A stretch of 64,000 bases of DNA from positions 310,001 through 374,000 of the forward strand of contig NZ_SDDZ01000001.1 in the NCBI RefSeq assembly GCF_004115975.1. The letters are read 5' to 3'. Positions 1 through 64,000 of this stretch are shown here, piece after piece. This DNA comes from Gelidibacter gilvus (lineage in GTDB: Bacteria > Bacteroidota > Bacteroidia > Flavobacteriales > Flavobacteriaceae). Numbering within the stretch: position 1 is the stretch's first letter; each line of letters opens with the position of its first letter. A program made the translations under genes and the position numbers. Under the pieces are notes generated by a model. That model saw only the letters and a program-made list of their open reading frames with translations, was not told where the DNA came from and did no database searches.

Positions 1-114
1 TGGAATAAAGAAAACGCTGGAAGCATCAAAACTGGAGGATTAAGACATCTAATAGATAAAAAGAGCATAGAAAATAGAGTATCGAATAAACAAATAGAGG
101 ATTATATCCAATAG
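1..114 (+). other. Open frame cut by the window edge, unrecognised
   Basis: Frame 1 is open from the first base to a TAG at 112-114 (37 codons, Lys/Ile/Asn-rich). It could be the 3' end of a gene lying upstream. It does not look like the C-terminus of an acetolactate synthase large subunit, which would be the expected neighbour of ilvN. It may be chance open sequence in an AT-rich spacer. The following 60 bases hold a degenerate TATCTATA-type repeat and no gene. Confidence 0.2.
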
Positions 115-176
115 AGGGAGAAGTCTAGTATCTATATTCTAATATCTATAATCTCAAAAAAAAACATCTTAAAAAA

Positions 177-704
177 ATGAATGAAACTAATTTATATACC
201 GTTTCCATTTACACGGAAAATAACATCGGATTATTAAATCGGATCTCGGCAATTTTTCAACGTCGCCACATCAATATTGAGAGCATCAACTCCTCAGTTT
301 CTGAGATTGAAAATGTATCCAAGTGGACCATCGTTGTGAAGCTCTCGGAAGAGCGCATGAAAAAAGTCATCGGTCAGATAGAAAAACAAGTGGAGGTGAT
401 CAAAGCGTATTACCATACAGAGGAGGAGACCATCTATCAAGAGTCTTGCCTGTTTAAAATCAAATCGCATTTACTTTTTGACGAACCACAAATTCAAAAT
501 ATCATCAAAGAAAGTAACGCCCGTATTGTGACCGTTAACAGAGATTTTTTCGTCATTGAAAAGTCTGGGCGTAAAGAGGAATTAGAATTATTACACCGTG
601 AATTAAGTGTTTTTGGAATCATGCAGTTTACCCGTTCAGGACGAATTGCGGTGACCAAGGACGAAATGAAAATATCAAAAATGCTCGAAGCATTTCAACA
701 TTAA
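177..704 (+). CDS. ilvN: Acetolactate synthase small (regulatory) subunit
   Basis: Regulatory subunit of acetohydroxyacid synthase, which makes acetolactate and acetohydroxybutyrate in valine, leucine and isoleucine synthesis. The N-terminal ACT domain is clear (about residues 7-80, with [21 protein letters not shown]), followed by the usual C-terminal half. At 175 aa it has normal family length. It lies 13 bases before ilvC, so the two are almost surely cotranscribed. The catalytic subunit ilvB would lie to the left, outside the window. The ATG follows an A-rich stretch instead of a Shine-Dalgarno, as is usual in Bacteroidota. Confidence 0.93.
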
Positions 705-717
705 AAATCAAAATAAA

Positions 718-2220
718 ATGTCAAATTATTTCAACACATTACCGTTAAGACTACAATTGGAGCAATTAGGAAAATGCCGATTTATGGAGGCTTCAGAATT
801 TGAAGACGGCATCAATGCGCTAAAAGGAAAGAAAATAGTTATTGTAGGCTGTGGCGCCCAAGGTTTAAACCAAGGTTTGAACATGCGCGATTCAGGTCTG
901 AACATTACCTATGCTTTACGTGACGCCGCTATTAAAGAGAAACGTGCGTCTTATAAAAATGCAACCTCCAACGGATTTACCGCAGGTACTTATGAGGAGT
1001 TGATCCCAACGGCGGATTTAGTCTTGAATTTAACGCCGGACAAGCAACATACCGATGTTGTTAAAACCGTGATGCCATTAATGAAAAAAGGCGCAACATT
1101 AAGCTATTCCCACGGATTCAATATTGTAGAAGAAGGCACAAAAATCCGTAAAGATCTTACCGTTATTATGGTGGCTCCAAAATGTCCTGGGACCGAGGTC
1201 CGTGAAGAGTATAAGCGTGGTTTTGGTGTGCCAACACTAATTGCGGTGCATCCAGAAAATGATCCAGAACAAAAAGGTTTGGAACAGGCAAAAGCTTATG
1301 CCGTTGCAACTGGAGGCGATAGAGCAGGCGTTTTGGAATCTTCATTTATTGCTGAAGTAAAAAGTGATTTAATGGGCGAACAGACCATTCTTTGTGGGGT
1401 TCTTCAAACCGGTTCTATCCTTGCGTTCGACAAAATGGTTGAGGAAGGTGTCAATGCCAACTATGCTGCAAAATTGATTCAGTTAGGTTGGGAGACCATC
1501 ACTGAAGCTTTGAAACATGGCGGGATTACCAATATGATGGATCGCTTATCAAATCCGGCAAAAATTAAAGCCTTTGAAATGGCAGAAGAATTAAAGACCA
1601 TTCTAAAGCCATTGTTTGAAAAACACATGGACGATATCATTTCTGGACATTTCTCAAAAACGATGATGGAAGATTGGGCCAATGATGATGTCAATCTTTT
1701 AAAATGGCGTGCTGCAACTGGAGAAACTGCTTTTGAAAAAACAGAACTGACCGCAGATCATATTTCAGAACAAACCTATTTTGATCATGGCGTGCTGATG
1801 ATAGCTTTCGTTAAAGCAGGAGTAGAATTAGCCTTTGATACGATGGTAAGTGCCGGTATTATTGAAGATTCAGCCTATTACGAATCCTTGCACGAATTGC
1901 CGTTGATTGCCAATACCATCGCAAGAAAAAAATTGTTCGAAATGAACCGTGTTATTTCTGATACGGCAGAATATGGTTGTTATTTATTTGACCATGCCGC
2001 CAAACCTTTATTGGTAGATTTCATGAAGAAAGTCGATCCAAAAACTATCGGAACGTCTTTTTCAACATCAAATGCAGTTGACAATCAAGAATTGATTACT
2101 GTTAACGAAGCTATTAGAAATCATCCTATTGAAACAGTTGGGAAGCGTTTAAGAGCTGCCATGACTGCCATGAAAGTTATAAAAACAGATGCTGAAGTTG
2201 AAGATTCAGTTTTAGTATAA
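718..2220 (+). CDS. ilvC: Ketol-acid reductoisomerase (class II, long form)
   Basis: NADPH-dependent isomeroreductase, second common step of branched-chain amino-acid synthesis. The Rossmann motif [17 protein letters not shown] lies near residues 44-60. Metal-binding regions follow, including [13 protein letters not shown]. The protein has 500 aa, matching the long class II enzymes (E. coli type, about 490 aa with a duplicated knotted domain) and not the short class I form of about 330 aa. It lies directly behind ilvN in the same operon. Confidence 0.96.
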
Positions 2221-2260
2221 AAAGAAATCTTAGCATCATATTGATGTGTTTAATTTAAAA

Positions 2261-2281
2261 GGCAGGAGTATTCCTCCTGCC
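2261..2281 (+). terminator. Hairpin between ilvC and ilvA
   Basis: A perfect 8-bp stem (GGCAGGAG at 2261-2268 with CTCCTGCC at 2274-2281, 5-nt loop) stands 15 bases before the ilvA start. There is no T-run after it, so it is a weak terminator at best. It could be an RNA-processing or stability element, or a REP-like palindrome of the family seen elsewhere in this window. Confidence 0.4.
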
Positions 2282-2295
2282 TCTAAAGAATCGTG

Positions 2296-3561
2296 ATGAA
2301 GATTGAAACCAAAATATATTACCCAAGTATGGCAGCTGTTGAAGAAGCTGCCAGAAAACTACAAGATGTTGCTGAGGTAACACCACTGACCGTTAGCGAG
2401 CGCTATTCAAAGGAATTTGAATCGAATATCCTATTTAAACGTGAGGATTTACAGCAGGTACGCTCTTACAAAATTAGAGGTGCTTACAATAAAATGGCAT
2501 CGTTGAGCCCAACGCAAATTGAAAATGGAATTGTGTGCGCCAGTGCCGGAAACCATGCTCAAGGCGTTGCTTTGTCTTGTAAATTATTGAAAATAAAAGG
2601 CACCATTTTCATGCCTGCACCCACGCCAAAACAAAAGATTGAGCAAGTCAATATGTTTGGAGAAGAATATACCGAAGTAGTTTTAGTTGGCGACACTTTT
2701 GATGATGCCAACGCGGCTGCAATGGAAGAATGCGAACGCTTAAACAAAACCTTTATCCATCCGTTTAATGATGAAAAAGTAATTGAAGGACAAGCCACCA
2801 TGGCTCTCGAAATTATTGATCAGGCCCAGCACCCTATCCATTATGTATTTGTTCCTGTTGGCGGCGGCGGATTGTCGGCTGGATTATCTACAGTGTTTAA
2901 GGAATTATCCCCAAACACAAAAATTATAGGTGTGGAACCTAAGGGAGCACCATCTATGTCCACTTCAATCCAAAATAAACAGAATACCAAGTTAAAGAAA
3001 ATCGAGAATTTTGTAGATGGTGCTTCGGTAAAACGCGTTGGCGATTTGAATTTTGATATTTGCTTTCAGAATTTGGATGCCATGATTACGGTTGATGAAG
3101 GTAAAGTATGTGAAACCATGCTCGACCTGTATAATAAGGACGCCATTATTGTAGAGCCTGCAGGTGCTTTAAGTATTGCAGCTTTAGACCAATATGCCGA
3201 TGAAATCAAAGGTAAAAATGTCATCTGCATCGTCAGCGGAAGTAATAATGACATCACCAGAACTGCCGAAATCAAAGAACGTGCCCTATTATACGCCAAT
3301 CTAAAACATTATTTCATTATCAAGTTTCCTCAGCGTGCGGGTGCCTTGCGTGAGTTTGTGGTCGATATTTTAGGTCCAACAGATGATATCACACACTTTG
3401 AATACACCAAAAAAACCAATCGTGATAATGGTTCTGCTGTGGTGGGATTAGAATTGAAATCTGCAGATGATTTACAACCACTAATCACAAAAATGAAACT
3501 CCATAATTTTTACGGCGATTACCTCAACGACAAACCAGATTTATTTCAATTTTTAGTATAA
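2296..3561 (+). CDS. ilvA: Threonine ammonia-lyase (biosynthetic threonine deaminase)
   Basis: PLP enzyme that turns threonine into 2-oxobutyrate, the first step to isoleucine. The PLP lysine motif SYKIRGA is near residue 60, and the glycine-rich phosphate loop VPVGGGGLSAG is near residue 190. The C-terminal ~90 residues form one ACT-like regulatory domain (KFPQRAGALREF), fitting feedback-regulated enzymes of about 420 aa. The frame also has a GTG at 2293 directly before the ATG; the ATG at 2296 is preferred. It is the third gene of ilvNCA. Confidence 0.93.
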   Translation: MKIETKIYYPSMAAVEEAARKLQDVAEVTPLTVSERYSKEFESNILFKREDLQQVRSYKIRGAYNKMASLSPTQIENGIVCASAGNHAQGVALSCKLLKIKGTIFMPAPTPKQKIEQVNMFGEEYTEVVLVGDTFDDANAAAMEECERLNKTFIHPFNDEKVIEGQATMALEIIDQAQHPIHYVFVPVGGGGLSAGLSTVFKELSPNTKIIGVEPKGAPSMSTSIQNKQNTKLKKIENFVDGASVKRVGDLNFDICFQNLDAMITVDEGKVCETMLDLYNKDAIIVEPAGALSIAALDQYADEIKGKNVICIVSGSNNDITRTAEIKERALLYANLKHYFIIKFPQRAGALREFVVDILGPTDDITHFEYTKKTNRDNGSAVVGLELKSADDLQPLITKMKLHNFYGDYLNDKPDLFQFLV

Positions 3562-3570
3562 AACAATCTT

Positions 3571-5151
3571 ATGAATAACATTCCAGAACAGTTTCAAATT
3601 AAATCACTCATCCACCAAAACAGCTATTTAGTAGATGGCGAATTAAAACCCTGGTCTGGAGAAAGCACAGAAGTCTATTCTACAATTTCTTCAACTGAAA
3701 CCTATAAACCTACATTGTTGGGCACCATCCCTACCTTAAGCGAAAAAGAAGCTTTAGAAGCTTTGGATGCTGCGGTAAATGCTTATGACAAAGGTCAAGG
3801 TTTATGGCCCACCATGAAAGTCAAAGACCGGATTGGATGCATGGAAAAGTTTGTCACCCAAATGAAAACGAAGCGAGAGGAAATAGTGAAATTACTGATG
3901 TGGGAAATTGGCAAAACCCTCCCCGATTCAGAAAAAGAATTTGATAGAACGGTCGATTATATCTACGATACCATTGAAGAGTACAAACAACTGGATCGAG
4001 ATAACTCCAAATTTGAAAAAAATGATGGCGTTTATGCACATATCCGAAGAGGGCCGCTTGGCGTCGTCTTATGTTTAGGACCTTACAATTATCCTTTGAA
4101 TGAAACTTTTGCGCTGTTGATTCCTGCATTGATCATGGGAAACACGGTAATCTTCAAGCCCGCAAAATATGGAGTTTTGTTGATCTCACCATTATTGGAA
4201 GCTTTCCAAAGCAGTTTTCCAAAAGGAGTTGTTAACATTCTTTATGGTCGTGGAAGAACGGTGGCCACACCAATTATGCAGTCTGGAAAAGTTGATGTTC
4301 TAGCCCTTATAGGGAATAGTAAATCGGCGAATGCTTTACAAAACGAACATCCAAAAAGTAATAGATTACGATTGGTTTTAGGATTGGAAGCAAAAAATCC
4401 AGCTATTGTTCTTGCGGACGCCGATTTGGATTTGGCAATTGACGAATGCATCGCAGGTACCACATCTTTTAACGGTCAACGCTGTACAGCACTAAAAATA
4501 GTCTATGTACATGAAGACATTGTTAACGACTTCAATACACGTTTCTCAGCACGAGTTGATGCTTTAAAATTTGGTAATCCTTGGGAAGCTGGTGCTAAAT
4601 TAACGCCATTACCTGAATCGGATAAACCACAATACATTCAAGAACTAATTGATGATGCTCTTGAAAAAGGTGCAAAAATCCTGAATAAGAAAGGCGGTGA
4701 AACTTCTGAAAATTACATTTTTCCAGCGGTGCTATATCCTGTAAACAAAACAATGCGGGTGTTTCAAGAAGAGCAGTTTGGTCCTGTAATTCCAGTACTT
4801 TCCTTCAAAGATATTGATGAGCCTTTAAATGATATGGCCGCCTCCAATTACGGACAGCAAGTCAGTTTATTTGGTAGCGACGTCAAAACCTTGGCGCCTT
4901 TGATTGATACTTTGGTGAACTTGGTCTGTCGTGTCAATTTGAACAGTTCTTGTCAACGCGGACCGGATATGTATCCATTTACAGGTAGAAAAGATTCTGC
5001 TGTAGCCACGTTGAGTGTCCATGATGCCTTGCGTTCCTTTTCGATAAGAACTTTTGTGGCTTCAAAAGACAATGCATACAACAATGCTATTTTAAAGAAT
5101 TTATTAGACAGCAAAGCCTCAAATTTCATGAGCACAGACTATATTCTTTAA
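3571..5151 (+). CDS. gapN: Aldehyde dehydrogenase, GapN-like (NADP glyceraldehyde-3-phosphate dehydrogenase)
   Basis: Aldehyde dehydrogenase superfamily, 526 aa. Landmarks are the PYNYPLNE segment (171-178), FKPAKY (195-200), the general-base region [11 protein letters not shown] with E273, and the catalytic cysteine C305 in [10 protein letters not shown]. Similar proteins in Bacteroidota are annotated as non-phosphorylating NADP-dependent glyceraldehyde-3-phosphate dehydrogenase, which supplies NADPH for biosynthesis; that assignment is from family memory. The protein is slightly longer than typical GapN (about 475 aa). It starts 9 bases after ilvA, so it may share the ilv transcript. Confidence 0.7.
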
Positions 5152-5167
5152 AAAAAGTTAAAAATTA

Positions 5168-5197
5168 TTTGAAATACTAAATTAAATGTTACTTTTG
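5168..5197 (+). promoter_or_regulatory. Promoter of the arginine operon leader
   Basis: A Bacteroidota-type sigma-A promoter: TTTG at 5168-5171, an 18-bp spacer and TACTTTTG (TAnnTTTG) at 5190-5197. A transcript would begin a few bases downstream, only a handful of bases before the leader ORF. It is the best match to this promoter type that I found in the window. Confidence 0.6.
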
Positions 5198-5210
5198 ATC
5201 TATGATTCTA

Positions 5211-5273
5211 ATGAAAAATAAAATACGTCCATCAAGTCCCGCAATGGTATTGCGCAGACGCTGTGCATTCTAA
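5211..5273 (+). CDS. Putative arginine leader peptide (20 aa)
   Basis: A short ORF with an ATG at 5211 (an alternative in-frame ATG lies at 5202) encodes a basic 20-residue peptide ending MVLRRRCAF. Three consecutive arginine codons (CGC AGA CGC) lie just before the stop, with another Arg codon earlier. It starts directly after a strong promoter and lies about 230 bases upstream of the first gene of the arginine operon. That is the layout of a translation-coupled attenuation leader. No function is proven; the Arg run could also be chance. Confidence 0.45.
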   Translation: MKNKIRPSSPAMVLRRRCAF

Positions 5274-5499
5274 CCTAAAAAGAAGTCGCTAACGTATATT
5301 TATTTTTTTTACCTTGATCACATCACCACATATAATTTACTTTTCAAATTCAGTTGTTTTAAATAGCAACCGTATTAGGCTATGTCCTGTAGTGTTCCGT
5401 CTCCCTTAAGGGTGCGCTCTATATTTGGAACTTAGGTGAGTCCGGTTCTTTTTCTCGACAACATAATCTTAATTTTTTTTAAATCTAAACATCAATACA
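5274..5499 (+). promoter_or_regulatory. Untranslated leader with alternative hairpins before the arginine operon
   Basis: About 226 bases without a gene. GTTCC at 5394-5398 can pair with GGAAC at 5427-5431, enclosing the palindrome CCCTTAAGGG (5403-5412). The same GAAC (5428-5431) can instead pair with GTTC (5445-5448), which is followed by TTTTTC. AACCG (5368-5372) can also pair with CGGTT (5443-5447). Mutually exclusive pairings with one ending in a T-run resemble an antiterminator/terminator switch coupled to the leader ORF. The stems are short, so this is inference. Confidence 0.4.
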
Positions 5500-6117
5500 A
5501 TGGACATTGTTATTGCTAATAAATCTCATGCTATTTACGCTCAGATCATTTGCGACACCATTGCGGAATCAGCAAAAGTAAGAGGTACAGGTATTGCAAG
5601 ACGTACACCTGAATATATCATGACCAAATTGGAAAACGGAAATGCAGTTATCGCTCTAGATGGCGACATCTTTGCGGGGTTTTGTTATATTGAAGCTTGG
5701 GGACATGGCAAATTTGTTGCCAATTCCGGGTTGATTGTACATCCTGACTATAGAGAGCAAGGCTTAGCCAAAAAAATAAAAGCGCGTGTTTTTCAGCATT
5801 CCAGAGAGAAATTCCCAGATTCTAAAATATTCAGTATCACAACCGGATTAGCCGTTATGAAAATGAACAGCGAATTGGGCTACAAACCCGTGACGTTTTC
5901 AGAACTGACGGATGATCAAAGTTTCTGGAACGGATGTCAAACTTGTAAAAACTACGATATCCTTCAGCGTATGGAGCAGAGAATGTGCTTATGTACTGGC
6001 ATGTTATATGACCCAAAATCTAAAGATAGCGACGAACCAAAAGAAGTGAAAACAAAGGTGTTCCAAAGATTAAAACAAATCAAACAGAACTTGTTTTTAA
6101 AAAAAGATAAATCATGA
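5500..6117 (+). CDS. GNAT acyltransferase heading the arginine operon (candidate glutamate N-acyltransferase)
   Basis: The GNAT fold is indicated by the acyl-CoA loop region VHPDYREQGLAKKI (80-93). As first gene of an operon that otherwise lacks an N-acylglutamate synthase, it is the natural candidate for acylating glutamate in step one of arginine synthesis. Because argF' here is of the succinyl/acetyl-ornithine type, the acyl donor may be succinyl-CoA or acetyl-CoA. Unusual is a C-terminal cysteine set, C146-x2-C149-x13-C163-x-C165, that could bind metal. Its stop overlaps the argG start by 4 bases. Function is inferred from context. Confidence 0.6.
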   Translation: MDIVIANKSHAIYAQIICDTIAESAKVRGTGIARRTPEYIMTKLENGNAVIALDGDIFAGFCYIEAWGHGKFVANSGLIVHPDYREQGLAKKIKARVFQHSREKFPDSKIFSITTGLAVMKMNSELGYKPVTFSELTDDQSFWNGCQTCKNYDILQRMEQRMCLCTGMLYDPKSKDSDEPKEVKTKVFQRLKQIKQNLFLKKDKS

Positions 6118-7304
6118 GCAAAAAATTAGTTTTAGCCTATAGCGGCGGATTGGATACGTCATACTGTGCCGTCCATCTCAGTAAGGATTTGGGCTATGAA
6201 GTACACGCGGTAAGTGTGAATACTGGCGGGTTTTCTTCTGAAGAAATTAAGAACATAGAAGCCAATGCCTATAAAATGGGCGTTTCTACCTATAAAAATA
6301 TTGATGCAGTAGCTTCTTATTATGAGAAAGTGATCAAGTATCTGATTTACGGAAACGTTTTAAAAAACAACACATATCCATTATCGGTAAGTGCAGAACG
6401 GATCATTCAGGCCATAGAAATTGTTGAATACGCCAAAAGTATCAATGCCCAATATATTGCCCATGGCAGTACAGGGGCTGGGAACGATCAAGTACGTTTT
6501 GATATGATTTTTCAAACCTTGGCACCTCATATCGAAATCATCACACCTATCAGGGATTTGAAATTATCTAGACAAGAAGAAATTGATTATCTTAAAAGTA
6601 ATGGTGTGGACATGTCTTGGGATAAAGCAAAATACTCCGTCAATAAAGGCCTTTGGGGCACGAGTGTTGGTGGCGAAGAAACCTTAACTTCTGAAAAACC
6701 ATTGCCAGACCACGCGTATCCATCACAATTGGGAAGAGAAGGTGTAGAAAAAGTGACCTTGACGTTCAAGCAAGGACAATTTGTAGCACTCCATGGGAAG
6801 TCGAATACTCCCGAGAAAAATATTGAACTTTTAAATACGCTTGCTTCTGCTTATGCTATCGGGCGTGATATTCATGTTGGCGATACTATTGTCGGTATTA
6901 AAGGTCGTGTTGGTTTTGAAGCCGCCGCGGCACTCATCACGGTAAAGGCACATCATTTATTGGAAAAACACACCCTTACGAAATGGCAATTACAGCATAA
7001 GGAATACCTCTCCAGTTTTTACGGGATGCATTTGCATGAAGGCCAATATTTGGATCCTGTAATGAGAAACATTGAGGCCTTTTTAGAAAGTAGCCAACAA
7101 AACGTATCGGGAGATGTTGTCGTGACCTTAAAACCATACCATTTCAGCTTAGATGGCATCAGCTCTGCACATGATTTGATGAATGCGAAGTTTGGTAGTT
7201 ATGGCGAAATGAACAAAGGTTGGACCGCAGATGAAGCCAAAGGCTTTATAAAAATCATTGGCAATCAAAATAAAATCTATCACCAAGTAAATTCAGAATC
7301 ATGA
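6114..7304 (+). CDS. argG: Argininosuccinate synthase
   Basis: Joins citrulline and aspartate using ATP. The N-terminal PP-loop LAYSGGLDTSYCAVHL (residues 7-22) and the conserved HGSTGAGNDQVRFD segment (about 117-130) identify it. At 396 aa it has full family length. In the Bacteroidota pathway citrulline is released by deacylation (argE) after carbamoylation. It overlaps the preceding GNAT and the following argC by 4 bases each (ATGA), which implies tight translational coupling. Confidence 0.95.
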   Translation: MSKKLVLAYSGGLDTSYCAVHLSKDLGYEVHAVSVNTGGFSSEEIKNIEANAYKMGVSTYKNIDAVASYYEKVIKYLIYGNVLKNNTYPLSVSAERIIQAIEIVEYAKSINAQYIAHGSTGAGNDQVRFDMIFQTLAPHIEIITPIRDLKLSRQEEIDYLKSNGVDMSWDKAKYSVNKGLWGTSVGGEETLTSEKPLPDHAYPSQLGREGVEKVTLTFKQGQFVALHGKSNTPEKNIELLNTLASAYAIGRDIHVGDTIVGIKGRVGFEAAAALITVKAHHLLEKHTLTKWQLQHKEYLSSFYGMHLHEGQYLDPVMRNIEAFLESSQQNVSGDVVVTLKPYHFSLDGISSAHDLMNAKFGSYGEMNKGWTADEAKGFIKIIGNQNKIYHQVNSES

Positions 7305-8278
7305 TTGACGTTGGGATTATTGGAGGTGCAGGATATACGGCAGGCGAATTGATCCGGTTGCTCTTGAACCATCCAAAAACAAATCTTAATTTTATTTATA
7401 GCACGTCCAACGCTGGAAATAAAGTGCATAAAGTACATCAAGATTTGGTGGGCAGCACCGATTTGGAGTTTTCCAGTACGATCAATCCAGAGGTGGATGT
7501 TCTGTTTTTGTGCTTGGGCCATGGCAATTCAAAAGCATTTTTGGAAAGTCATAAATTCTCGTCTCAAACTAAGATCATCGATTTAAGCAATGATTTCAGA
7601 TTGGAAAAAGATCGTGATTTTCAAGGGATGCATTTTGTTTACGGATTGCCTGAACTTCAAAAGGACGCCATTCAAAAAACCAACTATAATGCTAATCCTG
7701 GCTGTTTTGCTACTGGAATTCAATTGGCACTTCTGCCGTTGGCAGCACATCAACTTTTAAAAAGCGATGTTCATGTCAACGCCGTTACAGGTGCAACGGG
7801 TGCAGGAACCTCCTTATCGGATACGACCCATTTTTCATGGCGAGACAATAATTTTTCACATTATAAGGCCTTTTCACATCAACATTTGGGAGAAATCAAT
7901 GAAAGCCTCTTTGCACTGCAAAAAGATGCCAGTTCTGAAGTTATTTTAGTACCAAATAGAGGGAATTTCTCAAGAGGAATTTTCACAACGGCCTACACTG
8001 ATTTTGATGGAAGTTTGGAAGAGGCCAAAGATTTGTATAAAACCTATTATAAAGATGCTCCGTTTACGATAGTTTCTGATGAAGAAATCCATTTAAAACA
8101 AGTGGTCAACACCAATAAATGCCTTCTTCATTTGTATAAACACAACACCAAATTGTTAATCACGAGTGTTGTGGATAACCTGTTGAAAGGTGCTTCTGGA
8201 CAAGCCATTCAAAACATGAATTTGATGCTTGGATTTGAAGAAACAGAAGGACTATTGCTTAAAGCAAATTATTTTTAA
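7301..8278 (+). CDS. argC: N-acyl-gamma-glutamyl-phosphate reductase
   Basis: NADPH-dependent reductase, third step of arginine synthesis. The N-terminal nucleotide motif GIIGGAGYTAGELIRLL, the catalytic cysteine in NPGCFATGIQLAL and the VTGATGAG segment are all present. It has 325 aa. Its start overlaps the argG stop by 4 bases. A hairpin follows (8283-8311), then a 150-base spacer before proC. Confidence 0.94.
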   Translation: MIDVGIIGGAGYTAGELIRLLLNHPKTNLNFIYSTSNAGNKVHKVHQDLVGSTDLEFSSTINPEVDVLFLCLGHGNSKAFLESHKFSSQTKIIDLSNDFRLEKDRDFQGMHFVYGLPELQKDAIQKTNYNANPGCFATGIQLALLPLAAHQLLKSDVHVNAVTGATGAGTSLSDTTHFSWRDNNFSHYKAFSHQHLGEINESLFALQKDASSEVILVPNRGNFSRGIFTTAYTDFDGSLEEAKDLYKTYYKDAPFTIVSDEEIHLKQVVNTNKCLLHLYKHNTKLLITSVVDNLLKGASGQAIQNMNLMLGFEETEGLLLKANYF

Positions 8279-8282
8279 TAAT

Positions 8283-8311
8283 CGCTTTCAGGGTTTGAAA
8301 ACCTGAAAGCG
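8283..8311 (+). terminator. Hairpin after argC
   Basis: CGCTTTCAGG (8283-8292) pairs perfectly with CCTGAAAGCG (8302-8311) around a 9-nt loop. No strong T-run follows, so it may only attenuate read-through or protect the 3' end of the upstream mRNA segment. It resembles the AACCTGACAGGTT-type hairpins found in other spacers of this operon. Confidence 0.45.
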
Positions 8312-8432
8312 TTATGGATACTAAAGTTTAATTAAAGAGATATCCGCCAAAGTTTATATTGAGCATTACTGAAATGAAAATGTTTTTTCATTGAAAGTAC
8401 ATTGTGAAACAAGCCGAAATACAAACATACAT

Positions 8433-9233
8433 ATGAAAATAGCTATAATAGGTACCGGAAATTTAGGGAAATCAATCGCAAAAGGTTTGATCACCACCAA
8501 TGCGATTACGACGCTTTATCTCACCAAAAGAAATACGGACAGCATTACGGAGTTTGACGGTTACAAAAATGTGTTCCTCACTACGGACAATGTTTTGGCA
8601 ATTAAAAACTCTGATATTATCATTTTAGCCGTTCAACCTTCTCATTTAGAAAACGTGTTAAAGGAATTTACTTCCTTAATTACCGAAAATCACGTGTTGA
8701 TTTCAACAGTCACCGGGTTTAGTATTGAGAAAATTGAGACTATTGTTGGTGTAGATCAGTTTATCATGAGAGCCATGCCAAATACCGCCATTGCCGTAGG
8801 AAAATCAATGACCTGTATCTGTAGTAATGTTAAAGGCACTAAACGCATTAAGGTTGCTGAGGCCATTTTTAACCGTTTGGGACATTCATTGGTCATTCCA
8901 GAATCACAAATGCAAGCCGCAACAGTTGTGTGCGCCAGCGGCGTTGCTTTTTGGATGCGCTTGATCCGCGCCACAACCCAAGCCGCAATTCAATTAGGTT
9001 TTGATGCTAAAGAGGCCCAAGAATTGGCCATGTACACCAGTGAAGGCGCTGCAAGTTTATTAATTGCAAATGGTCACCATCCTGAAGAGGAAATTGACCG
9101 TGTGACCACGCCAAAAGGCTGTACAATTGAAGGCTTAAATGAAATGGAGCACAAGGGCTTAAGTTCGTCATTGATTCAAGGAATGATTGCCTCTTACAAT
9201 AAAATCAGTAACATTAAAAAAGAACAAATATGA
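8433..9233 (+). CDS. proC: Pyrroline-5-carboxylate reductase
   Basis: Reduces pyrroline-5-carboxylate to proline with NAD(P)H. The N-terminal Rossmann motif is IAIIGTGNLGKSIAKG, and the C-terminal family signature region reads EEEIDRVTTPKGCTIEGLNEM. The frame is open upstream to 8391, but homologues begin at MKIAIIG, so the ATG at 8433 is chosen (266 aa). Its place inside the arginine operon, overlapping argD by 4 bases, links proline synthesis to the glutamate/ornithine branch. Confidence 0.92.
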   Translation: MKIAIIGTGNLGKSIAKGLITTNAITTLYLTKRNTDSITEFDGYKNVFLTTDNVLAIKNSDIIILAVQPSHLENVLKEFTSLITENHVLISTVTGFSIEKIETIVGVDQFIMRAMPNTAIAVGKSMTCICSNVKGTKRIKVAEAIFNRLGHSLVIPESQMQAATVVCASGVAFWMRLIRATTQAAIQLGFDAKEAQELAMYTSEGAASLLIANGHHPEEEIDRVTTPKGCTIEGLNEMEHKGLSSSLIQGMIASYNKISNIKKEQI

Positions 9234-10372
9234 GTTTATTTAATGTCTATCCACTTTTTAACATCACGCCGGTACGTGCCAAAGACCTTGCCGTTTTTGA
9301 TGACAAAGGCGTCGAATATTTAGATTTATACGGTGGTCATGCCGTGATTTCCATAGGCCATTCGCATCCAGAATATGTAGCGGCGATTTCCAATCAAGTA
9401 AAAAATTTGGGATTCTATAGTAACGCGATTCAAAATCCGCTACAAGAATCCTTAGCTAAAGAACTTGGACGTATTTCAGGATGCAAGAACTACCAATTAT
9501 TTTTGTGTAATTCAGGAGCTGAAGCCAACGAAAACGCGCTCAAATTAGCGTCCTTTCACACAGGAAAAAAGAACATTCTAGCGTTTAAGAACTCGTTTCA
9601 TGGACGTACCTCAGCAGCGGTTGCCGCCACTGACGATCCAAAAATTGTCGCCCCGTTAAACGCGCAACAACATGTAGATTTTGTGGCTTTAGGCGATTTA
9701 AAAGCCGTAGAAAACATTCTGAAAAAAGAGGAAACCTGTGCCGTTATCGTTGAATGCATCCAAGGTGTGGGTGGATTGGACGAAGGTACCACTGAGTTTT
9801 ATCAAGGCCTGGCAAAACTATGCAAGACCTACAACGCCATGTTGATTGCCGATGAAGTCCAATCTGGTTTTGGAAGAACTGGCGATTTCTTCGCATTTCA
9901 AAAATACGGTTGGACCCCAGATATTATTTCCATGGCAAAAGGTATGGGCAACGGATTTCCAATTGGAGGCATCTTGATCCACCCAAATATTAAAGCGTCG
10001 TTTGGCTTGTTAGGAACTACATTTGGAGGAAATCATTTAGCCTGTGCAGCATCTTTAGCGGTCTTAAAAGTTTTGGAATCAGAAAAGTTGATGGCAAATG
10101 CAGATGAGATGTCGGCGTATTTTATTAAGAAAGCACAGCATCTACCCCATTTAAAAAGCATTAAGGGACGCGGATTGATGTTGGGATTGGAATTCGACTT
10201 TTCAGTAGCAGAACTACGAAAAAAACTGATCCACACCCACAAGATATTCACTGGAAGTGCCAAAAACCCAAATTTAATTCGGATTCTGCCACCATTAACC
10301 ATTCAAAAAGAACATATCGATTTGTTCTTTGGAGCCTTAAAACAGGAGTTGGTGATGATGAATGGGATTTAG
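9230..10372 (+). CDS. argD: N-acylornithine aminotransferase (class III, PLP)
   Basis: Transaminates N-acyl-glutamate semialdehyde to N-acyl-ornithine. Features are NSGAEANENALKLA (PLP phosphate region), FKNSFHGRT, IADEVQSGFGRTG and the PLP lysine in SMAKGMGNGFPIGG. It has 380 aa. In this pathway the substrate probably carries the succinyl or acetyl group added by the first gene. It overlaps proC by 4 bases and is followed by a 90-base spacer with a REP-like palindrome. Confidence 0.92.
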   Translation: MSLFNVYPLFNITPVRAKDLAVFDDKGVEYLDLYGGHAVISIGHSHPEYVAAISNQVKNLGFYSNAIQNPLQESLAKELGRISGCKNYQLFLCNSGAEANENALKLASFHTGKKNILAFKNSFHGRTSAAVAATDDPKIVAPLNAQQHVDFVALGDLKAVENILKKEETCAVIVECIQGVGGLDEGTTEFYQGLAKLCKTYNAMLIADEVQSGFGRTGDFFAFQKYGWTPDIISMAKGMGNGFPIGGILIHPNIKASFGLLGTTFGGNHLACAASLAVLKVLESEKLMANADEMSAYFIKKAQHLPHLKSIKGRGLMLGLEFDFSVAELRKKLIHTHKIFTGSAKNPNLIRILPPLTIQKEHIDLFFGALKQELVMMNGI

Positions 10373-10383
10373 AGTGATGAACA

Positions 10384-10445
10384 AATCAAACCTCACAGGT
10401 TTAAATAGAAGATTAACTTAAAGAGATTCCCGCCTTCGCGGGAAT
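10384..10445. repeat. REP-like palindromes before argF'
   Basis: A short AACCTCACAGGTT-type element (about 10389-10402) is followed by ATTCCCGC-CTTC-GCGGGAAT at 10426-10445, a perfect 8-bp stem with a 4-base loop. The palindrome ends 17 bases before the argF' start codon. The same two-part arrangement recurs before argB. Confidence 0.7.
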
Positions 10446-10462
10446 GAAAAATGTATTATTTG

Positions 10463-11398
10463 ATGAAAAAATACACCGAAATAAAAGACATTGCCAATCT
10501 CTCTGAAATGATAAAGGAAGCTATTTTACTCAAAATGCAGCCTTTTGAATTTTCGGAATTAGGGAAACATAAAACCTTAGTCATGTTGTTTTTCAATTCG
10601 AGTTTGAGAACGCGCTTGAGTACAGAGAAAGCAGCTCGTAATTTAGGCATGCACGTGAGTATTCTCAATATCAACGATGCTTGGAATATCGAATTTGAAG
10701 ACGGCAGCATCATGAATGCCGGCAGCTCTGAACACATCAAGGAAGCCGCCCAGGTGATCTCTCAATATGCGGATGTTATTGCTGTTCGTGCGTTTCCAAC
10801 GCTTACAGATAAAGCTAAAGACGCTTCAGAATATATTTTAAATAGTTTTATAAAATACGCCACGGTGCCAATTGTGAATATGGAAAGTGCTACGGCGCAT
10901 CCCTTACAAGCTTTGGCAGACGCGATTACCATAACCGAACTTTCTGAGACACACAAACCAAAAGTCGTTTTGTCATGGGCGCCACATCCAAAGGCATTAC
11001 CACAAGCGGTTGCCAATTCGTTTGTTGAAATGATGCAAAAGATGGACGTCGATTTAACCATTACGCATCCAGAAGGTTATGAACTTGATGAAAAGATCAC
11101 CAAAAATACCCCCATCAATTACAACCAGGAAGACGCTTTAAAAAACGCCGATTTTGTGTACGTGAAAAATTGGAGCAATTATAAAGACTACGGAAAAGTC
11201 TTAAATCAAGATCCGATTTGGATGATGACCCAAGAAAAACTGGGCAATGCAAAATTTATGCACTGTTTGCCGGTAAGAAGAAATGTGGTGGTGGAAGATG
11301 CGGTTTTAGATGGCAAAAACGCCATAGTGATTAAACAAGCCAACAATAGAACCTTTGCGGCGCAAGTGGTATTAAAGCATATTTTAGAAAATTTGTAG
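10463..11398 (+). CDS. argF': N-acylornithine carbamoyltransferase (ArgF', succinyl/acetyl-ornithine type)
   Basis: Carbamoylates an N-acylated ornithine. The carbamoyl-phosphate motif FFNSSLRTRLSTEK, the AVRAFP segment, the HPLQALAD motif and the MHCLPVRRN motif fit the family that includes Bacteroides fragilis N-succinylornithine transcarbamylase. The frame opens at 10451, but the ATG at 10463 (MKKYTEIKDI) matches the B. fragilis N-terminus as I recall it. The residue aligning with the specificity-setting Pro90 of that enzyme (Glu92 in the acetyl enzyme) is Ser89 here, so the acyl group cannot be called. Confidence 0.88.
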   Translation: MKKYTEIKDIANLSEMIKEAILLKMQPFEFSELGKHKTLVMLFFNSSLRTRLSTEKAARNLGMHVSILNINDAWNIEFEDGSIMNAGSSEHIKEAAQVISQYADVIAVRAFPTLTDKAKDASEYILNSFIKYATVPIVNMESATAHPLQALADAITITELSETHKPKVVLSWAPHPKALPQAVANSFVEMMQKMDVDLTITHPEGYELDEKITKNTPINYNQEDALKNADFVYVKNWSNYKDYGKVLNQDPIWMMTQEKLGNAKFMHCLPVRRNVVVEDAVLDGKNAIVIKQANNRTFAAQVVLKHILENL

Positions 11399-11401
11399 AG
11401 T

Positions 11402-11473
11402 CCTGACAGGTTTTAAAAACCTGACAGGTCTTAGATATAAGATGAAAAATTAAGAGATACCCGCCTTCGCGGG
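11402..11473. repeat. Hairpin pair before argB
   Basis: CCTGACAGGTTTT and AAAACCTGACAGG (11402-11428) pair with one mismatch. After about 30 bases comes CCCGC-CTTC-GCGGG at 11460-11473, which ends 6 bases before the argB ATG. The hairpin so close to the start codon could affect translation. The layout copies the spacer before argF'. Confidence 0.65.
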
Positions 11474-11479
11474 CATGTT

Positions 11480-12256
11480 ATGGACACATTAAAAATCATT
11501 AAAATAGGCGGTAATATCATCGATAATGAAGTGGCATTGTCTTCTTTTTTGGATGTATTTGCAGCTATCGAATCGCCTAAAATCCTGATTCACGGTGGTG
11601 GTAAATTAGCCACACAATTGGCCAATCAGTTGGGTCTTGAAGTAAAAATGATTGATGGCAGACGTATTACTGACAAGGCAACCTTAGACCTCATCACTAT
11701 GGTTTATGCCGGGAAGATCAACAAAAACATCGTGGCACAATTACAATCAAAAAACTGTAATGCCATTGGGTTTTCTGGTGCCGATGGGAACACCATTGTT
11801 TCTAAAAAGCGTCACATAAATCCCATCGATTTCGGATTTGTAGGCGATGTCAAAAAAGTGAATATCAAAACGCTTCAAGTCTTGTTGGAACACAAGGTGA
11901 CTCCGGTATTTTGTGCTTTGACCCACGATAAAAAAGGACAGCTTTTAAACACCAATGCCGACACCATCGCTTCTGAACTGGCCATCGGATTTGCCGAGCA
12001 CTATCAAACAGAATTATATTATTGCTTTGAGAAAAACGGCGTTTTAAGGGATGTGACGGATGAAAATTCGGTAATCAAAGAAATCACTACCCAATCCTAT
12101 CAAAGTTTAATTGATGATAAAGTCATCGTGGACGGCATGCTCCCAAAACTGAACAATTGCGTTTATGCCATTGAAAAAAATGTTCATAAAGTCTGCATCG
12201 GAAAACCAGAAATGCTCTATGACGATCAGGCTAATTTTACAACCATTACCAAATGA
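11480..12256 (+). CDS. argB: N-acylglutamate kinase
   Basis: Amino-acid kinase family enzyme that phosphorylates N-acyl-glutamate, the second step of the pathway. Visible motifs are IKIGGNII at the N-terminus, the LIHGGGKLATQLA glycine-rich loop, DGRRITD and a C-terminal VDGMLPKLNNCVYAI substrate loop. It has 258 aa, close to the family norm. Its stop overlaps the argE start by 4 bases. Confidence 0.92.
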   Translation: MDTLKIIKIGGNIIDNEVALSSFLDVFAAIESPKILIHGGGKLATQLANQLGLEVKMIDGRRITDKATLDLITMVYAGKINKNIVAQLQSKNCNAIGFSGADGNTIVSKKRHINPIDFGFVGDVKKVNIKTLQVLLEHKVTPVFCALTHDKKGQLLNTNADTIASELAIGFAEHYQTELYYCFEKNGVLRDVTDENSVIKEITTQSYQSLIDDKVIVDGMLPKLNNCVYAIEKNVHKVCIGKPEMLYDDQANFTTITK

Positions 12257-13314
12257 TACAAAAACTGACGACAGATGCGATTGCATTGTTAAAAAATTTG
12301 ATTGAAATCCCCTCTTTTTCCTCAGAAGAAGACAAAACTGCCGAGTTGATAGAGCAGTGGTTTAAAAAATTTAATATCGATTATAAAAGAACGATCAACA
12401 ATGTTTGGGCGTTAAATAAACATTTTGACGAATCAAAACCTACGTTGTTGCTCAATTCGCATCACGATACCGTAAAACCCAATTCCGCTTACACCAAAGA
12501 TCCTTTTAAGGCTATTGTGGAAGACAGCAAATTATATGGATTGGGCAGCAATGATGCCGGAGGTTGTTTGGTCTCATTGATCGCCACGTTTACTTACTTT
12601 TATGAGCAACCAGAACTTAAATACAACTTGGTCATTGTCGCTTCCGCAGAAGAAGAAAGTAGTGGACCGAATGGACTGAACAGTATGTTGAAGATTATCC
12701 CGAAAATTGATGTTGCCATTGTGGGCGAACCCACTTTGATGCAACTCGCCATTGCCGAAAAAGGCCTCGTGGTTTTTGATGCCAAGGTAAAAGGAACGCC
12801 AAGTCATTCGGCACACCCAAACGATGACAACGCTATTTATAACTGTATCAACGTATTGCAATGGTTCAAGGATTATAAATTTGAAAAAATTTCGGATGCT
12901 TTAGGAGAAGTTAAATTGACGGTATCTCAAATAAAAGCAGGCAAACAACATAATGCGGTTCCTGCCGAAGTAGATTTGGTGGTGGACGTCCGTGTGAATG
13001 ACCGTTATACCAACGCTGAAATTGTGGACATCCTCCAAAAAGAAGCGCCGTGTGATAGTATTATCCCACGAAGTTTACGCTTGAACTCGTCGTCTATTCC
13101 AAAAGAGCACGCTTTGGTACAGGCAGGTATCGCTTTAGGTCGTGGCACTTATGGGTCACCTACACTTTCAGACCAAGCCGTTTTAACTTGTCCGTCGTTA
13201 AAATTAGGACCTGGGGACAGTACAAGATCACATTCGGCAGATGAATTTATTTATATTAGTGAGATTGAAGAAGGAATTGAATTGTATGTGAAGTTGTTGC
13301 AGAAGATATTGTAG
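12253..13314 (+). CDS. argE: M20 metallo-deacylase (N-acyl-citrulline/ornithine deacylase)
   Basis: Zinc peptidase family M20. Metal-ligand motifs are SHHDTVKP (near residue 74), GSNDAGG (about 99-105), AEEESSGPNG with the catalytic glutamate, and GEPT. It has 353 aa. In a pathway using ArgF', its likely job is removing the acyl group from N-acyl-citrulline after carbamoylation. It is similar to DapE, so substrate assignment rests on the operon. Confidence 0.85.
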   Translation: MIQKLTTDAIALLKNLIEIPSFSSEEDKTAELIEQWFKKFNIDYKRTINNVWALNKHFDESKPTLLLNSHHDTVKPNSAYTKDPFKAIVEDSKLYGLGSNDAGGCLVSLIATFTYFYEQPELKYNLVIVASAEEESSGPNGLNSMLKIIPKIDVAIVGEPTLMQLAIAEKGLVVFDAKVKGTPSHSAHPNDDNAIYNCINVLQWFKDYKFEKISDALGEVKLTVSQIKAGKQHNAVPAEVDLVVDVRVNDRYTNAEIVDILQKEAPCDSIIPRSLRLNSSSIPKEHALVQAGIALGRGTYGSPTLSDQAVLTCPSLKLGPGDSTRSHSADEFIYISEIEEGIELYVKLLQKIL

Positions 13315-13339
13315 AAAAAGAATTAAGATTTTAGAGCCA

Positions 13340-13439
13340 ACCTGCCGGCAGGCAGGGAATTAAGACTTGATTTTGAATTGATAAGATAAGAATAATTAAA
13401 AAAGGAGAGCAGGTTTTAGATTCCTGCCTTCGCAGGAAT
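13340..13439. repeat. REP-like palindromes before argH
   Basis: The 130-base spacer between argE and argH contains CCTGCC-GGCAGG (about 13341-13352) and ATTCCTGC-CTTC-GCAGGAAT at 13420-13439. The second palindrome ends 5 bases before the argH ATG. It is the third REP-like palindrome in this operon placed against a start codon. Confidence 0.65.
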
Positions 13440-13444
13440 TTAGT

Positions 13445-14734
13445 ATGAAACTCTGGGATAAAGGTATTAGTATTGATAAAAAGATAGAACAATTCACCGT
13501 TGGAAACGACCGGGAAATCGATCTACATATTGCCAAATATGATGTTCAGGCGTCTTTGGCTCATGCCAAAATGCTTCAATCCATCGGTATTTTATCGAAG
13601 GACGAATTAGTGCAATTAGAAGGTGGCTTAGAAATCTTAGCACAACAAATTGAAGAGGGCACCTTCACCATCGACGCGCAATTTGAAGACGTGCATTCTA
13701 AAATCGAATTTGAACTGACCAAAACGTTGGGTGAGGTGGGTAAAAAAATCCATACGGCACGTTCCAGAAATGATCAGGTTTTGGTGGCGCTACAACTTTA
13801 CTACAAAGAAAATATCGGCATTATCTACGATAAAACTGAAGTGTTTTTCAACACCTTGTTAGACTTGGCTGAAACCCATAAAAATGCCTTACTTCCAGGA
13901 TACACACATTTACAAGTAGCCATGCCATCATCTTTTGGCTTATGGTTTTCTGCGTATGCCGAACTGCTAATTGACGATGTGTATTTACTTAATGCAGCTT
14001 TAAAAACCGTCGATCAGAATCCGTTAGGTTCAGCAGCTGGTTACGGGAGTTCTTTCGGAATTGATCGGGAATTTACTACTAAAGAACTGCAGTTTTCGAC
14101 CCTAAAATACAATGTCGTTGCAGCACAAATGGCTCGTGGCAAAAGTGAACGCACCATATCATTAACTTTAGGGAGTTTGTGCAATACCATGGCGCGCTTT
14201 GCGATGGATATCTGCTTATATATGAGTCAGAACTTTAGCTTTATCACCTTTCCGGACGAATTGACTACAGGAAGCAGTATCATGCCGCATAAAAAGAATC
14301 CTGACGTCTTTGAGCTGATTCGTGGTAAGTGCAATAAAATTCAGGCGCTACAAACGGAGATGATATTGATCACCAATAACCTTCCTAGCGGTTACCATCG
14401 CGATTACCAATTGCTGAAAGAAAACATGATTCTTGCTATCAATGACGTTAAGGATATCCTGGATATTTTCAACTATGCCATTCAGCAAATAGAAGTCAAA
14501 GACATCGATTTAAACGATGCCAAATACCAGTATTTATTTACGGTCGATAATATGAACACCTTGGTTGAGGATGGGATGAGTTTCCGCGAGGCTTATCAAA
14601 TTATTGGGAAACAAGTACAAGAAGGGACTTATAAACCAGATACTTCTAAAGAGCACACACATGTGGGAAGCATGGGGAATTTGTGTTTGAAGGAGATCAA
14701 AGCGAAGTTTCCAAAACGTGAAAAGCATCCGTGA
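13445..14734 (+). CDS. argH: Argininosuccinate lyase
   Basis: Last step of arginine synthesis, releasing arginine and fumarate. The fumarase/aspartase-superfamily signature TGSSIMPHKKNPD is near residue 280, HSKIEFELT and HTARSRNDQV lie in the N-terminal half, and PGYTHLQVAMPSSFG is present. It has 429 aa, somewhat shorter than the usual ~460 because the C-terminal domain is short. It closes the arginine operon, and its stop codon lies inside the terminator hairpin. Confidence 0.93.
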   Translation: MKLWDKGISIDKKIEQFTVGNDREIDLHIAKYDVQASLAHAKMLQSIGILSKDELVQLEGGLEILAQQIEEGTFTIDAQFEDVHSKIEFELTKTLGEVGKKIHTARSRNDQVLVALQLYYKENIGIIYDKTEVFFNTLLDLAETHKNALLPGYTHLQVAMPSSFGLWFSAYAELLIDDVYLLNAALKTVDQNPLGSAAGYGSSFGIDREFTTKELQFSTLKYNVVAAQMARGKSERTISLTLGSLCNTMARFAMDICLYMSQNFSFITFPDELTTGSSIMPHKKNPDVFELIRGKCNKIQALQTEMILITNNLPSGYHRDYQLLKENMILAINDVKDILDIFNYAIQQIEVKDIDLNDAKYQYLFTVDNMNTLVEDGMSFREAYQIIGKQVQEGTYKPDTSKEHTHVGSMGNLCLKEIKAKFPKREKHP

Positions 14735-14745
14735 AGGATGCTTTT
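14721..14745 (+). terminator. Terminator overlapping the argH stop
   Basis: AAAAGCATCC (14721-14730) pairs perfectly with GGATGCTTTT (14736-14745) around a 5-nt loop. The argH TGA (14732-14734) lies in the loop. It ends the long arginine operon and, being symmetric with A/T flanks, may also serve the convergent leu operon. Confidence 0.75.
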
Positions 14746-14788
14746 CTGAAGAGCTACTATCTAATAATTCTGACTAACTAAATTAAAT

Positions 14789-15907
14789 TTAAATAATAGT
14801 AGATTGTCCTAAATGAATGTTTGTAAAATTCATATTAGTATCCTTCGGATTATTTATAAAATCTTCAATGAAATCGCCCACTTTGGTGGTTGAAATATGA
14901 TTGAATTTAGTGTTTAAATCTGGTGTTGTAATATTTAATTTTAACGAACGCTCCACCCCTTCTCTAATTAATTCGGCTTCTTCATATAATTCGAAATGAT
15001 CCAACAACATGGCGGCAGATAAAATGGACGCAATCGGATTGGCAATGCCCAAATCTTTTGCCTGCGGATAAGACCCATGAATAGGTTCAAACATGGCGAA
15101 GTAATCTCCAACCGATGCAGATGCCAATAAGCCAATAGAACCACCTATGACACTTGCCTCGTCGCTGATAATATCGCCAAACATATTTTCAGTCAAGATA
15201 ACGTCAAATTGTTTCGGATTCAATATGATCTGCATGGCAGCATTATCTACAAATAAGTAGTCAAGTTTGACATCTTTGTATTCCTGTGATACTTCAGTCA
15301 CCACTTTTCGCCATAAACGCGACGATTCCAAAACATTGGCTTTATCTACCAAAGTCACTTTGCGCTTTCTGGATTGCGCCGATTTGAATGCCAAGTGGGT
15401 GATGCGTTCGATTTCAGAACGGGTATACACACATAAATCAGAGGCCGTATTTCCGTCTTCGCTTAATGTTTTTTCACCGAAATAAATGCCTCCAGTCAAT
15501 TCTCTATAGATACAAATATCAGTACCCTTTATGAATTGCTTTTTTAATGGCGATTTGTCCAAAAGGGTATCGTAAGCTTTAACTGGTCTTATATTGGCAT
15601 ATAAACCCAATTCCTTGCGCAGTTTCAATAAGCCTTGTTCAGGGCGCACTTTAGCCGATGGGTCATTGTCATATTTTGGATCGCCAATGGCACCAAATAA
15701 AATGGCATCGGTGGCTTTACATAAATCAAGGGTTTCCTTTGGCAACGGATCGCCAGTTTCATCAATTGCAATAGCACCTACTGGCGCATATTTGAATTGA
15801 AACGAATGATCAAATTCTTGTGCAATCGCCTTCAAAACTTTGACAGCTTGTGCGGTTACTTCTGGTCCTATGCCATCTCCTGGCAATACAGCTATTTTTA
15901 ATTTCAT
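14789..15907 (-). CDS. leuB: 3-isopropylmalate dehydrogenase
   Basis: NAD-dependent oxidative decarboxylation, third step of leucine synthesis. PGDGIGPEVTAQAVKVLK at the N-terminus, the arginine cluster around YANIRPVKAY, DKANVLESSRLWR, and the NMFGDIISDEAS metal-binding segment are typical. It has 372 aa. The last ~20 residues (after DFIEDFINN) extend beyond the usual end. It is the last gene of leuA-C-D-B on the minus strand, separated from leuD by a hairpin-rich spacer. Confidence 0.93.
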   Translation of the reverse strand: MKLKIAVLPGDGIGPEVTAQAVKVLKAIAQEFDHSFQFKYAPVGAIAIDETGDPLPKETLDLCKATDAILFGAIGDPKYDNDPSAKVRPEQGLLKLRKELGLYANIRPVKAYDTLLDKSPLKKQFIKGTDICIYRELTGGIYFGEKTLSEDGNTASDLCVYTRSEIERITHLAFKSAQSRKRKVTLVDKANVLESSRLWRKVVTEVSQEYKDVKLDYLFVDNAAMQIILNPKQFDVILTENMFGDIISDEASVIGGSIGLLASASVGDYFAMFEPIHGSYPQAKDLGIANPIASILSAAMLLDHFELYEEAELIREGVERSLKLNITTPDLNTKFNHISTTKVGDFIEDFINNPKDTNMNFTNIHLGQSTII

Positions 15908-15910
15908 AAA

Positions 15911-16098
15911 TTCTTGCGAAGGCAGGAATCCCCTACCTTCAATTATTTTAGTGTTTTTTTTTCTTTTCTTGTTCCCGCGATCCCGATAACTATCGGGAGG
16001 GAATCTATCAATTTTTTGACGTCACATCAATAGTTTCGCCTTTTCAAACCTACAAGGTTTTTGAAACCTTGCAGGTTAGTTTTAGAAACCTTGCAGGT
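15911..16098. repeat. Hairpin cluster between leuD and leuB
   Basis: The 196-base spacer carries a half REP (GCGAAGGCAGGAAT, about 15915), TCCCGATA-AC-TATCGGGA (about 15979-15996) and a set of AACCT(A/T)CAAGGTT-type repeats (16047-16098) that can pair with one another. These are intergenic palindrome families of this genome. Because the genes are in one operon, the structures would be transcribed. Confidence 0.6.
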
Positions 16099-16103
16099 AG
16101 TTA

Positions 16104-16694
16104 TTACGCTTGCAATGTCTTCTCAAATGCTTTAATCGTTTCTCTTTTACTCAACAAATAGTCAATATCATCATAACCGTTGATCATACATGTTTTTTTG
16201 TAGGCATCAATATGAAAAGCTTCTGAATGATTTGAACCATCAATACCAATGGTTTGCGCTTCTAAATCTACGTTGATTTTTGTCTTCGGATCCGCTGTAA
16301 TGGTCGTCATCAATTCCTTCAAAAACTGGGGAGAGACTTGCACTGGAAGCAATCCATTATTAAGCGCGTTCCCTTTAAAGATATCTGCAAAGAAACTTGA
16401 TACGATTACTTTAAATCCATAATCGGTTAATGCCCATGCCGCATGCTCTCTACTGCTGCCACATCCAAAATTATCTCCAGCCACCAAAATAGGACCTGCA
16501 AACTGGGATTGGTTCAATATAAAATCGGTGTTGATGCCACCATCATTTTGAAATCGCCAATCTCTAAACAAGTTTTTTCCAAAGCCATCTCTGTTGGTAA
16601 CTTTCAAAAAACGCGCAGGGATAATCTGATCCGTATCGACGTTTTCGATGTCTAATGGAATTGCTGTTGCTTTTAAGGTTATAAATTTTTCCAT
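16104..16694 (-). CDS. leuD: 3-isopropylmalate dehydratase small subunit
   Basis: Swivel-domain subunit of isopropylmalate isomerase. [14 protein letters not shown] near the N-terminus and the [17 protein letters not shown] substrate loop (about 73-89) are diagnostic. It has 196 aa, normal length. It works with LeuC, encoded just upstream on the same strand. Confidence 0.94.
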
Positions 16695-16702
16695 TCCCCT
16701 AA

Positions 16703-16829
16703 ATCCCCAAAGGGGACTTTTTATTATTTTTATTTATTTTTAGCCACGATTACACGAATGTTTTTCTGTAGCTTTTTTATAAGTTTCTGTCCTTTTCAAA
16801 CCTGTCAGGTTTTAAAAACCTTACAGGTT
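16703..16829. repeat. Palindromes between leuC and leuD
   Basis: The spacer of 150 bases contains CCCC-AAA-GGGG (16705-16715), followed on the minus side by further AT-rich sequence, and AACCTGTCAGGTTTT paired with AAAACCTTACAGGTT (16799-16829, one mismatch). The latter is the same family as the hairpin before argB. Confidence 0.6.
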
Positions 16830-16844
16830 GGTCGATGCGTGTTC

Positions 16845-18227
16845 TTAATTCAACTGTTTTGTAATATCAATGATCTTACCTTCAACAGCGGTTGCAGCAG
16901 CCATCAATGGACTTGCTAAAATGGTTCGCGCGCCTTGACCTTGTCTCCCTTCAAAATTTCTATTGGAGGTGGAAACGCAATATTCGCCTTGCAGAATTTT
17001 ATCGTCGTTCATTGCCAAACATGCTGAACATCCAGGTTGGCGCAATTCAAATCCGGCATCATCAAAAATGATTTTTAAACCTTCTTCTATAATTTGAGCC
17101 TCCACTTGCTTGCTTCCTGGAACTAGCCATGCCGTAACATTATCTGCTTTTCGTTTGCCCTTGATATAATCTGCCGCAATCCTAAAATCTTCAATTCTTG
17201 AATTGGTACAACTGCCAATAAAAACAAAATTGATAGGTTTACCAATTAAGGTTTCACCTTTCTTAAAATTCATATAATCCAATGCTTTTTCAAAGGACGC
17301 ATCACTGGTTTCAGGAATGAATTCGGAAATTTTAATTCCCATTCCAGGATTGGTGCCATAGGTCAACATCGGCTCAATATCTTCGGCATCAAAATGATAT
17401 TCTTTATCAAAAACCGCATCGTCGTCGGTTGGCAGTGTTTTCCAATAGGCTACTTTTTTATCGAATGCTTCACCTTTTTGAGCAAATTTTCGACCTTTTA
17501 CATATTCAAACGTCGTTTCATCCGGTGCAATCATACCTCCGCGAGCCCCCATTTCAATACTCATATTACAAACGGTCATTCGGCCTTCCATAGACATGTT
17601 TTCAAAAACATCACCAGCATATTCACAAAAATAACCTGTACCCGCGTTGGTACCAATTTTTGAAATAATATATAAAATGACGTCTTTTGATAGGACGCCG
17701 TTTCTTAACTTTCCGTTGACCGTTACTCTTAAACTCTTTGGTTTTGTAAGCAGTAAACACTGACTTGCAAAAACCTGCGCGACTTGGCTAGTCCCAATCC
17801 CAAAGGCGATGGTTCCAAATGCGCCATGCGTTGATGTATGACTGTCGCCACAAACAATGGTCATTCCGGGTTGGGTGATGCCCAATTCTGGTGCCATGAC
17901 GTGCACAATACCGTTGTATTTATGCCCTAATTCATAGAGTGTAATGTTATTATTATGGCAATTTTCAGAGAGTTGCTCCAGCTGTTTCCTGGAAAGCTCA
18001 TCCTTAATTGGTAAATGCTGATTGATTGTAGGTGTGTTATGATCGGCTGTAGCAACAATTTGATCTGGTCTAAAGACTGGAATATTGCGCTCTTCAAGCT
18101 CATTAAATGCTTGCGGACTCGTTACTTCGTGAATCAGATGTTTATCGATATACAGAATTTGCGGACCGTTTTCAATCGTGTCTACAACATGCGCATCCCA
18201 AACTTTATCAAATAAGGTTTTTCCCAT
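16845..18227 (-). CDS. leuC: 3-isopropylmalate dehydratase large subunit
   Basis: Aconitase-family [4Fe-4S] enzyme that isomerises 2- to 3-isopropylmalate. Visible are [12 protein letters not shown], the [13 protein letters not shown] motif, and the iron-sulfur cysteines in FIGSCTNSR and [10 protein letters not shown]. It has 460 aa. It begins one base after the leuA stop and pairs with leuD. Confidence 0.95.
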
Positions 18228-18228
18228 T

Positions 18229-19404
18229 TTAAGCTGAAATTATTTGTTGATACACTTTACTGGTTTCAATGATTTGATGGATATCTTTATCATTGACTTC
18301 CTTTTTCTGATCTGCAAAATTCAAGAAATTAATATAGACCTCATCCAATTGTAATTTTGTCAATTCGTAGCCCACATTTTTAGCGCGATATGCCAATGCT
18401 GCACGGCCACTTCGGGCAGTCAATACAATAGCAGATTCTGTAACACCAACATCTCTTGGATTGATGATTTCATAGGTTTCTCTATGTTTGATCACGCCAT
18501 CCTGATGGATTCCAGAACTGTGTGCAAAAGCATTTGCGCCAACAATGGCTTTATTCGGCTGGGTATAAATGCCCATACTTTCTGAAACCAACTGACTTAT
18601 AGCGTATAAATGTTGGGTTTTTATATTGGTATCCAAATTAAGATACGGATGCTGTTTTAAAACCATCACGACTTCTTCAAGAGCTGTGTTTCCAGCGCGC
18701 TCCCCTATGCCGTTGATGGTACATTCAATTTGTCTTGCACCGTTGATGACTCCTTCGATGGAATTGGCAGTTGCCAATCCTAAATCGTTATGGCAGTGAC
18801 AGGATAAAATGGCTTTTTCAATACCTTTGACATTCTCTTTTAGATATTTAATTTTTGCTCCATATTCACTTGGCAGACAATACCCAGTTGTGTCTGGGAT
18901 ATTTAACACCGTAGCGCCTCCCTTAATGGCCATTTCGCAAACCCGAGCTAAAAATTCATTATCGGTCCGACCAGCATCTTCTGCATAAAACTCAACATCT
19001 TCAACAAAGCTCTTTGCAAATCGGACGGCTTCAAAAGCGCGTTCCAATATGGCATCTTGATTAGAATTGAATTTATATTTAATATGTGAAGCAGAAGTAC
19101 CAATTCCTGTGTGGATTCGTGGATACTTTGCATATCTTAGTGCGTTTGCGGCCACTTTAATATCGTTTTCAACCGCACGTGTCAATCCGCAAACAACAGT
19201 GTTTTTTATCAATTTCGAAATTTCTTCAACAGATTTGAAATCCCCAGGGCTTGACACTGGAAAACCAGCTTCAATAATGTCAACACCTAAGTTTTCGAGC
19301 TGCTCCGCAATAATGAGTTTTTGATTAGTATTTAGCTTACAGCCAGGAACTTGCTCGCCATCTCTTAGTGTGGTGTCGAAAATTTGAACATTATTATCAG
19401 ACAT
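18229..19404 (-). CDS. leuA: 2-isopropylmalate synthase
   Basis: Condenses acetyl-CoA with 2-oxoisovalerate. The N-terminal signature [16 protein letters not shown] and the metal motif [11 protein letters not shown] identify it. The chosen start (MSDNN) gives 391 aa and puts FDTTLRDG near residue 8 as in homologues. A second ATG lies at 19413. The frame stays open to 19566, but that would overlap the divergent neighbour. The protein lacks the long C-terminal LeuA regulatory domain of ~510-aa enzymes. It is the first gene of leuACDB. Confidence 0.92.
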
Positions 19405-19551
19405 TTGTTGCATATTATTTTTGTATTGACAAGCTAATTTATACTTTGTATTTAAATTTGGTTGGTCAAGGATCCGACTTTTACGATGTTCAGTCGTTTT
19501 TAAATATTTTAAATAATTGATTATTAATGATTTAAGTGACATTTTAACGTG

Positions 19552-21099
19552 ATGACTAAGGAGCAAAAAGATAATTTATTTCAGTTGGTAAAATCATTGA
19601 CCAAGTCCGAAAAACGACAGTTTAAGCTGTATGTTGGGCGACTTGATGTTAATGCCGACTCCAAATTCTTGAATCTTTTTAATTATATGGACAAGGCCAA
19701 AAGTTATGATGAACCTGCGATCATCAAGACTGGAATTGTCAAAAAACAACAGTTGGCCAACGTCAAGGCACATTTGTATAAGCAAATCTTAATCAGCTTA
19801 AAACTCAATCCTTCGCATCAGAATATCCGTTCGCAAATACGCGAACAACTTGATTTCGCATCTATCTTATACCATAAAGGACTTTATAAACAGAGTTTAA
19901 GAATTCTGGACAGAGCCAAAGAACTTGCCATTCAAAATGAAGAAAAGAATTTGGCCTATGAGATTGTCGAACTCGAAAAAATAATTGAATCACAGTATAT
20001 TACACGAAGCATCAGCACGCGCGCCGATGAGTTGACCGTACAGGCCAAAGAATTGAGCGAATTGAATGTCATTACAAGTAAACTTTCAAATTTATCACTG
20101 CAACTGTATAGTATTATCTTAAAAACAGGCTACGTCAAAAATGCTGAAGAAGGTCAAAAAGTAACAGAATATTTCCACGATAGACTCCCTAAGTTTGAGT
20201 TCTCTAAAATTGGTTTTAGAGAGAAATTATGGCTCTATAATTCCTATTTATGGTATAGTTTTTTACTTCAGGATTTCTTGAATTGCTATAAATATGCATC
20301 AAAATGGGTGAATTTGTTTTATGACAACCCGCACATGATCAGTTTGAATCCTGTATTCTTTTTAAAAGGAAATAATTATCTGCTGGAAGCCCTGTTTTTT
20401 ATCGGAAGGAAACCGAAGTTTTTAAAAAAGCTACGCATTCTGGAAGAACGATTGGAGCAACCTGATTTCCCGAAGGATGAAAATGTAGAAGCACTAATTT
20501 TTTTGTACCTAAATTTTCACAGGATCAATCAACATTTTATTGACGGAAGCTTTGATGAAGGTTTGAACCTCATCCCAAGAATTGAAAACAAACTAAAAAA
20601 ATACAACAATCGTCTTGACGAGCACCATAAAATGATTTTTTACTATAAATTTGCAAGCTTACAATTTGGGGCAGGTAATAATAAAGCGTGTATTTTCTAT
20701 TTGGATAAGATTATTTCCAATAAATCATTATCCATGCGCGAAGATTTACAGACTTTTGCACGTGTCTTGAATCTGGTTGCACATTATGAAGCGGGAGTAG
20801 ATTATCATATGGAAAGCTTGCTTAAGAGCACCTATAAGTTCCTAATAAAAATTAACGATCTGTACGAGGTTCAAAAGGAAATGATCAAGTTTATCAAAGG
20901 GTTGCAGAATATTTATCCGCATGATCTGAAAAACGCGTTTATTGAACTTCACAAAACTTTAAAAACTTATGAAGATCATCCTTATGAGCGTCGCGCATTT
21001 TTATACTTAGACATCATTTCCTGGTTGGAAAGCAAGATTGAAAACAAACCTGTTGGACAAATAATTAGAGATAAGTATTTGGCGGAGTTTGCATCATAA
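19552..21099 (+). CDS. Conserved Bacteroidota protein, helical repeats, function unknown
   Basis: About 515 aa, no signal peptide and no transmembrane segment seen. It is rich in Leu, Lys and Tyr with alternating amphipathic helices, consistent with a TPR-like solenoid (for example around [25 protein letters not shown], about residues 101-125). The N-terminus contains the phrase [17 protein letters not shown], which I associate with a Bacteroidota-specific family of unknown role. A GTG at 19549 precedes the preferred ATG at 19552. It is divergent from leuA; a TAAATTTG box lies at 19453-19460. Confidence 0.6.
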
Positions 21100-21133
21100 A
21101 ACATTATTAATTTTAAACTGAAACATTAAATTC

Positions 21134-22036
21134 ATGCAATTTTCACGACTTTTTTACGTCATATTTTTAGTTACTCTTTCTTTCAGTTCAAACGCCCAAG
21201 GCTTATTCAAGAAAAAAGATTCCATTGTTACTAAAACTCTATCTCAATCTTGGGAATTGGAGAAAAAGGACAAGAATGGAACCTTTAAACTAAATTCTTA
21301 CAAACCGTTTTATGTTATGCCGGTGCATTGGAGCAACCGTATCAACAAACAGCCTCAAAGTGTGGGTGGAGAACCCGTTTTTGATGAACCTCTTGAATTA
21401 CATTCTACAGAAGTTAAATTTCAGATTAGTTTCAAAACCAAAGTGTTACAATCATTTTTGTTTGGCAAAGGTGATATTTGGGTAGGTTATACCCAGGTAG
21501 CCCATTGGCAAGTATATAATCAAAAACTTTCACGTCCTTTTCGCGAACTCAATTATGAACCAGAACTTATTGCAGTTTACCCATTGAACTTTAGCTTTTT
21601 TGGAGTTAAAGCTAAAATGATAGGTTTAGGATTTAACCATCAGTCCAATGGTAGACCAGATCCAATTTCAAGAAGCTGGAATCGGCTGATGGCACACTTC
21701 GCTATTGAACGTAACGACTTTCAACTATATCTTAAGCCATGGATACGGCTTGATGGGGGCACAGCAGATGATGACAATCCAGAAATTGAAGACTATTTAG
21801 GACGCGCTGAAGCCAATGTTATTTATAGAAAAAATGGTCACAGTCTTGATCTTGTTGTCCGAAATTCGTTGAAATTTAACGACAATCATGGCAGTGTGCA
21901 GTTCAATTATATGTATCCTATTAAAAATAACCTAAGAGGTCATTTGCAACTCTTCAGTGGCTATGGCGAGAATCTCATCGACTACAACCACTATCAAACA
22001 ACGGTTGGGTTGGGGATTTCTTTTGTGGAATGGTAG
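21134..22036 (+). CDS. pldA: Outer-membrane phospholipase A (OMPLA)
   Basis: Integral outer-membrane phospholipase of the PldA family. A signal peptide (about residues 1-21, ending SSNAQ) is followed by a beta-barrel. The catalytic set is intact: H169 and S171 in NHQSNGRPDP, and N183 in RSWNR, with the same 12-residue Ser-Asn spacing as E. coli (S144, N156). It has 300 aa. It probably degrades misplaced phospholipids in the outer leaflet. It begins 34 bases after the preceding gene. The 278-base spacer after it holds nothing I recognise. Confidence 0.88.
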   Translation: MQFSRLFYVIFLVTLSFSSNAQGLFKKKDSIVTKTLSQSWELEKKDKNGTFKLNSYKPFYVMPVHWSNRINKQPQSVGGEPVFDEPLELHSTEVKFQISFKTKVLQSFLFGKGDIWVGYTQVAHWQVYNQKLSRPFRELNYEPELIAVYPLNFSFFGVKAKMIGLGFNHQSNGRPDPISRSWNRLMAHFAIERNDFQLYLKPWIRLDGGTADDDNPEIEDYLGRAEANVIYRKNGHSLDLVVRNSLKFNDNHGSVQFNYMYPIKNNLRGHLQLFSGYGENLIDYNHYQTTVGLGISFVEW

Positions 22037-22314
22037 AGACGCTTTGGTGCATGTAATAGTTTAATATAGGAGATACTTCGCTATAATATTATTGAATACA
22101 GTTAGTTCATTATCCCAAGAAGCAAAAATTTCTAATGGAGTTTTAAATAGTGAAGATAACCTCAAATTAAACCTCTAACTATATGTCAGGACAAGATTAT
22201 ATAGACTAACACATTCTGAATAAATCTGAATTATATAATGGAATATAAGTCGAATTATTTTTGACTTTGTACAGGCTGAGATGCCAATGATTGATAAAAG
22301 ATTCCAGTTCTAAA

Positions 22315-25125
22315 CTAACGTGGGTCGTTCTTTATATCATATTTTATCATTTGATTGTTTTCGTAAGAAAGATAAGTGTGATTGCCCAACCCAAAATATA
22401 AAAACTCGCCACTGCCCCAAACAGCATGCCTACCCAATTTTAATAATGTCGGCGTTTTTAGTGTCCATACTTTAGTGCTTAAATCATAAGCATATAAGTT
22501 AAATTCAAGTCCCATATTACCTTGACCACCGCTAAAGTAAAGCACATTGTTATGAACATATAAATTGTTATGGTAGAAATATTTATAGTCTCCTTTTGGG
22601 AAACCAATATCTTCCCATGAATTATTTTTTATGTCGTAAACAGTAATATTGTGGTCTCTAACATCTAAGTAGATTTTACCATCGTGAAAGTATATTATAT
22701 CGCTATGCCCTCGCATAAATGGAGGTTGGCTAACAGTTTCTTTGGTATGGTTACTTAAATTATACTTTATAAAAGCTAGTTTATTAACATCTACGCTCTC
22801 CATAATATAAGCATAATTATTATCTATAATACCATATATCATCCCATGGCCATCACCCAATGAGATATCCAATGTTTTATCTTCCCATTTTTTTAATGCC
22901 ATATCATAGATGTGAAAACTATTTCCCCATGGAACATATATTTTATCTCCTACCTCAGAAATATAAATTTTTCCACCAGAATCAGAATAACTTGTAAACG
23001 GCATTTTCGTTTCAACACTCACCCAATTTTGAGAGGTCTCATCAAAACGGTATATCCCTTTTAGATTTAAAAAATATAATTCTCCTTTATATTCAAAATA
23101 AGAACTATTGTTATAATAATCACTAGGAATCTGATAATTTTCGAGTTTGCTATAGGGTTCAATACCATTGATATAGCCAACATTAATGATCTCCGGCCCA
23201 TATTCTATTGTAACTGGCATTGCGGTTTCTAAGGCCGTGTGATAAGGAATAGTAAATTGCACGTTTGTATTTGAGGTGTTAACAATATCACAATGAACAC
23301 CATTTACTCTTACAACATAACTGTATTTGTTTTCAAGATTATTGCCTTCAATTGTAAAAATATCCAGCTCTCTAACTCCTGAATTGTTTATAAGCCCCGA
23401 CGAGGTGATTTTCTTTACATTAAAGGTGATTTCGTTTGAGAATTGGCCACCGGTTTGGACTTTTAATTTATGCTCTCCTGGTGCGATATTTTTGGGAACA
23501 ATTAATCTAATTTCCTTATTATTAATGGAATAATTAGTTGTTCCAGGGTCTTGAACCAATGCATCATCAATATAGACTTTACTTACATATTTATAACCAA
23601 AGTCTGATCCACTCAATTCTAAAAAATCAGTATGGGTATTAACAAATAATGAGCTCTTAGCAATGGATTCAATTTTAGGTGGAAAAATATTAATGTTTTC
23701 TTTGCTGGTTCCAAACTGGGTTTTTATTTCTATGTTTAATTTGCCAATATCAGAAAAAACATATTTAGGATATTGACTTTTTGCTTCTAGCCAATCAGAC
23801 ATGGGCAAAGTTATTATTCCATTGGCGTTGACATCTTCAAAGTTATTATGGACGCCTCGTAACGTAACCCCTCCGATAGTAATATTATGGCTTGCTCCAG
23901 CAATAAAGTATTTTGTTTTTAGTGTTACAAAATCATCATCTAGGTGGTATTTGTCTTTATCAACAGAAATTATTTCTGGAGGCAGCATATTTATATTTTC
24001 TTCTAATTCAAAACTTCCTGTTTTTAATACAAGCTTAGACGAATTATCTCTAAAATATTCACTAATTACAATTTGGACTTCATCTTTTGATAGTCTAATT
24101 ATTTTCTGTTCTTTACCGCCTACATATACCTTAGTTGGAAGATCCTTTTGCTTCAGATAATTTCCCTTAATGACAAGTGTGTCCAAGAAACCAGTATCTC
24201 TTTTGTCTAATGAAGTTATGATTGGAGAGGTGCTTTTATAGAAATCTTGTCTTTCAATAATGGTATCCAATACCTTTATTTTTAAATTGAGTAAACCTGC
24301 TGGTAGTCCTTCAGGTATTGTCATCTCGAGGTTATTAATATCTAAACGTTGTTTATTAAGCTTTACTTCAACGTCATCTATCCAAACATTGCTTATATGG
24401 GAATGGAAGTTTTCACCATAAATAAATGAATTCTCACCCACATAAGTTTCTTTGGATGAAATAGAATCCAGTACTGGTGGATTTATATTAAAGGTTTTTT
24501 GAATGATAGTATCTATCCCACAATTTCTTACGGTAGGGGTTAATTTTGATGAGTTTATATTAGGTATAATTATAGCTTTTATTAAACTATCGGATTCATA
24601 TATTATATTCTGAAAGCTATTGTTTAATAAAAACCGTGTAGGTGTATCGTCAAGGGTTTTACAGAAATTTTCTCCAATTATATGAATGGTATCATAAACA
24701 AATCCTCTTAAAGGTTTAATTTCTTTAACACTGATTTTGATATCAACATTACTAGTAAAATCTAAAGTATCACCAGAAATAGATTTATTTTCTACTTCAA
24801 CATAGGGAGCAACAGTATAAGCTTTGCCTTTAATAACTCCTGATCTTATTATAGTTTCAAAATTATTTTTAGACAATTCGCCCTGTTCGATTTTTTTTAC
24901 TAGCAAACCATTGTGATAGACTAGCACACCATGACTTTGAAACTTATAGTTATTATATCCTACAATTTCAAGCTCAGTTTTTATTATTACGCCATTTTCA
25001 GTGTTTTCTTCAATCAAAAAAGAGGATATTTCAACTCTTTTTCCATTTTTTTGAATTGGCGAATCATCTTTAGCGCATGAGATGAAAAACGCTATAGCTA
25101 CAAGAAGGATGATATTTTTGATCAA
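22315..25125 (-). CDS. Large surface lipoprotein with IPT/TIG-like repeats and a C-terminal propeller
   Basis: The N-terminal hydrophobic segment ending AIAFFISC (lipobox Cys17) marks a lipoprotein. About residues 100-640 hold successive Ig-like IPT/TIG-type modules, seen as recurring phrases such as DTIHIIGENF, NSFIYGENF, DTLVIKGNYL, DFLELSGSDFG and DIFTIEGNNLE. The last ~280 residues look like a Kelch-type beta-propeller (NLYAYDLSTKVWTLKTP, GEFLYFGLGN). Length is 936 aa. It stands alone between pldA and an accessory patch. It probably binds a ligand or polymer at the cell surface; the target is unknown. Confidence 0.65.
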   Translation of the reverse strand: MIKNIILLVAIAFFISCAKDDSPIQKNGKRVEISSFLIEENTENGVIIKTELEIVGYNNYKFQSHGVLVYHNGLLVKKIEQGELSKNNFETIIRSGVIKGKAYTVAPYVEVENKSISGDTLDFTSNVDIKISVKEIKPLRGFVYDTIHIIGENFCKTLDDTPTRFLLNNSFQNIIYESDSLIKAIIIPNINSSKLTPTVRNCGIDTIIQKTFNINPPVLDSISSKETYVGENSFIYGENFHSHISNVWIDDVEVKLNKQRLDINNLEMTIPEGLPAGLLNLKIKVLDTIIERQDFYKSTSPIITSLDKRDTGFLDTLVIKGNYLKQKDLPTKVYVGGKEQKIIRLSKDEVQIVISEYFRDNSSKLVLKTGSFELEENINMLPPEIISVDKDKYHLDDDFVTLKTKYFIAGASHNITIGGVTLRGVHNNFEDVNANGIITLPMSDWLEAKSQYPKYVFSDIGKLNIEIKTQFGTSKENINIFPPKIESIAKSSLFVNTHTDFLELSGSDFGYKYVSKVYIDDALVQDPGTTNYSINNKEIRLIVPKNIAPGEHKLKVQTGGQFSNEITFNVKKITSSGLINNSGVRELDIFTIEGNNLENKYSYVVRVNGVHCDIVNTSNTNVQFTIPYHTALETAMPVTIEYGPEIINVGYINGIEPYSKLENYQIPSDYYNNSSYFEYKGELYFLNLKGIYRFDETSQNWVSVETKMPFTSYSDSGGKIYISEVGDKIYVPWGNSFHIYDMALKKWEDKTLDISLGDGHGMIYGIIDNNYAYIMESVDVNKLAFIKYNLSNHTKETVSQPPFMRGHSDIIYFHDGKIYLDVRDHNITVYDIKNNSWEDIGFPKGDYKYFYHNNLYVHNNVLYFSGGQGNMGLEFNLYAYDLSTKVWTLKTPTLLKLGRHAVWGSGEFLYFGLGNHTYLSYENNQMIKYDIKNDPR

Positions 25126-25255
25126 TTTGAATCTTTTAATACAAACTTAAACTATTTAGTTTGTGGTAGAATTATTATGTCATTAAAAGCCAATTGAATT
25201 CCAATTGATTTTAAAACTGACAATTATTAATCAACATCTCAAACAGGTTTTTTAA

Positions 25256-25465
25256 TTTCTTTCGAAATCACTTGAAAATGCCATAGAACTTCTTGTGAAT
25301 CCTTTAGATAATGATATCAACACGATATTATCAAGAATTAATAGAAAAATAAAAGATGCTGTTGGAGATTCATTGCTTGACATCTACAATATTAAAGGCG
25401 AAAGAAGCGAAAAGAAACGTATAAAATTAGATCGGGAATTGCTGGTTGGTTGGAGTGATTCATAA
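25256..25465 (+). pseudogene. Gene remnant (C-terminal fragment), unrecognised
   Basis: Open from a stop at 25253 to TAA at 25463-25465. The sequence is protein-like (INTILSRINRKIKDAVGD, then RIKLDRELLVGW) but has no ATG; an in-frame GTG lies at 25295. The pattern resembles the C-terminal winged-helix part of a longer protein, and a terminator follows directly. It is best read as the tail of a deleted gene. No identification is claimed. Confidence 0.4.
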
Positions 25466-25496
25466 TAAAAAAACCCTTCAATGTGAAGTTTTTTTT
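25466..25496. terminator. Terminator after the remnant
   Basis: An A-run, CTTCA, loop ATG, TGAAG and eight T form a compact intrinsic terminator usable in both directions. Confidence 0.7.
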
Positions 25497-25520
25497 GTGG
25501 TCCACCTGGTATGAAACAAC
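25497..25520 (-). other. Degenerate copy of a tRNA 3' end
   Basis: The bases GTGGTCC-ACCTGG directly after the terminator match the 3' end of the tRNA(CAT) gene at 27121-27197 (GTGGTCCCACCTGG, read on the plus strand) except for one missing base. The similarity then fades. In both places the motif abuts a terminator hairpin. It may be a decayed tRNA duplicate or an attachment-site remnant of the accessory patch. A match of about 14 bases could also be chance. Confidence 0.3.
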
Positions 25521-25797
25521 TCCATTTAGACCGCTAAAATACAATGCAATAGAATTATTATATTGAATTTGGGCATCAAAATAGAATCAATAAAGGGTGT
25601 TTTTACCAAAGTAACTCTTTACAACTAAATTCTCTTGTGATTTGTTTCATTACAAAACAAAATTTTTACTTTCTTCAAAATTATATTAGAAATCATCAAC
25701 TGGATTTCAAAATTGAATTATACCGTATGTAAATATCTAAAGCTCATTTAAAATGATATCTGTTCAAATAAATAAGGAAATGTATAAAAGCAAAAGA

Positions 25798-25840
25798 CAC
25801 ACCCTGGGACGCTGTGCAAATGGGTAGCGTGGTGTGTACT
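25798..25840. repeat. Nested hairpin in the accessory patch
   Basis: ACACACC and GGTGTGT bracket an inner ACGCT/AGCGT pair, forming a long interrupted stem. Another small palindrome, TAGTAC-AAAA-GTACTA, follows near 25845. No gene is associated. The rest of 25500-25919 contains no ORF that I can support. Confidence 0.5.
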
Positions 25841-25919
25841 GTTAGTACAAAAGTACTAATTTTATGTAAATCGTGATGTCATTTATTATGATATATTCGT
25901 CTCACTAATGACTTAATAA

Positions 25920-26279
25920 TCATTGTAAAATAATATCACTATCGATATTCAACTTTTGATGTAAAGCCTTGGCAATTGTTAAGGTAATTTCCCTTTTACC
26001 ATTCAAGTATTCGCTAATTCTAGATGCACTCGTGTTCAAAAGTGTAGCTAAATCTTTTCTTTTTAAACCCATTTCAAACATGCGCAACTCAATCATTTCT
26101 TGCAAGGTTGGCAGACCTATAGGGAAATGGGCTTCTTCATAGTTCTCTATAATATCGCTGACCTCTACAAGTTCTAACATTTGAGGATGATCTTCAGATG
26201 TCTTATTATCAATCTCTTTAAGAAGTAGATCCAAGCGGATAATTGCGTTAACGTATTCTTGATGTGTAACTAGTTTCAT
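25920..26279 (-). CDS. higA: HigA-type antitoxin (XRE helix-turn-helix)
   Basis: 119 aa. The C-terminal half is a Cro/CI helix-turn-helix (KRKDLATLLNTSASRISEYLNG, about residues 74-95). The N-terminal half is acidic and would bind the toxin. It is encoded 5 bases after higB, the toxin-first order typical of higBA. The pair probably represses itself at the palindrome upstream (26642-26660). Confidence 0.82.
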   Translation of the reverse strand: MKLVTHQEYVNAIIRLDLLLKEIDNKTSEDHPQMLELVEVSDIIENYEEAHFPIGLPTLQEMIELRMFEMGLKRKDLATLLNTSASRISEYLNGKREITLTIAKALHQKLNIDSDIILQ

Positions 26280-26284
26280 GCTTT

Positions 26285-26581
26285 TTACAATTTATCGATA
26301 TTCTTTATTTTGTCGTATTCTTTATGACTCCCTACCCAGCGTATATAGACTCTTTTAATTTTAAATATAACCACCGCGACAATTCTATAGTGGTTCCCTT
26401 TGACATTAAAAACATATCTGTCATTTCCGACAGCATCAGCGGAGTTAAATGTATTTTTTAAATCCGCAAAATTATCCCATTCTGCTTTCTTGGATATTTT
26501 ATACCAATCTCGCAATGCTGTTGCAGCATTAGTTTCTTTCGAAAAGTAATCTCTTAATTTTTTGAATGAGATGATGTGCAT
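26285..26581 (-). CDS. higB: HigB-type mRNA interferase toxin
   Basis: 98 aa from MHIISFKKLRDYF. It is basic, with the family features LRDWYKISKKAEWDNFADLKNTF and the core NDRYVFNVKGNHYRIVAVVIFKIKRVYIRWVGSHKEYDK. HigB toxins cut mRNA at the ribosome and are neutralised by HigA. The frame is open to 26620, but the ATG at 26581 matches the family start. The protein looks intact. Confidence 0.82.
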   Translation of the reverse strand: MHIISFKKLRDYFSKETNAATALRDWYKISKKAEWDNFADLKNTFNSADAVGNDRYVFNVKGNHYRIVAVVIFKIKRVYIRWVGSHKEYDKIKNIDKL

Positions 26582-26641
26582 ATGAAAAACAGATAATTCT
26601 ATTGCACAAAGATAAGTCAAAAATTACATATATGGTAATAT

Positions 26642-26660
26642 AATTACATTATTTGTAATT
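26642..26660. promoter_or_regulatory. Probable HigA operator
   Basis: AATTACA-TTATT-TGTAATT is a perfect 7-bp inverted repeat about 60 bases upstream of the higB start. A related ATTACATATATGGTAAT half-palindrome lies next to it (26623-26639). HTH antitoxins commonly bind such repeats over their own promoter; here this is inferred from position only. Confidence 0.5.
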
Positions 26661-26757
26661 AAATTAAATGATCAGGTCAACAAAAATTTGTTGCGCTTAT
26701 GAGTTGAATACAACACTCACATTTTTATCCTTTAATACAAAAATTCAAACAACCAAA

Positions 26758-26883
26758 CTAGCAAACTAGCAATTTAGTTATCGGACACTCTAAATCATCA
26801 GCAACCACAAAGCCATTTTTAACATCATTTGTTTGTTGGTTTTGTCTTTGCCTCTCACCTTTGATACCTACCAATCTGTTAAT
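26758..26883 (-). pseudogene. Possible gene remnant upstream of higBA
   Basis: A 42-codon open stretch on the minus strand without a good start includes NDVKNGFVVADDLECPITK, which reads like real protein and ends at a TAG. It may be the tail of a lost gene. I cannot name the family, and chance open sequence remains possible. The rest of 26661-26951 holds nothing else I can support. Confidence 0.25.
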
Positions 26884-26951
26884 TCACTTAATCGCATGGA
26901 ATAAATAATGTTTTTTGATTTTCACCTCAATAATGTTGACTGCTCTATACT

Positions 26952-27000
26952 GCACATTTAGATGTGCGATTTAATATGTTTTTTGCACATTATCATGTGC
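26952..27000. promoter_or_regulatory. Two tandem GCACAT-N4-ATGTGC palindromes
   Basis: Two identical 6-bp inverted repeats with 4-base centres lie at 26952-26967 and 26985-27000. Their starts are 33 bp apart, close to three helical turns, so a dimeric regulator could bind both on the same face. No intact gene starts next to them. They may belong to a lost gene. Confidence 0.45.
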
Positions 27001-27082
27001 ACCATATATTTATCTAGCGGCTTTGATTAATTCTGACCTAAATATATTTGTATTTTACTCAAAGTTTTTAATCCCTATAAAC

Positions 27083-27112
27083 AAAAAAGCCTCTACATTT
27101 CTGTAAAGGCTT
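27083..27112 (-). terminator. Terminator of the tRNA(CAT) gene
   Basis: Read on the minus strand, AAGCCTTTACA, loop GAAA, TGTAGAGGCTT and a T-run form an intrinsic terminator just behind the tRNA. Confidence 0.75.
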
Positions 27113-27120
27113 ATTAAGAC

Positions 27121-27197
27121 TGGTGGTCCCACCTGGGCTCGAACCAGGGACCACTTGATTATGAGTCAAGTGCTCTAACCAGCTGAGCTATAGGACC
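27121..27197 (-). tRNA. tRNA with CAT anticodon (Met elongator or lysidine-type Ile)
   Basis: A full cloverleaf of 77 bases on the minus strand. The acceptor GGTCCTA pairs with TGGGACC; the D-arm is AGCTCAGCTGGTTAGAGC, the anticodon loop is CTCATAA and the T-arm carries GGTTCGA. CCA is encoded (27121-27123). The CAT anticodon may be elongator methionine or tRNA-Ile2 (lysidine at the wobble position). It is not the initiator, because the acceptor is fully paired. I cannot decide between the two from sequence alone. Confidence 0.9.
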
Positions 27198-27246
27198 GGT
27201 TAAGAGGATGCAATATTACTACTAATTTTAAAATCTTACAACAATT

Positions 27247-27651
27247 TTAAGACTTTATCTCTTGGCATAACTCAATCAAAACGCCATTGGTGCTTTTTGG
27301 GTGCAAGAAAGCCACCAACTTGTTGTCGGCGCCTTTCTTGGGCGTTTTATTTAATACAATAAATCCTTCTTTTGAAAGCCGCTCGATTTCCGCTTCAATA
27401 TCATCTACAGCAAAGGCTATATGATGGATGCCCTCGCCTTTCCTTTCAATGAATTTAGCAATTGGGCTGTCCGCTGAAGTCGCTTCCAGCAACTCAATCT
27501 TATTTGGACCGGCTTCAAAAAAAGAGGTGCGGACACCTTCACTTTCCACCGCTTCAATTTTATAGTGTGGTTTTCCAAAAAGCGCCGCGAATAAGTCGTT
27601 TGAAGCATTTAAGTCTTTTACGGCTATGCCTATATGTTCTATTTTTTTCAT
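27247..27651 (-). CDS. mce: Methylmalonyl-CoA epimerase
   Basis: A VOC-fold metalloenzyme of about 134 aa that interconverts (R)- and (S)-methylmalonyl-CoA in propionate metabolism. KKIEHIGIAVKDL at the N-terminus supplies the first His ligand, IHHIAFAVDDIEAEI the second, and NGVLIELCQE the Glu ligand. The frame continues upstream to 27717 only because it reads through a palindromic repeat (the phrase IPAFAGMT). The ATG at 27651 is the true start. Confidence 0.88.
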   Translation of the reverse strand: MKKIEHIGIAVKDLNASNDLFAALFGKPHYKIEAVESEGVRTSFFEAGPNKIELLEATSADSPIAKFIERKGEGIHHIAFAVDDIEAEIERLSKEGFIVLNKTPKKGADNKLVAFLHPKSTNGVLIELCQEIKS

Positions 27652-27667
27652 AAATATTCCATTTGTC

Positions 27668-27687
27668 ATTCCCGCGAAGGCGGGAAT
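27668..27687. repeat. REP-like palindrome upstream of mce
   Basis: ATTCCCGC-GAAG-GCGGGAAT, a perfect 8-bp stem, is the same family as the elements in the arginine operon. It lies 16 bases before the mce start, again close to a start codon. Confidence 0.7.
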
Positions 27688-27854
27688 CTCAGTAATGCCC
27701 ACTAAGGCAGGTATCATATCAATCTCCTACGTACTATTTTTGGTAAACAGTGTAGAAGTCTATTCTAAATAATCAAAAGCAAGAATAGAGTGCTACAACA
27801 GTTCCCTAATCCAACTTTGTGCTTTCAAAAATACAATATTCCTTAAATATGCTC

Positions 27855-27862
27855 TATTTTTG
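27855..27862 (+). promoter_or_regulatory. Promoter -7 box before rbfA
   Basis: TATTTTTG matches TAnnTTTG, 78 bases before the rbfA start. No convincing -33 TTTG is found at the right distance. Confidence 0.35.
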
Positions 27863-27939
27863 CAGTTCATAAGCCTTAATTGGCTTCAATTTAATAATTT
27901 AAATCAAGAGATGATCCTCTTTATTTATAAAAACGAAAC

Positions 27940-28335
27940 ATGGAAGAAAGTCATAGACAGAAAAAAATAGGAGGCATTTTGCAGGTAGACTTGGTTGACG
28001 TGCTTCAAGGTGCAGCAACTAAAGGTGGCATGCGCGGTATTATTATCTCGGTGAGTAAAGTGAGTGTAACGGCCGATTTGTCATTAGCCAAAGTATATTT
28101 AAGCATATTCCCTAATAAGGAAGCGGCTGAATTGTTGGTTGGGATCCGTTCCAACACCGCGTTAATTCGTCATGAATTGGCACAGCGGACCAGACATCAA
28201 CTGCGTAGAATGCCCAATTTGGAGTTTTATATTGATGATTCCCTCGAGTATATTGAGCGTATTGACAAATCTCTACGAGGCGAAGAAAACCCAATCAGGG
28301 ACGCTGATTTACTGGATAAACGTAAAAAAAAGTAA
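27940..28335 (+). CDS. rbfA: Ribosome-binding factor A
   Basis: A 131-aa protein of 30S subunit maturation (16S rRNA 5' processing, cold adaptation). The KH-like core has ISVSKVSVTADLSLAKVYLSIFP (about 37-59) and the C-terminal LRRMPNLEFYIDDSLEYIERIDKSL motif. The next gene starts directly after its stop, so they are cotranscribed. Confidence 0.92.
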   Translation: MEESHRQKKIGGILQVDLVDVLQGAATKGGMRGIIISVSKVSVTADLSLAKVYLSIFPNKEAAELLVGIRSNTALIRHELAQRTRHQLRRMPNLEFYIDDSLEYIERIDKSLRGEENPIRDADLLDKRKKK

Positions 28336-29538
28336 TTGAATTTTTCGCTTTACATCGCTAAGCGATACCTCTTTACCAAAAGCAGCAATAATGCCATCAA
28401 TATCATGACCATTATTGCCGCTTCAGGCGTGGTCGTTGCCGCTGCAGCGTTGTTTATTGTTCTTTCAGGATTTGCAGGGTTAAAGGATTTTAGCCTTGAA
28501 TTTTCTTCTTTTGTAGATCCTGATCTTAAAATTCTTCCTGCTCAAGGAAAATCCTTTTTGCTTTCTGATAAAGACTCCACAGCATTGGCCAAGATGGACG
28601 GGATTGCGTACTACTCCAAAATCATTGAGGAACGCATCATTATGGAATTCGATAATAAGAATTTACTGGCATCCTTAAAAGGTGTGGATGAACATTATTT
28701 GAAGGTCACCAGCATTGATTCCATGATCATCCAAGGCCAATGGTTTGAAAAAGGAAGTGGTCAACTCGTTTCCGGCTGGGGCATTGCACACAAATTATCT
28801 TTTGGGGTTTTGGATTACGGAAAAGCCCTGAACATCTACGTTCCAAAACCGGGCGTAGGGCAAATCACTTCTATAAAAGGTGCGTTCAATTCCTTGAACA
28901 TGGTCAATATTGGTGTGTTTTATGTGAATGAAGATCTCAACGGCACCTATGTTTATACGGATATTGTAAACGCACGCTACTTGATGGATTACGCTAAAAA
29001 TCAAGTCACCAGCATTGAAATTAAGCTCCAACCAAATGCTGATGAAAAAACCGTCAGAAAAGCTATTTTGGAGAGTTTTGATACAGACGTCATCGTTAAA
29101 AACAGAGCACAGTTAAATGATTCCCTCTATAAGATGTTGAATACTGAAAATATGGTGGTTTATCTCATTTTTACTTTGGTGATCATCATCGCATTATTTA
29201 ATGTGATTGGTGCTTTGATCATGATGGTTCTAGACAAAAAAGGCTCTTTGAATACCCTTTATAATATTGGTGCCACAACGAAAGATATCCGTCGGGTGTT
29301 TTTCCTTCAGGGAAGCTTGATGACGATTTTAGGCGGACTTGCCGGCGTTTTGATAGGTTTTATCGTTGTGGTGCTACAACAGCAATTCGCATTGGTAATG
29401 ATTACGCCTTCGCTTCCTTACCCCGTTAAAATTCAAGTGGTGAATGTTCTGGTGGTTTTGGTAACCATTGCTGTTCTGGGACTGATTGCTTCTAAAATTG
29501 CCTCTGCACGAATCAATGAAAAGTTGATGCAGAATTAG
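28336..29538 (+). CDS. FtsX-type ABC transporter permease (LolC/LolE-like)
   Basis: A 400-aa inner-membrane protein. One transmembrane helix near residues 20-45 is followed by a periplasmic MacB-PCD-like domain (about 50-260) and three C-terminal helices. The opening FSLYIAKRYLFTKSSNNAINIMTIIA is typical of LolC/E-type lipoprotein-release permeases. It uses a TTG start immediately after the rbfA TAA (TAATTG); no ATG fits better. The cognate ATPase is not in the neighbourhood. Confidence 0.82.
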   Translation: MNFSLYIAKRYLFTKSSNNAINIMTIIAASGVVVAAAALFIVLSGFAGLKDFSLEFSSFVDPDLKILPAQGKSFLLSDKDSTALAKMDGIAYYSKIIEERIIMEFDNKNLLASLKGVDEHYLKVTSIDSMIIQGQWFEKGSGQLVSGWGIAHKLSFGVLDYGKALNIYVPKPGVGQITSIKGAFNSLNMVNIGVFYVNEDLNGTYVYTDIVNARYLMDYAKNQVTSIEIKLQPNADEKTVRKAILESFDTDVIVKNRAQLNDSLYKMLNTENMVVYLIFTLVIIIALFNVIGALIMMVLDKKGSLNTLYNIGATTKDIRRVFFLQGSLMTILGGLAGVLIGFIVVVLQQQFALVMITPSLPYPVKIQVVNVLVVLVTIAVLGLIASKIASARINEKLMQN

Positions 29539-29586
29539 TGTTCAGTGTTCAGTGTTCAGTGTTCAGTGTTCAGTGTTCAGTGTTCA
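29538..29586. repeat. Seven tandem copies of GTGTTCA
   Basis: Seven perfect 7-bp units begin at the last base of the stop codon of the FtsX-type permease gene. A 7-bp unit is not a multiple of 3 and is prone to slippage. The remaining spacer to dusB has a short CCCGATA-TCT-TATCGG-type palindrome near 29718 and no gene. Confidence 0.9.
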
Positions 29587-29815
29587 AGATATATTTTATC
29601 GGTTTGACAATGCCATGATCCTGAAAAACTTACCACTTAATTTCCAACTTTATGGAATGTAGAATTCTTTAGAAATATATATTTTACGATGAAATCTTCA
29701 AAAATATCATTTGTGATCCCGATATCTTATCGGAACATGGCAAGCTTATTTTCTCTACCCACTACCCTCTTCCAACTTCATACTCCGTGCTCCGTGCTTT
29801 GCGCTTCTAGCTCTT

Positions 29816-30808
29816 TCAAACAAACTCATAGCCCGCATAAGCTCCAAGAACCTCATCAAAAGCTGCAAATACATCTGACGCATCATCACTCGTCACCATT
29901 TTTGTGCGATACTCCTTAAAATTTGTTATGCCCTTAAAGTAATTGGTGTAATGGCGTCGGGTTTCAAAAACTCCCAATTTTTCACCTTTCCAATCGATGG
30001 CCATCTGAAGATGTCTTCTCGCAGCATCCACACGTTCTTCCAACGAAACAGGATCCAAATGTTCACCTGTATTGAAAAAATGTTTGACTTGTTTAAAAAA
30101 CCAAGGATTCCCAATGCTGGCGCGACCAATCATACAGCCATCCAATCCATATACATCACGCATTTCCATAGCTTTCTCTGGGGTATTGACATCCCCATTT
30201 CCAAATACCGGAATATGCATTCGCGGATTGTTCTTAACCTCAGCAATTGGTCCCCAATCGGCGTTGCCTTTATACATTTGAGCGCGTGTGCGTCCGTGGA
30301 TGGAAATTGCTTTACAGCCCACATCCTGTAAGCGTTCTGCAACCTCAACAATTCTTATGGAGTCATGATCCCAACCCAAACGAGTTTTTACGGTAATAGG
30401 CAAATTGGTGCGTTTGACCATTTCTTCCGTTAATTTCTCCATCAAGCACACATCTTTTAAAATGCCTGCCCCTGCCCCTTTGCTGACTACTTTTTTAACT
30501 GGACATCCAAAATTAATATCAATAATATCTGGATTGGATCTTTGGACAATATCAATGGTCTGCAACATGCTTTCCAGGTTGGCGCCAAAAATCTGAATGC
30601 CAACCGGGCGTTCTTTTTCATAGATATCCAATTTCATGATGCTTTTTGCTGCGTCACGGATCAATCCCTCACTGGAAATAAATTCTGTGTACACCACATC
30701 GGCACCGTTCTCTTTGCACAAGGCTCTGAATGGTGGATCACTGACGTCTTCCATAGGGGCTAAAAGCAATGGAAAATTTGGAAGTTGTATATCGCCTATT
30801 TTTATCAC
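29816..30808 (-). CDS. dusB: tRNA-dihydrouridine synthase B
   Basis: An FMN enzyme that reduces uridine in the tRNA D-loop. LLLAPMEDVSDPPFRALC, YTEFISSEGLIRD, the catalytic cysteine in DINFGCPVKKVVSKGAGAG, SIHGRTRAQMYKG and GNGDVNTPEKAMEM are present. It has 330 aa, full length. It stands alone, convergent with the permease upstream. Confidence 0.93.
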   Translation of the reverse strand: MIKIGDIQLPNFPLLLAPMEDVSDPPFRALCKENGADVVYTEFISSEGLIRDAAKSIMKLDIYEKERPVGIQIFGANLESMLQTIDIVQRSNPDIIDINFGCPVKKVVSKGAGAGILKDVCLMEKLTEEMVKRTNLPITVKTRLGWDHDSIRIVEVAERLQDVGCKAISIHGRTRAQMYKGNADWGPIAEVKNNPRMHIPVFGNGDVNTPEKAMEMRDVYGLDGCMIGRASIGNPWFFKQVKHFFNTGEHLDPVSLEERVDAARRHLQMAIDWKGEKLGVFETRRHYTNYFKGITNFKEYRTKMVTSDDASDVFAAFDEVLGAYAGYEFV

Positions 30809-30933
30809 TGTAGAAATTTTAGTGCAAAATTAGCTATTTTTTATGGAACTGAAGTTATGTGGACCTATCGGGTTCTACTCTCATACTTTTGGGATATTAA
30901 AGATTTAAGCCATTCATTTGGAAAAGTTTACGG

Positions 30934-32160
30934 CTAAAACTTCAAATCTGCTTCAATTTTCTCGCCTTTTCTATCCACAATCACTTTTGTCTGATCACCA
31001 TCTTCAAAAACCGAAAGCGCTCGCATATACCCATAAATATCTGTAATGGTACTGTCGCCCAATTTAACAACTATGTCGCCTTTGAGCAATCCCGCTCTTG
31101 AGGCAGGTGTGTCTTCCCTGAGCCCATCAATCCGCATGCCTTTTCCATCAAATAAATAATCTGGCACTACGCCTAAACCCACTTTAAAGCGTGCCATTTC
31201 GCCACTGTCGTCCTTGGTTTTTCTAAAGGCTAATTTTCCGCTGTTGTCAAGCTCCGTGATCACATCAAAAATATAATCTGAAATGAGTTCCATGCCTTCA
31301 TAATTCAATTTATCAGCATCGTCACTAGGTTTGTGATAATCTTCATGTTGCCCCGTAAAAAAGTGAAGTACAGGAATATCATTTAAATAAAACGAAGTAT
31401 GATCAGATGGTCCAACCCCAGATTCATCTTCCACCAATTTGAAGCCTTTATTGGCTGCGTGCAGAACCTGTTTAAAACGCGGTGAAGTTCCTGTCCCATA
31501 AACAGCTAAAGTGCTATCGGGCTTCAACCGGCCGACCATATCCATATTGATCATATAATTAGCCGTATTGATATCAAACGTTGGGTGTTTTACAAAATAA
31601 TTGCTTCCCAATAAGCCCATTTCTTCTCCAGAGAAAGCCATAAATAAGTAATTGTTATTGCTATTCGCTTTTTTCAATTTTGCAACTAGATTCAGAAGAA
31701 CGGCAACCCCACTGGCATTATCGTCAGCGCCATTGTGGATGGCTTGGTCTTTTTCACGATATAAAGACCCTTCACCACCATATCCCAAATGGTCATAATG
31801 TGCACCAATGATAACGGTGTTTTTTGCATTATTATCAATATATCCCAAGACATTGGTACCCGTAATCATGCTGTCGGTGGTTTTGCTTTCAAAAGTTACA
31901 GCGCCGTGCGGATCAGATTTAGGTTTAAAGCTAAACGTCTGGAAATACCCTTCCGTTCCTTTTGGTTGCAGCCCCAATGCTTTAAAACGCTCTGAGATGT
32001 ACTTAGCTGCTTCCTGCTCCCCTTTTGTACCTGTTTCTCTTCCTTCATAACCATCTGAGGCTAAAATGGCAATATCATCCTTGATGCTTATTTCTTTGAC
32101 TGTTTCTTTTTTACAAGATGTGATAAAAGCAAAAAAAACAAGTGCTATTATGTATTTCAT
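30934..32160 (-). CDS. M28-family zinc peptidase lipoprotein with a PDZ domain
   Basis: A lipoprotein signal (lipobox at ITSC, Cys16) is followed by an M28 aminopeptidase-type domain with metal motifs GAHYDHLG, GADDNASG, SGEEMGLLGS and SDHTSF. A C-terminal PDZ domain (about 325-408) has ASRAGLLKGDIVVKLGD. It has 408 aa. It probably trims peptides at the cell surface or in the periplasm. It is divergent from the following TolB-like gene; the 236-base spacer shows no recognised regulatory element. Confidence 0.85.
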   Translation of the reverse strand: MKYIIALVFFAFITSCKKETVKEISIKDDIAILASDGYEGRETGTKGEQEAAKYISERFKALGLQPKGTEGYFQTFSFKPKSDPHGAVTFESKTTDSMITGTNVLGYIDNNAKNTVIIGAHYDHLGYGGEGSLYREKDQAIHNGADDNASGVAVLLNLVAKLKKANSNNNYLFMAFSGEEMGLLGSNYFVKHPTFDINTANYMINMDMVGRLKPDSTLAVYGTGTSPRFKQVLHAANKGFKLVEDESGVGPSDHTSFYLNDIPVLHFFTGQHEDYHKPSDDADKLNYEGMELISDYIFDVITELDNSGKLAFRKTKDDSGEMARFKVGLGVVPDYLFDGKGMRIDGLREDTPASRAGLLKGDIVVKLGDSTITDIYGYMRALSVFEDGDQTKVIVDRKGEKIEADLKF

Positions 32161-32396
32161 GATTATATGTGTTAATTTTATATAAAATTAGACATTATTT
32201 CCCGTTTTAATGGTAAAACCTAAAGTGTAAAATTGAAAAACATGCGGTTTTAAATGTAGAACTGACCTGATATTTGACCAAAAATAATCTAAAACCCTGC
32301 GATGCTTTTTCGGAGGAAATTCATGATTTTATTAGCCATCCATCGGATTTCTTAATATATCGGAAAGAGAAATCTGTGAATTATATAAACTATCTT

Positions 32397-33500
32397 ATGA
32401 AACGTATTTTTTTTATCCTATTACTTTCAATCGTTATAACATCTTGTAAAGACGACAAGACATCCAATTCTGAAGTTGTTGAAAACATCGAAATATCAGT
32501 TACGGACTCGCTGATTTTTCCTGATGAAAAGCATTTCAAATCCTTAAAACAAATCACTTTTGGTGGAGATAACGCTGAAGCCTATTGGAGTTTTGACGAT
32601 AAGCAATTGGTGTTCCAATCCAATAATACCAATTGGAACGTCAATTGCGACCAGATGTTTTTAATGAATGCCGACGATACTTTTAAGGATAAAACGCCTG
32701 CTATGCTCAGTACAGGAAAAGGCAGAACCACGTGTGCTTATTTCTTACCTGACAACCAACATATTGTTTACGCCTCTACTCATTTAGGCGATGACAATTG
32801 CCCTGAAACCCCATTGAAAAAAGACGGGAAATACATTTGGCCAATCTATGATTCTTATGACATTTTTGTAGCCGATTTAGAAGGTAACATTACGGCACAA
32901 TTGACCGATGAGCGCGGTTATGATGCCGAAGCCACAGTTTCACCAAAAGGTGATAAAATTGTATTTACCTCTACCAGAAACGGCGATATCGATTTATATA
33001 CCATGAATATTGATGGTTCCGATGTCAAGCAAATTACTTTCGAATTAGGATATGATGGCGGCGCCTTCTTCTCTCCTGATGGCACAAAACTTATTTTTCG
33101 TTCTTCACGTCCAAAAACTGATGAAGAAATTGCAGAATATAAAAGCCTGCTAAAAGAAGGCTTGGTACAACCCACCGAGATGGAACTGTATATTTGTAAT
33201 GCGGATGGCAGTGATTTGAGACAATTGACCAACCTTGGAAATGCGAACTGGAGTCCGTTTTTTCTACCTGACGGCAAACGTATCATCTTCTCTTCCAATT
33301 TTGAAGCAGAACGTGGATTTCCATTTAATCTCTATATCATCGGAATTGATGGAAAAGGGCTGGAGCGTGTGACCCACAGTGATACATTTGATGCCTTCCC
33401 AGTGTTTTCCAATGATGGTAAAAAACTTATATTCTCTTCCAATAGAAACAACGGCGGTGGGCATGATACCAATTTGTTTGTTGCAGAATGGCAAGACTGA
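32397..33500 (+). CDS. TolB-like beta-propeller lipoprotein (PD40 repeats)
   Basis: The start at 32397 gives a lipoprotein signal with Cys17 (SIVITSC); the frame is open to 32274, but that N-terminus has no such signal. The body has WD40-like/PD40 blades with repeated phrases such as SPKGDKIVFTSTRNGDIDLY, SPDGTKLIFRSSRP, LPDGKRIIFSSNF and SNDGKKLIFSSNRN. It is about 367 aa, with no OmpA domain. It probably binds other envelope proteins. Its last ten codons form the beginning of a tandem repeat array (33471 onward). Confidence 0.8.
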   Translation: MKRIFFILLLSIVITSCKDDKTSNSEVVENIEISVTDSLIFPDEKHFKSLKQITFGGDNAEAYWSFDDKQLVFQSNNTNWNVNCDQMFLMNADDTFKDKTPAMLSTGKGRTTCAYFLPDNQHIVYASTHLGDDNCPETPLKKDGKYIWPIYDSYDIFVADLEGNITAQLTDERGYDAEATVSPKGDKIVFTSTRNGDIDLYTMNIDGSDVKQITFELGYDGGAFFSPDGTKLIFRSSRPKTDEEIAEYKSLLKEGLVQPTEMELYICNADGSDLRQLTNLGNANWSPFFLPDGKRIIFSSNFEAERGFPFNLYIIGIDGKGLERVTHSDTFDAFPVFSNDGKKLIFSSNRNNGGGHDTNLFVAEWQD

Positions 33501-33714
33501 AAGGATTGACATTCTGAAACAGCGTAATGCGAGACATCAATTTGTTTGTTGCAGAATGGCAAGACTGAAAGGATTGACATTCTGAAACAGCATAAAGCGA
33601 GACATCAATTTGTTTGTTGCAGAATGGCAAGACTGAAAGGATCGCCATTCTGAAACAGCGTAATGCGAGACATCAATTTGTTTGTTGCAGAATGGCAAGA
33701 ATGAAAGGATTAAT
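33471..33714. repeat. 68-bp tandem repeat made from the 3' end of the TolB-like gene
   Basis: Three complete 68-bp units (33471, 33539, 33607) and a 40-bp partial fourth (33675) differ at only a few bases. Unit 1 begins inside the coding sequence (codons for NLFVAEWQD and the stop). The final unit runs into the stop codon of the convergent receptor gene. Neighbouring units can pair through GCCATTCTG and CAGAATGGC, so each junction can form a hairpin. With 68 bp not divisible by 3, copies are out of frame with the gene. Confidence 0.92.
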
Positions 33715-36136
33715 TCTGCTTTTTCTCCAACCGCTCCGTTTCCTCTTCGGTTACCTGACGTTGGTTGGTTTCTAAATTGGTGTTTCCAAATTTGTACCGA
33801 AAGCCTAATTTAATGGTCCGTGTATCCTGATCAAAATACGTCGAGTTGTTTTGGTTCAGGTAACGCGAACTGACATTAAAATTCTGAGTGTTGAAAAGAT
33901 CTGAGACCACTAATGAAATGGTGCCTTTGTTCTTTAAAATCTTTTTAGATATTGATAAATTAGACATCAATATCTCATTAACCTCTCTAAAACCACTGAT
34001 GCTCTTGCTCAGATAAACCAAAGTAAAATTAGCAGTTAAACTGCGGTCTTTTAGAAACGTCATATCGTTGCTCAGGACAGTGTAATTTGACCATAGATCT
34101 TTTTTAAATTCAGAACCATCAATTTGACCTTGATCTTCCGCGTTAAAGAACGAGGTCGCAAAATAAACCGACCAGGTATCAATAACATTGAAATAGGTAA
34201 TGAAATCTATACCATACTCGACTGTTTTATCTAAGTTTAAAGGTGTGTAGGTTAAAATATTGTTGACATTATCCTGAAGCGGCAACTCGAAAATATTATT
34301 GCTATAGGCTTTATAATACGCCTCAACGGTATAAACTCCTTGACCTAGAGACGTTCCCAATACCACATTATCTACGATAACGGGCTTCAGATTTGGGTTT
34401 CCAGCAACTATGGTCACATCATTTAAATAAAATTGAAAAGGATTCAAACTTTGATAATCAGGTCTTCCAATACTTCTTTTATAATTAGTATAAAGCGAAA
34501 AATTATCTGAAAACGTATAATTTAAACTTGCCGTAGGAAACCATTCCAAATAATCTTGTGTGTTGGTGACATTATCAAAAACAGAAAGACCTTCAACAAG
34601 TGTTTTTTCAGCACGCAATCCCGTTTGCAGACTTAGTTTTTCCCAATCTTTTGAAAAATTCACATAACCCGCATAAATAGTTTCATCATAATCGAAGGCG
34701 TTTGTATTATTAGGATCAATGGTTTCCGTGCCATTTACAATATCAAACTGCGTAATATTACTTGCACTCTGGATATTGGAACCTTTAACACCTATCTCTA
34801 AATTTGATGCATCATCTATGGGTAAGTTGTAATCCACTTTTGCGGTGTAGATTTCCGTATCCTGAAGGTTATCGGTTCTAAAAGCAGTTGTGGCTAAAAA
34901 GCTATCATCACTATCAAAATAATTGCTCTTTACATTTTGATTTCGATTGTAATTATAGGTCGTGAAATGTGCGTTTGCCGAGAGCTTCTCCCCTGCTTTT
35001 TCAAATTTATGTACATAATCGAGATCAAAACCTAAATTGTACTTATCATCATTTGAAAGATTATTAGCGTCAAAATAATAGTCCAAATTCTGGTTCGCAT
35101 CAAAAACATTCGTGTTGTTATTGATTTTATATTCAAAATAAGGCAAGACCAAGACGTTTGAGGATAAGCTCAACGTATTTTTTTCGTTGATGTTGTAATC
35201 GAAATTGAAGTTGAAATTATGCGTTCTTGACCAGGTATTTCGGTTGGTTTCGGACTTAAATGTTTGGTCGATATTATTGGAGCCATCCAAGTAATTGATC
35301 ACATCCTCTTGACCTCTATTGATTTTATCGTGCGAATAAGTATAGTTGGCAAAAAAGTCAATCTTATCATTCTTAAAAAAGTGACTCATCCCTGCATCAT
35401 AACGAGGAAAAACGCCTTGGGTGAAATTGCCAAAAACATTACCTCGATATCCTGTAACCAAATTTTTACTCATCACAATATTGATCACAGCGCCACTTTC
35501 AGCATCATATTTTGCGGATGGATTGGTGATGACTTCAACTGATTTTATAGAATTTGCGGAGGAACTCTCCAGTAATTGAACCAACTCTTCACTACTCAAA
35601 TGCACCTTTTTATCGTTTATATAAACCGTGGGGGTAGAATTTTTTACTTGAATGTTATTGTCCATCACTAAAACTCCAGGGGTGCTCTTCAGTAGATCAA
35701 ATATATTGCCCTCAATTAATGCGGTATTTTCAACATTAAAAACCAAACGATCGGCTTCTTTTCTGAGCGTAGGTGTTTTAACGATAATACTTACTTCATC
35801 CAATTCTTCTGAAGATTCATATAAAACAATAATCCCGATGTCTATCACTCCATCAACTAAAACAGATTTGTAAACATCCGTAAAACCTAAATAACTTAAC
35901 TTCAGTAAGTAATCGTCTGGAGCTAATTTCTCGAGAAGAAAAAAACCTTTATCATTGGTTGAAACTCCTTTAACAACAGAAGAGTCTGCCGCTTTCATTA
36001 AAATGACATTGGCAAATGCAATAGGGTGTCCATCTATGTCATCTGCAAATCCAGAAATAGCATAGTTTTGAGCAAAACTCATGGAGGTTACAAGAATAAT
36101 GGTCAAAAATAAGAAGGTCTTGAAAGGGCGTTTCAA
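33710..36136 (-). CDS. TonB-dependent receptor-like outer-membrane protein
   Basis: 808 aa. A signal peptide (to about residue 22, MSFAQ) precedes a carboxypeptidase-regulatory-like domain (about 26-110) and a plug domain (STPGVLVMDNNIQVKNS, GAVINIVMSKNL). The C-terminal barrel is of the OMP_b-brl_3 type with many aromatic strands (YKRSIGRPDYQSLNPF). No SusD partner is nearby, so it is unlikely to be a polysaccharide-utilisation receptor; the substrate is unknown. It lies convergent to the TolB-like gene. Confidence 0.85.
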   Translation of the reverse strand: MKRPFKTFLFLTIILVTSMSFAQNYAISGFADDIDGHPIAFANVILMKAADSSVVKGVSTNDKGFFLLEKLAPDDYLLKLSYLGFTDVYKSVLVDGVIDIGIIVLYESSEELDEVSIIVKTPTLRKEADRLVFNVENTALIEGNIFDLLKSTPGVLVMDNNIQVKNSTPTVYINDKKVHLSSEELVQLLESSSANSIKSVEVITNPSAKYDAESGAVINIVMSKNLVTGYRGNVFGNFTQGVFPRYDAGMSHFFKNDKIDFFANYTYSHDKINRGQEDVINYLDGSNNIDQTFKSETNRNTWSRTHNFNFNFDYNINEKNTLSLSSNVLVLPYFEYKINNNTNVFDANQNLDYYFDANNLSNDDKYNLGFDLDYVHKFEKAGEKLSANAHFTTYNYNRNQNVKSNYFDSDDSFLATTAFRTDNLQDTEIYTAKVDYNLPIDDASNLEIGVKGSNIQSASNITQFDIVNGTETIDPNNTNAFDYDETIYAGYVNFSKDWEKLSLQTGLRAEKTLVEGLSVFDNVTNTQDYLEWFPTASLNYTFSDNFSLYTNYKRSIGRPDYQSLNPFQFYLNDVTIVAGNPNLKPVIVDNVVLGTSLGQGVYTVEAYYKAYSNNIFELPLQDNVNNILTYTPLNLDKTVEYGIDFITYFNVIDTWSVYFATSFFNAEDQGQIDGSEFKKDLWSNYTVLSNDMTFLKDRSLTANFTLVYLSKSISGFREVNEILMSNLSISKKILKNKGTISLVVSDLFNTQNFNVSSRYLNQNNSTYFDQDTRTIKLGFRYKFGNTNLETNQRQVTEEETERLEKKQN

Positions 36137-36254
36137 ATTAAATTTGGTTTAAACGTGCAATATATAAATTGTTTTAGACTTAAGATTACGGTATTCCCGT
36201 AGTTCTGAATGTTTTTAGATAAATAAAAATCATCCAAAAGCGTAATAATTCAGT

Positions 36255-36262
36255 TATATTTG
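36255..36262 (+). promoter_or_regulatory. Promoter -7 box before lepA
   Basis: TATATTTG fits TAnnTTTG, 22 bases upstream of the lepA ATG. No clear -33 element is seen. Confidence 0.45.
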
Positions 36263-36284
36263 CAACTTAGTTAGCCCTTATTTT

Positions 36285-38081
36285 ATGAAGAACATTAGAA
36301 ATTTCTGTATTATAGCACATATTGATCATGGTAAAAGTACGCTTGCAGATCGATTATTGGATTTTACGGGTTCTGTAACCGAACGTGAAAAACAAAATCA
36401 GCTTCTTGATAGCATGGACTTGGAGCGTGAGCGTGGTATTACCATAAAATCTCACGCTATACAAATGGACTATACCTACAAAGGTGAAAAATATGTTCTC
36501 AATCTGATAGACACCCCCGGACACGTTGATTTCTCTTATGAAGTTTCGCGCTCCATTGCGGCATGTGAAGGCGCTTTATTGATTGTTGATGCGGCGCAAA
36601 GTATTCAAGCACAAACGATTTCAAATTTATATTTAGCCTTAGAAAACGATTTGGAAATTATTCCAATATTGAATAAAGTCGATTTACCAAGTGCCAATCC
36701 GGAAGAAGTTACTGACGATATTGTTGAGTTATTAGGTTGCAAACCAGAAGACATCATTCATGCCAGTGGAAAAACAGGTTTTGGAGTGGATAAGATTCTA
36801 GCCGCAGTAATTGAACGTATTCCTGCGCCGAAAGGTGATGTGGATGCGCCATTGCAAGCTTTGATTTTTGATTCGGTTTACAATACGTTTAGAGGGATCG
36901 AAACCTACTTTAGAGTATTTAACGGCGAAATCAAAAAAGGACAAAAAATTAAATTTGTTGCTACAGATAAAGAATATTATGCGGATGAAGTGGGTACTTT
37001 AAAACTCACTCAAGTTCCCAAACAAAGCGTTAAAGCTGGTGATGTTGGCTATTTGATTACAGGAATCAAAACCGCTAAAGAAGTAAAAGTAGGCGATACC
37101 ATTACTGATTTTGCACGACCAACTACTAATATTGTGGAAGGATTTGAAGACGTAAAACCCATGGTATTTGCTGGGATTTATCCAGTGGATAACGATGATT
37201 TTGAAGAGCTACGTAACTCCATGGAAAAGCTACAGCTTAACGATGCTTCCTTGGTATTTATTCCAGAAAGTTCAGCTGCTTTAGGTTTTGGATTCCGTTG
37301 TGGTTTCTTGGGAATGCTCCACATGGAAATTATCCAAGAGCGTTTGGAACGCGAATTTGACATGACTGTGATTACCACCGTGCCTAACGTATCTTACAAC
37401 GCCTACACCAATAAAAATCCGGATGTTCCATTTATCGTGAACAACCCATCAGACTTACCAGATCCATCAACCATCAACAGAGTAGAAGAGCCATATATTA
37501 AAGCTACCATTATTACAAAATCTGATTTTGTAGGTAACGTGATGTCTCTTTGTATTGAAAAAAGAGGGAATATAATCAACCAAACCTATTTGACCCCAGA
37601 GCGGGTAGAACTCACTTTTGAAATGCCATTGGCTGAAATTGTCTTTGATTTCTACGACCGATTAAAAACAGTCTCAAAAGGTTATGCTTCTTTTGATTAC
37701 CATCCAATGGGAATGAAAACTTCCAAATTGGTACGTTTGGATATTTTACTGAACTCTCAACCTGTGGATGCACTTTCTGCCTTGATCCACGCTGATAACG
37801 CTCAGGATATTGGTAAGAAAATGTGTGAAAAGTTGAGAGAATTGATTCCACGTCAACAATTTGATATTCCTATTCAAGCTGCCGTTGGTGCTAAAATTAT
37901 TTCTAGAGAAACTATTAAGGCACTTCGTAAAGATGTTACCGCAAAATGTTATGGTGGTGATATTTCACGTAAACGTAAACTTCTTGAAAAGCAGAAAAAA
38001 GGAAAGAAACGTATGCGTTTAGTTGGGAACGTTGAAATTCCACAACAGGCGTTTATGGCGGTTTTAAAGCTAAACGATTAA
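36285..38081 (+). CDS. lepA: Elongation factor 4 (LepA)
   Basis: A ribosome-dependent GTPase of translation. G1 is [11 protein letters not shown]3 is DTPGHVDF and G4 is NKVDLP. The LepA-specific C-terminal domain has [22 protein letters not shown] and [21 protein letters not shown]. It has 598 aa, the normal length. The last 22 codons form the head of a tandem array that copies the gene's 3' end three more times downstream. Confidence 0.95.
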
Positions 38082-38850
38082 CCCAATTCCTGCGCAGGCA
38101 GGAATCTCATCTTAAGAAAGAACAATTGACTTTTATTGTTTCAGCTAACTTCATGTTTTAATTAAAGCTCAAGATTAACTTCGCTGAACCTAAAGCTTTT
38201 TTGCTTTCGCAGGAATACATGAGTTTAGTTGGGAACGTTGAAATTCCACAACAAGCGTTTATGGCGGTTTTAAAGCTAAACGATTAACCCAATTCCTGCG
38301 CAAGCAGGAATCTCATCTTAAGAAAGAACAATTGACTTTTATTGTTTCAGCTAACTTCATGTTTTAATTAAAGCTCAAGATCAACTTCGTTGAACCTAAA
38401 GTTTTCCTGCTTTCGCAGGAATACATGAGTTTAGTTGGGAACGTTGAAATTCCACAACAGGCGTTTATGGCGGTTTTGAAGCTAAACGATTAACCCAATT
38501 CCTGCGCAGGCAGGAATCTCATCTTAAAAAGGAACAATTTATTTTTATTGTCTCAGCTAACTTCTCTTTTTAATTAAAAAACTAAGATTAACTTCGTTGA
38601 ACCTAAAGCTTTCCCGCTTTCGCAGGAATTCATGAGTTTAGTTGAGAACGTTAAAATTGCAGAACAGGCGTTTATGGCGGTTTTAAAGCGAAACGATTAG
38701 ATTAGTTCCTGCGAAGGCAGGAACCTCATGATAAATAGACCATTCTAGTTTTTTAACGCTTTTACCTAGTTCGTTTTTGAGCTAAAAAGTATAAGATCAA
38801 CTCCGTTGAACCGAAAGATTCCTGCGACCGCAGGAATCAGATCAGCATTC
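38017..38850. repeat. About 206-bp tandem repeat built from the lepA 3' end
   Basis: Units start at 38017 (inside lepA), 38223, 38429 and 38636 (periods 206, 206, 207). Each holds the final codons of lepA, the stop, a REP-like palindrome (ATTCCTGC-GCAG-GCAGGAAT in unit 1, 38086-38105), a spacer of about 100 bases and TTTCGCAGGAAT. In units 2-4 an ATG plus an AGT codon precede the copied tail. This makes 22-codon frames at 38219-38287, 38425-38493 and 38632-38700 that end like LepA. Unit 4 is the most diverged, with several amino-acid changes. The spacer from 38851 to 39009 holds no gene. Confidence 0.93.
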
Positions 38851-39009
38851 TTAAATATGTAATCAACAAGCTCAACATTGTTGTATTGGTTCGCAAATAT
38901 TAAAAATGGAATAACAATCTTCTTTAAATGTCTTAAAAATTAATTTTTTTTATAATTATGTATTATGCTCAAATATTTTGTAGTTTTAAAGAACTAATAA
39001 AACTAACCA

Positions 39010-40413
39010 ATGAACATATATCATATCAGCGCGGAATGCTATCCTATTGCCAAGGTTGGAGGCTTGGGAGATGTGGTTGGCGCACTTCCAAAATATCAGA
39101 ATGAATTGGGTCAGACCAGTAGTGTCATCATGCCCTTTTATAATAATAAGTTTACCCAATCCCATTCGTTCAAAAAAGTTTTTAGTGGCCGCTTCAATTT
39201 GGGAAGACCCTTTGGTTTTGACATCCTCACGCTTGAAGACAACACCTTAGGTTATGACCTCTACCTCGTTCATATTCCAGAATTATTATATACAGAGTAT
39301 GTGTATTCTTCTAACGATACGAATCGCTTTTTAGGATTTCAGATTGCTACCTTAGATTGGTTGGTGCAATTAGAGAAAAAACCTGATATTGTACATTGCC
39401 ATGACCATCACACAGGGTTGATTCCATTTATGATGTCGCAATCTTACGCCTATCATAAATTAAAAACTACGCCAACTGTGGTTACCATACACAACGGACA
39501 ATACCAAGGTTGGTTCAGTCATAATAAAATTCACCTGATCCCTCCTTTTGATTTTTCAAAAGCTGGGTTATTAGATTGGAAGCATCTTATAAATCCGTTG
39601 GCTTCAGCCATAAAATGTGCATGGAAAGTGACTACAGTATCTCCAAATTATATGGAAGAACTCAAATATGCAGCCAATGGCCTGGAAGATTTGCTACGCT
39701 ATGAAACTGGGAAATGCGTTGGGATCTTAAATGGTATTGACGATAAGGTTTGGGATCCAGCTACCGACGATAATTTGATTCAAAATTATTCCGTAAAAAC
39801 TGCGGCTTCAGGTAAAAAGGCTAATAAAGAATGGCTTTGCAAAGAATTCAATCTCAATCCCACACTTCCGTTATTTGCATTTATTGGGCGTTTGGTAGGT
39901 GAAAAAGGAGCCGATTTATTACCTGAAATTTTTCATAATTCGCTAGTTCATAAAAACATGGCCGTGATCATGTTGGGATCTGGTGATTCTTCTGTAGAAC
40001 ATCAGTTAGACCAACTAAAATATCGCCATCCAGGCTATTACAACAACTATATTGGGTATAACGAACGTTTGGCACATATTGTTTACGCCGCTGCAGATTT
40101 TTTAGTAATGCCATCTCGTGTAGAGCCTTGTGGGCTTAACCAAATGTATGCCCTGCGCTATGGCACTGTACCTATTGTCAACAAAGTTGGAGGTTTGAAA
40201 GATACTGTTCAGGATTTTGACGATAACGGTTTTGGTATTTTACACGATGGTGCCACTGTGCACGAAGGTAGTTTTGCGATCCATCGGGCTATTGATTTTT
40301 ACCATGATACCGATAGATTCAAAAAAAATCGTAACTTAATCATGAAAATCGACCATTCTTGGGATTCTTCGGCCCAAGCTTATATTAATCTCTATAAATC
40401 ACTAATTCTATAA
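39010..40413 (+). CDS. glgA: Glycogen/starch synthase (GT5)
   Basis: Transfers glucose from ADP-glucose to an alpha-1,4-glucan. The nucleotide-sugar motif KVGGLGDVVGALPK (15-28), HCHDHHTG, FIGRLVGEKG and the C-terminal catalytic glutamate region SRVEPCGLNQMYALRYGT are clear. It has 467 aa. It ends 2 bases before glgC, so supply and use of ADP-glucose are encoded together. No branching enzyme lies in this window. Confidence 0.92.
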   Translation: MNIYHISAECYPIAKVGGLGDVVGALPKYQNELGQTSSVIMPFYNNKFTQSHSFKKVFSGRFNLGRPFGFDILTLEDNTLGYDLYLVHIPELLYTEYVYSSNDTNRFLGFQIATLDWLVQLEKKPDIVHCHDHHTGLIPFMMSQSYAYHKLKTTPTVVTIHNGQYQGWFSHNKIHLIPPFDFSKAGLLDWKHLINPLASAIKCAWKVTTVSPNYMEELKYAANGLEDLLRYETGKCVGILNGIDDKVWDPATDDNLIQNYSVKTAASGKKANKEWLCKEFNLNPTLPLFAFIGRLVGEKGADLLPEIFHNSLVHKNMAVIMLGSGDSSVEHQLDQLKYRHPGYYNNYIGYNERLAHIVYAAADFLVMPSRVEPCGLNQMYALRYGTVPIVNKVGGLKDTVQDFDDNGFGILHDGATVHEGSFAIHRAIDFYHDTDRFKKNRNLIMKIDHSWDSSAQAYINLYKSLIL

Positions 40414-40415
40414 CT

Positions 40416-41678
40416 ATGTACCACGACTCAGTAATTTCTATCATTTTAGGTGGTGGACAAGGCTCTCGACTTTATCCATTAACCGCAACACGATCAAAAC
40501 CAGCCGTTCCCATTGCAGGAAAATATAGATTGGTAGATATTCCCATATCCAATTGTATCAATTCAGAAATTAAACGCATGTTCGTATTGACGCAATTCAA
40601 TTCGGCGTCCTTGAACAAACACATTAAAAACACCTATCACTTCAGTTTCTTTAGTCAGGCGTTTGTAGATGTTTTGGCTGCCGAACAAACGATGACCAGT
40701 AGCAATTGGTTTCAGGGTACAGCCGATGCCGTACGCCAGAATATGCACCACTTTTTAAATCACGAATTTGAATACGCCCTGATTTTATCTGGCGATCAAT
40801 TATATCAAATGGATTTTAATAAGATGTTGGATGCGCACGTAGCCAGCAACGCCGAAATAACCATTGCAACCTTGCCGGTAGTAGAAAGAGAAGCCACTTC
40901 TTTTGGTATTTTAAAAACTGATGAAAACAGTTTCATTACCTCCTTTATTGAAAAACCAGAAGCCAGTTTGCTGCCTGACTGGACTTCTGAAGTTAGTGAC
41001 GAAATGAAAGCACAAGGGCGGAATCATTTGGCATCCATGGGAATTTATATCTTTAATCGTCAACTGCTTATTGATCTTATGGAAAATCCGGACACCAATG
41101 ATTTTGGAAAAGAAATCATTCCGCAGTCCATTAACAAGCATAGGACCTTAAGTTATCCTTTTGAGGGCTATTGGACCGATATTGGAAATGTAGATTCATT
41201 TTTTGAAGCCAATTTGGGGCTCACCGATGATATTCCTGCCTTTGATTTGTTCAATAATAAAAAGCGAATCTATACCAGAGCGCGAATGCTGCCAACCACA
41301 AAAATAAGCGGAACGACTCTTAATAGGGCAGTTATCGCAGAGGGTTGCATCATTAACGCCGCAAAAATAGAGCATTCCGTGATTGGAATCCGTGCAAGAA
41401 TTGGTCATGATTCTACTATTGTCAACACGTATATGATGGGTAGTGATATTTATCAAACCCTCGCGGAAGTCACGTCCCAAACAACAATCCCGATGGGTAT
41501 TGGAAAGCGTTGCTTTATAAAGAATGCCATTATCGATAAAAATTGTTGCATCGGAAATGATGTAAGAATCAATGTGGACGAGAATTCAAAAGATGCAGAA
41601 ACCGATACTTACGTAATCAAAGAAGGCATTATTGTCATCAAGAAAGGCGCTACAATTCCGCATGGAACGGTCATCTAA
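40416..41678 (+). CDS. glgC: Glucose-1-phosphate adenylyltransferase
   Basis: Makes ADP-glucose, the committed step of glycogen synthesis. The N-terminal GGGQGSRLYPLT loop with SKPAVPIAGKYRLVDIPISNC, the catalytic LSGDQLYQMD, SFIEKP and the C-terminal left-handed beta-helix (hexapeptide-type turns near 290-400) are present. It has 420 aa. It is followed by a terminator that overlaps the end of the convergent antiporter gene. Confidence 0.94.
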   Translation: MYHDSVISIILGGGQGSRLYPLTATRSKPAVPIAGKYRLVDIPISNCINSEIKRMFVLTQFNSASLNKHIKNTYHFSFFSQAFVDVLAAEQTMTSSNWFQGTADAVRQNMHHFLNHEFEYALILSGDQLYQMDFNKMLDAHVASNAEITIATLPVVEREATSFGILKTDENSFITSFIEKPEASLLPDWTSEVSDEMKAQGRNHLASMGIYIFNRQLLIDLMENPDTNDFGKEIIPQSINKHRTLSYPFEGYWTDIGNVDSFFEANLGLTDDIPAFDLFNNKKRIYTRARMLPTTKISGTTLNRAVIAEGCIINAAKIEHSVIGIRARIGHDSTIVNTYMMGSDIYQTLAEVTSQTTIPMGIGKRCFIKNAIIDKNCCIGNDVRINVDENSKDAETDTYVIKEGIIVIKKGATIPHGTVI

Positions 41679-41702
41679 ACCCTAAAGATCAGTAATTAAG
41701 AT

Positions 41703-41735
41703 AAGCCTCAACTTTTTTCGTTTGGGGCTTTTTCA
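41703..41735. terminator. Terminator after glgC
   Basis: AAGCCTCAAC and GTTTGGGGCTT pair with one bulge and wobble, followed by TTTTTC. It lies across the 3' end of the convergent antiporter gene. Confidence 0.6.
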
Positions 41736-43597
41736 TTTTCTTTAGTTGAGGTCTTTTCTTTCTGAATTTTCTCAACATCATAGGGTTTTCCTAAATAAAC
41801 CAATTTCCATCCCTCGGTGAATTTTTCATCCTTTCTATTAACGTCTGAAATAATGTGCAGGACATCCGATTCATCCTTCAAAAACATCGGAATAATATCA
41901 TCGTCCTTTCCACTCAATTCTATCAAACTCTCTAGATGCTCTTTATCTTGAATATCTATTTCATGAATGGCAGGGTGTTTTCTTGTCGTTTCAGTCAAGG
42001 AAATAAAATCATCGGTTTGCATAAAAATATGTTCCTTAGGCACGTAATTAGGATCACTTAACTCATCCGAAGTAATCAATCTAAAGACCCCATTTTGACC
42101 AAATTCTTTACCAAACCTATTGATGGCAAACTGATTAATATCAGAATTTCCGGTTAGAGCAATAATATAACCGATATCATTCAACTCAATATTATCCTCC
42201 AAAGAAGCTTCGTAAACGTTAGAAACTATGCCTTCCAAGCCCAGTTCCTTTGCTTTTGAGATATTGATTTGATTATTATCAAGCAGCACCACGCGTCGTC
42301 CATTTTTCTGTAAATAGTTACCAATGAGTCGGGAGGATTTAGACGCGCCTACAATCAAAATACCATTCGCCTTTTTAAGAAATACACCCAGTAATTTGGC
42401 AATGTAACGTGCGGTTGTAGCGTTTAGAATAACGGTTCCCAGCACAATCATAAAGACTAAAGGCGTAATAAATTCAGCATCTTGAACGCCATTCTTTGCC
42501 AACTTCAACCCAAATAAAGAAGCAATACCTGCCGCAACAATACCTCGTGGACCTACCCAACTTATAAACACCTTTTCATTGAATTTGAGCGAGGAATTAT
42601 AGGTACTCCAAAAAACGCCAATCGGTCTTAATATAAACACCACAATGGCAAAAAGCGCCACCATATTCCAATTAAGCACAAGTCTCAGGTCTTCCATATT
42701 GATATTGGCTGCGAGTAAGATAAATAAAATGGAAACCAATAAAATGCTCAAGGATTCCTTGAAATACAATAATTCTTTTAAATAAGGCGAATTGGAGTTG
42801 CCCAAAACCATGCCCATAACCACAACGGCCAATAAACCCGATTCATGTGCAAAAACATCAGCCAATACAAATACGCCCAACACACTGGCCAGGGCAAAAA
42901 CATTGAGTAAATAATGTGGAATTAAACGCTTGTTCATGACAAAATTGAGGCCGTGTGCAAAGGCAAATCCGAAAGTACTTCCGAATAATACAATTTTTCC
43001 AAATTCAATAAACGCTGTTTTTGTAAAAGCACCGCCCACGTCCAAACTGATAAATTCAAACACCAATACCGCCACTAATGCGCCTATGGGATCTATAAGT
43101 ATGCCTTCCCATCTCAAAACGGCTGAAACATCTTGTTTTAAGGGTATATGTCGTAAAATAGGAGTGATGACCGTTGGACCTGTCACGACAATCAGAGCCG
43201 AAAACAGAAAAGACATTTCCCAGCTGAGATAAAATATATAATGGGCTGCAACCGCACCACCAAAAAAAGTGACAGTGGAACCTATAGTGATCAATTTTGT
43301 AATGACCGGACCAATATTCTTTATTTCTTTAACGCGTAAAGTCAATCCGCCTTCAAAAAGAATAATACTTATAGCGAGGGACACAAAATAAAATAGACTT
43401 TCTCCAGGAAAAAGTCCCTTTTCACCATTATAAATAGGTTGGATCCATTTTGTTCCGTCACTTGAAAGATACTCTGCCGCAAATGGTCCTACTAAAAGAC
43501 CAATTAAAATTAAGGGAAGAATGGCCGGAATCTTCAATTTCCAAGCTACCCATTGCGCCAAGATCCCTAATATGACAATTCCTGATAATTCAACCAT
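41708..43597 (-). CDS. CPA-type sodium/proton antiporter with a C-terminal RCK/TrkA-N domain
   Basis: 629 aa. About 12 hydrophobic helices cover residues 1-395 (WKLKIPAILPLILIGLLVGP at the start, SALIVVTGPTVITPILR and ISWVGPRGIVAAGIASLFG in the core). A cytoplasmic nucleotide-binding domain follows (ILIVGASKSSRLIGNYLQ, about 400-520), with a charged tail. It probably exchanges Na+ or K+ for protons under NAD or nucleotide control. Ion specificity cannot be read from the sequence. Confidence 0.85.
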   Translation of the reverse strand: MVELSGIVILGILAQWVAWKLKIPAILPLILIGLLVGPFAAEYLSSDGTKWIQPIYNGEKGLFPGESLFYFVSLAISIILFEGGLTLRVKEIKNIGPVITKLITIGSTVTFFGGAVAAHYIFYLSWEMSFLFSALIVVTGPTVITPILRHIPLKQDVSAVLRWEGILIDPIGALVAVLVFEFISLDVGGAFTKTAFIEFGKIVLFGSTFGFAFAHGLNFVMNKRLIPHYLLNVFALASVLGVFVLADVFAHESGLLAVVVMGMVLGNSNSPYLKELLYFKESLSILLVSILFILLAANINMEDLRLVLNWNMVALFAIVVFILRPIGVFWSTYNSSLKFNEKVFISWVGPRGIVAAGIASLFGLKLAKNGVQDAEFITPLVFMIVLGTVILNATTARYIAKLLGVFLKKANGILIVGASKSSRLIGNYLQKNGRRVVLLDNNQINISKAKELGLEGIVSNVYEASLEDNIELNDIGYIIALTGNSDINQFAINRFGKEFGQNGVFRLITSDELSDPNYVPKEHIFMQTDDFISLTETTRKHPAIHEIDIQDKEHLESLIELSGKDDDIIPMFLKDESDVLHIISDVNRKDEKFTEGWKLVYLGKPYDVEKIQKEKTSTKENEKAPNEKS

Positions 43598-43721
43598 ATA
43601 CTATTTTACCTTTGTTAATATGGTAAAGTTATTTTTTTTGACTCAAGAACCCCAAAAAATATCATAAAATATGAAATTAGAGGTTTAAAAGATGAGGAAA
43701 GAAAGGTTTTTAAAACACCGC

Positions 43722-44078
43722 TTATTTCTGAGCCTTATTTTGAGTTTCAGAATTGTAGTATAATGTTTTTAGACTTTTTTTGAGTACTGTAAAGCGATAG
43801 ATTCCGATAATAAAAAAGATGGCACTAAAAATTAAAGACAATATGGCCAAGTATTTAAAATCCGGAAAGCTTTTTAACTGAAAAAAAGCAATCCCGCCCA
43901 GCATCAAATATAGCGACGATCTAATATAAGACAATAAGGTGCGCTCATTGGCCAGTCGGGTCCGTTCAATCGCCAGATAGTCTCTTAAAATGACCTCCTG
44001 ATCGGGTTTGAAATCCCGTCCAAACCTCAAAAGTTTGATTTTGCTTAGCTTTAAAGATGCTGGAACAATTCTTTTCAT
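43722..44078 (-). CDS. DUF202 inner-membrane protein (YidH family)
   Basis: 118 aa. The family signature AIERTRLANERTLLSYIRSSLYL (about residues 33-55) precedes the second of two to three hydrophobic segments. The molecular role of DUF202 proteins is unknown. The 120-base gap to the antiporter makes cotranscription uncertain. Confidence 0.8.
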   Translation of the reverse strand: MKRIVPASLKLSKIKLLRFGRDFKPDQEVILRDYLAIERTRLANERTLLSYIRSSLYLMLGGIAFFQLKSFPDFKYLAILSLIFSAIFFIIGIYRFTVLKKSLKTLYYNSETQNKAQK

Positions 44079-44241
44079 AAATCTTTTTTATAAAATTAGA
44101 ATAATTTTCAGTGCTTTCAAATTTTATGAGTCGTAAGTTCGCTTCAATATGTTAAAAAACAGCCAATATCATTGCTGAAAACGGGCAAATTTTAAGTGTT
44201 TTAGTAATTTGCAGCTTTAACAATCGCCTAAAGAAACAACT

Positions 44242-45105
44242 ATGCAACTATATCCTATTGAATCTGGTAATTTCAAACTCGATGGCGGTGCTATGTTTGG
44301 TGTTGTGCCTAAATCGCTTTGGCAACGTACCAACACCCCCGATGCCAATAATATGATTGATATTGCGGCACGTTGTTTATTGATTGAAGAGGGCAACCGA
44401 CTCATCCTGATTGACACCGGAATGGGAAACAAGCAAAGTGATAAATTCTTTGGCTACTACTTTTTATGGGGAAATGACTCCATTGACAATTCTTTAAAAC
44501 AGCATGGATTTCATCGCGATGACATCACAGATGTGTTCATGACCCATCTACATTTTGATCATTGTGGTGGTAGCGTCCAATGGAACAAGGATAAAACCGG
44601 ATACGAACCTGCTTTTAAAAATGCACATTACTGGAGCAATTCCGAGCATTGGAAATGGGCAACCCAACCCAACAATCGCGAAAAAGCATCCTTTTTAAAA
44701 GAAAATATCGTTCCGATGGAAGAAAGTGGACAACTTAAGTTTACATCGCTTCCTGAAAATAGACTGCTAAAAAATTCAGAATTGGGCTTTGATATCTTTT
44801 TTGCTGATGGACACACAGATAAACAAATGATCCCGCTCATCACCTATAAAGATAAAACCATCGCTTTTATGGCCGATTTGTTGCCAACCGTTGGCCACTT
44901 ACCTTTGCCCTTTGTCATGGGATACGATACCAGACCGCTATTGACCTTAGATGAAAAGGAAATCTTCCTAAATACCGCGGCAGACAATAATTATTATCTG
45001 TTTTTAGAACATGATGCCCATAATCAAATCATCACCGTAAAACATACGGACAAAGGCGTTCGTTTAGATCAAACCTTTACTACAAAAGACATTTTTACAA
45101 ATTAA
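44242..45105 (+). CDS. MBL-fold metallo-hydrolase
   Basis: 287 aa, no signal peptide. The metal motif THLHFDHCGG places ligands at H102, H104, D106 and H107; further ligands are expected in FFADGHTDKQM and LEHDAHN. It resembles quorum-quenching-lactonase-like or general MBL hydrolases, but the substrate is not predictable. A peptidase gene follows 12 bases later. Confidence 0.82.
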   Translation: MQLYPIESGNFKLDGGAMFGVVPKSLWQRTNTPDANNMIDIAARCLLIEEGNRLILIDTGMGNKQSDKFFGYYFLWGNDSIDNSLKQHGFHRDDITDVFMTHLHFDHCGGSVQWNKDKTGYEPAFKNAHYWSNSEHWKWATQPNNREKASFLKENIVPMEESGQLKFTSLPENRLLKNSELGFDIFFADGHTDKQMIPLITYKDKTIAFMADLLPTVGHLPLPFVMGYDTRPLLTLDEKEIFLNTAADNNYYLFLEHDAHNQIITVKHTDKGVRLDQTFTTKDIFTN

Positions 45106-45117
45106 TATTTAGATCAC

Positions 45118-46734
45118 ATGAAATTATTTAAATCCTTTGCTATTGCTGCTTTTACAGCAAGTATCCTCTTTAATTGTGGTTCAGCATCTAGCGTCATTTC
45201 AACACCGTTGGAAAATATTGACACGCTGCCCTTAAAAACTTCTGAATTGACTGAAGCTGAAATGCAACATTGGGGTCATTTGGATCTGAAAAAGGATACC
45301 ATTCCCGGGATGAGCGTCGACAGAGCTTACGACGAAATTATCAAAAACAAAAAAGGAAGTATCGTTATTGTTGCCGTTATTGACTCAGGAATTGATATCG
45401 ATCATGAGGATCTACAAGGTGTAATCTGGACCAATAAAAAAGAAATTCCGGGTAATGGGATAGATGATGACAACAACGGATATGTTGATGACGTCCATGG
45501 ATGGAATTTTTTAGGTGATGGCTATAACGAACAATTGGAATTTGTGCGACTATTAGCCAGTGGCGATACATCACATCCACGATATGCAGAAGCAAAAGCA
45601 GAACGTCAAGTAGAATACGACAAATATGCGGGCATCAAAACTAATTATGAGCAGTTTTTGCAACAAATCACCAATGCTGATGATGCTTTGGAAAAGGAAA
45701 CCAAAAAGAAAAATTACACAAGAGAAGATGTAGATGCCATCAGTACCAACAATCAAACGTTACAACAATACATCGCTATTGCAAAATACGTGTACACTAT
45801 GGACTTTGAGAGTCTTAAAGCAGCTAAAAAGGATATCAGTGAAGGTTTAGAAGATATTACAGACCGTTTGAACTATAACCTCAACGTCGATTTCAGAGGT
45901 CGTAAAACAGGTGATAATCCTGATGATATGGTAGAGAAATACTATGGCAACAACAACGTAAAACCTAAAAAACCATCTGAAAGCCACGGCACACACGTTG
46001 CAGGAATTATTGCAGCCGTAAGAAATAATGGGAAAGGCGCAAATGGTGTTGCAAACAATGTAAAAATCATGAGCGTTAGAGCAGTTCCAAATGGCGATGA
46101 ATATGATAAGGATATCGCCTTGGCCATTAGATATGCAGCGGATAACGGTGCACAAATAATCAACACAAGTTTTGGAAAATACTATTCTCCACACAGTGAC
46201 TGGGTTAGAGATGCTATTGTTTATGCAGCCTCTAAAGATGTTTTAATCGTTAATGCCGCCGGAAATGAAGGTGCAGACCTTGATACCAAAGATGTCTATC
46301 CTAATGACGCCATTGGTACGGGTCCTGAAATTTCAGATAATTTCATCAGTGTGGGATCATTAGATTCAAAATATGGGTCTAGTATGATTTCAAGCTTTTC
46401 AAATTATGGAAAAATTAACGTGGACATTTTTGCTCCAGGAGGAGATATTTATTCAACGTATCCTGAAAACACTTATAAATCCATTGGTGGAACCTCTATG
46501 GCCTCTCCCGCAGTGGCCGGTATTGCAGCATTGATACGTTCATATTATCCAAAACTGACGGCGCCACAGGTTAAGAAAATCATCATGGATTCTGGATTGG
46601 CACTCACAACCAAAGTTATTGTTGGTGGTAAAACATCTGATGTACGACCGTTCAAAGACCTTTCAAAATCAGGAAAAATTGCCAATGCCTATAACGCTAT
46701 GATATTAGCGGAACAAACAGCAAAAAACCTCTAA
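45118..46734 (+). CDS. Subtilisin-like (S8) serine protease lipoprotein
   Basis: 538 aa. A lipobox ends at Cys20 (SILFNC). The catalytic triad is D89 (AVIDSGID), H290 (ESHGTHVAG) and S460 (GGTSMASP). An insert of about 170 residues, partly coiled and charged, separates the Asp and His motifs; in most subtilases this gap is short. It is a surface or periplasmic protease, 16 bases upstream of an M1 peptidase gene, which suggests a peptide-scavenging unit. Confidence 0.9.
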   Translation: MKLFKSFAIAAFTASILFNCGSASSVISTPLENIDTLPLKTSELTEAEMQHWGHLDLKKDTIPGMSVDRAYDEIIKNKKGSIVIVAVIDSGIDIDHEDLQGVIWTNKKEIPGNGIDDDNNGYVDDVHGWNFLGDGYNEQLEFVRLLASGDTSHPRYAEAKAERQVEYDKYAGIKTNYEQFLQQITNADDALEKETKKKNYTREDVDAISTNNQTLQQYIAIAKYVYTMDFESLKAAKKDISEGLEDITDRLNYNLNVDFRGRKTGDNPDDMVEKYYGNNNVKPKKPSESHGTHVAGIIAAVRNNGKGANGVANNVKIMSVRAVPNGDEYDKDIALAIRYAADNGAQIINTSFGKYYSPHSDWVRDAIVYAASKDVLIVNAAGNEGADLDTKDVYPNDAIGTGPEISDNFISVGSLDSKYGSSMISSFSNYGKINVDIFAPGGDIYSTYPENTYKSIGGTSMASPAVAGIAALIRSYYPKLTAPQVKKIIMDSGLALTTKVIVGGKTSDVRPFKDLSKSGKIANAYNAMILAEQTAKNL

Positions 46735-46750
46735 TTAAATCGTATTTAAA

Positions 46751-48643
46751 ATGAAAATCAAAATTGCATTATGTCTTAGTTTTCTTTTGTTAATGCCGCT
46801 TACTAAAGGGCATTCCCAAAACGAGACGCCACCATCTTCCAGGCCACATTATTGGCAACAACATGTGGACTATACCATGGCTATTGATATGGATGTCAAA
46901 ACCTACAAATACACTGGTACTCAAAAATTGATCTATACCAATAATTCACCTGATGTTTTAAACCGGGTGTTTTATCATTTATATCCAAATGCCTTTCAAC
47001 CGGATAGTGAAATGGATGCCAGATTACAAAGTATTCCGGACCCTGATGGGCGAATGGTTAATAATCTCGGGACCAAGGCAGATCCAATTTATGAAAGTAG
47101 AATCAGTAAATTAAGTCCCGATGAAATAGGATATATCAAGGTGAATTCATTGACTCAAGACGGCAAGAAAGTCAGTCATGAAACACAGGGCACCATTTTG
47201 ATCGTTACTTTGGACAAACCAATCCAACCGGGAGAAAAAATTACTTTTGATATGGTTTTTGATGCACAGGTACCGATTCAAATCCGCCGTTCTGGAAGAA
47301 ACAACAAAGAAGGCGTGGCATTGTCCATGTCGCAATGGTATCCTAAACTGGCCGAATATGATGATGAAGGTTGGCATGCCGATCCGTATATCGCAAGAGA
47401 ATTTTATGGGGTATGGGGAGACTTTGATGTCAAAATCACCATCGATAAAAATTATACCATTGGTGGAACGGGCTATCTTCAAAATCCGAATGAAATTGGC
47501 CATGGTTATGAAACTGCAACCGTAAAACAACCAAAAGGAAAAACCTTGACCTGGCATTTTAAAGCACCAAACGTTCACGATTTTACCTGGGCGGCAGATC
47601 CGGAGTATATCCATGACACACTTCAGGTTGAAAATGGACCACTTTTGCATTTCTTGTATAAAAAAACAATGCCAGCCGCTAATCTGGAAAATTGGAAAAT
47701 ATTACAACCTGTTACAGAGCAATTGATGCAGTATTTCAGCACCAACGTTGGTGATTATCCTTACGATCAATATTCCGTGATACAAGGCGGTGATGGTGGA
47801 ATGGAATACGGTATGTGTACACTCATTGTAGGCGAAGGTACCATCAGTGGTTTGATTGGTGTGACGGCCCATGAATTGGCACATAGCTGGTTCCAATTTG
47901 TATTGGCGAGCAATGAGAATAAACATTCATGGATGGATGAAGGGTTTACCACCTATATTCAAGACCGAGCTTTGGATGCCATAACTGGTACCAATAGCGA
48001 TAATCCGTTTACTGGATCGTACCGTTCTTATATTTCATTGGCCAATTCCGATAGAGATCAACCACAAAGCACCCACTCCGATCGTTATGCCTACAATCGT
48101 GCGTTTTCTATTAATTCCTACAGCAAAGGAGCGCTGTTTTTAGCACAACTGGGATATATCATGGGCGAAAAAAATTTAGATAAAACCCTTAAGCAGTATT
48201 ATAAAGAATGGGGCTTCAAACATCCAAAACCTATGGATTTCATAAGAATTGCCGAAAAAGTCTCAGGGATGGAATTGGATTGGTATTTAACCGATTGGAC
48301 CCAAACCACAAACACCATTGATTATGCGGTTAAGAATGCAGATTCCAAGGGTAATAAAACAACCGTTACCTTAGAGCGTATTGGTTTGATGCCAATGCCT
48401 TTAGATCTTGAAATAACCTATGCCGATGGTTCAAAGTCAGCCTACCATATCCCATTGCGGATGACCAGAGGCGCTAAACCAACACCCACTACAACAACAG
48501 TTTTACCAAATTGGGCTTGGGCACACTCAAACTATACTTTTGAGGTTGAAAAAGCAAAAAGTGATATAACGTCCATCACCATTGATCCGAGAGGTTATAT
48601 GGCTGATGTCAACAGAGAAAACAATGTCCTAAAAATTAATTAA
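46751..48643 (+). CDS. M1-family zinc metallopeptidase
   Basis: 630 aa with a signal peptide (about 1-23). The zinc motif HELAH (374-378) is followed by the third ligand E397 (MDEGFTTY), and the exopeptidase-type motif GGMEYG lies at 349-354. It is an exported aminopeptidase of the gluzincin family. It lies directly behind the S8 protease, so the two probably work on the same peptides. A strong terminator follows. Confidence 0.9.
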   Translation: MKIKIALCLSFLLLMPLTKGHSQNETPPSSRPHYWQQHVDYTMAIDMDVKTYKYTGTQKLIYTNNSPDVLNRVFYHLYPNAFQPDSEMDARLQSIPDPDGRMVNNLGTKADPIYESRISKLSPDEIGYIKVNSLTQDGKKVSHETQGTILIVTLDKPIQPGEKITFDMVFDAQVPIQIRRSGRNNKEGVALSMSQWYPKLAEYDDEGWHADPYIAREFYGVWGDFDVKITIDKNYTIGGTGYLQNPNEIGHGYETATVKQPKGKTLTWHFKAPNVHDFTWAADPEYIHDTLQVENGPLLHFLYKKTMPAANLENWKILQPVTEQLMQYFSTNVGDYPYDQYSVIQGGDGGMEYGMCTLIVGEGTISGLIGVTAHELAHSWFQFVLASNENKHSWMDEGFTTYIQDRALDAITGTNSDNPFTGSYRSYISLANSDRDQPQSTHSDRYAYNRAFSINSYSKGALFLAQLGYIMGEKNLDKTLKQYYKEWGFKHPKPMDFIRIAEKVSGMELDWYLTDWTQTTNTIDYAVKNADSKGNKTTVTLERIGLMPMPLDLEITYADGSKSAYHIPLRMTRGAKPTPTTTTVLPNWAWAHSNYTFEVEKAKSDITSITIDPRGYMADVNRENNVLKIN

Positions 48644-48661
48644 ATAAGGGATTTACTTTAT

Positions 48662-48692
48662 AAAAAAACCGCTTCCAACAGGCGGTTTTTTT
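48662..48692 (+). terminator. Intrinsic terminator after the M1 peptidase
   Basis: AAAAAAACCGC (48662-48672) pairs with GCGGTTTTTTT (48682-48692) around a 9-nt loop. This is a textbook structure separating the peptidase unit from rnpA. Confidence 0.85.
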
Positions 48693-48721
48693 ATTCCACA
48701 AAGCCTTACCTTTGACGCCCT

Positions 48722-49105
48722 ATGGATCAGTCGTATAAAAAAATAGAAAAACTTAAAGGTGAGAAGCTAATTGAAAAGCTATTTTCTGAAGGCAAGTCTG
48801 TCGTTGCTTATCCTTTACGATTGGTCTATTTAAAGACCAACTTTGACGCGCCTGTAAAAATAAAGGCAGGTGTTTCCGTCAGCAAACGGAATTTCAAAAA
48901 AGCGGTGGATCGAAACAGAATAAAACGCTTGATGCGAGAGGCTTATCGACTTAATAAATCGAATTATTTTAACAACATTCCTGATCAATATGCGTTTATG
49001 ATTTTGTACATTGGTAAGACCAAAACCGATTTTGAAACTGTTACAAAAAAAATGAATACGCTGATGGACGCATTTTTAAAACAACAATCCCTCCCTAAAC
49101 CCTAA
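48722..49105 (+). CDS. rnpA: Ribonuclease P protein component
   Basis: 127 aa, basic. The RNase P protein signature appears as SVSKRNFKKAVDRNRIKRLMREAYR (about 56-80). It helps the catalytic RNA mature tRNA 5' ends. It is not next to rpmH or dnaA as in many bacteria but is followed 18 bases later by an S41 peptidase, so they may be cotranscribed. Confidence 0.93.
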   Translation: MDQSYKKIEKLKGEKLIEKLFSEGKSVVAYPLRLVYLKTNFDAPVKIKAGVSVSKRNFKKAVDRNRIKRLMREAYRLNKSNYFNNIPDQYAFMILYIGKTKTDFETVTKKMNTLMDAFLKQQSLPKP

Positions 49106-49123
49106 ATTTTAGAGACTAAGATT

Positions 49124-50758
49124 ATGAAAAAGTTATTGACCAAAAAGATAGTCATCCCTATTTTTATAGGTGTTTTATTTATCACCGGATCCGCATTTAA
49201 AAATGATTTCTTTGAAATTGCCAAACAAATAGAAATTTTTACGACGCTTTTTAAAGAAGTCAATATGAATTATGTTGACGAAACAAATCCCGCAGATTTG
49301 ATGGATACAGCCATCAAAAGTATGCTTCAGGATTTGGATCCTTATACCAATTTTTATAACGAACAGGATGTAGAAGCATCCAGAATTAACAATACAGGCG
49401 ATTATACAGGCATTGGAGCCAGTGTATTGACTTTAAAGGACAAACTGGTCATCATAGAGCCTTATAAAGGTTTTCCGGCAGATAAAGCAGGATTAAAGGC
49501 AGGCGACGAGATTATCAAGGTAGATAATACTGTGGTTGCAGATTTTAGTGATGATGCCGGTAATTTATTGCAAGGCACCGCCGGAACAACAGTAGATGTG
49601 ACTTATATCCGTCAAGGAAAAACGGAAACGGCAACCATTAAACGTGAAGCCGTAGAAATTCATGCCGTTCCGCATTATTCTATGATTGATGATAAAACAG
49701 GTTATGTGGTATTGCGTAAATTCAATGAAAAAGCATCGTCAGAAACCATTAAAGCCATTCGAGATTTAAAATCCCAAGGCGCAAAACAGATTGTTTTAGA
49801 TCTTCGGGGAAATTTGGGAGGTTTGTTGAACGAAGCTGTAAATGTGACCAACATTTTTGTACCTCAAAATCAATTGGTGGTGACCACAAAATCAAAGGTT
49901 GATAAATACAATAAAACCTATTATACCCAAAAGGAACCGATAGACACAGAAATTCCAGTAGTGGTACTCATTGATGGCAGAAGTGCGTCAGCAAGTGAAA
50001 TTGTTGCCGGCGCCTTACAGGATTTGGATAGAGCAGTGGTTGTAGGTGCAAGAAGTTTTGGAAAAGGTTTGGTACAACGTCCTAAGCCATTGGTTTATGG
50101 AACGCAATTAAAAATTACAATCTCACGTTATTACACGCCTTCAGGACGTTGTATCCAGGCTTTGGATTATTGGAATAGAGATGAATTGGGCAAGGCCACA
50201 CGTGTACAAACAGAAAATTATACCGCGTTCAAGACCAAACGTGGACGAACAGTCTATGATGGTGGCGGGATCCAGCCGGATGTGGAGCTTGGTATCACTA
50301 AATTAAGCCCTATAACAAGTGCTATTGTCAACGAAAATCTCATTTTCGACTTTGCTACGGAGTATTACTATTCCCATCAAGTGACCGATTTAAAAACTTT
50401 TGAATTGACGGATGCCGATTTCAATGCCTTTAAAACTTTCCTAAAATCCAATAATTTCACTTTTGAAACCAAAACCGAAAAAGCATTTGACGATGCGCTT
50501 TTAGTAGCCAAGGAAGAAGCATTAAACAGCGTGATTGATACACAATACAACACCTTATTAAAAGCGCTCAATACGTATAAAACAGAAGCTATTGATGCCA
50601 ATAAAACACAACTTATGGGTTTATTGGCGGAGGAGATTGTAAAGCGCTACTTTTATAGAGAAGGGATGTACACCTATTATATTGCCCATAATACAGAAAT
50701 CAAAAAAAGCACGGAAATCCTTAAAAACCCATCAACTTATCTAGGTTATCTTCAATAA
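49124..50758 (+). CDS. S41 carboxyl-terminal processing protease (CtpA-like)
   Basis: 544 aa. One N-terminal hydrophobic segment acts as signal or anchor, followed by a PDZ domain (GIGASVLTLKDKLVIIEP to AGLKAGDEIIKVDN, about 100-150). The catalytic domain has the serine in DGRSASASEIVAGAL and the lysine in GARSFGKGLVQ. It is a periplasmic tail-specific protease. A C-terminal helical extension of about 140 residues follows the core. Confidence 0.9.
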   Translation: MKKLLTKKIVIPIFIGVLFITGSAFKNDFFEIAKQIEIFTTLFKEVNMNYVDETNPADLMDTAIKSMLQDLDPYTNFYNEQDVEASRINNTGDYTGIGASVLTLKDKLVIIEPYKGFPADKAGLKAGDEIIKVDNTVVADFSDDAGNLLQGTAGTTVDVTYIRQGKTETATIKREAVEIHAVPHYSMIDDKTGYVVLRKFNEKASSETIKAIRDLKSQGAKQIVLDLRGNLGGLLNEAVNVTNIFVPQNQLVVTTKSKVDKYNKTYYTQKEPIDTEIPVVVLIDGRSASASEIVAGALQDLDRAVVVGARSFGKGLVQRPKPLVYGTQLKITISRYYTPSGRCIQALDYWNRDELGKATRVQTENYTAFKTKRGRTVYDGGGIQPDVELGITKLSPITSAIVNENLIFDFATEYYYSHQVTDLKTFELTDADFNAFKTFLKSNNFTFETKTEKAFDDALLVAKEEALNSVIDTQYNTLLKALNTYKTEAIDANKTQLMGLLAEEIVKRYFYREGMYTYYIAHNTEIKKSTEILKNPSTYLGYLQ

Positions 50759-50829
50759 ATTCCATACATCGATAAGAAAATGCGATTCTTGAAAAATTAG
50801 CTATATTTATTCTTTCAAGAGAATAAATT

Positions 50830-51663
50830 ATGAAAAAAATTTTCTTCTTAGGTTTTCTTTTCTCCCAAATGATCTGGGCACAAGAAGAATTGAAGCACGA
50901 GGTGTTTTTTAAAACTGATGCTTACGATGTATCTGATACCGAACACAACAGACTTTTACTTTTTCTATCAGATATTGAATCTTTAGACATCGAGAAAATT
51001 TCCATCTATGGCTTTACAGACGATCGGGGCAGTGCCGAATATAACCTGGTTCTTTCGCAAAATAGAGCCAACAGCATTAAAACCATCTTTTCAAATAATG
51101 AGTTTGATGAATCTATTATCACCAATGTAGATGGAAAAGGTAAAATTTTACTAAAACTCATCAAAGAAGAGGACGTCAGTAAAATAAGAGGTTTAAACCG
51201 AAAAGTGGAAATTATTGTGACCCCATATTTTCCTCCACGGCCAGAAGTTGTCACCGAAACAAAAACCGCCAGTGAAACTTTAGCAGGCGATATAAAGATT
51301 GGCGATTATATTCTGTTGGATAATATTCTGTTTAAAACGGGTTACAGCTATTTACTTCCTGAATCTAAAAACACCTTGGAAGAAATTTCAAAAGTCCTTC
51401 TCCAACGGGAAGACATCTATTTTACCATCCAAGGCCACGTATGCTGCACTCAAAACAGCAGGGATGCTATTGACAGAAAAACCAAAAAACGAAATTTATC
51501 CTTGGCGAGAGCTCAATATATTTATACTTATTTGTCTAAAAAAGGCGTGGATCCCAGGCGTATGAAATTTGTGGGAATGCGCCGTAAATTTCCACTTGGA
51601 GGCGAAGCAAAATATGACCGACGTGTAGAAATCTTAGTGACTTACGTGAACGAAATCAATTAA
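50830..51663 (+). CDS. Exported protein with two OmpA-type peptidoglycan-binding domains
   Basis: 277 aa with a signal peptide (ending QMIWAQ). Two OmpA-like domains lie in tandem: about 25-130 (VFFKTDAYDVSD, GFTDDRGSAEYNLVLSQNRA, GLNRKVEIIV) and about 155-275 (ILFKTGYSYLLPES, IQGHVCC, NLSLARAQYIYTYL, YDRRVEILV). A duplicated OmpA domain without a barrel or TPR part is uncommon. Its stop codon overlaps that of the convergent GNAT gene (TTAA shared). Confidence 0.82.
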   Translation: MKKIFFLGFLFSQMIWAQEELKHEVFFKTDAYDVSDTEHNRLLLFLSDIESLDIEKISIYGFTDDRGSAEYNLVLSQNRANSIKTIFSNNEFDESIITNVDGKGKILLKLIKEEDVSKIRGLNRKVEIIVTPYFPPRPEVVTETKTASETLAGDIKIGDYILLDNILFKTGYSYLLPESKNTLEEISKVLLQREDIYFTIQGHVCCTQNSRDAIDRKTKKRNLSLARAQYIYTYLSKKGVDPRRMKFVGMRRKFPLGGEAKYDRRVEILVTYVNEIN

Positions 51664-52103
51664 GTTTTGAGCATTTCAATATGAGGAATCCCATCTTCTA
51701 AATATTCCTCGCCAACTTCTACAAATCCTAAATTATTATAGAAACGTTTCAAATAGGTCTGTGCAGAGATTTTGATTTTAGTTTCGCTATAGGTCTCTTC
51801 AATGACCCGTATAGAAGCTTTCATAATATCATAACCGTAATTTAAATGCCGTTCTCCCGCTTTAACCAGAACTCTTCCTATACTTGCGTACTCAAAATAA
51901 TCGTTGGGTTTGAAAAGACGTGTATAGGCCACTAATTGATCATTTTTAAAGCCCATAACATGTAAGGCATTCTGGTCCTTAAAGTCGATATCTTGATAGA
52001 CGCAGTCTTGTTCCACCACAAAAACCTCACTTCGCAATTGCAAAATGGCGTAAAGTTCATCAATGGAAAGCTCTTTAAAAGTTTTGGTTATAATATTTAG
52101 CAT
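51660..52103 (-). CDS. GNAT acetyltransferase, ElaA-like
   Basis: 147 aa. The ElaA-type opening ELYAILQLRSEVFVVEQDCVYQDID and the acyl-CoA loop IGRVLVKAGERHLNYGYDIM are seen. Substrate unknown. It lies about 100 bases downstream of rpiB on the same strand, possibly in one transcript. Confidence 0.82.
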   Translation of the reverse strand: MLNIITKTFKELSIDELYAILQLRSEVFVVEQDCVYQDIDFKDQNALHVMGFKNDQLVAYTRLFKPNDYFEYASIGRVLVKAGERHLNYGYDIMKASIRVIEETYSETKIKISAQTYLKRFYNNLGFVEVGEEYLEDGIPHIEMLKT

Positions 52104-52201
52104 GAGCTATCTTATAAGGTCATTGGACTATCACTCAAAAAAAAGTAAGCATCCTATATTGTATCCTTCATATTAGGCGTTGAGAAGTAGGAGCACCATG
52201 A

Positions 52202-52636
52202 TTACTGTTGCACGGGAATCTTTTTGATTCGGTTTTCGTGTCGCCCACCTTCAAAAGCAGTATCCAAAAAGGTATCTACCATTTCAATAACTTGTGGTAA
52301 GGCTGTAAATCGTGATGGAATACTCAAAATATTAGCATTGTTATGTTGTCTGGCCAACGCAACAATCTCCTTAGTCCAACATAGCGCAGATCGCACACCT
52401 TGATGCTTATTTGCCGTCATATTGGCACCATTACCGCTTCCGCAGATGATAATTCCGTAATCTACCGCTTTATCTTCCACATCCTTGGCTACAGGATGTA
52501 CAAAATCTGGATAGTCAACACTATCATTACTGTTGGTACCGTAATTATTGACAGTATACCCTTTCTTTTCCAGGTGCTTTATAACAGCTTGTTTGTACTC
52601 AGTTCCTGCGTGATCATTACCAATTGAAATCGTCAT
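52202..52636 (-). CDS. rpiB: Ribose-5-phosphate isomerase B
   Basis: 144 aa. SIGNDHAGTEYKQAVIKHL at the N-terminus, the DYPDFVHPVA segment and IICGSGNGANMTANKHQGVRSALC identify the RpiB/LacAB family. The position of the usual catalytic cysteine (CGTG in E. coli) is kept as CGSG. It interconverts ribose- and ribulose-5-phosphate in the pentose phosphate pathway. The start abuts a 950-base non-coding region. Confidence 0.93.
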   Translation of the reverse strand: MTISIGNDHAGTEYKQAVIKHLEKKGYTVNNYGTNSNDSVDYPDFVHPVAKDVEDKAVDYGIIICGSGNGANMTANKHQGVRSALCWTKEIVALARQHNNANILSIPSRFTALPQVIEMVDTFLDTAFEGGRHENRIKKIPVQQ

Positions 52637-52919
52637 AATCTATTGTTTTTATATCTATTTTTAAGAGGCTAAAGTTACAAAATAATATAGTTGGACGGTT
52701 CTAAAATTTGCACTGAATATAGATGTTACCAACAGGTTTTGATATTCTTCCATGATAACTTTTTAATAATCAAATATCCCTTTATTATAGTTTTAAAAAC
52801 CAGAAGCCGAACTTTACAAATAACTACAAACTAAAAGGCCTCTAAAATGAACCATAATCAAAATTATTGGCAATCTCTAGTTTGATGTGACCAAACTAAT
52901 AACAATCGAACATCGCTAG

Positions 52920-53340
52920 TTGCTCATTACTTGTTCATAACTTGTGGCTAAGATTTAATAGATTAATTTTAAAAATCCAATTTTTTTTCTCAGCCAAATC
53001 TTAAATGAGATGACCAAAAAAGTTAGCCATTTTGTTTGGATAGGTTATCATCATCCAAATGATACTCTATGAACATGAAAATGACAAAATGTTATGAGCA
53101 AACTGCTGTGAATTATGGTTATCAACAGTTGTTAACAACTACCAAGATAGCATTAAGAATCAATCAGTTTGATAAATATAGTCTGTTAACATCATCTTCA
53201 ATAACTGTGATAAGTGACTATTCAAAACGAAAACTGATAAAGTTATCACGGCTATTAACACACCATCATAAGCACCATTATTTTTTTTAAATTTAAATAA
53301 AAGCTTATTATAATATATATAAATGTGGATAACTGTTTTT
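52920..53340. other. Candidate replication origin (DnaA-box cluster, AT-rich)
   Basis: Within a 950-base gene-free region (52637-53586) lie a perfect DnaA box (TTATCCACA on the minus strand, 53324-53332) and two one-mismatch boxes: TTAGCCACA (minus, 52943-52951) and TTATCAACA (plus, 53119-53127). A 12-bp palindrome GTTGTTAACAAC (53128-53139), a further TGTTAACA (53184-53191) and an extremely AT-rich stretch (53281-53323) that could unwind are also present. A 73-codon frame at 53069-53290 looks like chance. No dnaA is nearby. The rest of the region shows nothing else. Confidence 0.4.
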
Positions 53341-53586
53341 TAGATTCAAATTTGGATGATTTAGTTGAACTTATCTAAAATTATGAGAAACCGTTATTCT
53401 CATTTTTGTCTCAAGAATTAGTAACAAGTTTATATAATTCTATCCTTTTAGCGTAATTATCTAATAAAATAGTATAAAATACAGATAAACAATGACTTAT
53501 AGGTATAAAGGTGCATTATGCAAGTATTTTTTATAATCAATATAATTACATAACTTACTCGTTATTAACTAAATAGATCTTTAATT

Positions 53587-55608
53587 ATGAGAAAGCCATT
53601 ACTTCTTTTTTTGTGCTTATTTGGTATTGCATTGAGCCAAGCACAGATCTTTAACTATGAGATGTTACAGTACACCGTAACCGATGCTACGAACAGATAT
53701 GTTTCTGTAAATAAAATAGGTACTACTTGTCCTACAGGTAGACTCTGGATTCCCGTAACTGTGGATTTTAATGGTATAACCTATGCTGTCAAAAGTATTG
53801 AAGATAATGCGTTTAGTGGTTGCAGTGATATAACGGAGGTTAGTATGAATTCTGGTCTTTTCCATATCGGACATTCTGCTTTTCGGAATTGTACCAGTTT
53901 AGCTAGTTTCAGGATTTCAAATCTCGTTACCAGTATAGGAAATTATGCATTTGAAAATTGTTCTAGCCTCATAAGATTTGGAATACCAAATGACGTTACC
54001 ATAATTGGAGTGGGTACTTTTAATAATTGTACCAGTCTTGTGGGTATTGGGATACCAGAGGGCATTACTAATATTGGAGATCAAGCTTTTAATAATTGCA
54101 GTAGTTTAACTAATATTATTATACCAAGCACTGTTACAAGTATCGGAATTGGCGCTTTTAGAAATTGTAGCAATCTGAATAATATTGTAATACCAAATAA
54201 TGTTATAACCATTGGGGTTGAATCTTTTTCTAATTGTTTTGAATTGAAAAGCGTTGATATAGGAAAAGGCGTTACCAACCTCGGAGATTCTGCTTTTGAA
54301 AAGTGTAGTGCTCTATCCAGCGTCACAGTACATTGGGACACTCCATTATCGATAAATGCTAATGTATTTGAAGATGTAGTTATTGAAAATATTCCATTAA
54401 CTATACCATCAGATTCAGAGACTGCCTACCAAGCTGCATCTGTTTGGCAAAATTTTGGATCATATTTAAAATATTTTAATGATGGAGTTTTAGAATATAC
54501 TGTAACAGATATTCCAAATTCATATGTTTCCGTAAAAAAATATGATGATACGTGTCCAACAGGTAATCTCACAATTCCTGGAACTGTAAATAATAATGGT
54601 ACAACTTATACAATCACAAGCATAGAAGAACGAGCTTTTGAAGTATGTGTTAATTTAACAGGTGTATCATTGCCAGATAGACTTACCAATATTGGAGTTG
54701 GGTCTTTTCGTGGTTGTACTAGTTTGGAGAGTGTTTTTATTCCAAATGGCGTTACCCGTCTAGAACATGGTACTTTTGCTGATTGTATAGCTCTAACAAA
54801 TGTATCGTTGCCTGAGAGTCTCGCAGAAATTGGACAAAGTGTTTTTCTCAGATGTACAAGTCTAACAGAGGTAATACTGCCAGAGAGTCTTATTAGAATT
54901 GGAAGAGCTGCTTTTCAAAGTTGTACAAGTATGACGAGTATCACTATTCCAGATAGTGTTACCAGTATCGAAGAATATGCTTTTTCTATGCTAACGGGTC
55001 TAACGAATTTTACCATACCAAATGGAATTGCGAGTATTGAAGAATATACTTTTTGGGAGTCGAGTGGCTTAACCAATGTTATTATTCCGGAGGGAGTTTC
55101 TAGTATCGGCTTCGGTGCTTTTATGAAGTGTACTAGCTTAACAAGTGTATCTATCCCAGCTAGTGTGACTAGTATAGGAGAAAGAGCTTTTGAAAATAAT
55201 ACTAGTCTAACGAGTGTGATTACCCATTGGTCAAACCCAATAGCAATAAATGCTAATGTGTTTCAAAATGTAGCCATAGAAAACATTCCATTAACCATAC
55301 CATCAGGAAGCTTAGCTGCTTACCAAGCTGCAGCTGTTTGGAAGGATTTTGGATCCTTTGTGTTGGGTATTACGGACTTTGTTATGGAGACCATCCGGTT
55401 ATACCCAAACCCAACCTCATCCTTTTTAAAAATAGATTTGAATGGAACTTCAGAACTTAAGAAAGCGACCATTTATAATAACTTAGGTCAATTGATTTCA
55501 GAGGAAAAGGAAACTCAAATCAGTGTTTCCAACTATTCAAAAGGGCTTTATTTCGCAGAAATAGAGACGACTCAAGGCAAGGTCACCAAGAGATTTTTGG
55601 TGGATTAA
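53587..55608 (+). CDS. BspA-type leucine-rich-repeat surface protein with T9SS sorting tail
   Basis: 673 aa with a signal peptide (ending IALSQAQ). It has two modules. Each starts with a cap (LQYTVTDATNRYVSVNK, then LEYTVTDIPNSYVSVKK), continues with ~23-residue BspA/Treponema-type LRRs (pattern LTSVSIPASVTSIGERAFENNTS) and ends with ENIPLTIPS followed by a Tyr-Gln-Ala-rich segment. The last ~80 residues (LYPNPTSSFLKIDLNG to KRFLVD) are a type A T9SS sorting domain, so it is exported and anchored. Such proteins often mediate adhesion. A terminator and a paralogue follow. Confidence 0.9.
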   Translation: MRKPLLLFLCLFGIALSQAQIFNYEMLQYTVTDATNRYVSVNKIGTTCPTGRLWIPVTVDFNGITYAVKSIEDNAFSGCSDITEVSMNSGLFHIGHSAFRNCTSLASFRISNLVTSIGNYAFENCSSLIRFGIPNDVTIIGVGTFNNCTSLVGIGIPEGITNIGDQAFNNCSSLTNIIIPSTVTSIGIGAFRNCSNLNNIVIPNNVITIGVESFSNCFELKSVDIGKGVTNLGDSAFEKCSALSSVTVHWDTPLSINANVFEDVVIENIPLTIPSDSETAYQAASVWQNFGSYLKYFNDGVLEYTVTDIPNSYVSVKKYDDTCPTGNLTIPGTVNNNGTTYTITSIEERAFEVCVNLTGVSLPDRLTNIGVGSFRGCTSLESVFIPNGVTRLEHGTFADCIALTNVSLPESLAEIGQSVFLRCTSLTEVILPESLIRIGRAAFQSCTSMTSITIPDSVTSIEEYAFSMLTGLTNFTIPNGIASIEEYTFWESSGLTNVIIPEGVSSIGFGAFMKCTSLTSVSIPASVTSIGERAFENNTSLTSVITHWSNPIAINANVFQNVAIENIPLTIPSGSLAAYQAAAVWKDFGSFVLGITDFVMETIRLYPNPTSSFLKIDLNGTSELKKATIYNNLGQLISEEKETQISVSNYSKGLYFAEIETTQGKVTKRFLVD

Positions 55609-55635
55609 ATTATTAAAACCCTAATGATTAATAAT

Positions 55636-55664
55636 GGCTCGCATTAATTTGTGGGCTTTTTTTT
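55636..55664 (+). terminator. Terminator after the first LRR gene
   Basis: GGCTCGC and GTGGGCT pair with G-T wobbles around ATTAATTT and are followed by a run of T. It corresponds in sequence to the terminator after the second LRR gene. The spacer from 55665 to 55890 shows no gene. Confidence 0.7.
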
Positions 55665-55890
55665 GATTTAATTTTAGATTGTTTTAATGATTCTCCTATA
55701 GAATTTTTCAAATCAACTATTCTCAATTCTATCCCAAAACTAGTAGAAATATTGAATTATTTTTAGATTATACGGTATTTATCATTTAAAATATGTAAAA
55801 CACTAAATATTAATAAGTTATGAGTAAATAGTCATATTATAAGAGTATTTTTTATAATGAAATTAATTAGTTAACTTACTCATTATTAAC

Positions 55891-55904
55891 TATATATATA
55901 TATA
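55891..55904. repeat. (TA)7 tract immediately before the second LRR start
   Basis: Seven TA dinucleotides end two bases before the ATG at 55907. The paralogous gene has a mixed AT sequence at this place. Such tracts can change length by slippage and alter initiation. Confidence 0.7.
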
Positions 55905-55906
55905 TT

Positions 55907-57862
55907 ATGAAAAACCAACTACTTCTTTTTTTGTGCTTATTTGGGATGACGATAAGCCAGTCCCAGACTTTTAATGATGGGGTGTTAGAATACACCGTAA
56001 CCGATGTCACAAATGGCTATGTTTCTGTAAAAAAATATGAGACTGCTGGACCGACAGGGGATCTCTCTATACCTGAAACCGTAGTGGATAATGGTTTAAC
56101 CTACATAATAACGAGTATTCAAGATTCTGGATTTTTTTGGAGTCTTGGTTTAACTAGTGTTAGCATACCAAATACTGTTTCTAGTATCGGAAATCGAGCT
56201 TTTGAAAGTTGTAGGGTTCTAGAGAGTATTAATATACCAAATAGTGTTACAAGTATTGGGAATAAGGCTTTTGAAGGTTGTTGGAATTTGGAAAGTGCAA
56301 GTCTATCCGATAACATTATTAGTATAGGAAACGAAACTTTTAGTGGTTGTCGACGTTTATTAAGCATTGATATACCAAATGGAGTTACAAGTATTGGTAA
56401 TTCAGCTTTTCAGGGGTGTGGTATGCTGGAGAGTATTAATATTCCAGATAGTGTTGAAAGTATTGGTAATTCAGCTTTTTATGGTTGTTTTACGCTGAAG
56501 AGTATTAATATTCCAAATAGTGTTAAAAGTATAGGTAATTCAGCTTTTTACCGTTGTAGATCTTTAACAAACGTTGTTCTACCAGTTGACATTATCAGTA
56601 TAGAAAATCAAACTTTTAGTGAGTGTAGTAGTTTATTGACCGTTAATATACCAAATGGAGTTAAGAGCATTGGATCATCTGCATTTTCCGAATGTGAAAA
56701 CTTAACGAGTATTGATATACCCGATGGAGTTACCAGTATTGGACAATCTGCTTTTTGGAATTGTAGTAGTTTATCAAGTATAATTCTACCGGAGGGTCTT
56801 ACGGATTTTGGAGATAGCGTTTTTCATGGTTGTAGTAATCTCACAAGTGTATCTCTCCCAAATGGTATTACCAGAATTCCAAATGGAACTTTTCGCGGTT
56901 GTAGCAGTTTACCAAGTATCTCTTTACCAATTGGTATAATCATTATTGGAGAACAAGCTTTTTCCGGTTGCAGTAGTTTAACAAGTATAATTCTACCAGA
57001 TGGTCTTAGAAGTATTGGACGAAATGCTTTTTACGGGTGTACTGGTCTAACAAATGTAACTTTACCAGATAATCTTACTAGTATGGGAGCGTCTGCTTTT
57101 TCTCGTTGTAGTAGATTAACGAGTATTGCCATTCCTGAAAGAATTACGATTATTAGTGAAGGATCTTTTAGTTATTGTACTAGTCTCACGAACGTATCTC
57201 TTCCTAATGGTATTACTAGTATTGGACCGCGTGCTTTTGATGGTTGTAGTAGTCTCATAAGCGTACCTCTTCCAAATAGTCTTAAATTTATTTACGATCA
57301 AGCTTTTAAAGATTGTAATAGTTTAACAAGTATAATTCTACCAGATGATCTTAGAACTATTGGACTTGGTGCTTTTAGTGATTGCAGTAGTTTAACAAAC
57401 ATTAATATTCCAGGATCTGTTGCCATTATGGGTACTTTTGTTTTTGCCCGTAGTACTGCGCTGTCCAGTGTCACAGTAAATTGGAATATACCATTAGCTA
57501 TAAACGCTAATGTGTTTGAAGGGATAACTATAGAAAACATCCCCTTAACCGTCCCTGCAGGAACTGAAGCCGCTTACCAAGCCGCAGCTGTCTGGCAGGA
57601 TTTCGATTGGTCTGCTTTAAGCCTCTTAGATTTTGCCATTGCAACAGTCCGGTTATACCCCAACCCAACCTCATCCTTTTTAAAAATAGATTTGAATGGA
57701 ACTTCAGAACTTAAGAAAGCGACCATTTATAATAACTTAGGTCAATTGATTTCAGAGGAAAAGGAAACTCAAATCAGTGTTTCCAACTATTCAAAAGGGC
57801 TTTATTTTGCAGAAATAGAGACTAATCAAGGCAAGGTTACCAAGAAATTTATGGTGGAGTAA
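55907..57862 (+). CDS. BspA-type leucine-rich-repeat surface protein, paralogue
   Basis: 651 aa with a signal peptide (ending MTISQSQ). It has one cap (LEYTVTDVTNGYVSVKK), about 20 LRRs of ~23 residues (for example LTSVSIPNTVSSIGNRAFESC) and the ENIPLTVPAGTEAAYQAAAVWQ end cap. The T9SS type A sorting domain is nearly identical at DNA level to that of the preceding gene. Similar upstream sequence (TAACTTACTC-TTATTAACTA type) shows that the whole gene unit was duplicated. It is probably a surface adhesin; the ligand is unknown. Confidence 0.9.
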   Translation: MKNQLLLFLCLFGMTISQSQTFNDGVLEYTVTDVTNGYVSVKKYETAGPTGDLSIPETVVDNGLTYIITSIQDSGFFWSLGLTSVSIPNTVSSIGNRAFESCRVLESINIPNSVTSIGNKAFEGCWNLESASLSDNIISIGNETFSGCRRLLSIDIPNGVTSIGNSAFQGCGMLESINIPDSVESIGNSAFYGCFTLKSINIPNSVKSIGNSAFYRCRSLTNVVLPVDIISIENQTFSECSSLLTVNIPNGVKSIGSSAFSECENLTSIDIPDGVTSIGQSAFWNCSSLSSIILPEGLTDFGDSVFHGCSNLTSVSLPNGITRIPNGTFRGCSSLPSISLPIGIIIIGEQAFSGCSSLTSIILPDGLRSIGRNAFYGCTGLTNVTLPDNLTSMGASAFSRCSRLTSIAIPERITIISEGSFSYCTSLTNVSLPNGITSIGPRAFDGCSSLISVPLPNSLKFIYDQAFKDCNSLTSIILPDDLRTIGLGAFSDCSSLTNINIPGSVAIMGTFVFARSTALSSVTVNWNIPLAINANVFEGITIENIPLTVPAGTEAAYQAAAVWQDFDWSALSLLDFAIATVRLYPNPTSSFLKIDLNGTSELKKATIYNNLGQLISEEKETQISVSNYSKGLYFAEIETNQGKVTKKFMVE

Positions 57863-57888
57863 CTTATTAAAAGTATATGATTTACAAA

Positions 57889-57915
57889 GGCTCACGTTAA
57901 TTTGTGAGCCTTTTT
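57889..57915 (+). terminator. Terminator after the second LRR gene
   Basis: GGCTCAC (57889-57895), an 8-nt loop GTTAATTT, GTGAGCC (57904-57910) and TTTTT form a perfect intrinsic terminator. A TAGTTTTG box at 57961-57968 may belong to the promoter of rnr. Confidence 0.85.
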
Positions 57916-58062
57916 ACGTTAACTTAACCATAATTTTATAATGGTTTCACATTAAAAACGTAGTTTTGTAAAACTTAATTACCAATCTTCTCCTTTAATT
58001 AAGTTTGAAATAACTGAATTTCGCTAACTTTAGAAATTCAATAAGATTACATTATAAAATAA

Positions 58063-60297
58063 ATGACAAAAAAAAGAAGAAAGGGATCATCAAATAAGAT
58101 CTCTAACCTAACAAATACAATTCTAAGTATTTTAAAAAAAGATAGAAATCAATCCTTCAATTACAAACAAATTGCTGCTAAACTTGAGGTGGATGATGCT
58201 TCCAGTAGAAATCAAATTATAAAAAAACTTCAAGAACTCCTAGCTAAAAAGGAAATTGAAGAAACAGAACGGGGCAAATTCAAGGCCGTCGTTACTGCAG
58301 AATATCATACAGGAATTTTGGATATGGCCGCTAGAGGGTCAGGATATGTTATTAGTCCAGATTTTGACGAAGATGTCTATATCGCTTCAAATAATATCAA
58401 TAAAGCCTTAAATGGCGATGAGGTAGAATTCTACGTCTATAAACGCCGTAAGCAAGGTAAGTTTGAAGGTGAAATCACAAATATTATCAAACGTGCCAAA
58501 AGTGAATATGTGGGTGTGATACAAATTCACGATAATTATGCTTTTGTAGTGGTCAATAGCACCAAAATGTACACCGATATTTTTGTTCCGATCAATAAAA
58601 TCAATAAGGCTGAAGATGGGGATGTGGTTCTGGTCTCCCTAGAAAGTTGGGAAAAAGGCGAAGATTCACCTAAAGGAGCCGTATTAAAAGTGTTGGGGAA
58701 ACCTGGAGAACACAATACTGAAATCCACGCCATTCTAGCGGAATACGGTTTACCTTCTGAATTTCCTCAAGACGTTGAAGACTATGCCAATTCCTTGGAT
58801 ACATCAATCAGTCCCGAAGAAATAGCCAAGCGTCGCGATATGCGAAAAGCGCTAACGTTTACGATAGATCCTAAAGATGCCAAAGATTTCGACGATGCCT
58901 TATCTTTTGAAGTATTGGATAACGGATTGTATGAAATAGGAATCCATATTGCTGATGTGTCCCACTATGTGCAAGAAGGCACTATCTTGGATGATGAAGC
59001 TTACGAACGCGCCACTTCGGTGTATTTAGTGGATAGAGTAGTACCAATGCTTCCTGAAGTTCTTTCCAATAATGCCTGTTCCTTAAGACCGAATGAAGAG
59101 AAATATACCTTTTCTGCAGTGTTTAAGATGAATGATGAGGCAGAAATTAAAGAACAATGGTTTGGAAGAACAGTCACTTACAGTGATGCGCGTTTTTCTT
59201 ATGAAGAAGCACAAGTTATTATTGAGAATAACGCTACAATTCCAGCGAGGACGAGTATCTCAGAAATAAATACGCTAATCCCTCAAGACATTGCCATAGA
59301 TGCTTCAGAATACCATGCCGATAAAAACGTCGGTTACGCTGTTTTAAAAATGGATGAAATGGCAAAGATCATGCGTGGTAAACGTATGAAAGAAGGTGCG
59401 ATTTCATTTGATAAGGTAGAGGTGAAGTTTGATTTGGATGAAGAGGCCAATCCGATAGGTGTGTTTTTTAAGACCAGTCAAGATGCCAACAAACTGATTG
59501 AAGAATTCATGTTGCTGGCCAATAAGAAGGTCGCCGAATTTATCGGGAAGCAATCTCCAAAAAAGACGTTTGTCTACCGTGTCCATGATGAACCAGATGC
59601 CACAAAATTAGCGACACTTCAAGGCGTCGTTTCTAAATTTGGATACAAACTGAATTTTAAGGATCGCAATAGCATTGCCTCTTCCTTAAACGGATTATTA
59701 CGTGATGTTCAAGGCAAAAAAGAACAAAATTTAGTGGATACTTTGACCATCAGAACGATGAGTAAAGCCGAATATACGACGCACAACATCGGGCATTATG
59801 GTTTGGCCTTTGATTATTATACACATTTTACATCGCCTATTCGTCGTTATCCTGATGTGATGGTGCACCGTTTGTTGCAGCATTATCTTGATGGTGCAAA
59901 ATCGGCCAATGAAGCTATCTATGAGGAAAAATGTAACCATTCCAGTAATATGGAAAACCTGTCCACAAAAGCCGAACGTGATTCTATAAAATATATGCAG
60001 ATCAAGTTTATGGAGAACCATAAAAACGAAGAATTTGTGGGTGTTATTTCTGGAGTAACCGATTGGGGAATTTATGTAGAAATCATTTCCAATAAATGTG
60101 AAGGCATGGTTTCTGTAAGGGATATGAATGATGATCATTACGAATTTGATGAAACAGAATATGCATTGATCGGAAGAAAAACGGGGATTAGTTATCAACT
60201 TGGTGAAGAAGTAGTCGTCAGGGTTAAAAGCACTGATTTAGTTAAAAAACATCTCGATTTTACATTGATAGGAAAACCTCAAATTATTCAATTGTAA
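58063..60297 (+). CDS. rnr: Ribonuclease R
   Basis: A processive 3'-5' exoribonuclease that degrades structured RNA. The order is: N-terminal winged helix (about 10-80), cold-shock domains, the RNB catalytic core with TIDPKDAKDFDDALSF (aspartates at the active site) and IGIHIADVSHYV, HFTSPIRRYPDVMVHRLLQHYL near 590, and a C-terminal S1 domain (GVISGVTDWGIYVEI). It has 744 aa, full length. Confidence 0.95.
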   Translation: MTKKRRKGSSNKISNLTNTILSILKKDRNQSFNYKQIAAKLEVDDASSRNQIIKKLQELLAKKEIEETERGKFKAVVTAEYHTGILDMAARGSGYVISPDFDEDVYIASNNINKALNGDEVEFYVYKRRKQGKFEGEITNIIKRAKSEYVGVIQIHDNYAFVVVNSTKMYTDIFVPINKINKAEDGDVVLVSLESWEKGEDSPKGAVLKVLGKPGEHNTEIHAILAEYGLPSEFPQDVEDYANSLDTSISPEEIAKRRDMRKALTFTIDPKDAKDFDDALSFEVLDNGLYEIGIHIADVSHYVQEGTILDDEAYERATSVYLVDRVVPMLPEVLSNNACSLRPNEEKYTFSAVFKMNDEAEIKEQWFGRTVTYSDARFSYEEAQVIIENNATIPARTSISEINTLIPQDIAIDASEYHADKNVGYAVLKMDEMAKIMRGKRMKEGAISFDKVEVKFDLDEEANPIGVFFKTSQDANKLIEEFMLLANKKVAEFIGKQSPKKTFVYRVHDEPDATKLATLQGVVSKFGYKLNFKDRNSIASSLNGLLRDVQGKKEQNLVDTLTIRTMSKAEYTTHNIGHYGLAFDYYTHFTSPIRRYPDVMVHRLLQHYLDGAKSANEAIYEEKCNHSSNMENLSTKAERDSIKYMQIKFMENHKNEEFVGVISGVTDWGIYVEIISNKCEGMVSVRDMNDDHYEFDETEYALIGRKTGISYQLGEEVVVRVKSTDLVKKHLDFTLIGKPQIIQL

Positions 60298-60339
60298 CAA
60301 TTCAACAGTAAGTTCTACTGATACTCTAAATTTATAATT

Positions 60340-60636
60340 ATGATCCTCACCACCACCAACTCCATAGAAGGGTTTAAAATATTGGAATATAAAGGCATTG
60401 TTTCTGGAATTTCAGTGAATGTCCAAAAAATGAAAATGACCTTTAATATGGAAAAATACTATCAGGCCATTGCGGAAAGTATGAGCATGGTCAAAGAACA
60501 GGCCTTCCAACAATTACAGGACAACGCAAAAAAATTAAATGCCAATGCCATTGTAGGAATCAAAGTTGACATCGAATTGACCACGAGCAATTATGTCACA
60601 GTTTCAGTAACCGGAACTGCAGTATCAGTGGCCTAA
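60340..60636 (+). CDS. YbjQ-family (heavy-metal-binding-domain-like) protein
   Basis: 98 aa. It matches the YbjQ/UPF0145 pattern: MILTTTNSIEGFKILEYKGIVSG at the start, a central helix rich in Met and Gln, then NANAIVGIKVDIELTT. Members form pentamers; a metal-binding role has been suggested but is not established. It lies 42 bases after rnr and may be read from the same transcript. Confidence 0.8.
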   Translation: MILTTTNSIEGFKILEYKGIVSGISVNVQKMKMTFNMEKYYQAIAESMSMVKEQAFQQLQDNAKKLNANAIVGIKVDIELTTSNYVTVSVTGTAVSVA

Positions 60637-60758
60637 ACTTTATGTTTTATTCCCACCATTGGGGTTTAATACCGTCGAAGCTTGTCGCGATTGAATAGAC
60701 AATTTCTTATTCAGATGCCGATTTGATACAATTTAAATGAAACTCTAAAATAAAAAAA

Positions 60759-61433
60759 ATGAAGATATTACTATCAATAGTGTCACTTTTTTTAAGTGTG
60801 AATGCTATTTCACAACAAGACCTTGAGAAAAATTTAGGTGATTTTGGTGAAATTAAAGTTTATGATATGATCAATGTAGAATTGGTTAAATCTGATGAAA
60901 ACAGGGCGATCATTTCTGGAGATAATAAAAGTGATGTTGAATTGGTCAATAAAAATGGCACCTTAAAAATTAAGATGCGTCTTGGAGAAAGCTTTGTGGG
61001 CAATAAGACTACGGTGCGATTATACTATAAAAAAATAGATATTATTGATGTGAATGAAGGCGCTTATGTCTCTTCAGATGATATATTTCAACAAGACAAA
61101 ATAGAATTAAGAGCTCAAGAAGGCGGGGTGATAAAACTACAATTAGAAGTCACAGATGTTCAAGTAAAAGCAGTTACAGGCGGTGATATTGAAGTCTCAG
61201 GTAAAGTTGAAAGGCAGGATATTTCCATTAATACTGGCGGGATTTTTCAAGGGAAATCTTTAGAGTCTGAAACTACTTATGTAGCAATAAGAGCTGCAGG
61301 TGAAGCACATATCAATGCGTCCCGATTGGCAGATATAAAAATTAGGGCAGGAGGTGATGTTTATATTTATGGCAATCCAGAAACAGTAAACGAAAATAAA
61401 ATGTTTGGTGGACGTATTAAACGTATGGATTAG
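60759..61433 (+). CDS. Exported GIN-domain protein (DUF2807, head GIN)
   Basis: 224 aa with a signal peptide (ending VNAISQ). The rest is a beta-helix-like head GIN domain with short repeated strands (FGEIKVYDMINVELVKSD, GAYVSSDDIFQQDKIELRAQEGG, AVTGGDIEVSGKV). Such proteins are common, secreted and of unknown function in Bacteroidota. Confidence 0.78.
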   Translation: MKILLSIVSLFLSVNAISQQDLEKNLGDFGEIKVYDMINVELVKSDENRAIISGDNKSDVELVNKNGTLKIKMRLGESFVGNKTTVRLYYKKIDIIDVNEGAYVSSDDIFQQDKIELRAQEGGVIKLQLEVTDVQVKAVTGGDIEVSGKVERQDISINTGGIFQGKSLESETTYVAIRAAGEAHINASRLADIKIRAGGDVYIYGNPETVNENKMFGGRIKRMD

Positions 61434-61535
61434 AACGCCACTAAAGCTCATTAAACAGTGAGCATATATAAATCTATCCCTAGCTACGGTTGCGGTTTTG
61501 GAGATTTCAAAGCCTTAAAAGGATAAAAAATTATG

Positions 61536-61543
61536 TAGCTTTG
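61536..61543 (+). promoter_or_regulatory. Promoter -7 box before the LysE transporter
   Basis: TAGCTTTG matches TAnnTTTG, 16 bases before the ATG, which implies a very short 5' leader. No clear -33 box. Confidence 0.4.
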
Positions 61544-61559
61544 TTGAAACAAGAGTTCT

Positions 61560-62246
61560 ATGTTTGACGAGATTTTATCAGCTATTCCTTTTGGTATCAT
61601 ATTGGCATTTACGATTGGCCCTGTGTTTTTCGTGCTTTTGGAAACCAGCGCTACCAAAGGTTTTAAAAGTGCCCTTATTTTTGATTTGGGCGTCATGTTG
61701 GCGGATATTTTATTTATTGCTGTTGCTTTTCTAAGTACCAATAAGTTACTCGATAAAATTAAGGATGACCCCAATTTTCTCGTATTTGGTGGGGTGATTT
61801 TAGTGGTTTACGGGATAATTACGTTCACCAAAACTTCAAAATCATTTCGATCAATCGTCAGGGAATACCATAGGGTAGAGATCCAAAAGAATTACGGAAA
61901 GTTATTTTTAAAAGGCTTTTTATTGAATTTCATCAATATCGGCGTATTGGTAGGCTGGTTGGGGTTTATTATCATTGCCAATTCATTTACGAATTCCAAA
62001 GGGGGAGTGATTGTATTTCTTTCAACAATTCTCATTACTTATTTTGTTGTCGATCTTTTTAAAATTCTTATCGCCAAAAAACTTAAGAATAAATTGACCC
62101 CACGTCGTATTTTTAAAACTAAAAAAATCGTTGCCCTGGTGATTTTAGCTTTTGGAGTGTTATTGTTGTCGCAGGCGTTCTTCCCTAAAGAAAAGGAATT
62201 GCTCAAAGACCGATTGGAGCAGATCAATCCTTTTGAGAATAACTAG
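61560..62246 (+). CDS. LysE-family amino-acid exporter
   Basis: 228 aa with six hydrophobic helices. The N-terminal LysE/RhtB signature IPFGIILAFTIGPVFFVLLETSATKGFK is clear. It probably exports an amino acid or related solute; the substrate is not determined. It is followed 17 bases later by a tandem repeat array. Confidence 0.85.
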   Translation: MFDEILSAIPFGIILAFTIGPVFFVLLETSATKGFKSALIFDLGVMLADILFIAVAFLSTNKLLDKIKDDPNFLVFGGVILVVYGIITFTKTSKSFRSIVREYHRVEIQKNYGKLFLKGFLLNFINIGVLVGWLGFIIIANSFTNSKGGVIVFLSTILITYFVVDLFKILIAKKLKNKLTPRRIFKTKKIVALVILAFGVLLLSQAFFPKEKELLKDRLEQINPFENN

Positions 62247-62263
62247 ATCAGTTTTTGATTTAT

Positions 62264-63199
62264 AGAACACAGACCTGCCCGTCCGTACAGGCGGGTGGCT
62301 CGGATTTCTTATGACAATCATTTATTTTGAACATTTATCAGTGGCCATCTGCTCAATCTGCGTCCTCAGCATTCCATCATTAGAACACAGACCTGCCCGT
62401 CCGTACAGGCGGGTGACGCGGATTTCTTATGATAGTCACTGATTTTTAAGCGTTTTTTAAAAATCTGAAAAGTTCGTTTGACAGAACTTAAACCTCTCGG
62501 ATATTCAAAACCTGAGAGGTTTTTTAGTCTAAATCAGTGGCCATCTGCTCAATCTGCGTGCTCAGCGTTCCATCATTAGAACACAGACCTGCCCGTCCGT
62601 ACAGGCGGGTGACTCGGATTTCTAATGATAATCATTGATTTTGAACATTTATCAGTGGCCATCTGCTCAATCTGCGTTCTCAGCGTTCCATCATTAGAAC
62701 ACAGATGACGCGGATTTCTTATGATAGTCACTGATTTTAAAGCTTTTTTTAAAAAGCTGAAAAGTTCGTTTGACAGAACTTAAACCTCTCAGATATTCAA
62801 AACCTGAGAGGTTTTTTTAATCTAAATCATTGGCCATCTGCTCAATCTGCGTCCTCAGCGTTCCATAATCTTAACAGATGACTTGGATTTCTTATGTTAA
62901 TCATTGATTTTGAACATTTATCAGTGGCCATCTGCTCAATCTGCGTCCTCAGCGTTCCATCATTAGAACACAGACCTGCCCGTCCGTACAGGCGGGTGAC
63001 GCGGATTTCTTATGATAATCATTGATTTTGAACATTTAATAGTGGCCATCTGCTCAATCTGCGTCCTCAACATTCCATCATTAGAACACAGACCTGCCCG
63101 TCCGTACAGGCGGGTGACGCGGATTTCTTATGATAATCATTGATTTTGAACATTTATCAGTGGCCATCTGCTCAATCTGCGTCATCAGTGTTCCATCCT
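62264..63199. repeat. Seven-unit composite tandem array
   Basis: Units begin at 62264, 62382, 62578, 62696, 62870, 62965 and 63083, with lengths 118, 196, 118, 174, 95, 118 and about 117. The common unit starts AGAACACAGA and ends TTCCATCATT. A 22-bp palindrome (arms CCTGCC and GGCGGG) occupies the same site in units 1, 2, 3, 6 and 7 and is absent from units 4 and 5. Units 2 and 4 also carry a ~78-bp module with a hairpin (AACCTCT / AGAGGTT followed by T). No unique spacers exist, so it is not a CRISPR. No protein is predicted. Confidence 0.95.
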
Positions 63200-63212
63200 A
63201 AAAATTTAGGAA

Positions 63213-63244
63213 TAAAAAAACCCTCAACGTCAGTTGAAGGTTTC
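63213..63244 (-). terminator. Terminator of tRNA-Cys
   Basis: On the minus strand AAACCTTCAAC, loop TGAC, GTTGAGGGTTT and a T-run follow the tRNA directly. Confidence 0.75.
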
Positions 63245-63247
63245 TTG

Positions 63248-63318
63248 AGGCATCAAGCGGATTCGAACCGCTGTAGAAGGTTTTGCAGACCTCTGCCTAG
63301 CCACTCGGCCATGATGCC
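63248..63318 (-). tRNA. tRNA-Cys (GCA)
   Basis: 71 bases on the minus strand. The acceptor GGCATCA pairs with TGATGCC. The anticodon loop CTGCAAA carries GCA, the T-arm carries GGTTCGAATCC, and the discriminator base is U as required for Cys. CCA is not encoded. Confidence 0.95.
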
Positions 63319-63370
63319 AGTTTTTGGAAGTGCAAAGGTAAAAAAAATAAACTTGGTAAGCTATTTAGTT

Positions 63371-63733
63371 TTATTTATTTCGGTGCGATGTTAATTTTAT
63401 GGTCACTTTTTCCACATCGCCTCCAATTGGCGGATTTAATTTACTCACATAAACCGTCGCTTTTCTCACCAATTGATCTTCGTTAAAAATACGATTTAAG
63501 ATGCGTTGGGCCACAGTTTCTAACAAATATGAAGGTATGTTCATTTCTTCCTTTATAATCCTGTTAAGCAATACGTAATCTACAGTATCGCTTAATTTAT
63601 CTGAAGTTGCAGAAGGTTTTAAATCTGCTTTGACCTTTAAATCTACACGATAATCGCTACCAATTGTCGTTTCTTCTTTCAAACAGCCGTGATGCGCGAA
63701 CACGCGGATATTTTCAACTTTTATAGTACCCAT
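63371..63733 (-). CDS. folB: Dihydroneopterin aldolase
   Basis: 120 aa, folate biosynthesis. KVENIRVFAHHGCLKEET at the start, TVDYVLLNRIIKEEM and LLETVAQRILNRIF in the middle, and a C-terminal KLNPPIGGDVEKVTI motif fit FolB. It is divergent from glnS. Confidence 0.92.
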   Translation of the reverse strand: MGTIKVENIRVFAHHGCLKEETTIGSDYRVDLKVKADLKPSATSDKLSDTVDYVLLNRIIKEEMNIPSYLLETVAQRILNRIFNEDQLVRKATVYVSKLNPPIGGDVEKVTIKLTSHRNK

Positions 63734-63785
63734 AATTCCTTTTATAGCCGCAAAAATAAGGCATTTCTAGAACTAAAAAAATCCT

Positions 63786-63793
63786 TAATTTTG
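63786..63793 (+). promoter_or_regulatory. Promoter -7 box before glnS
   Basis: TAATTTTG matches TAnnTTTG, about 48 bases before the first possible glnS start, in the divergent spacer with folB. Confidence 0.4.
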
Positions 63794-63841
63794 CACAGGA
63801 ATTCTTATTGGATATTTTATTTAAATAAATAATAAGAAATA

Positions 63842-64000
63842 ATGAATAGTCGTATGTCAGAAGAAACAAAACCGCTCAACTTTATTGAGCATATCATAGA
63901 AGAAGATTTAGCCAAAGGGATGTCTAGAGACGACCTGCGTTTTAGGTTTCCGCCAGAGCCCAATGGATACTTACATATTGGACATACCAAAGCCATAGGC
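63842..64000 (+). CDS. glnS: Glutaminyl-tRNA synthetase, N-terminal fragment
   Basis: The first 53 codons of a class I synthetase. [15 protein letters not shown] and [19 protein letters not shown] (HIGH motif) match GlnS. The gene runs off the window. Starts are possible at 63842 and 63854; the second (MSEETK) fits the usual N-terminus better. Confidence 0.9.

Follow-up and report, generated by a model that had tools for sequence, protein, structure and literature searches.

The lepA gene of Gelidibacter gilvus is followed by three further copies of its own coding end, and we consider it probable that the array is a tandem REPIN-like cluster that includes the flanking lepA end, has grown by unequal homologous recombination and is a neutral by-product. 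It occupies positions 38013-38837 of the window (the whole stretch of 64,000 nucleotides that was analyzed) and consists of four tandem units of 206 to 207 bp, each composed of a tail, T (69 nt, the final 22 codons of lepA plus the stop), and an element, E (∼137 bp), that is bounded by inverted REP-like palindromes (Table 1).

The array behind lepA

The units start at 38013, 38219, 38425 and 38632, with a spacing of 206, 206 and 207 (TRF score 1187, 92% matches). An earlier note on this DNA had recognized the four tandem units but put their starts at 38017, 38223, 38429 and 38636; the copied segment begins at 38013 and is 69 nt long. The three 22-codon frames that it described at 38219-38287, 38425-38493 and 38632-38700 are all intact (69 nt including the stop), and a palindrome does follow each stop. 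What it took for a spacer is present, but as an element bounded on either side by a palindrome: p, with the sequence ATTCCTGC-NNNN-GCAGGAAT, lies 4 nt past the stop and q two bases ahead of the next ATG. The note had also held that an ATG and an AGT codon newly precede the tail in every copy. The ATG is an internal Met of LepA (..KKR-MRLVGN..), and lepA reads ATG CGT where the copies read ATG AGT, a difference of one base (C>A); gained start codons were therefore rejected. Unit 4 has diverged as described, with six replacement changes, but is not without a stop, since TAG stands at 38698-38700 and is followed by E4 at 38701-38837.

TABLE 1 The lepA locus of the window and further palindrome-associated tandem arrays of the same genome (G000)
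Feature	Positions in window	Strand	Period (bp) and copies	Remarks
lepA	36285..38081	+		598 codons; 95-99% identity to relatives in 8 same-genus genomes
T1, working lepA end, opening unit 1	38013..38081	+		Last 69 nt of lepA
E1, element	38082..38218	+		p 38086-38105; q (left arm degenerate) ending 38216
T2, copied lepA tail	38219..38287	+		Frame intact, 22 codons + TAA
E2, element	38288..38424	+		p from 38292; q 38404-38422
T3, copied lepA tail	38425..38493	+		Frame intact, 22 codons + TAA
E3, element	38494..38631	+		p from 38498; q 38611-38629
T4, copied lepA tail, most diverged of the tails	38632..38700	+		Frame intact, 22 codons + TAG
E4, element, most diverged of the elements	38701..38837	+		Palindromes at 38705 and 38818-38836
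Array L039			207 x 4.4	Tail of an open frame of 517 codons, no Pfam match
Array L045			224 x 2.8	Tail of a PNP_UDP_1 gene
Array L040			180 x 3.0	5' end of an acyltransferase gene
Array L042			265 x 3.6	5' part of a GIY-YIG gene
Array L041			183 x 3.1	No gene end copied
Array L044			210 x 2.0	Behind the DNA polymerase III beta subunit gene; no gene end copied
Array L052			144 x 1.8	Palindrome beside the array, not within it

The array lies between lepA and the following gene, which begins at 39010 on the same strand and which we take to resemble glgA. The genome is a 4.63-Mb draft in 42 contigs, and the copy number of the array is that of one assembly. Assembly artefact was rejected as the sole cause because the units differ in sequence and because two other genomes, G187 and G457, share the architecture, each of them being assembled as a single contig. 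At each downstream tail, in the window (38209-38221) as at the corresponding junctions in six genomes, palindrome q supplies an AGGA four bases ahead of the ATG, which may be chance. By eye, the copied tail begins midway in a palindrome-like stretch of lepA, CGTATGCG or CGCATGCG (window 38010-38017 and relatives).

Exact palindromes number 78 in this genome and 0 in the reversed control, and in 71 of the 78 the loop, read in one orientation, is GNNR. Counts of the GNNR-loop form in the nine genomes of the genus are 71 in G000, 59 in G004, 58 in G008, 29 in G006, 14 in G003, 7 in G002, 3 in G007 and 0 in both G001 and G005. Many of the 65 palindrome flanks that we listed begin a few bases past an apparent stop codon, and TCT follows in most (both by eye); some copies carry G or C in place of A as the first base of the stem. 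The transposase domain PF01797, that of the RAYT proteins considered as a candidate mover of the palindrome, is present in seven of the nine genomes, with matches at E<1e-20 in G000, G002, G004, G006 and G008, but G003 has 14 palindromes without a match of this quality and G002 just 7 palindromes with two. At two of the four PF01797 loci of the window's own genome, no flanking palindrome occurred within the 2.4 kb read. The best named matches of lepA itself, with near records left out, are from Flavobacteriaceae, Formosa algae being the top one at 94%.

Among the nine species of the genus, the tail is copied only in that of the window. In G004, G006 and G008 the lepA tail is not copied and a palindrome follows the gene, its TTCC starting 8 to 10 nt past the stop; judged by eye, G003 has a degenerate palindrome there and G001, G002, G005 and G007 have no element. 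Two of these genomes, G004 and G008, also carry tandem arrays (TRF 184 x 3.0 and 129 x 2.8), which do not contain the lepA tail and whose repeats begin, by eye, inside the palindrome. The start of E4 carries the letters of these congeners (GTTCC..GGAACCTCATGAT), and over the first 60 nt E4 and E1 match G006 at 45/57 versus 39/57 positions, G008 at 41/56 versus 36/56, G004 at 38/55 versus 40/55 and G003 at 34/54 versus 33/54. That T4-E4 may be the native lepA end is only a suggestion, because E4 is just slightly nearer to the congeners than E1. Between lepA and the next gene, G004 (L161) and G002 (L166) have what by eye is an AAA-type ATPase-like frame, seemingly broken in G008 (L162).

Copied gene ends in other genera and at other genes

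We searched for lepA tails with a degenerate pattern for an 11-residue protein string, allowing at most 2 mismatches and reading copy counts by eye. The pattern matched in 361 of 397 genomes of the family and was repeated in six: three times in G000 and G312 and twice in G187, G237, G259 and G374. The earlier note had proposed a search for lepA-tail arrays in relatives, and they exist: 4 of 60 sampled genomes of genus g176 (G187, G437, G455 and G457) have two lepA tails 260 to 270 bp apart (counts by eye), and one of the two genomes of genus g88 (G312) has three, 265 apart. In all five the order is lepA body, T1, E (191 to 201 nt), T2. Including the window, all nine downstream tails in the six genomes open with one and the same LepA Met codon, two bases past GCAGGAAT, and keep start, frame and stop. 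Six genomes do not amount to six independent events, as E is nearly identical within the pair G187/G457 and within the pair G437/G455.

Tail repeats that lack an intervening palindrome were set aside as other events. These are G259 (L184, 552 bp), G374 (L181, 2984 bp), G237 (L180, 5615 bp) and, likewise palindrome-free, Flagellimonas beolgyonensis (L072, 1166 bp), the last from a survey of lepA-tail repeats in which 13 of 113 loci were left out as not fitting the strict tail motif. The G374 repeat resembles a tandem duplication of 3 kb that takes in both the lepA end and the next gene.

The palindrome arrays are not special to lepA, other gene ends being copied likewise in the same genome. Six further arrays, located via palindrome clusters and hence found through the palindrome, contain it, and four of the six copy a 3' or 5' gene end (Table 1). 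In L042 (1457-2419), the full GIY-YIG gene is preceded by three truncated 5' copies, each ending a few bases before the palindrome. As a control we took 459.9 kb (20 stretches of contig C24 plus the window), with genes represented by crude open frames. This sample held eight arrays with a period of at least 90, of which the two with the palindrome (the lepA array of the window and L040) both overlap a gene end and the six without it do not (0 of 6; five lie outside called frames and one inside a frame), although these are small numbers.

Recombination within the tails and alternative readings

In G312, the middle tail T2 equals T3 at positions 6, 9 and 12 and T1 at positions 21, 24, 27, 30, 36, 51, 60 and 63; position 48 has a letter of its own, and at position 5 T1 and T2 agree against T3. 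The middle tail is thereby shown to be a chimera of its neighbors that changes type once, the pattern to be expected from unequal crossing-over between T3 and T1. In the window, T2 and T3 equal T4 at position 4 and T1 at positions 14, 22, 28, 31, 59 and 69, with one own site each, which is consistent with a similar chimera whose left side rests on one site. The earlier note had offered recombination between palindromes as one origin of the array; a recombination by-product is what we favor, but the readable recombination sits inside the copied tails rather than between palindromes. The switch falls within positions 12 to 21 in G312 and 4 to 14 in the window, and T1 and T2 begin to differ after position 17 in G437, at about 54 in G455, and at about 62 in G187; in G457 the first difference falls in the second codon. 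An element with a site-specific recombinase should cross over at one constant position of the gene end that is repeated; no such constancy was found across G312, the window, G437, G455 and G187. Since the switch points differ between genomes, general recombination would fit better than a site-specific enzyme, and growth by recombination between tail copies is likely.

We propose a course of three steps. REP-type elements would first arrive just behind the lepA stop, a state without copied tail that G004, G006 and G008 display. A tail-element-tail arrangement would then form, its second tail opening at the LepA Met two bases past q, for which hairpin-provoked template switching and the capture of a T-E unit by recombination are the candidate modes that we infer. 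Finally, unequal homologous recombination between tail copies would raise their number (shown in G312, consistent in the window) and leave middle tails of distal type at the 5' end and of lepA-proximal type at the 3' end. T1, in frame with the gene body, would keep LepA whole while the displaced copies drift. According to a report on EF4 (PMC4339808), its last 44 residues form a functional subdomain, and because T encodes the last 22, the tail in frame with the gene body has to remain intact. This growth model does not account for the first tail-element-tail unit or for its start at that Met. A random breakpoint does not predict the start codon common to six genomes, although shared descent may account for several of them, and duplication of T plus E should leave E behind the last tail, yet beyond that tail G437, G455 and G457 have no palindrome element and G187 and G312 have p alone.

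A second reading, which we regard as doubtful, is that a lepA-specific, miniature noncoding T-E unit moves between species of the family with the lepA tail as its landing or homology arm. It would enter at one Met codon and provide a new in-frame lepA end, so that LepA remained intact, the native end being pushed downstream, and repeated entry would build the array. The start codon common to three genera would fit this, as would the native sequence after the last tail in G437, G455 and G457 and the uninterrupted lepA site of G426, whose downstream sequence matches that after T2 in G437 and G455. Full-length E was seen only at lepA, in five genomes, other matches being palindrome ends (in four of the five, among the 40 candidates scored). 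Within a set of 157 distinct lepA loci, in which repeats of one locus were counted once and one locus without tail was left out, full-length E is confined to the five that have tail copies; at the lepA locus of G481, where the tail is not copied, the p..q element is shorter. E is also more similar than its surroundings, with 182/191 positions alike between G187 and G457 despite 124/217 at four-fold sites of lepA (third-position agreement 0.50-0.90 up to the end of T1) and 136/191 versus 77/184 between G187 and G312. G437 and G455, nearer to each other in lepA, share less of E (176/193); upstream of about -1140 the lepA of G455 does not align with the rest, so that its body values are understated.

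Transfer between species would produce an E similarity greater than that of lepA, but constraint on E would equally keep it alike. T1 of the window does not appear foreign, because T1 and T4 share silent letters of their own lineage, and in G187 and G455 T1 and T2 agree save near the 3' end. The interior of the window E is not recognizably that of g176, the blastn match being confined to about 36 nt around p; the search of viral contigs gave no match to the junction and that of plasmids none to E. Were the mobile unit real, the final codons of a conserved gene would serve an element as its landing arm, with the displaced gene ends stacked behind it.

One could also suppose that E is kept as an RNA structure at the 3' end of lepA, a hairpin for processing or stability, and that the tail copies ride along, which we think quite unlikely. 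The TTCC of p lies 4 to 10 nt past the stop wherever it is present, and p pairs with q in the predicted folds of the window and G187 units. The G187 unit (-60.8 kcal/mol, z -6.2) folds better than all 200 shuffles (0/200 as good), but the window unit reaches only -33.5 kcal/mol (z -1.5), with 16/200 shuffles as good. In an alignment of six units, both partners have changed in 8 of the 55 pairs predicted, two of them in hairpin p, whereas the covariation term (+0.42) is slightly unfavorable. The + strand, on which lepA lies, has no terminator-like site (the sole one is on the - strand, at the expected rate), the array matched no known RNA family, only two tRNAs within the window reaching Rfam cut-offs, and four congeners (G001, G002, G005 and G007) do without an element behind lepA.

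The tails of the window have diverged less than its elements. Relative to unit 1, unit 2 differs at 2/69 positions of T and 6/137 of E, unit 3 at 2/69 and 17/137 (Fisher p 0.038) and unit 4 at 7/69 and 46/136 (p 0.00018). Measured against the full element rate the tails are unusual (one-sided p 0.006 and 5e-6), but not against half that rate (one-sided p 0.19 and 0.08), which is the fairer neutral expectation because T1, as the working lepA end, can hardly drift. The earlier note's proposal that the frames are expressed as peptides, in the form that the three LepA C-terminal peptides are translated and functional, for example on the ribosome, is highly unlikely: T1 and T4 differ by 6 replacement and 0 silent changes, and T1-T2 and T1-T3 by 1 replacement and 1 silent change each, where 42 of 198 possible single changes in the tail are silent, so that no selection at the peptide level is seen on the copied frames of the window, in these small numbers. 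In its favor, start, frame and stop are kept in all nine downstream copies, changes between T1 and downstream tails pooled over the five other genomes are mostly silent (6.5 replacement to 35.5 silent), AGGA precedes each ATG and the EF4 subdomain just cited covers the tail. However, the frames are inherited from lepA and congeners do without them, AGGA belongs to the palindrome arm, and the silent bias is expected anyway, as the downstream tail would have been, or would share letters with, the functional lepA end until displaced; T4, the most diverged copy in the window, runs opposite to that bias.

Relation to known repeat families

REPINs of Pseudomonas fluorescens SBW25, as Bertels and Rainey (2011, PMC3116915) describe them, are inverted REP doublets with a spacer and a predicted hairpin. 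SBW25 has 16 tandem REPIN clusters "including the flanking sequences", the largest with four REPINs and over 700 bp, and the same text left a second mechanism of cluster formation unknown. The window array resembles these clusters in its inverted palindrome pair with spacer (p/q pairs, a REPIN trait, were found in the window units and G187), in the genome-wide over-representation of the palindrome and in tandem repetition that includes the flank. It differs from the SBW25 clusters in the palindrome itself and in the flank, which here is the final coding stretch of a conserved gene and is copied from an identical codon in other genera; no palindrome-flanked transposase gene was found at the two of four PF01797 loci looked at.

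The palindrome is likewise comparable with family 1 of the CGTC-tagged REPs, which, according to Di Nocera et al. (2013, PMC3733652), have an 8-bp stem starting with A-T pairs and a loop of 4, are reported from Bacteroidetes and other groups, for the most part downstream of coding sequences, and accompany IS200-type genes that are not repeat-flanked. For GTAG families, that paper describes clusters in which pieces of the flanking DNA are repeated in tandem together with the REPs. The palindrome of the window shares the 8-bp stem, the A-T first pairs and the 4-nt loop, but differs from this CGTC family in that TCTC follows the stem in most flanks, and a terminal CGTC (or TGTC or CCTC) tag was not seen as constant in the 65 flanks inspected by eye. 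We call the element REPIN-like and assign it to neither family, because no CGTC tag was seen and the two PF01797 loci were not palindrome-flanked. BrickBuilt of Porphyromonas gingivalis, a minisatellite inside a MITE (PMC4596501), is alike in that its tandem repeat is associated with an intergenic inverted-repeat element of Bacteroidetes and differs in that its units of 23 nt lie within the element and do not include a gene end.

Among open papers, no title concerned gene ends copied with REPs, nor lepA as such a site. MIRUs of mycobacteria are tandem intergenic repeats with short frames beside gene ends, and are not known to copy the end of the neighboring gene. Tandem REPIN clusters in which the flanks are repeated as well have been published before; the novelty here is that this flank belongs to a conserved gene and that three genera copy its end from the same codon. 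The lepA loci of these genera are natural replicates in which ideas on the formation of REP clusters can be tested at one and the same place, and 22-codon frames behind lepA should be annotated as copies of its end rather than as new genes.

The window contains other tandem repeats. A 118-bp array of 2.7 copies (62885-63197) lacks the palindrome and lies outside called frames, and a 68-bp array of 3.7 copies (33470-33718) lies at the end of a large frame on the - strand (33710-36136). Degenerate 69-bp repeats at 56165-57126, whose period is a multiple of three, are perhaps a coding repeat, and the heptamer AGTGTTC forms a perfect run of 7.1 copies at 29537-29586.
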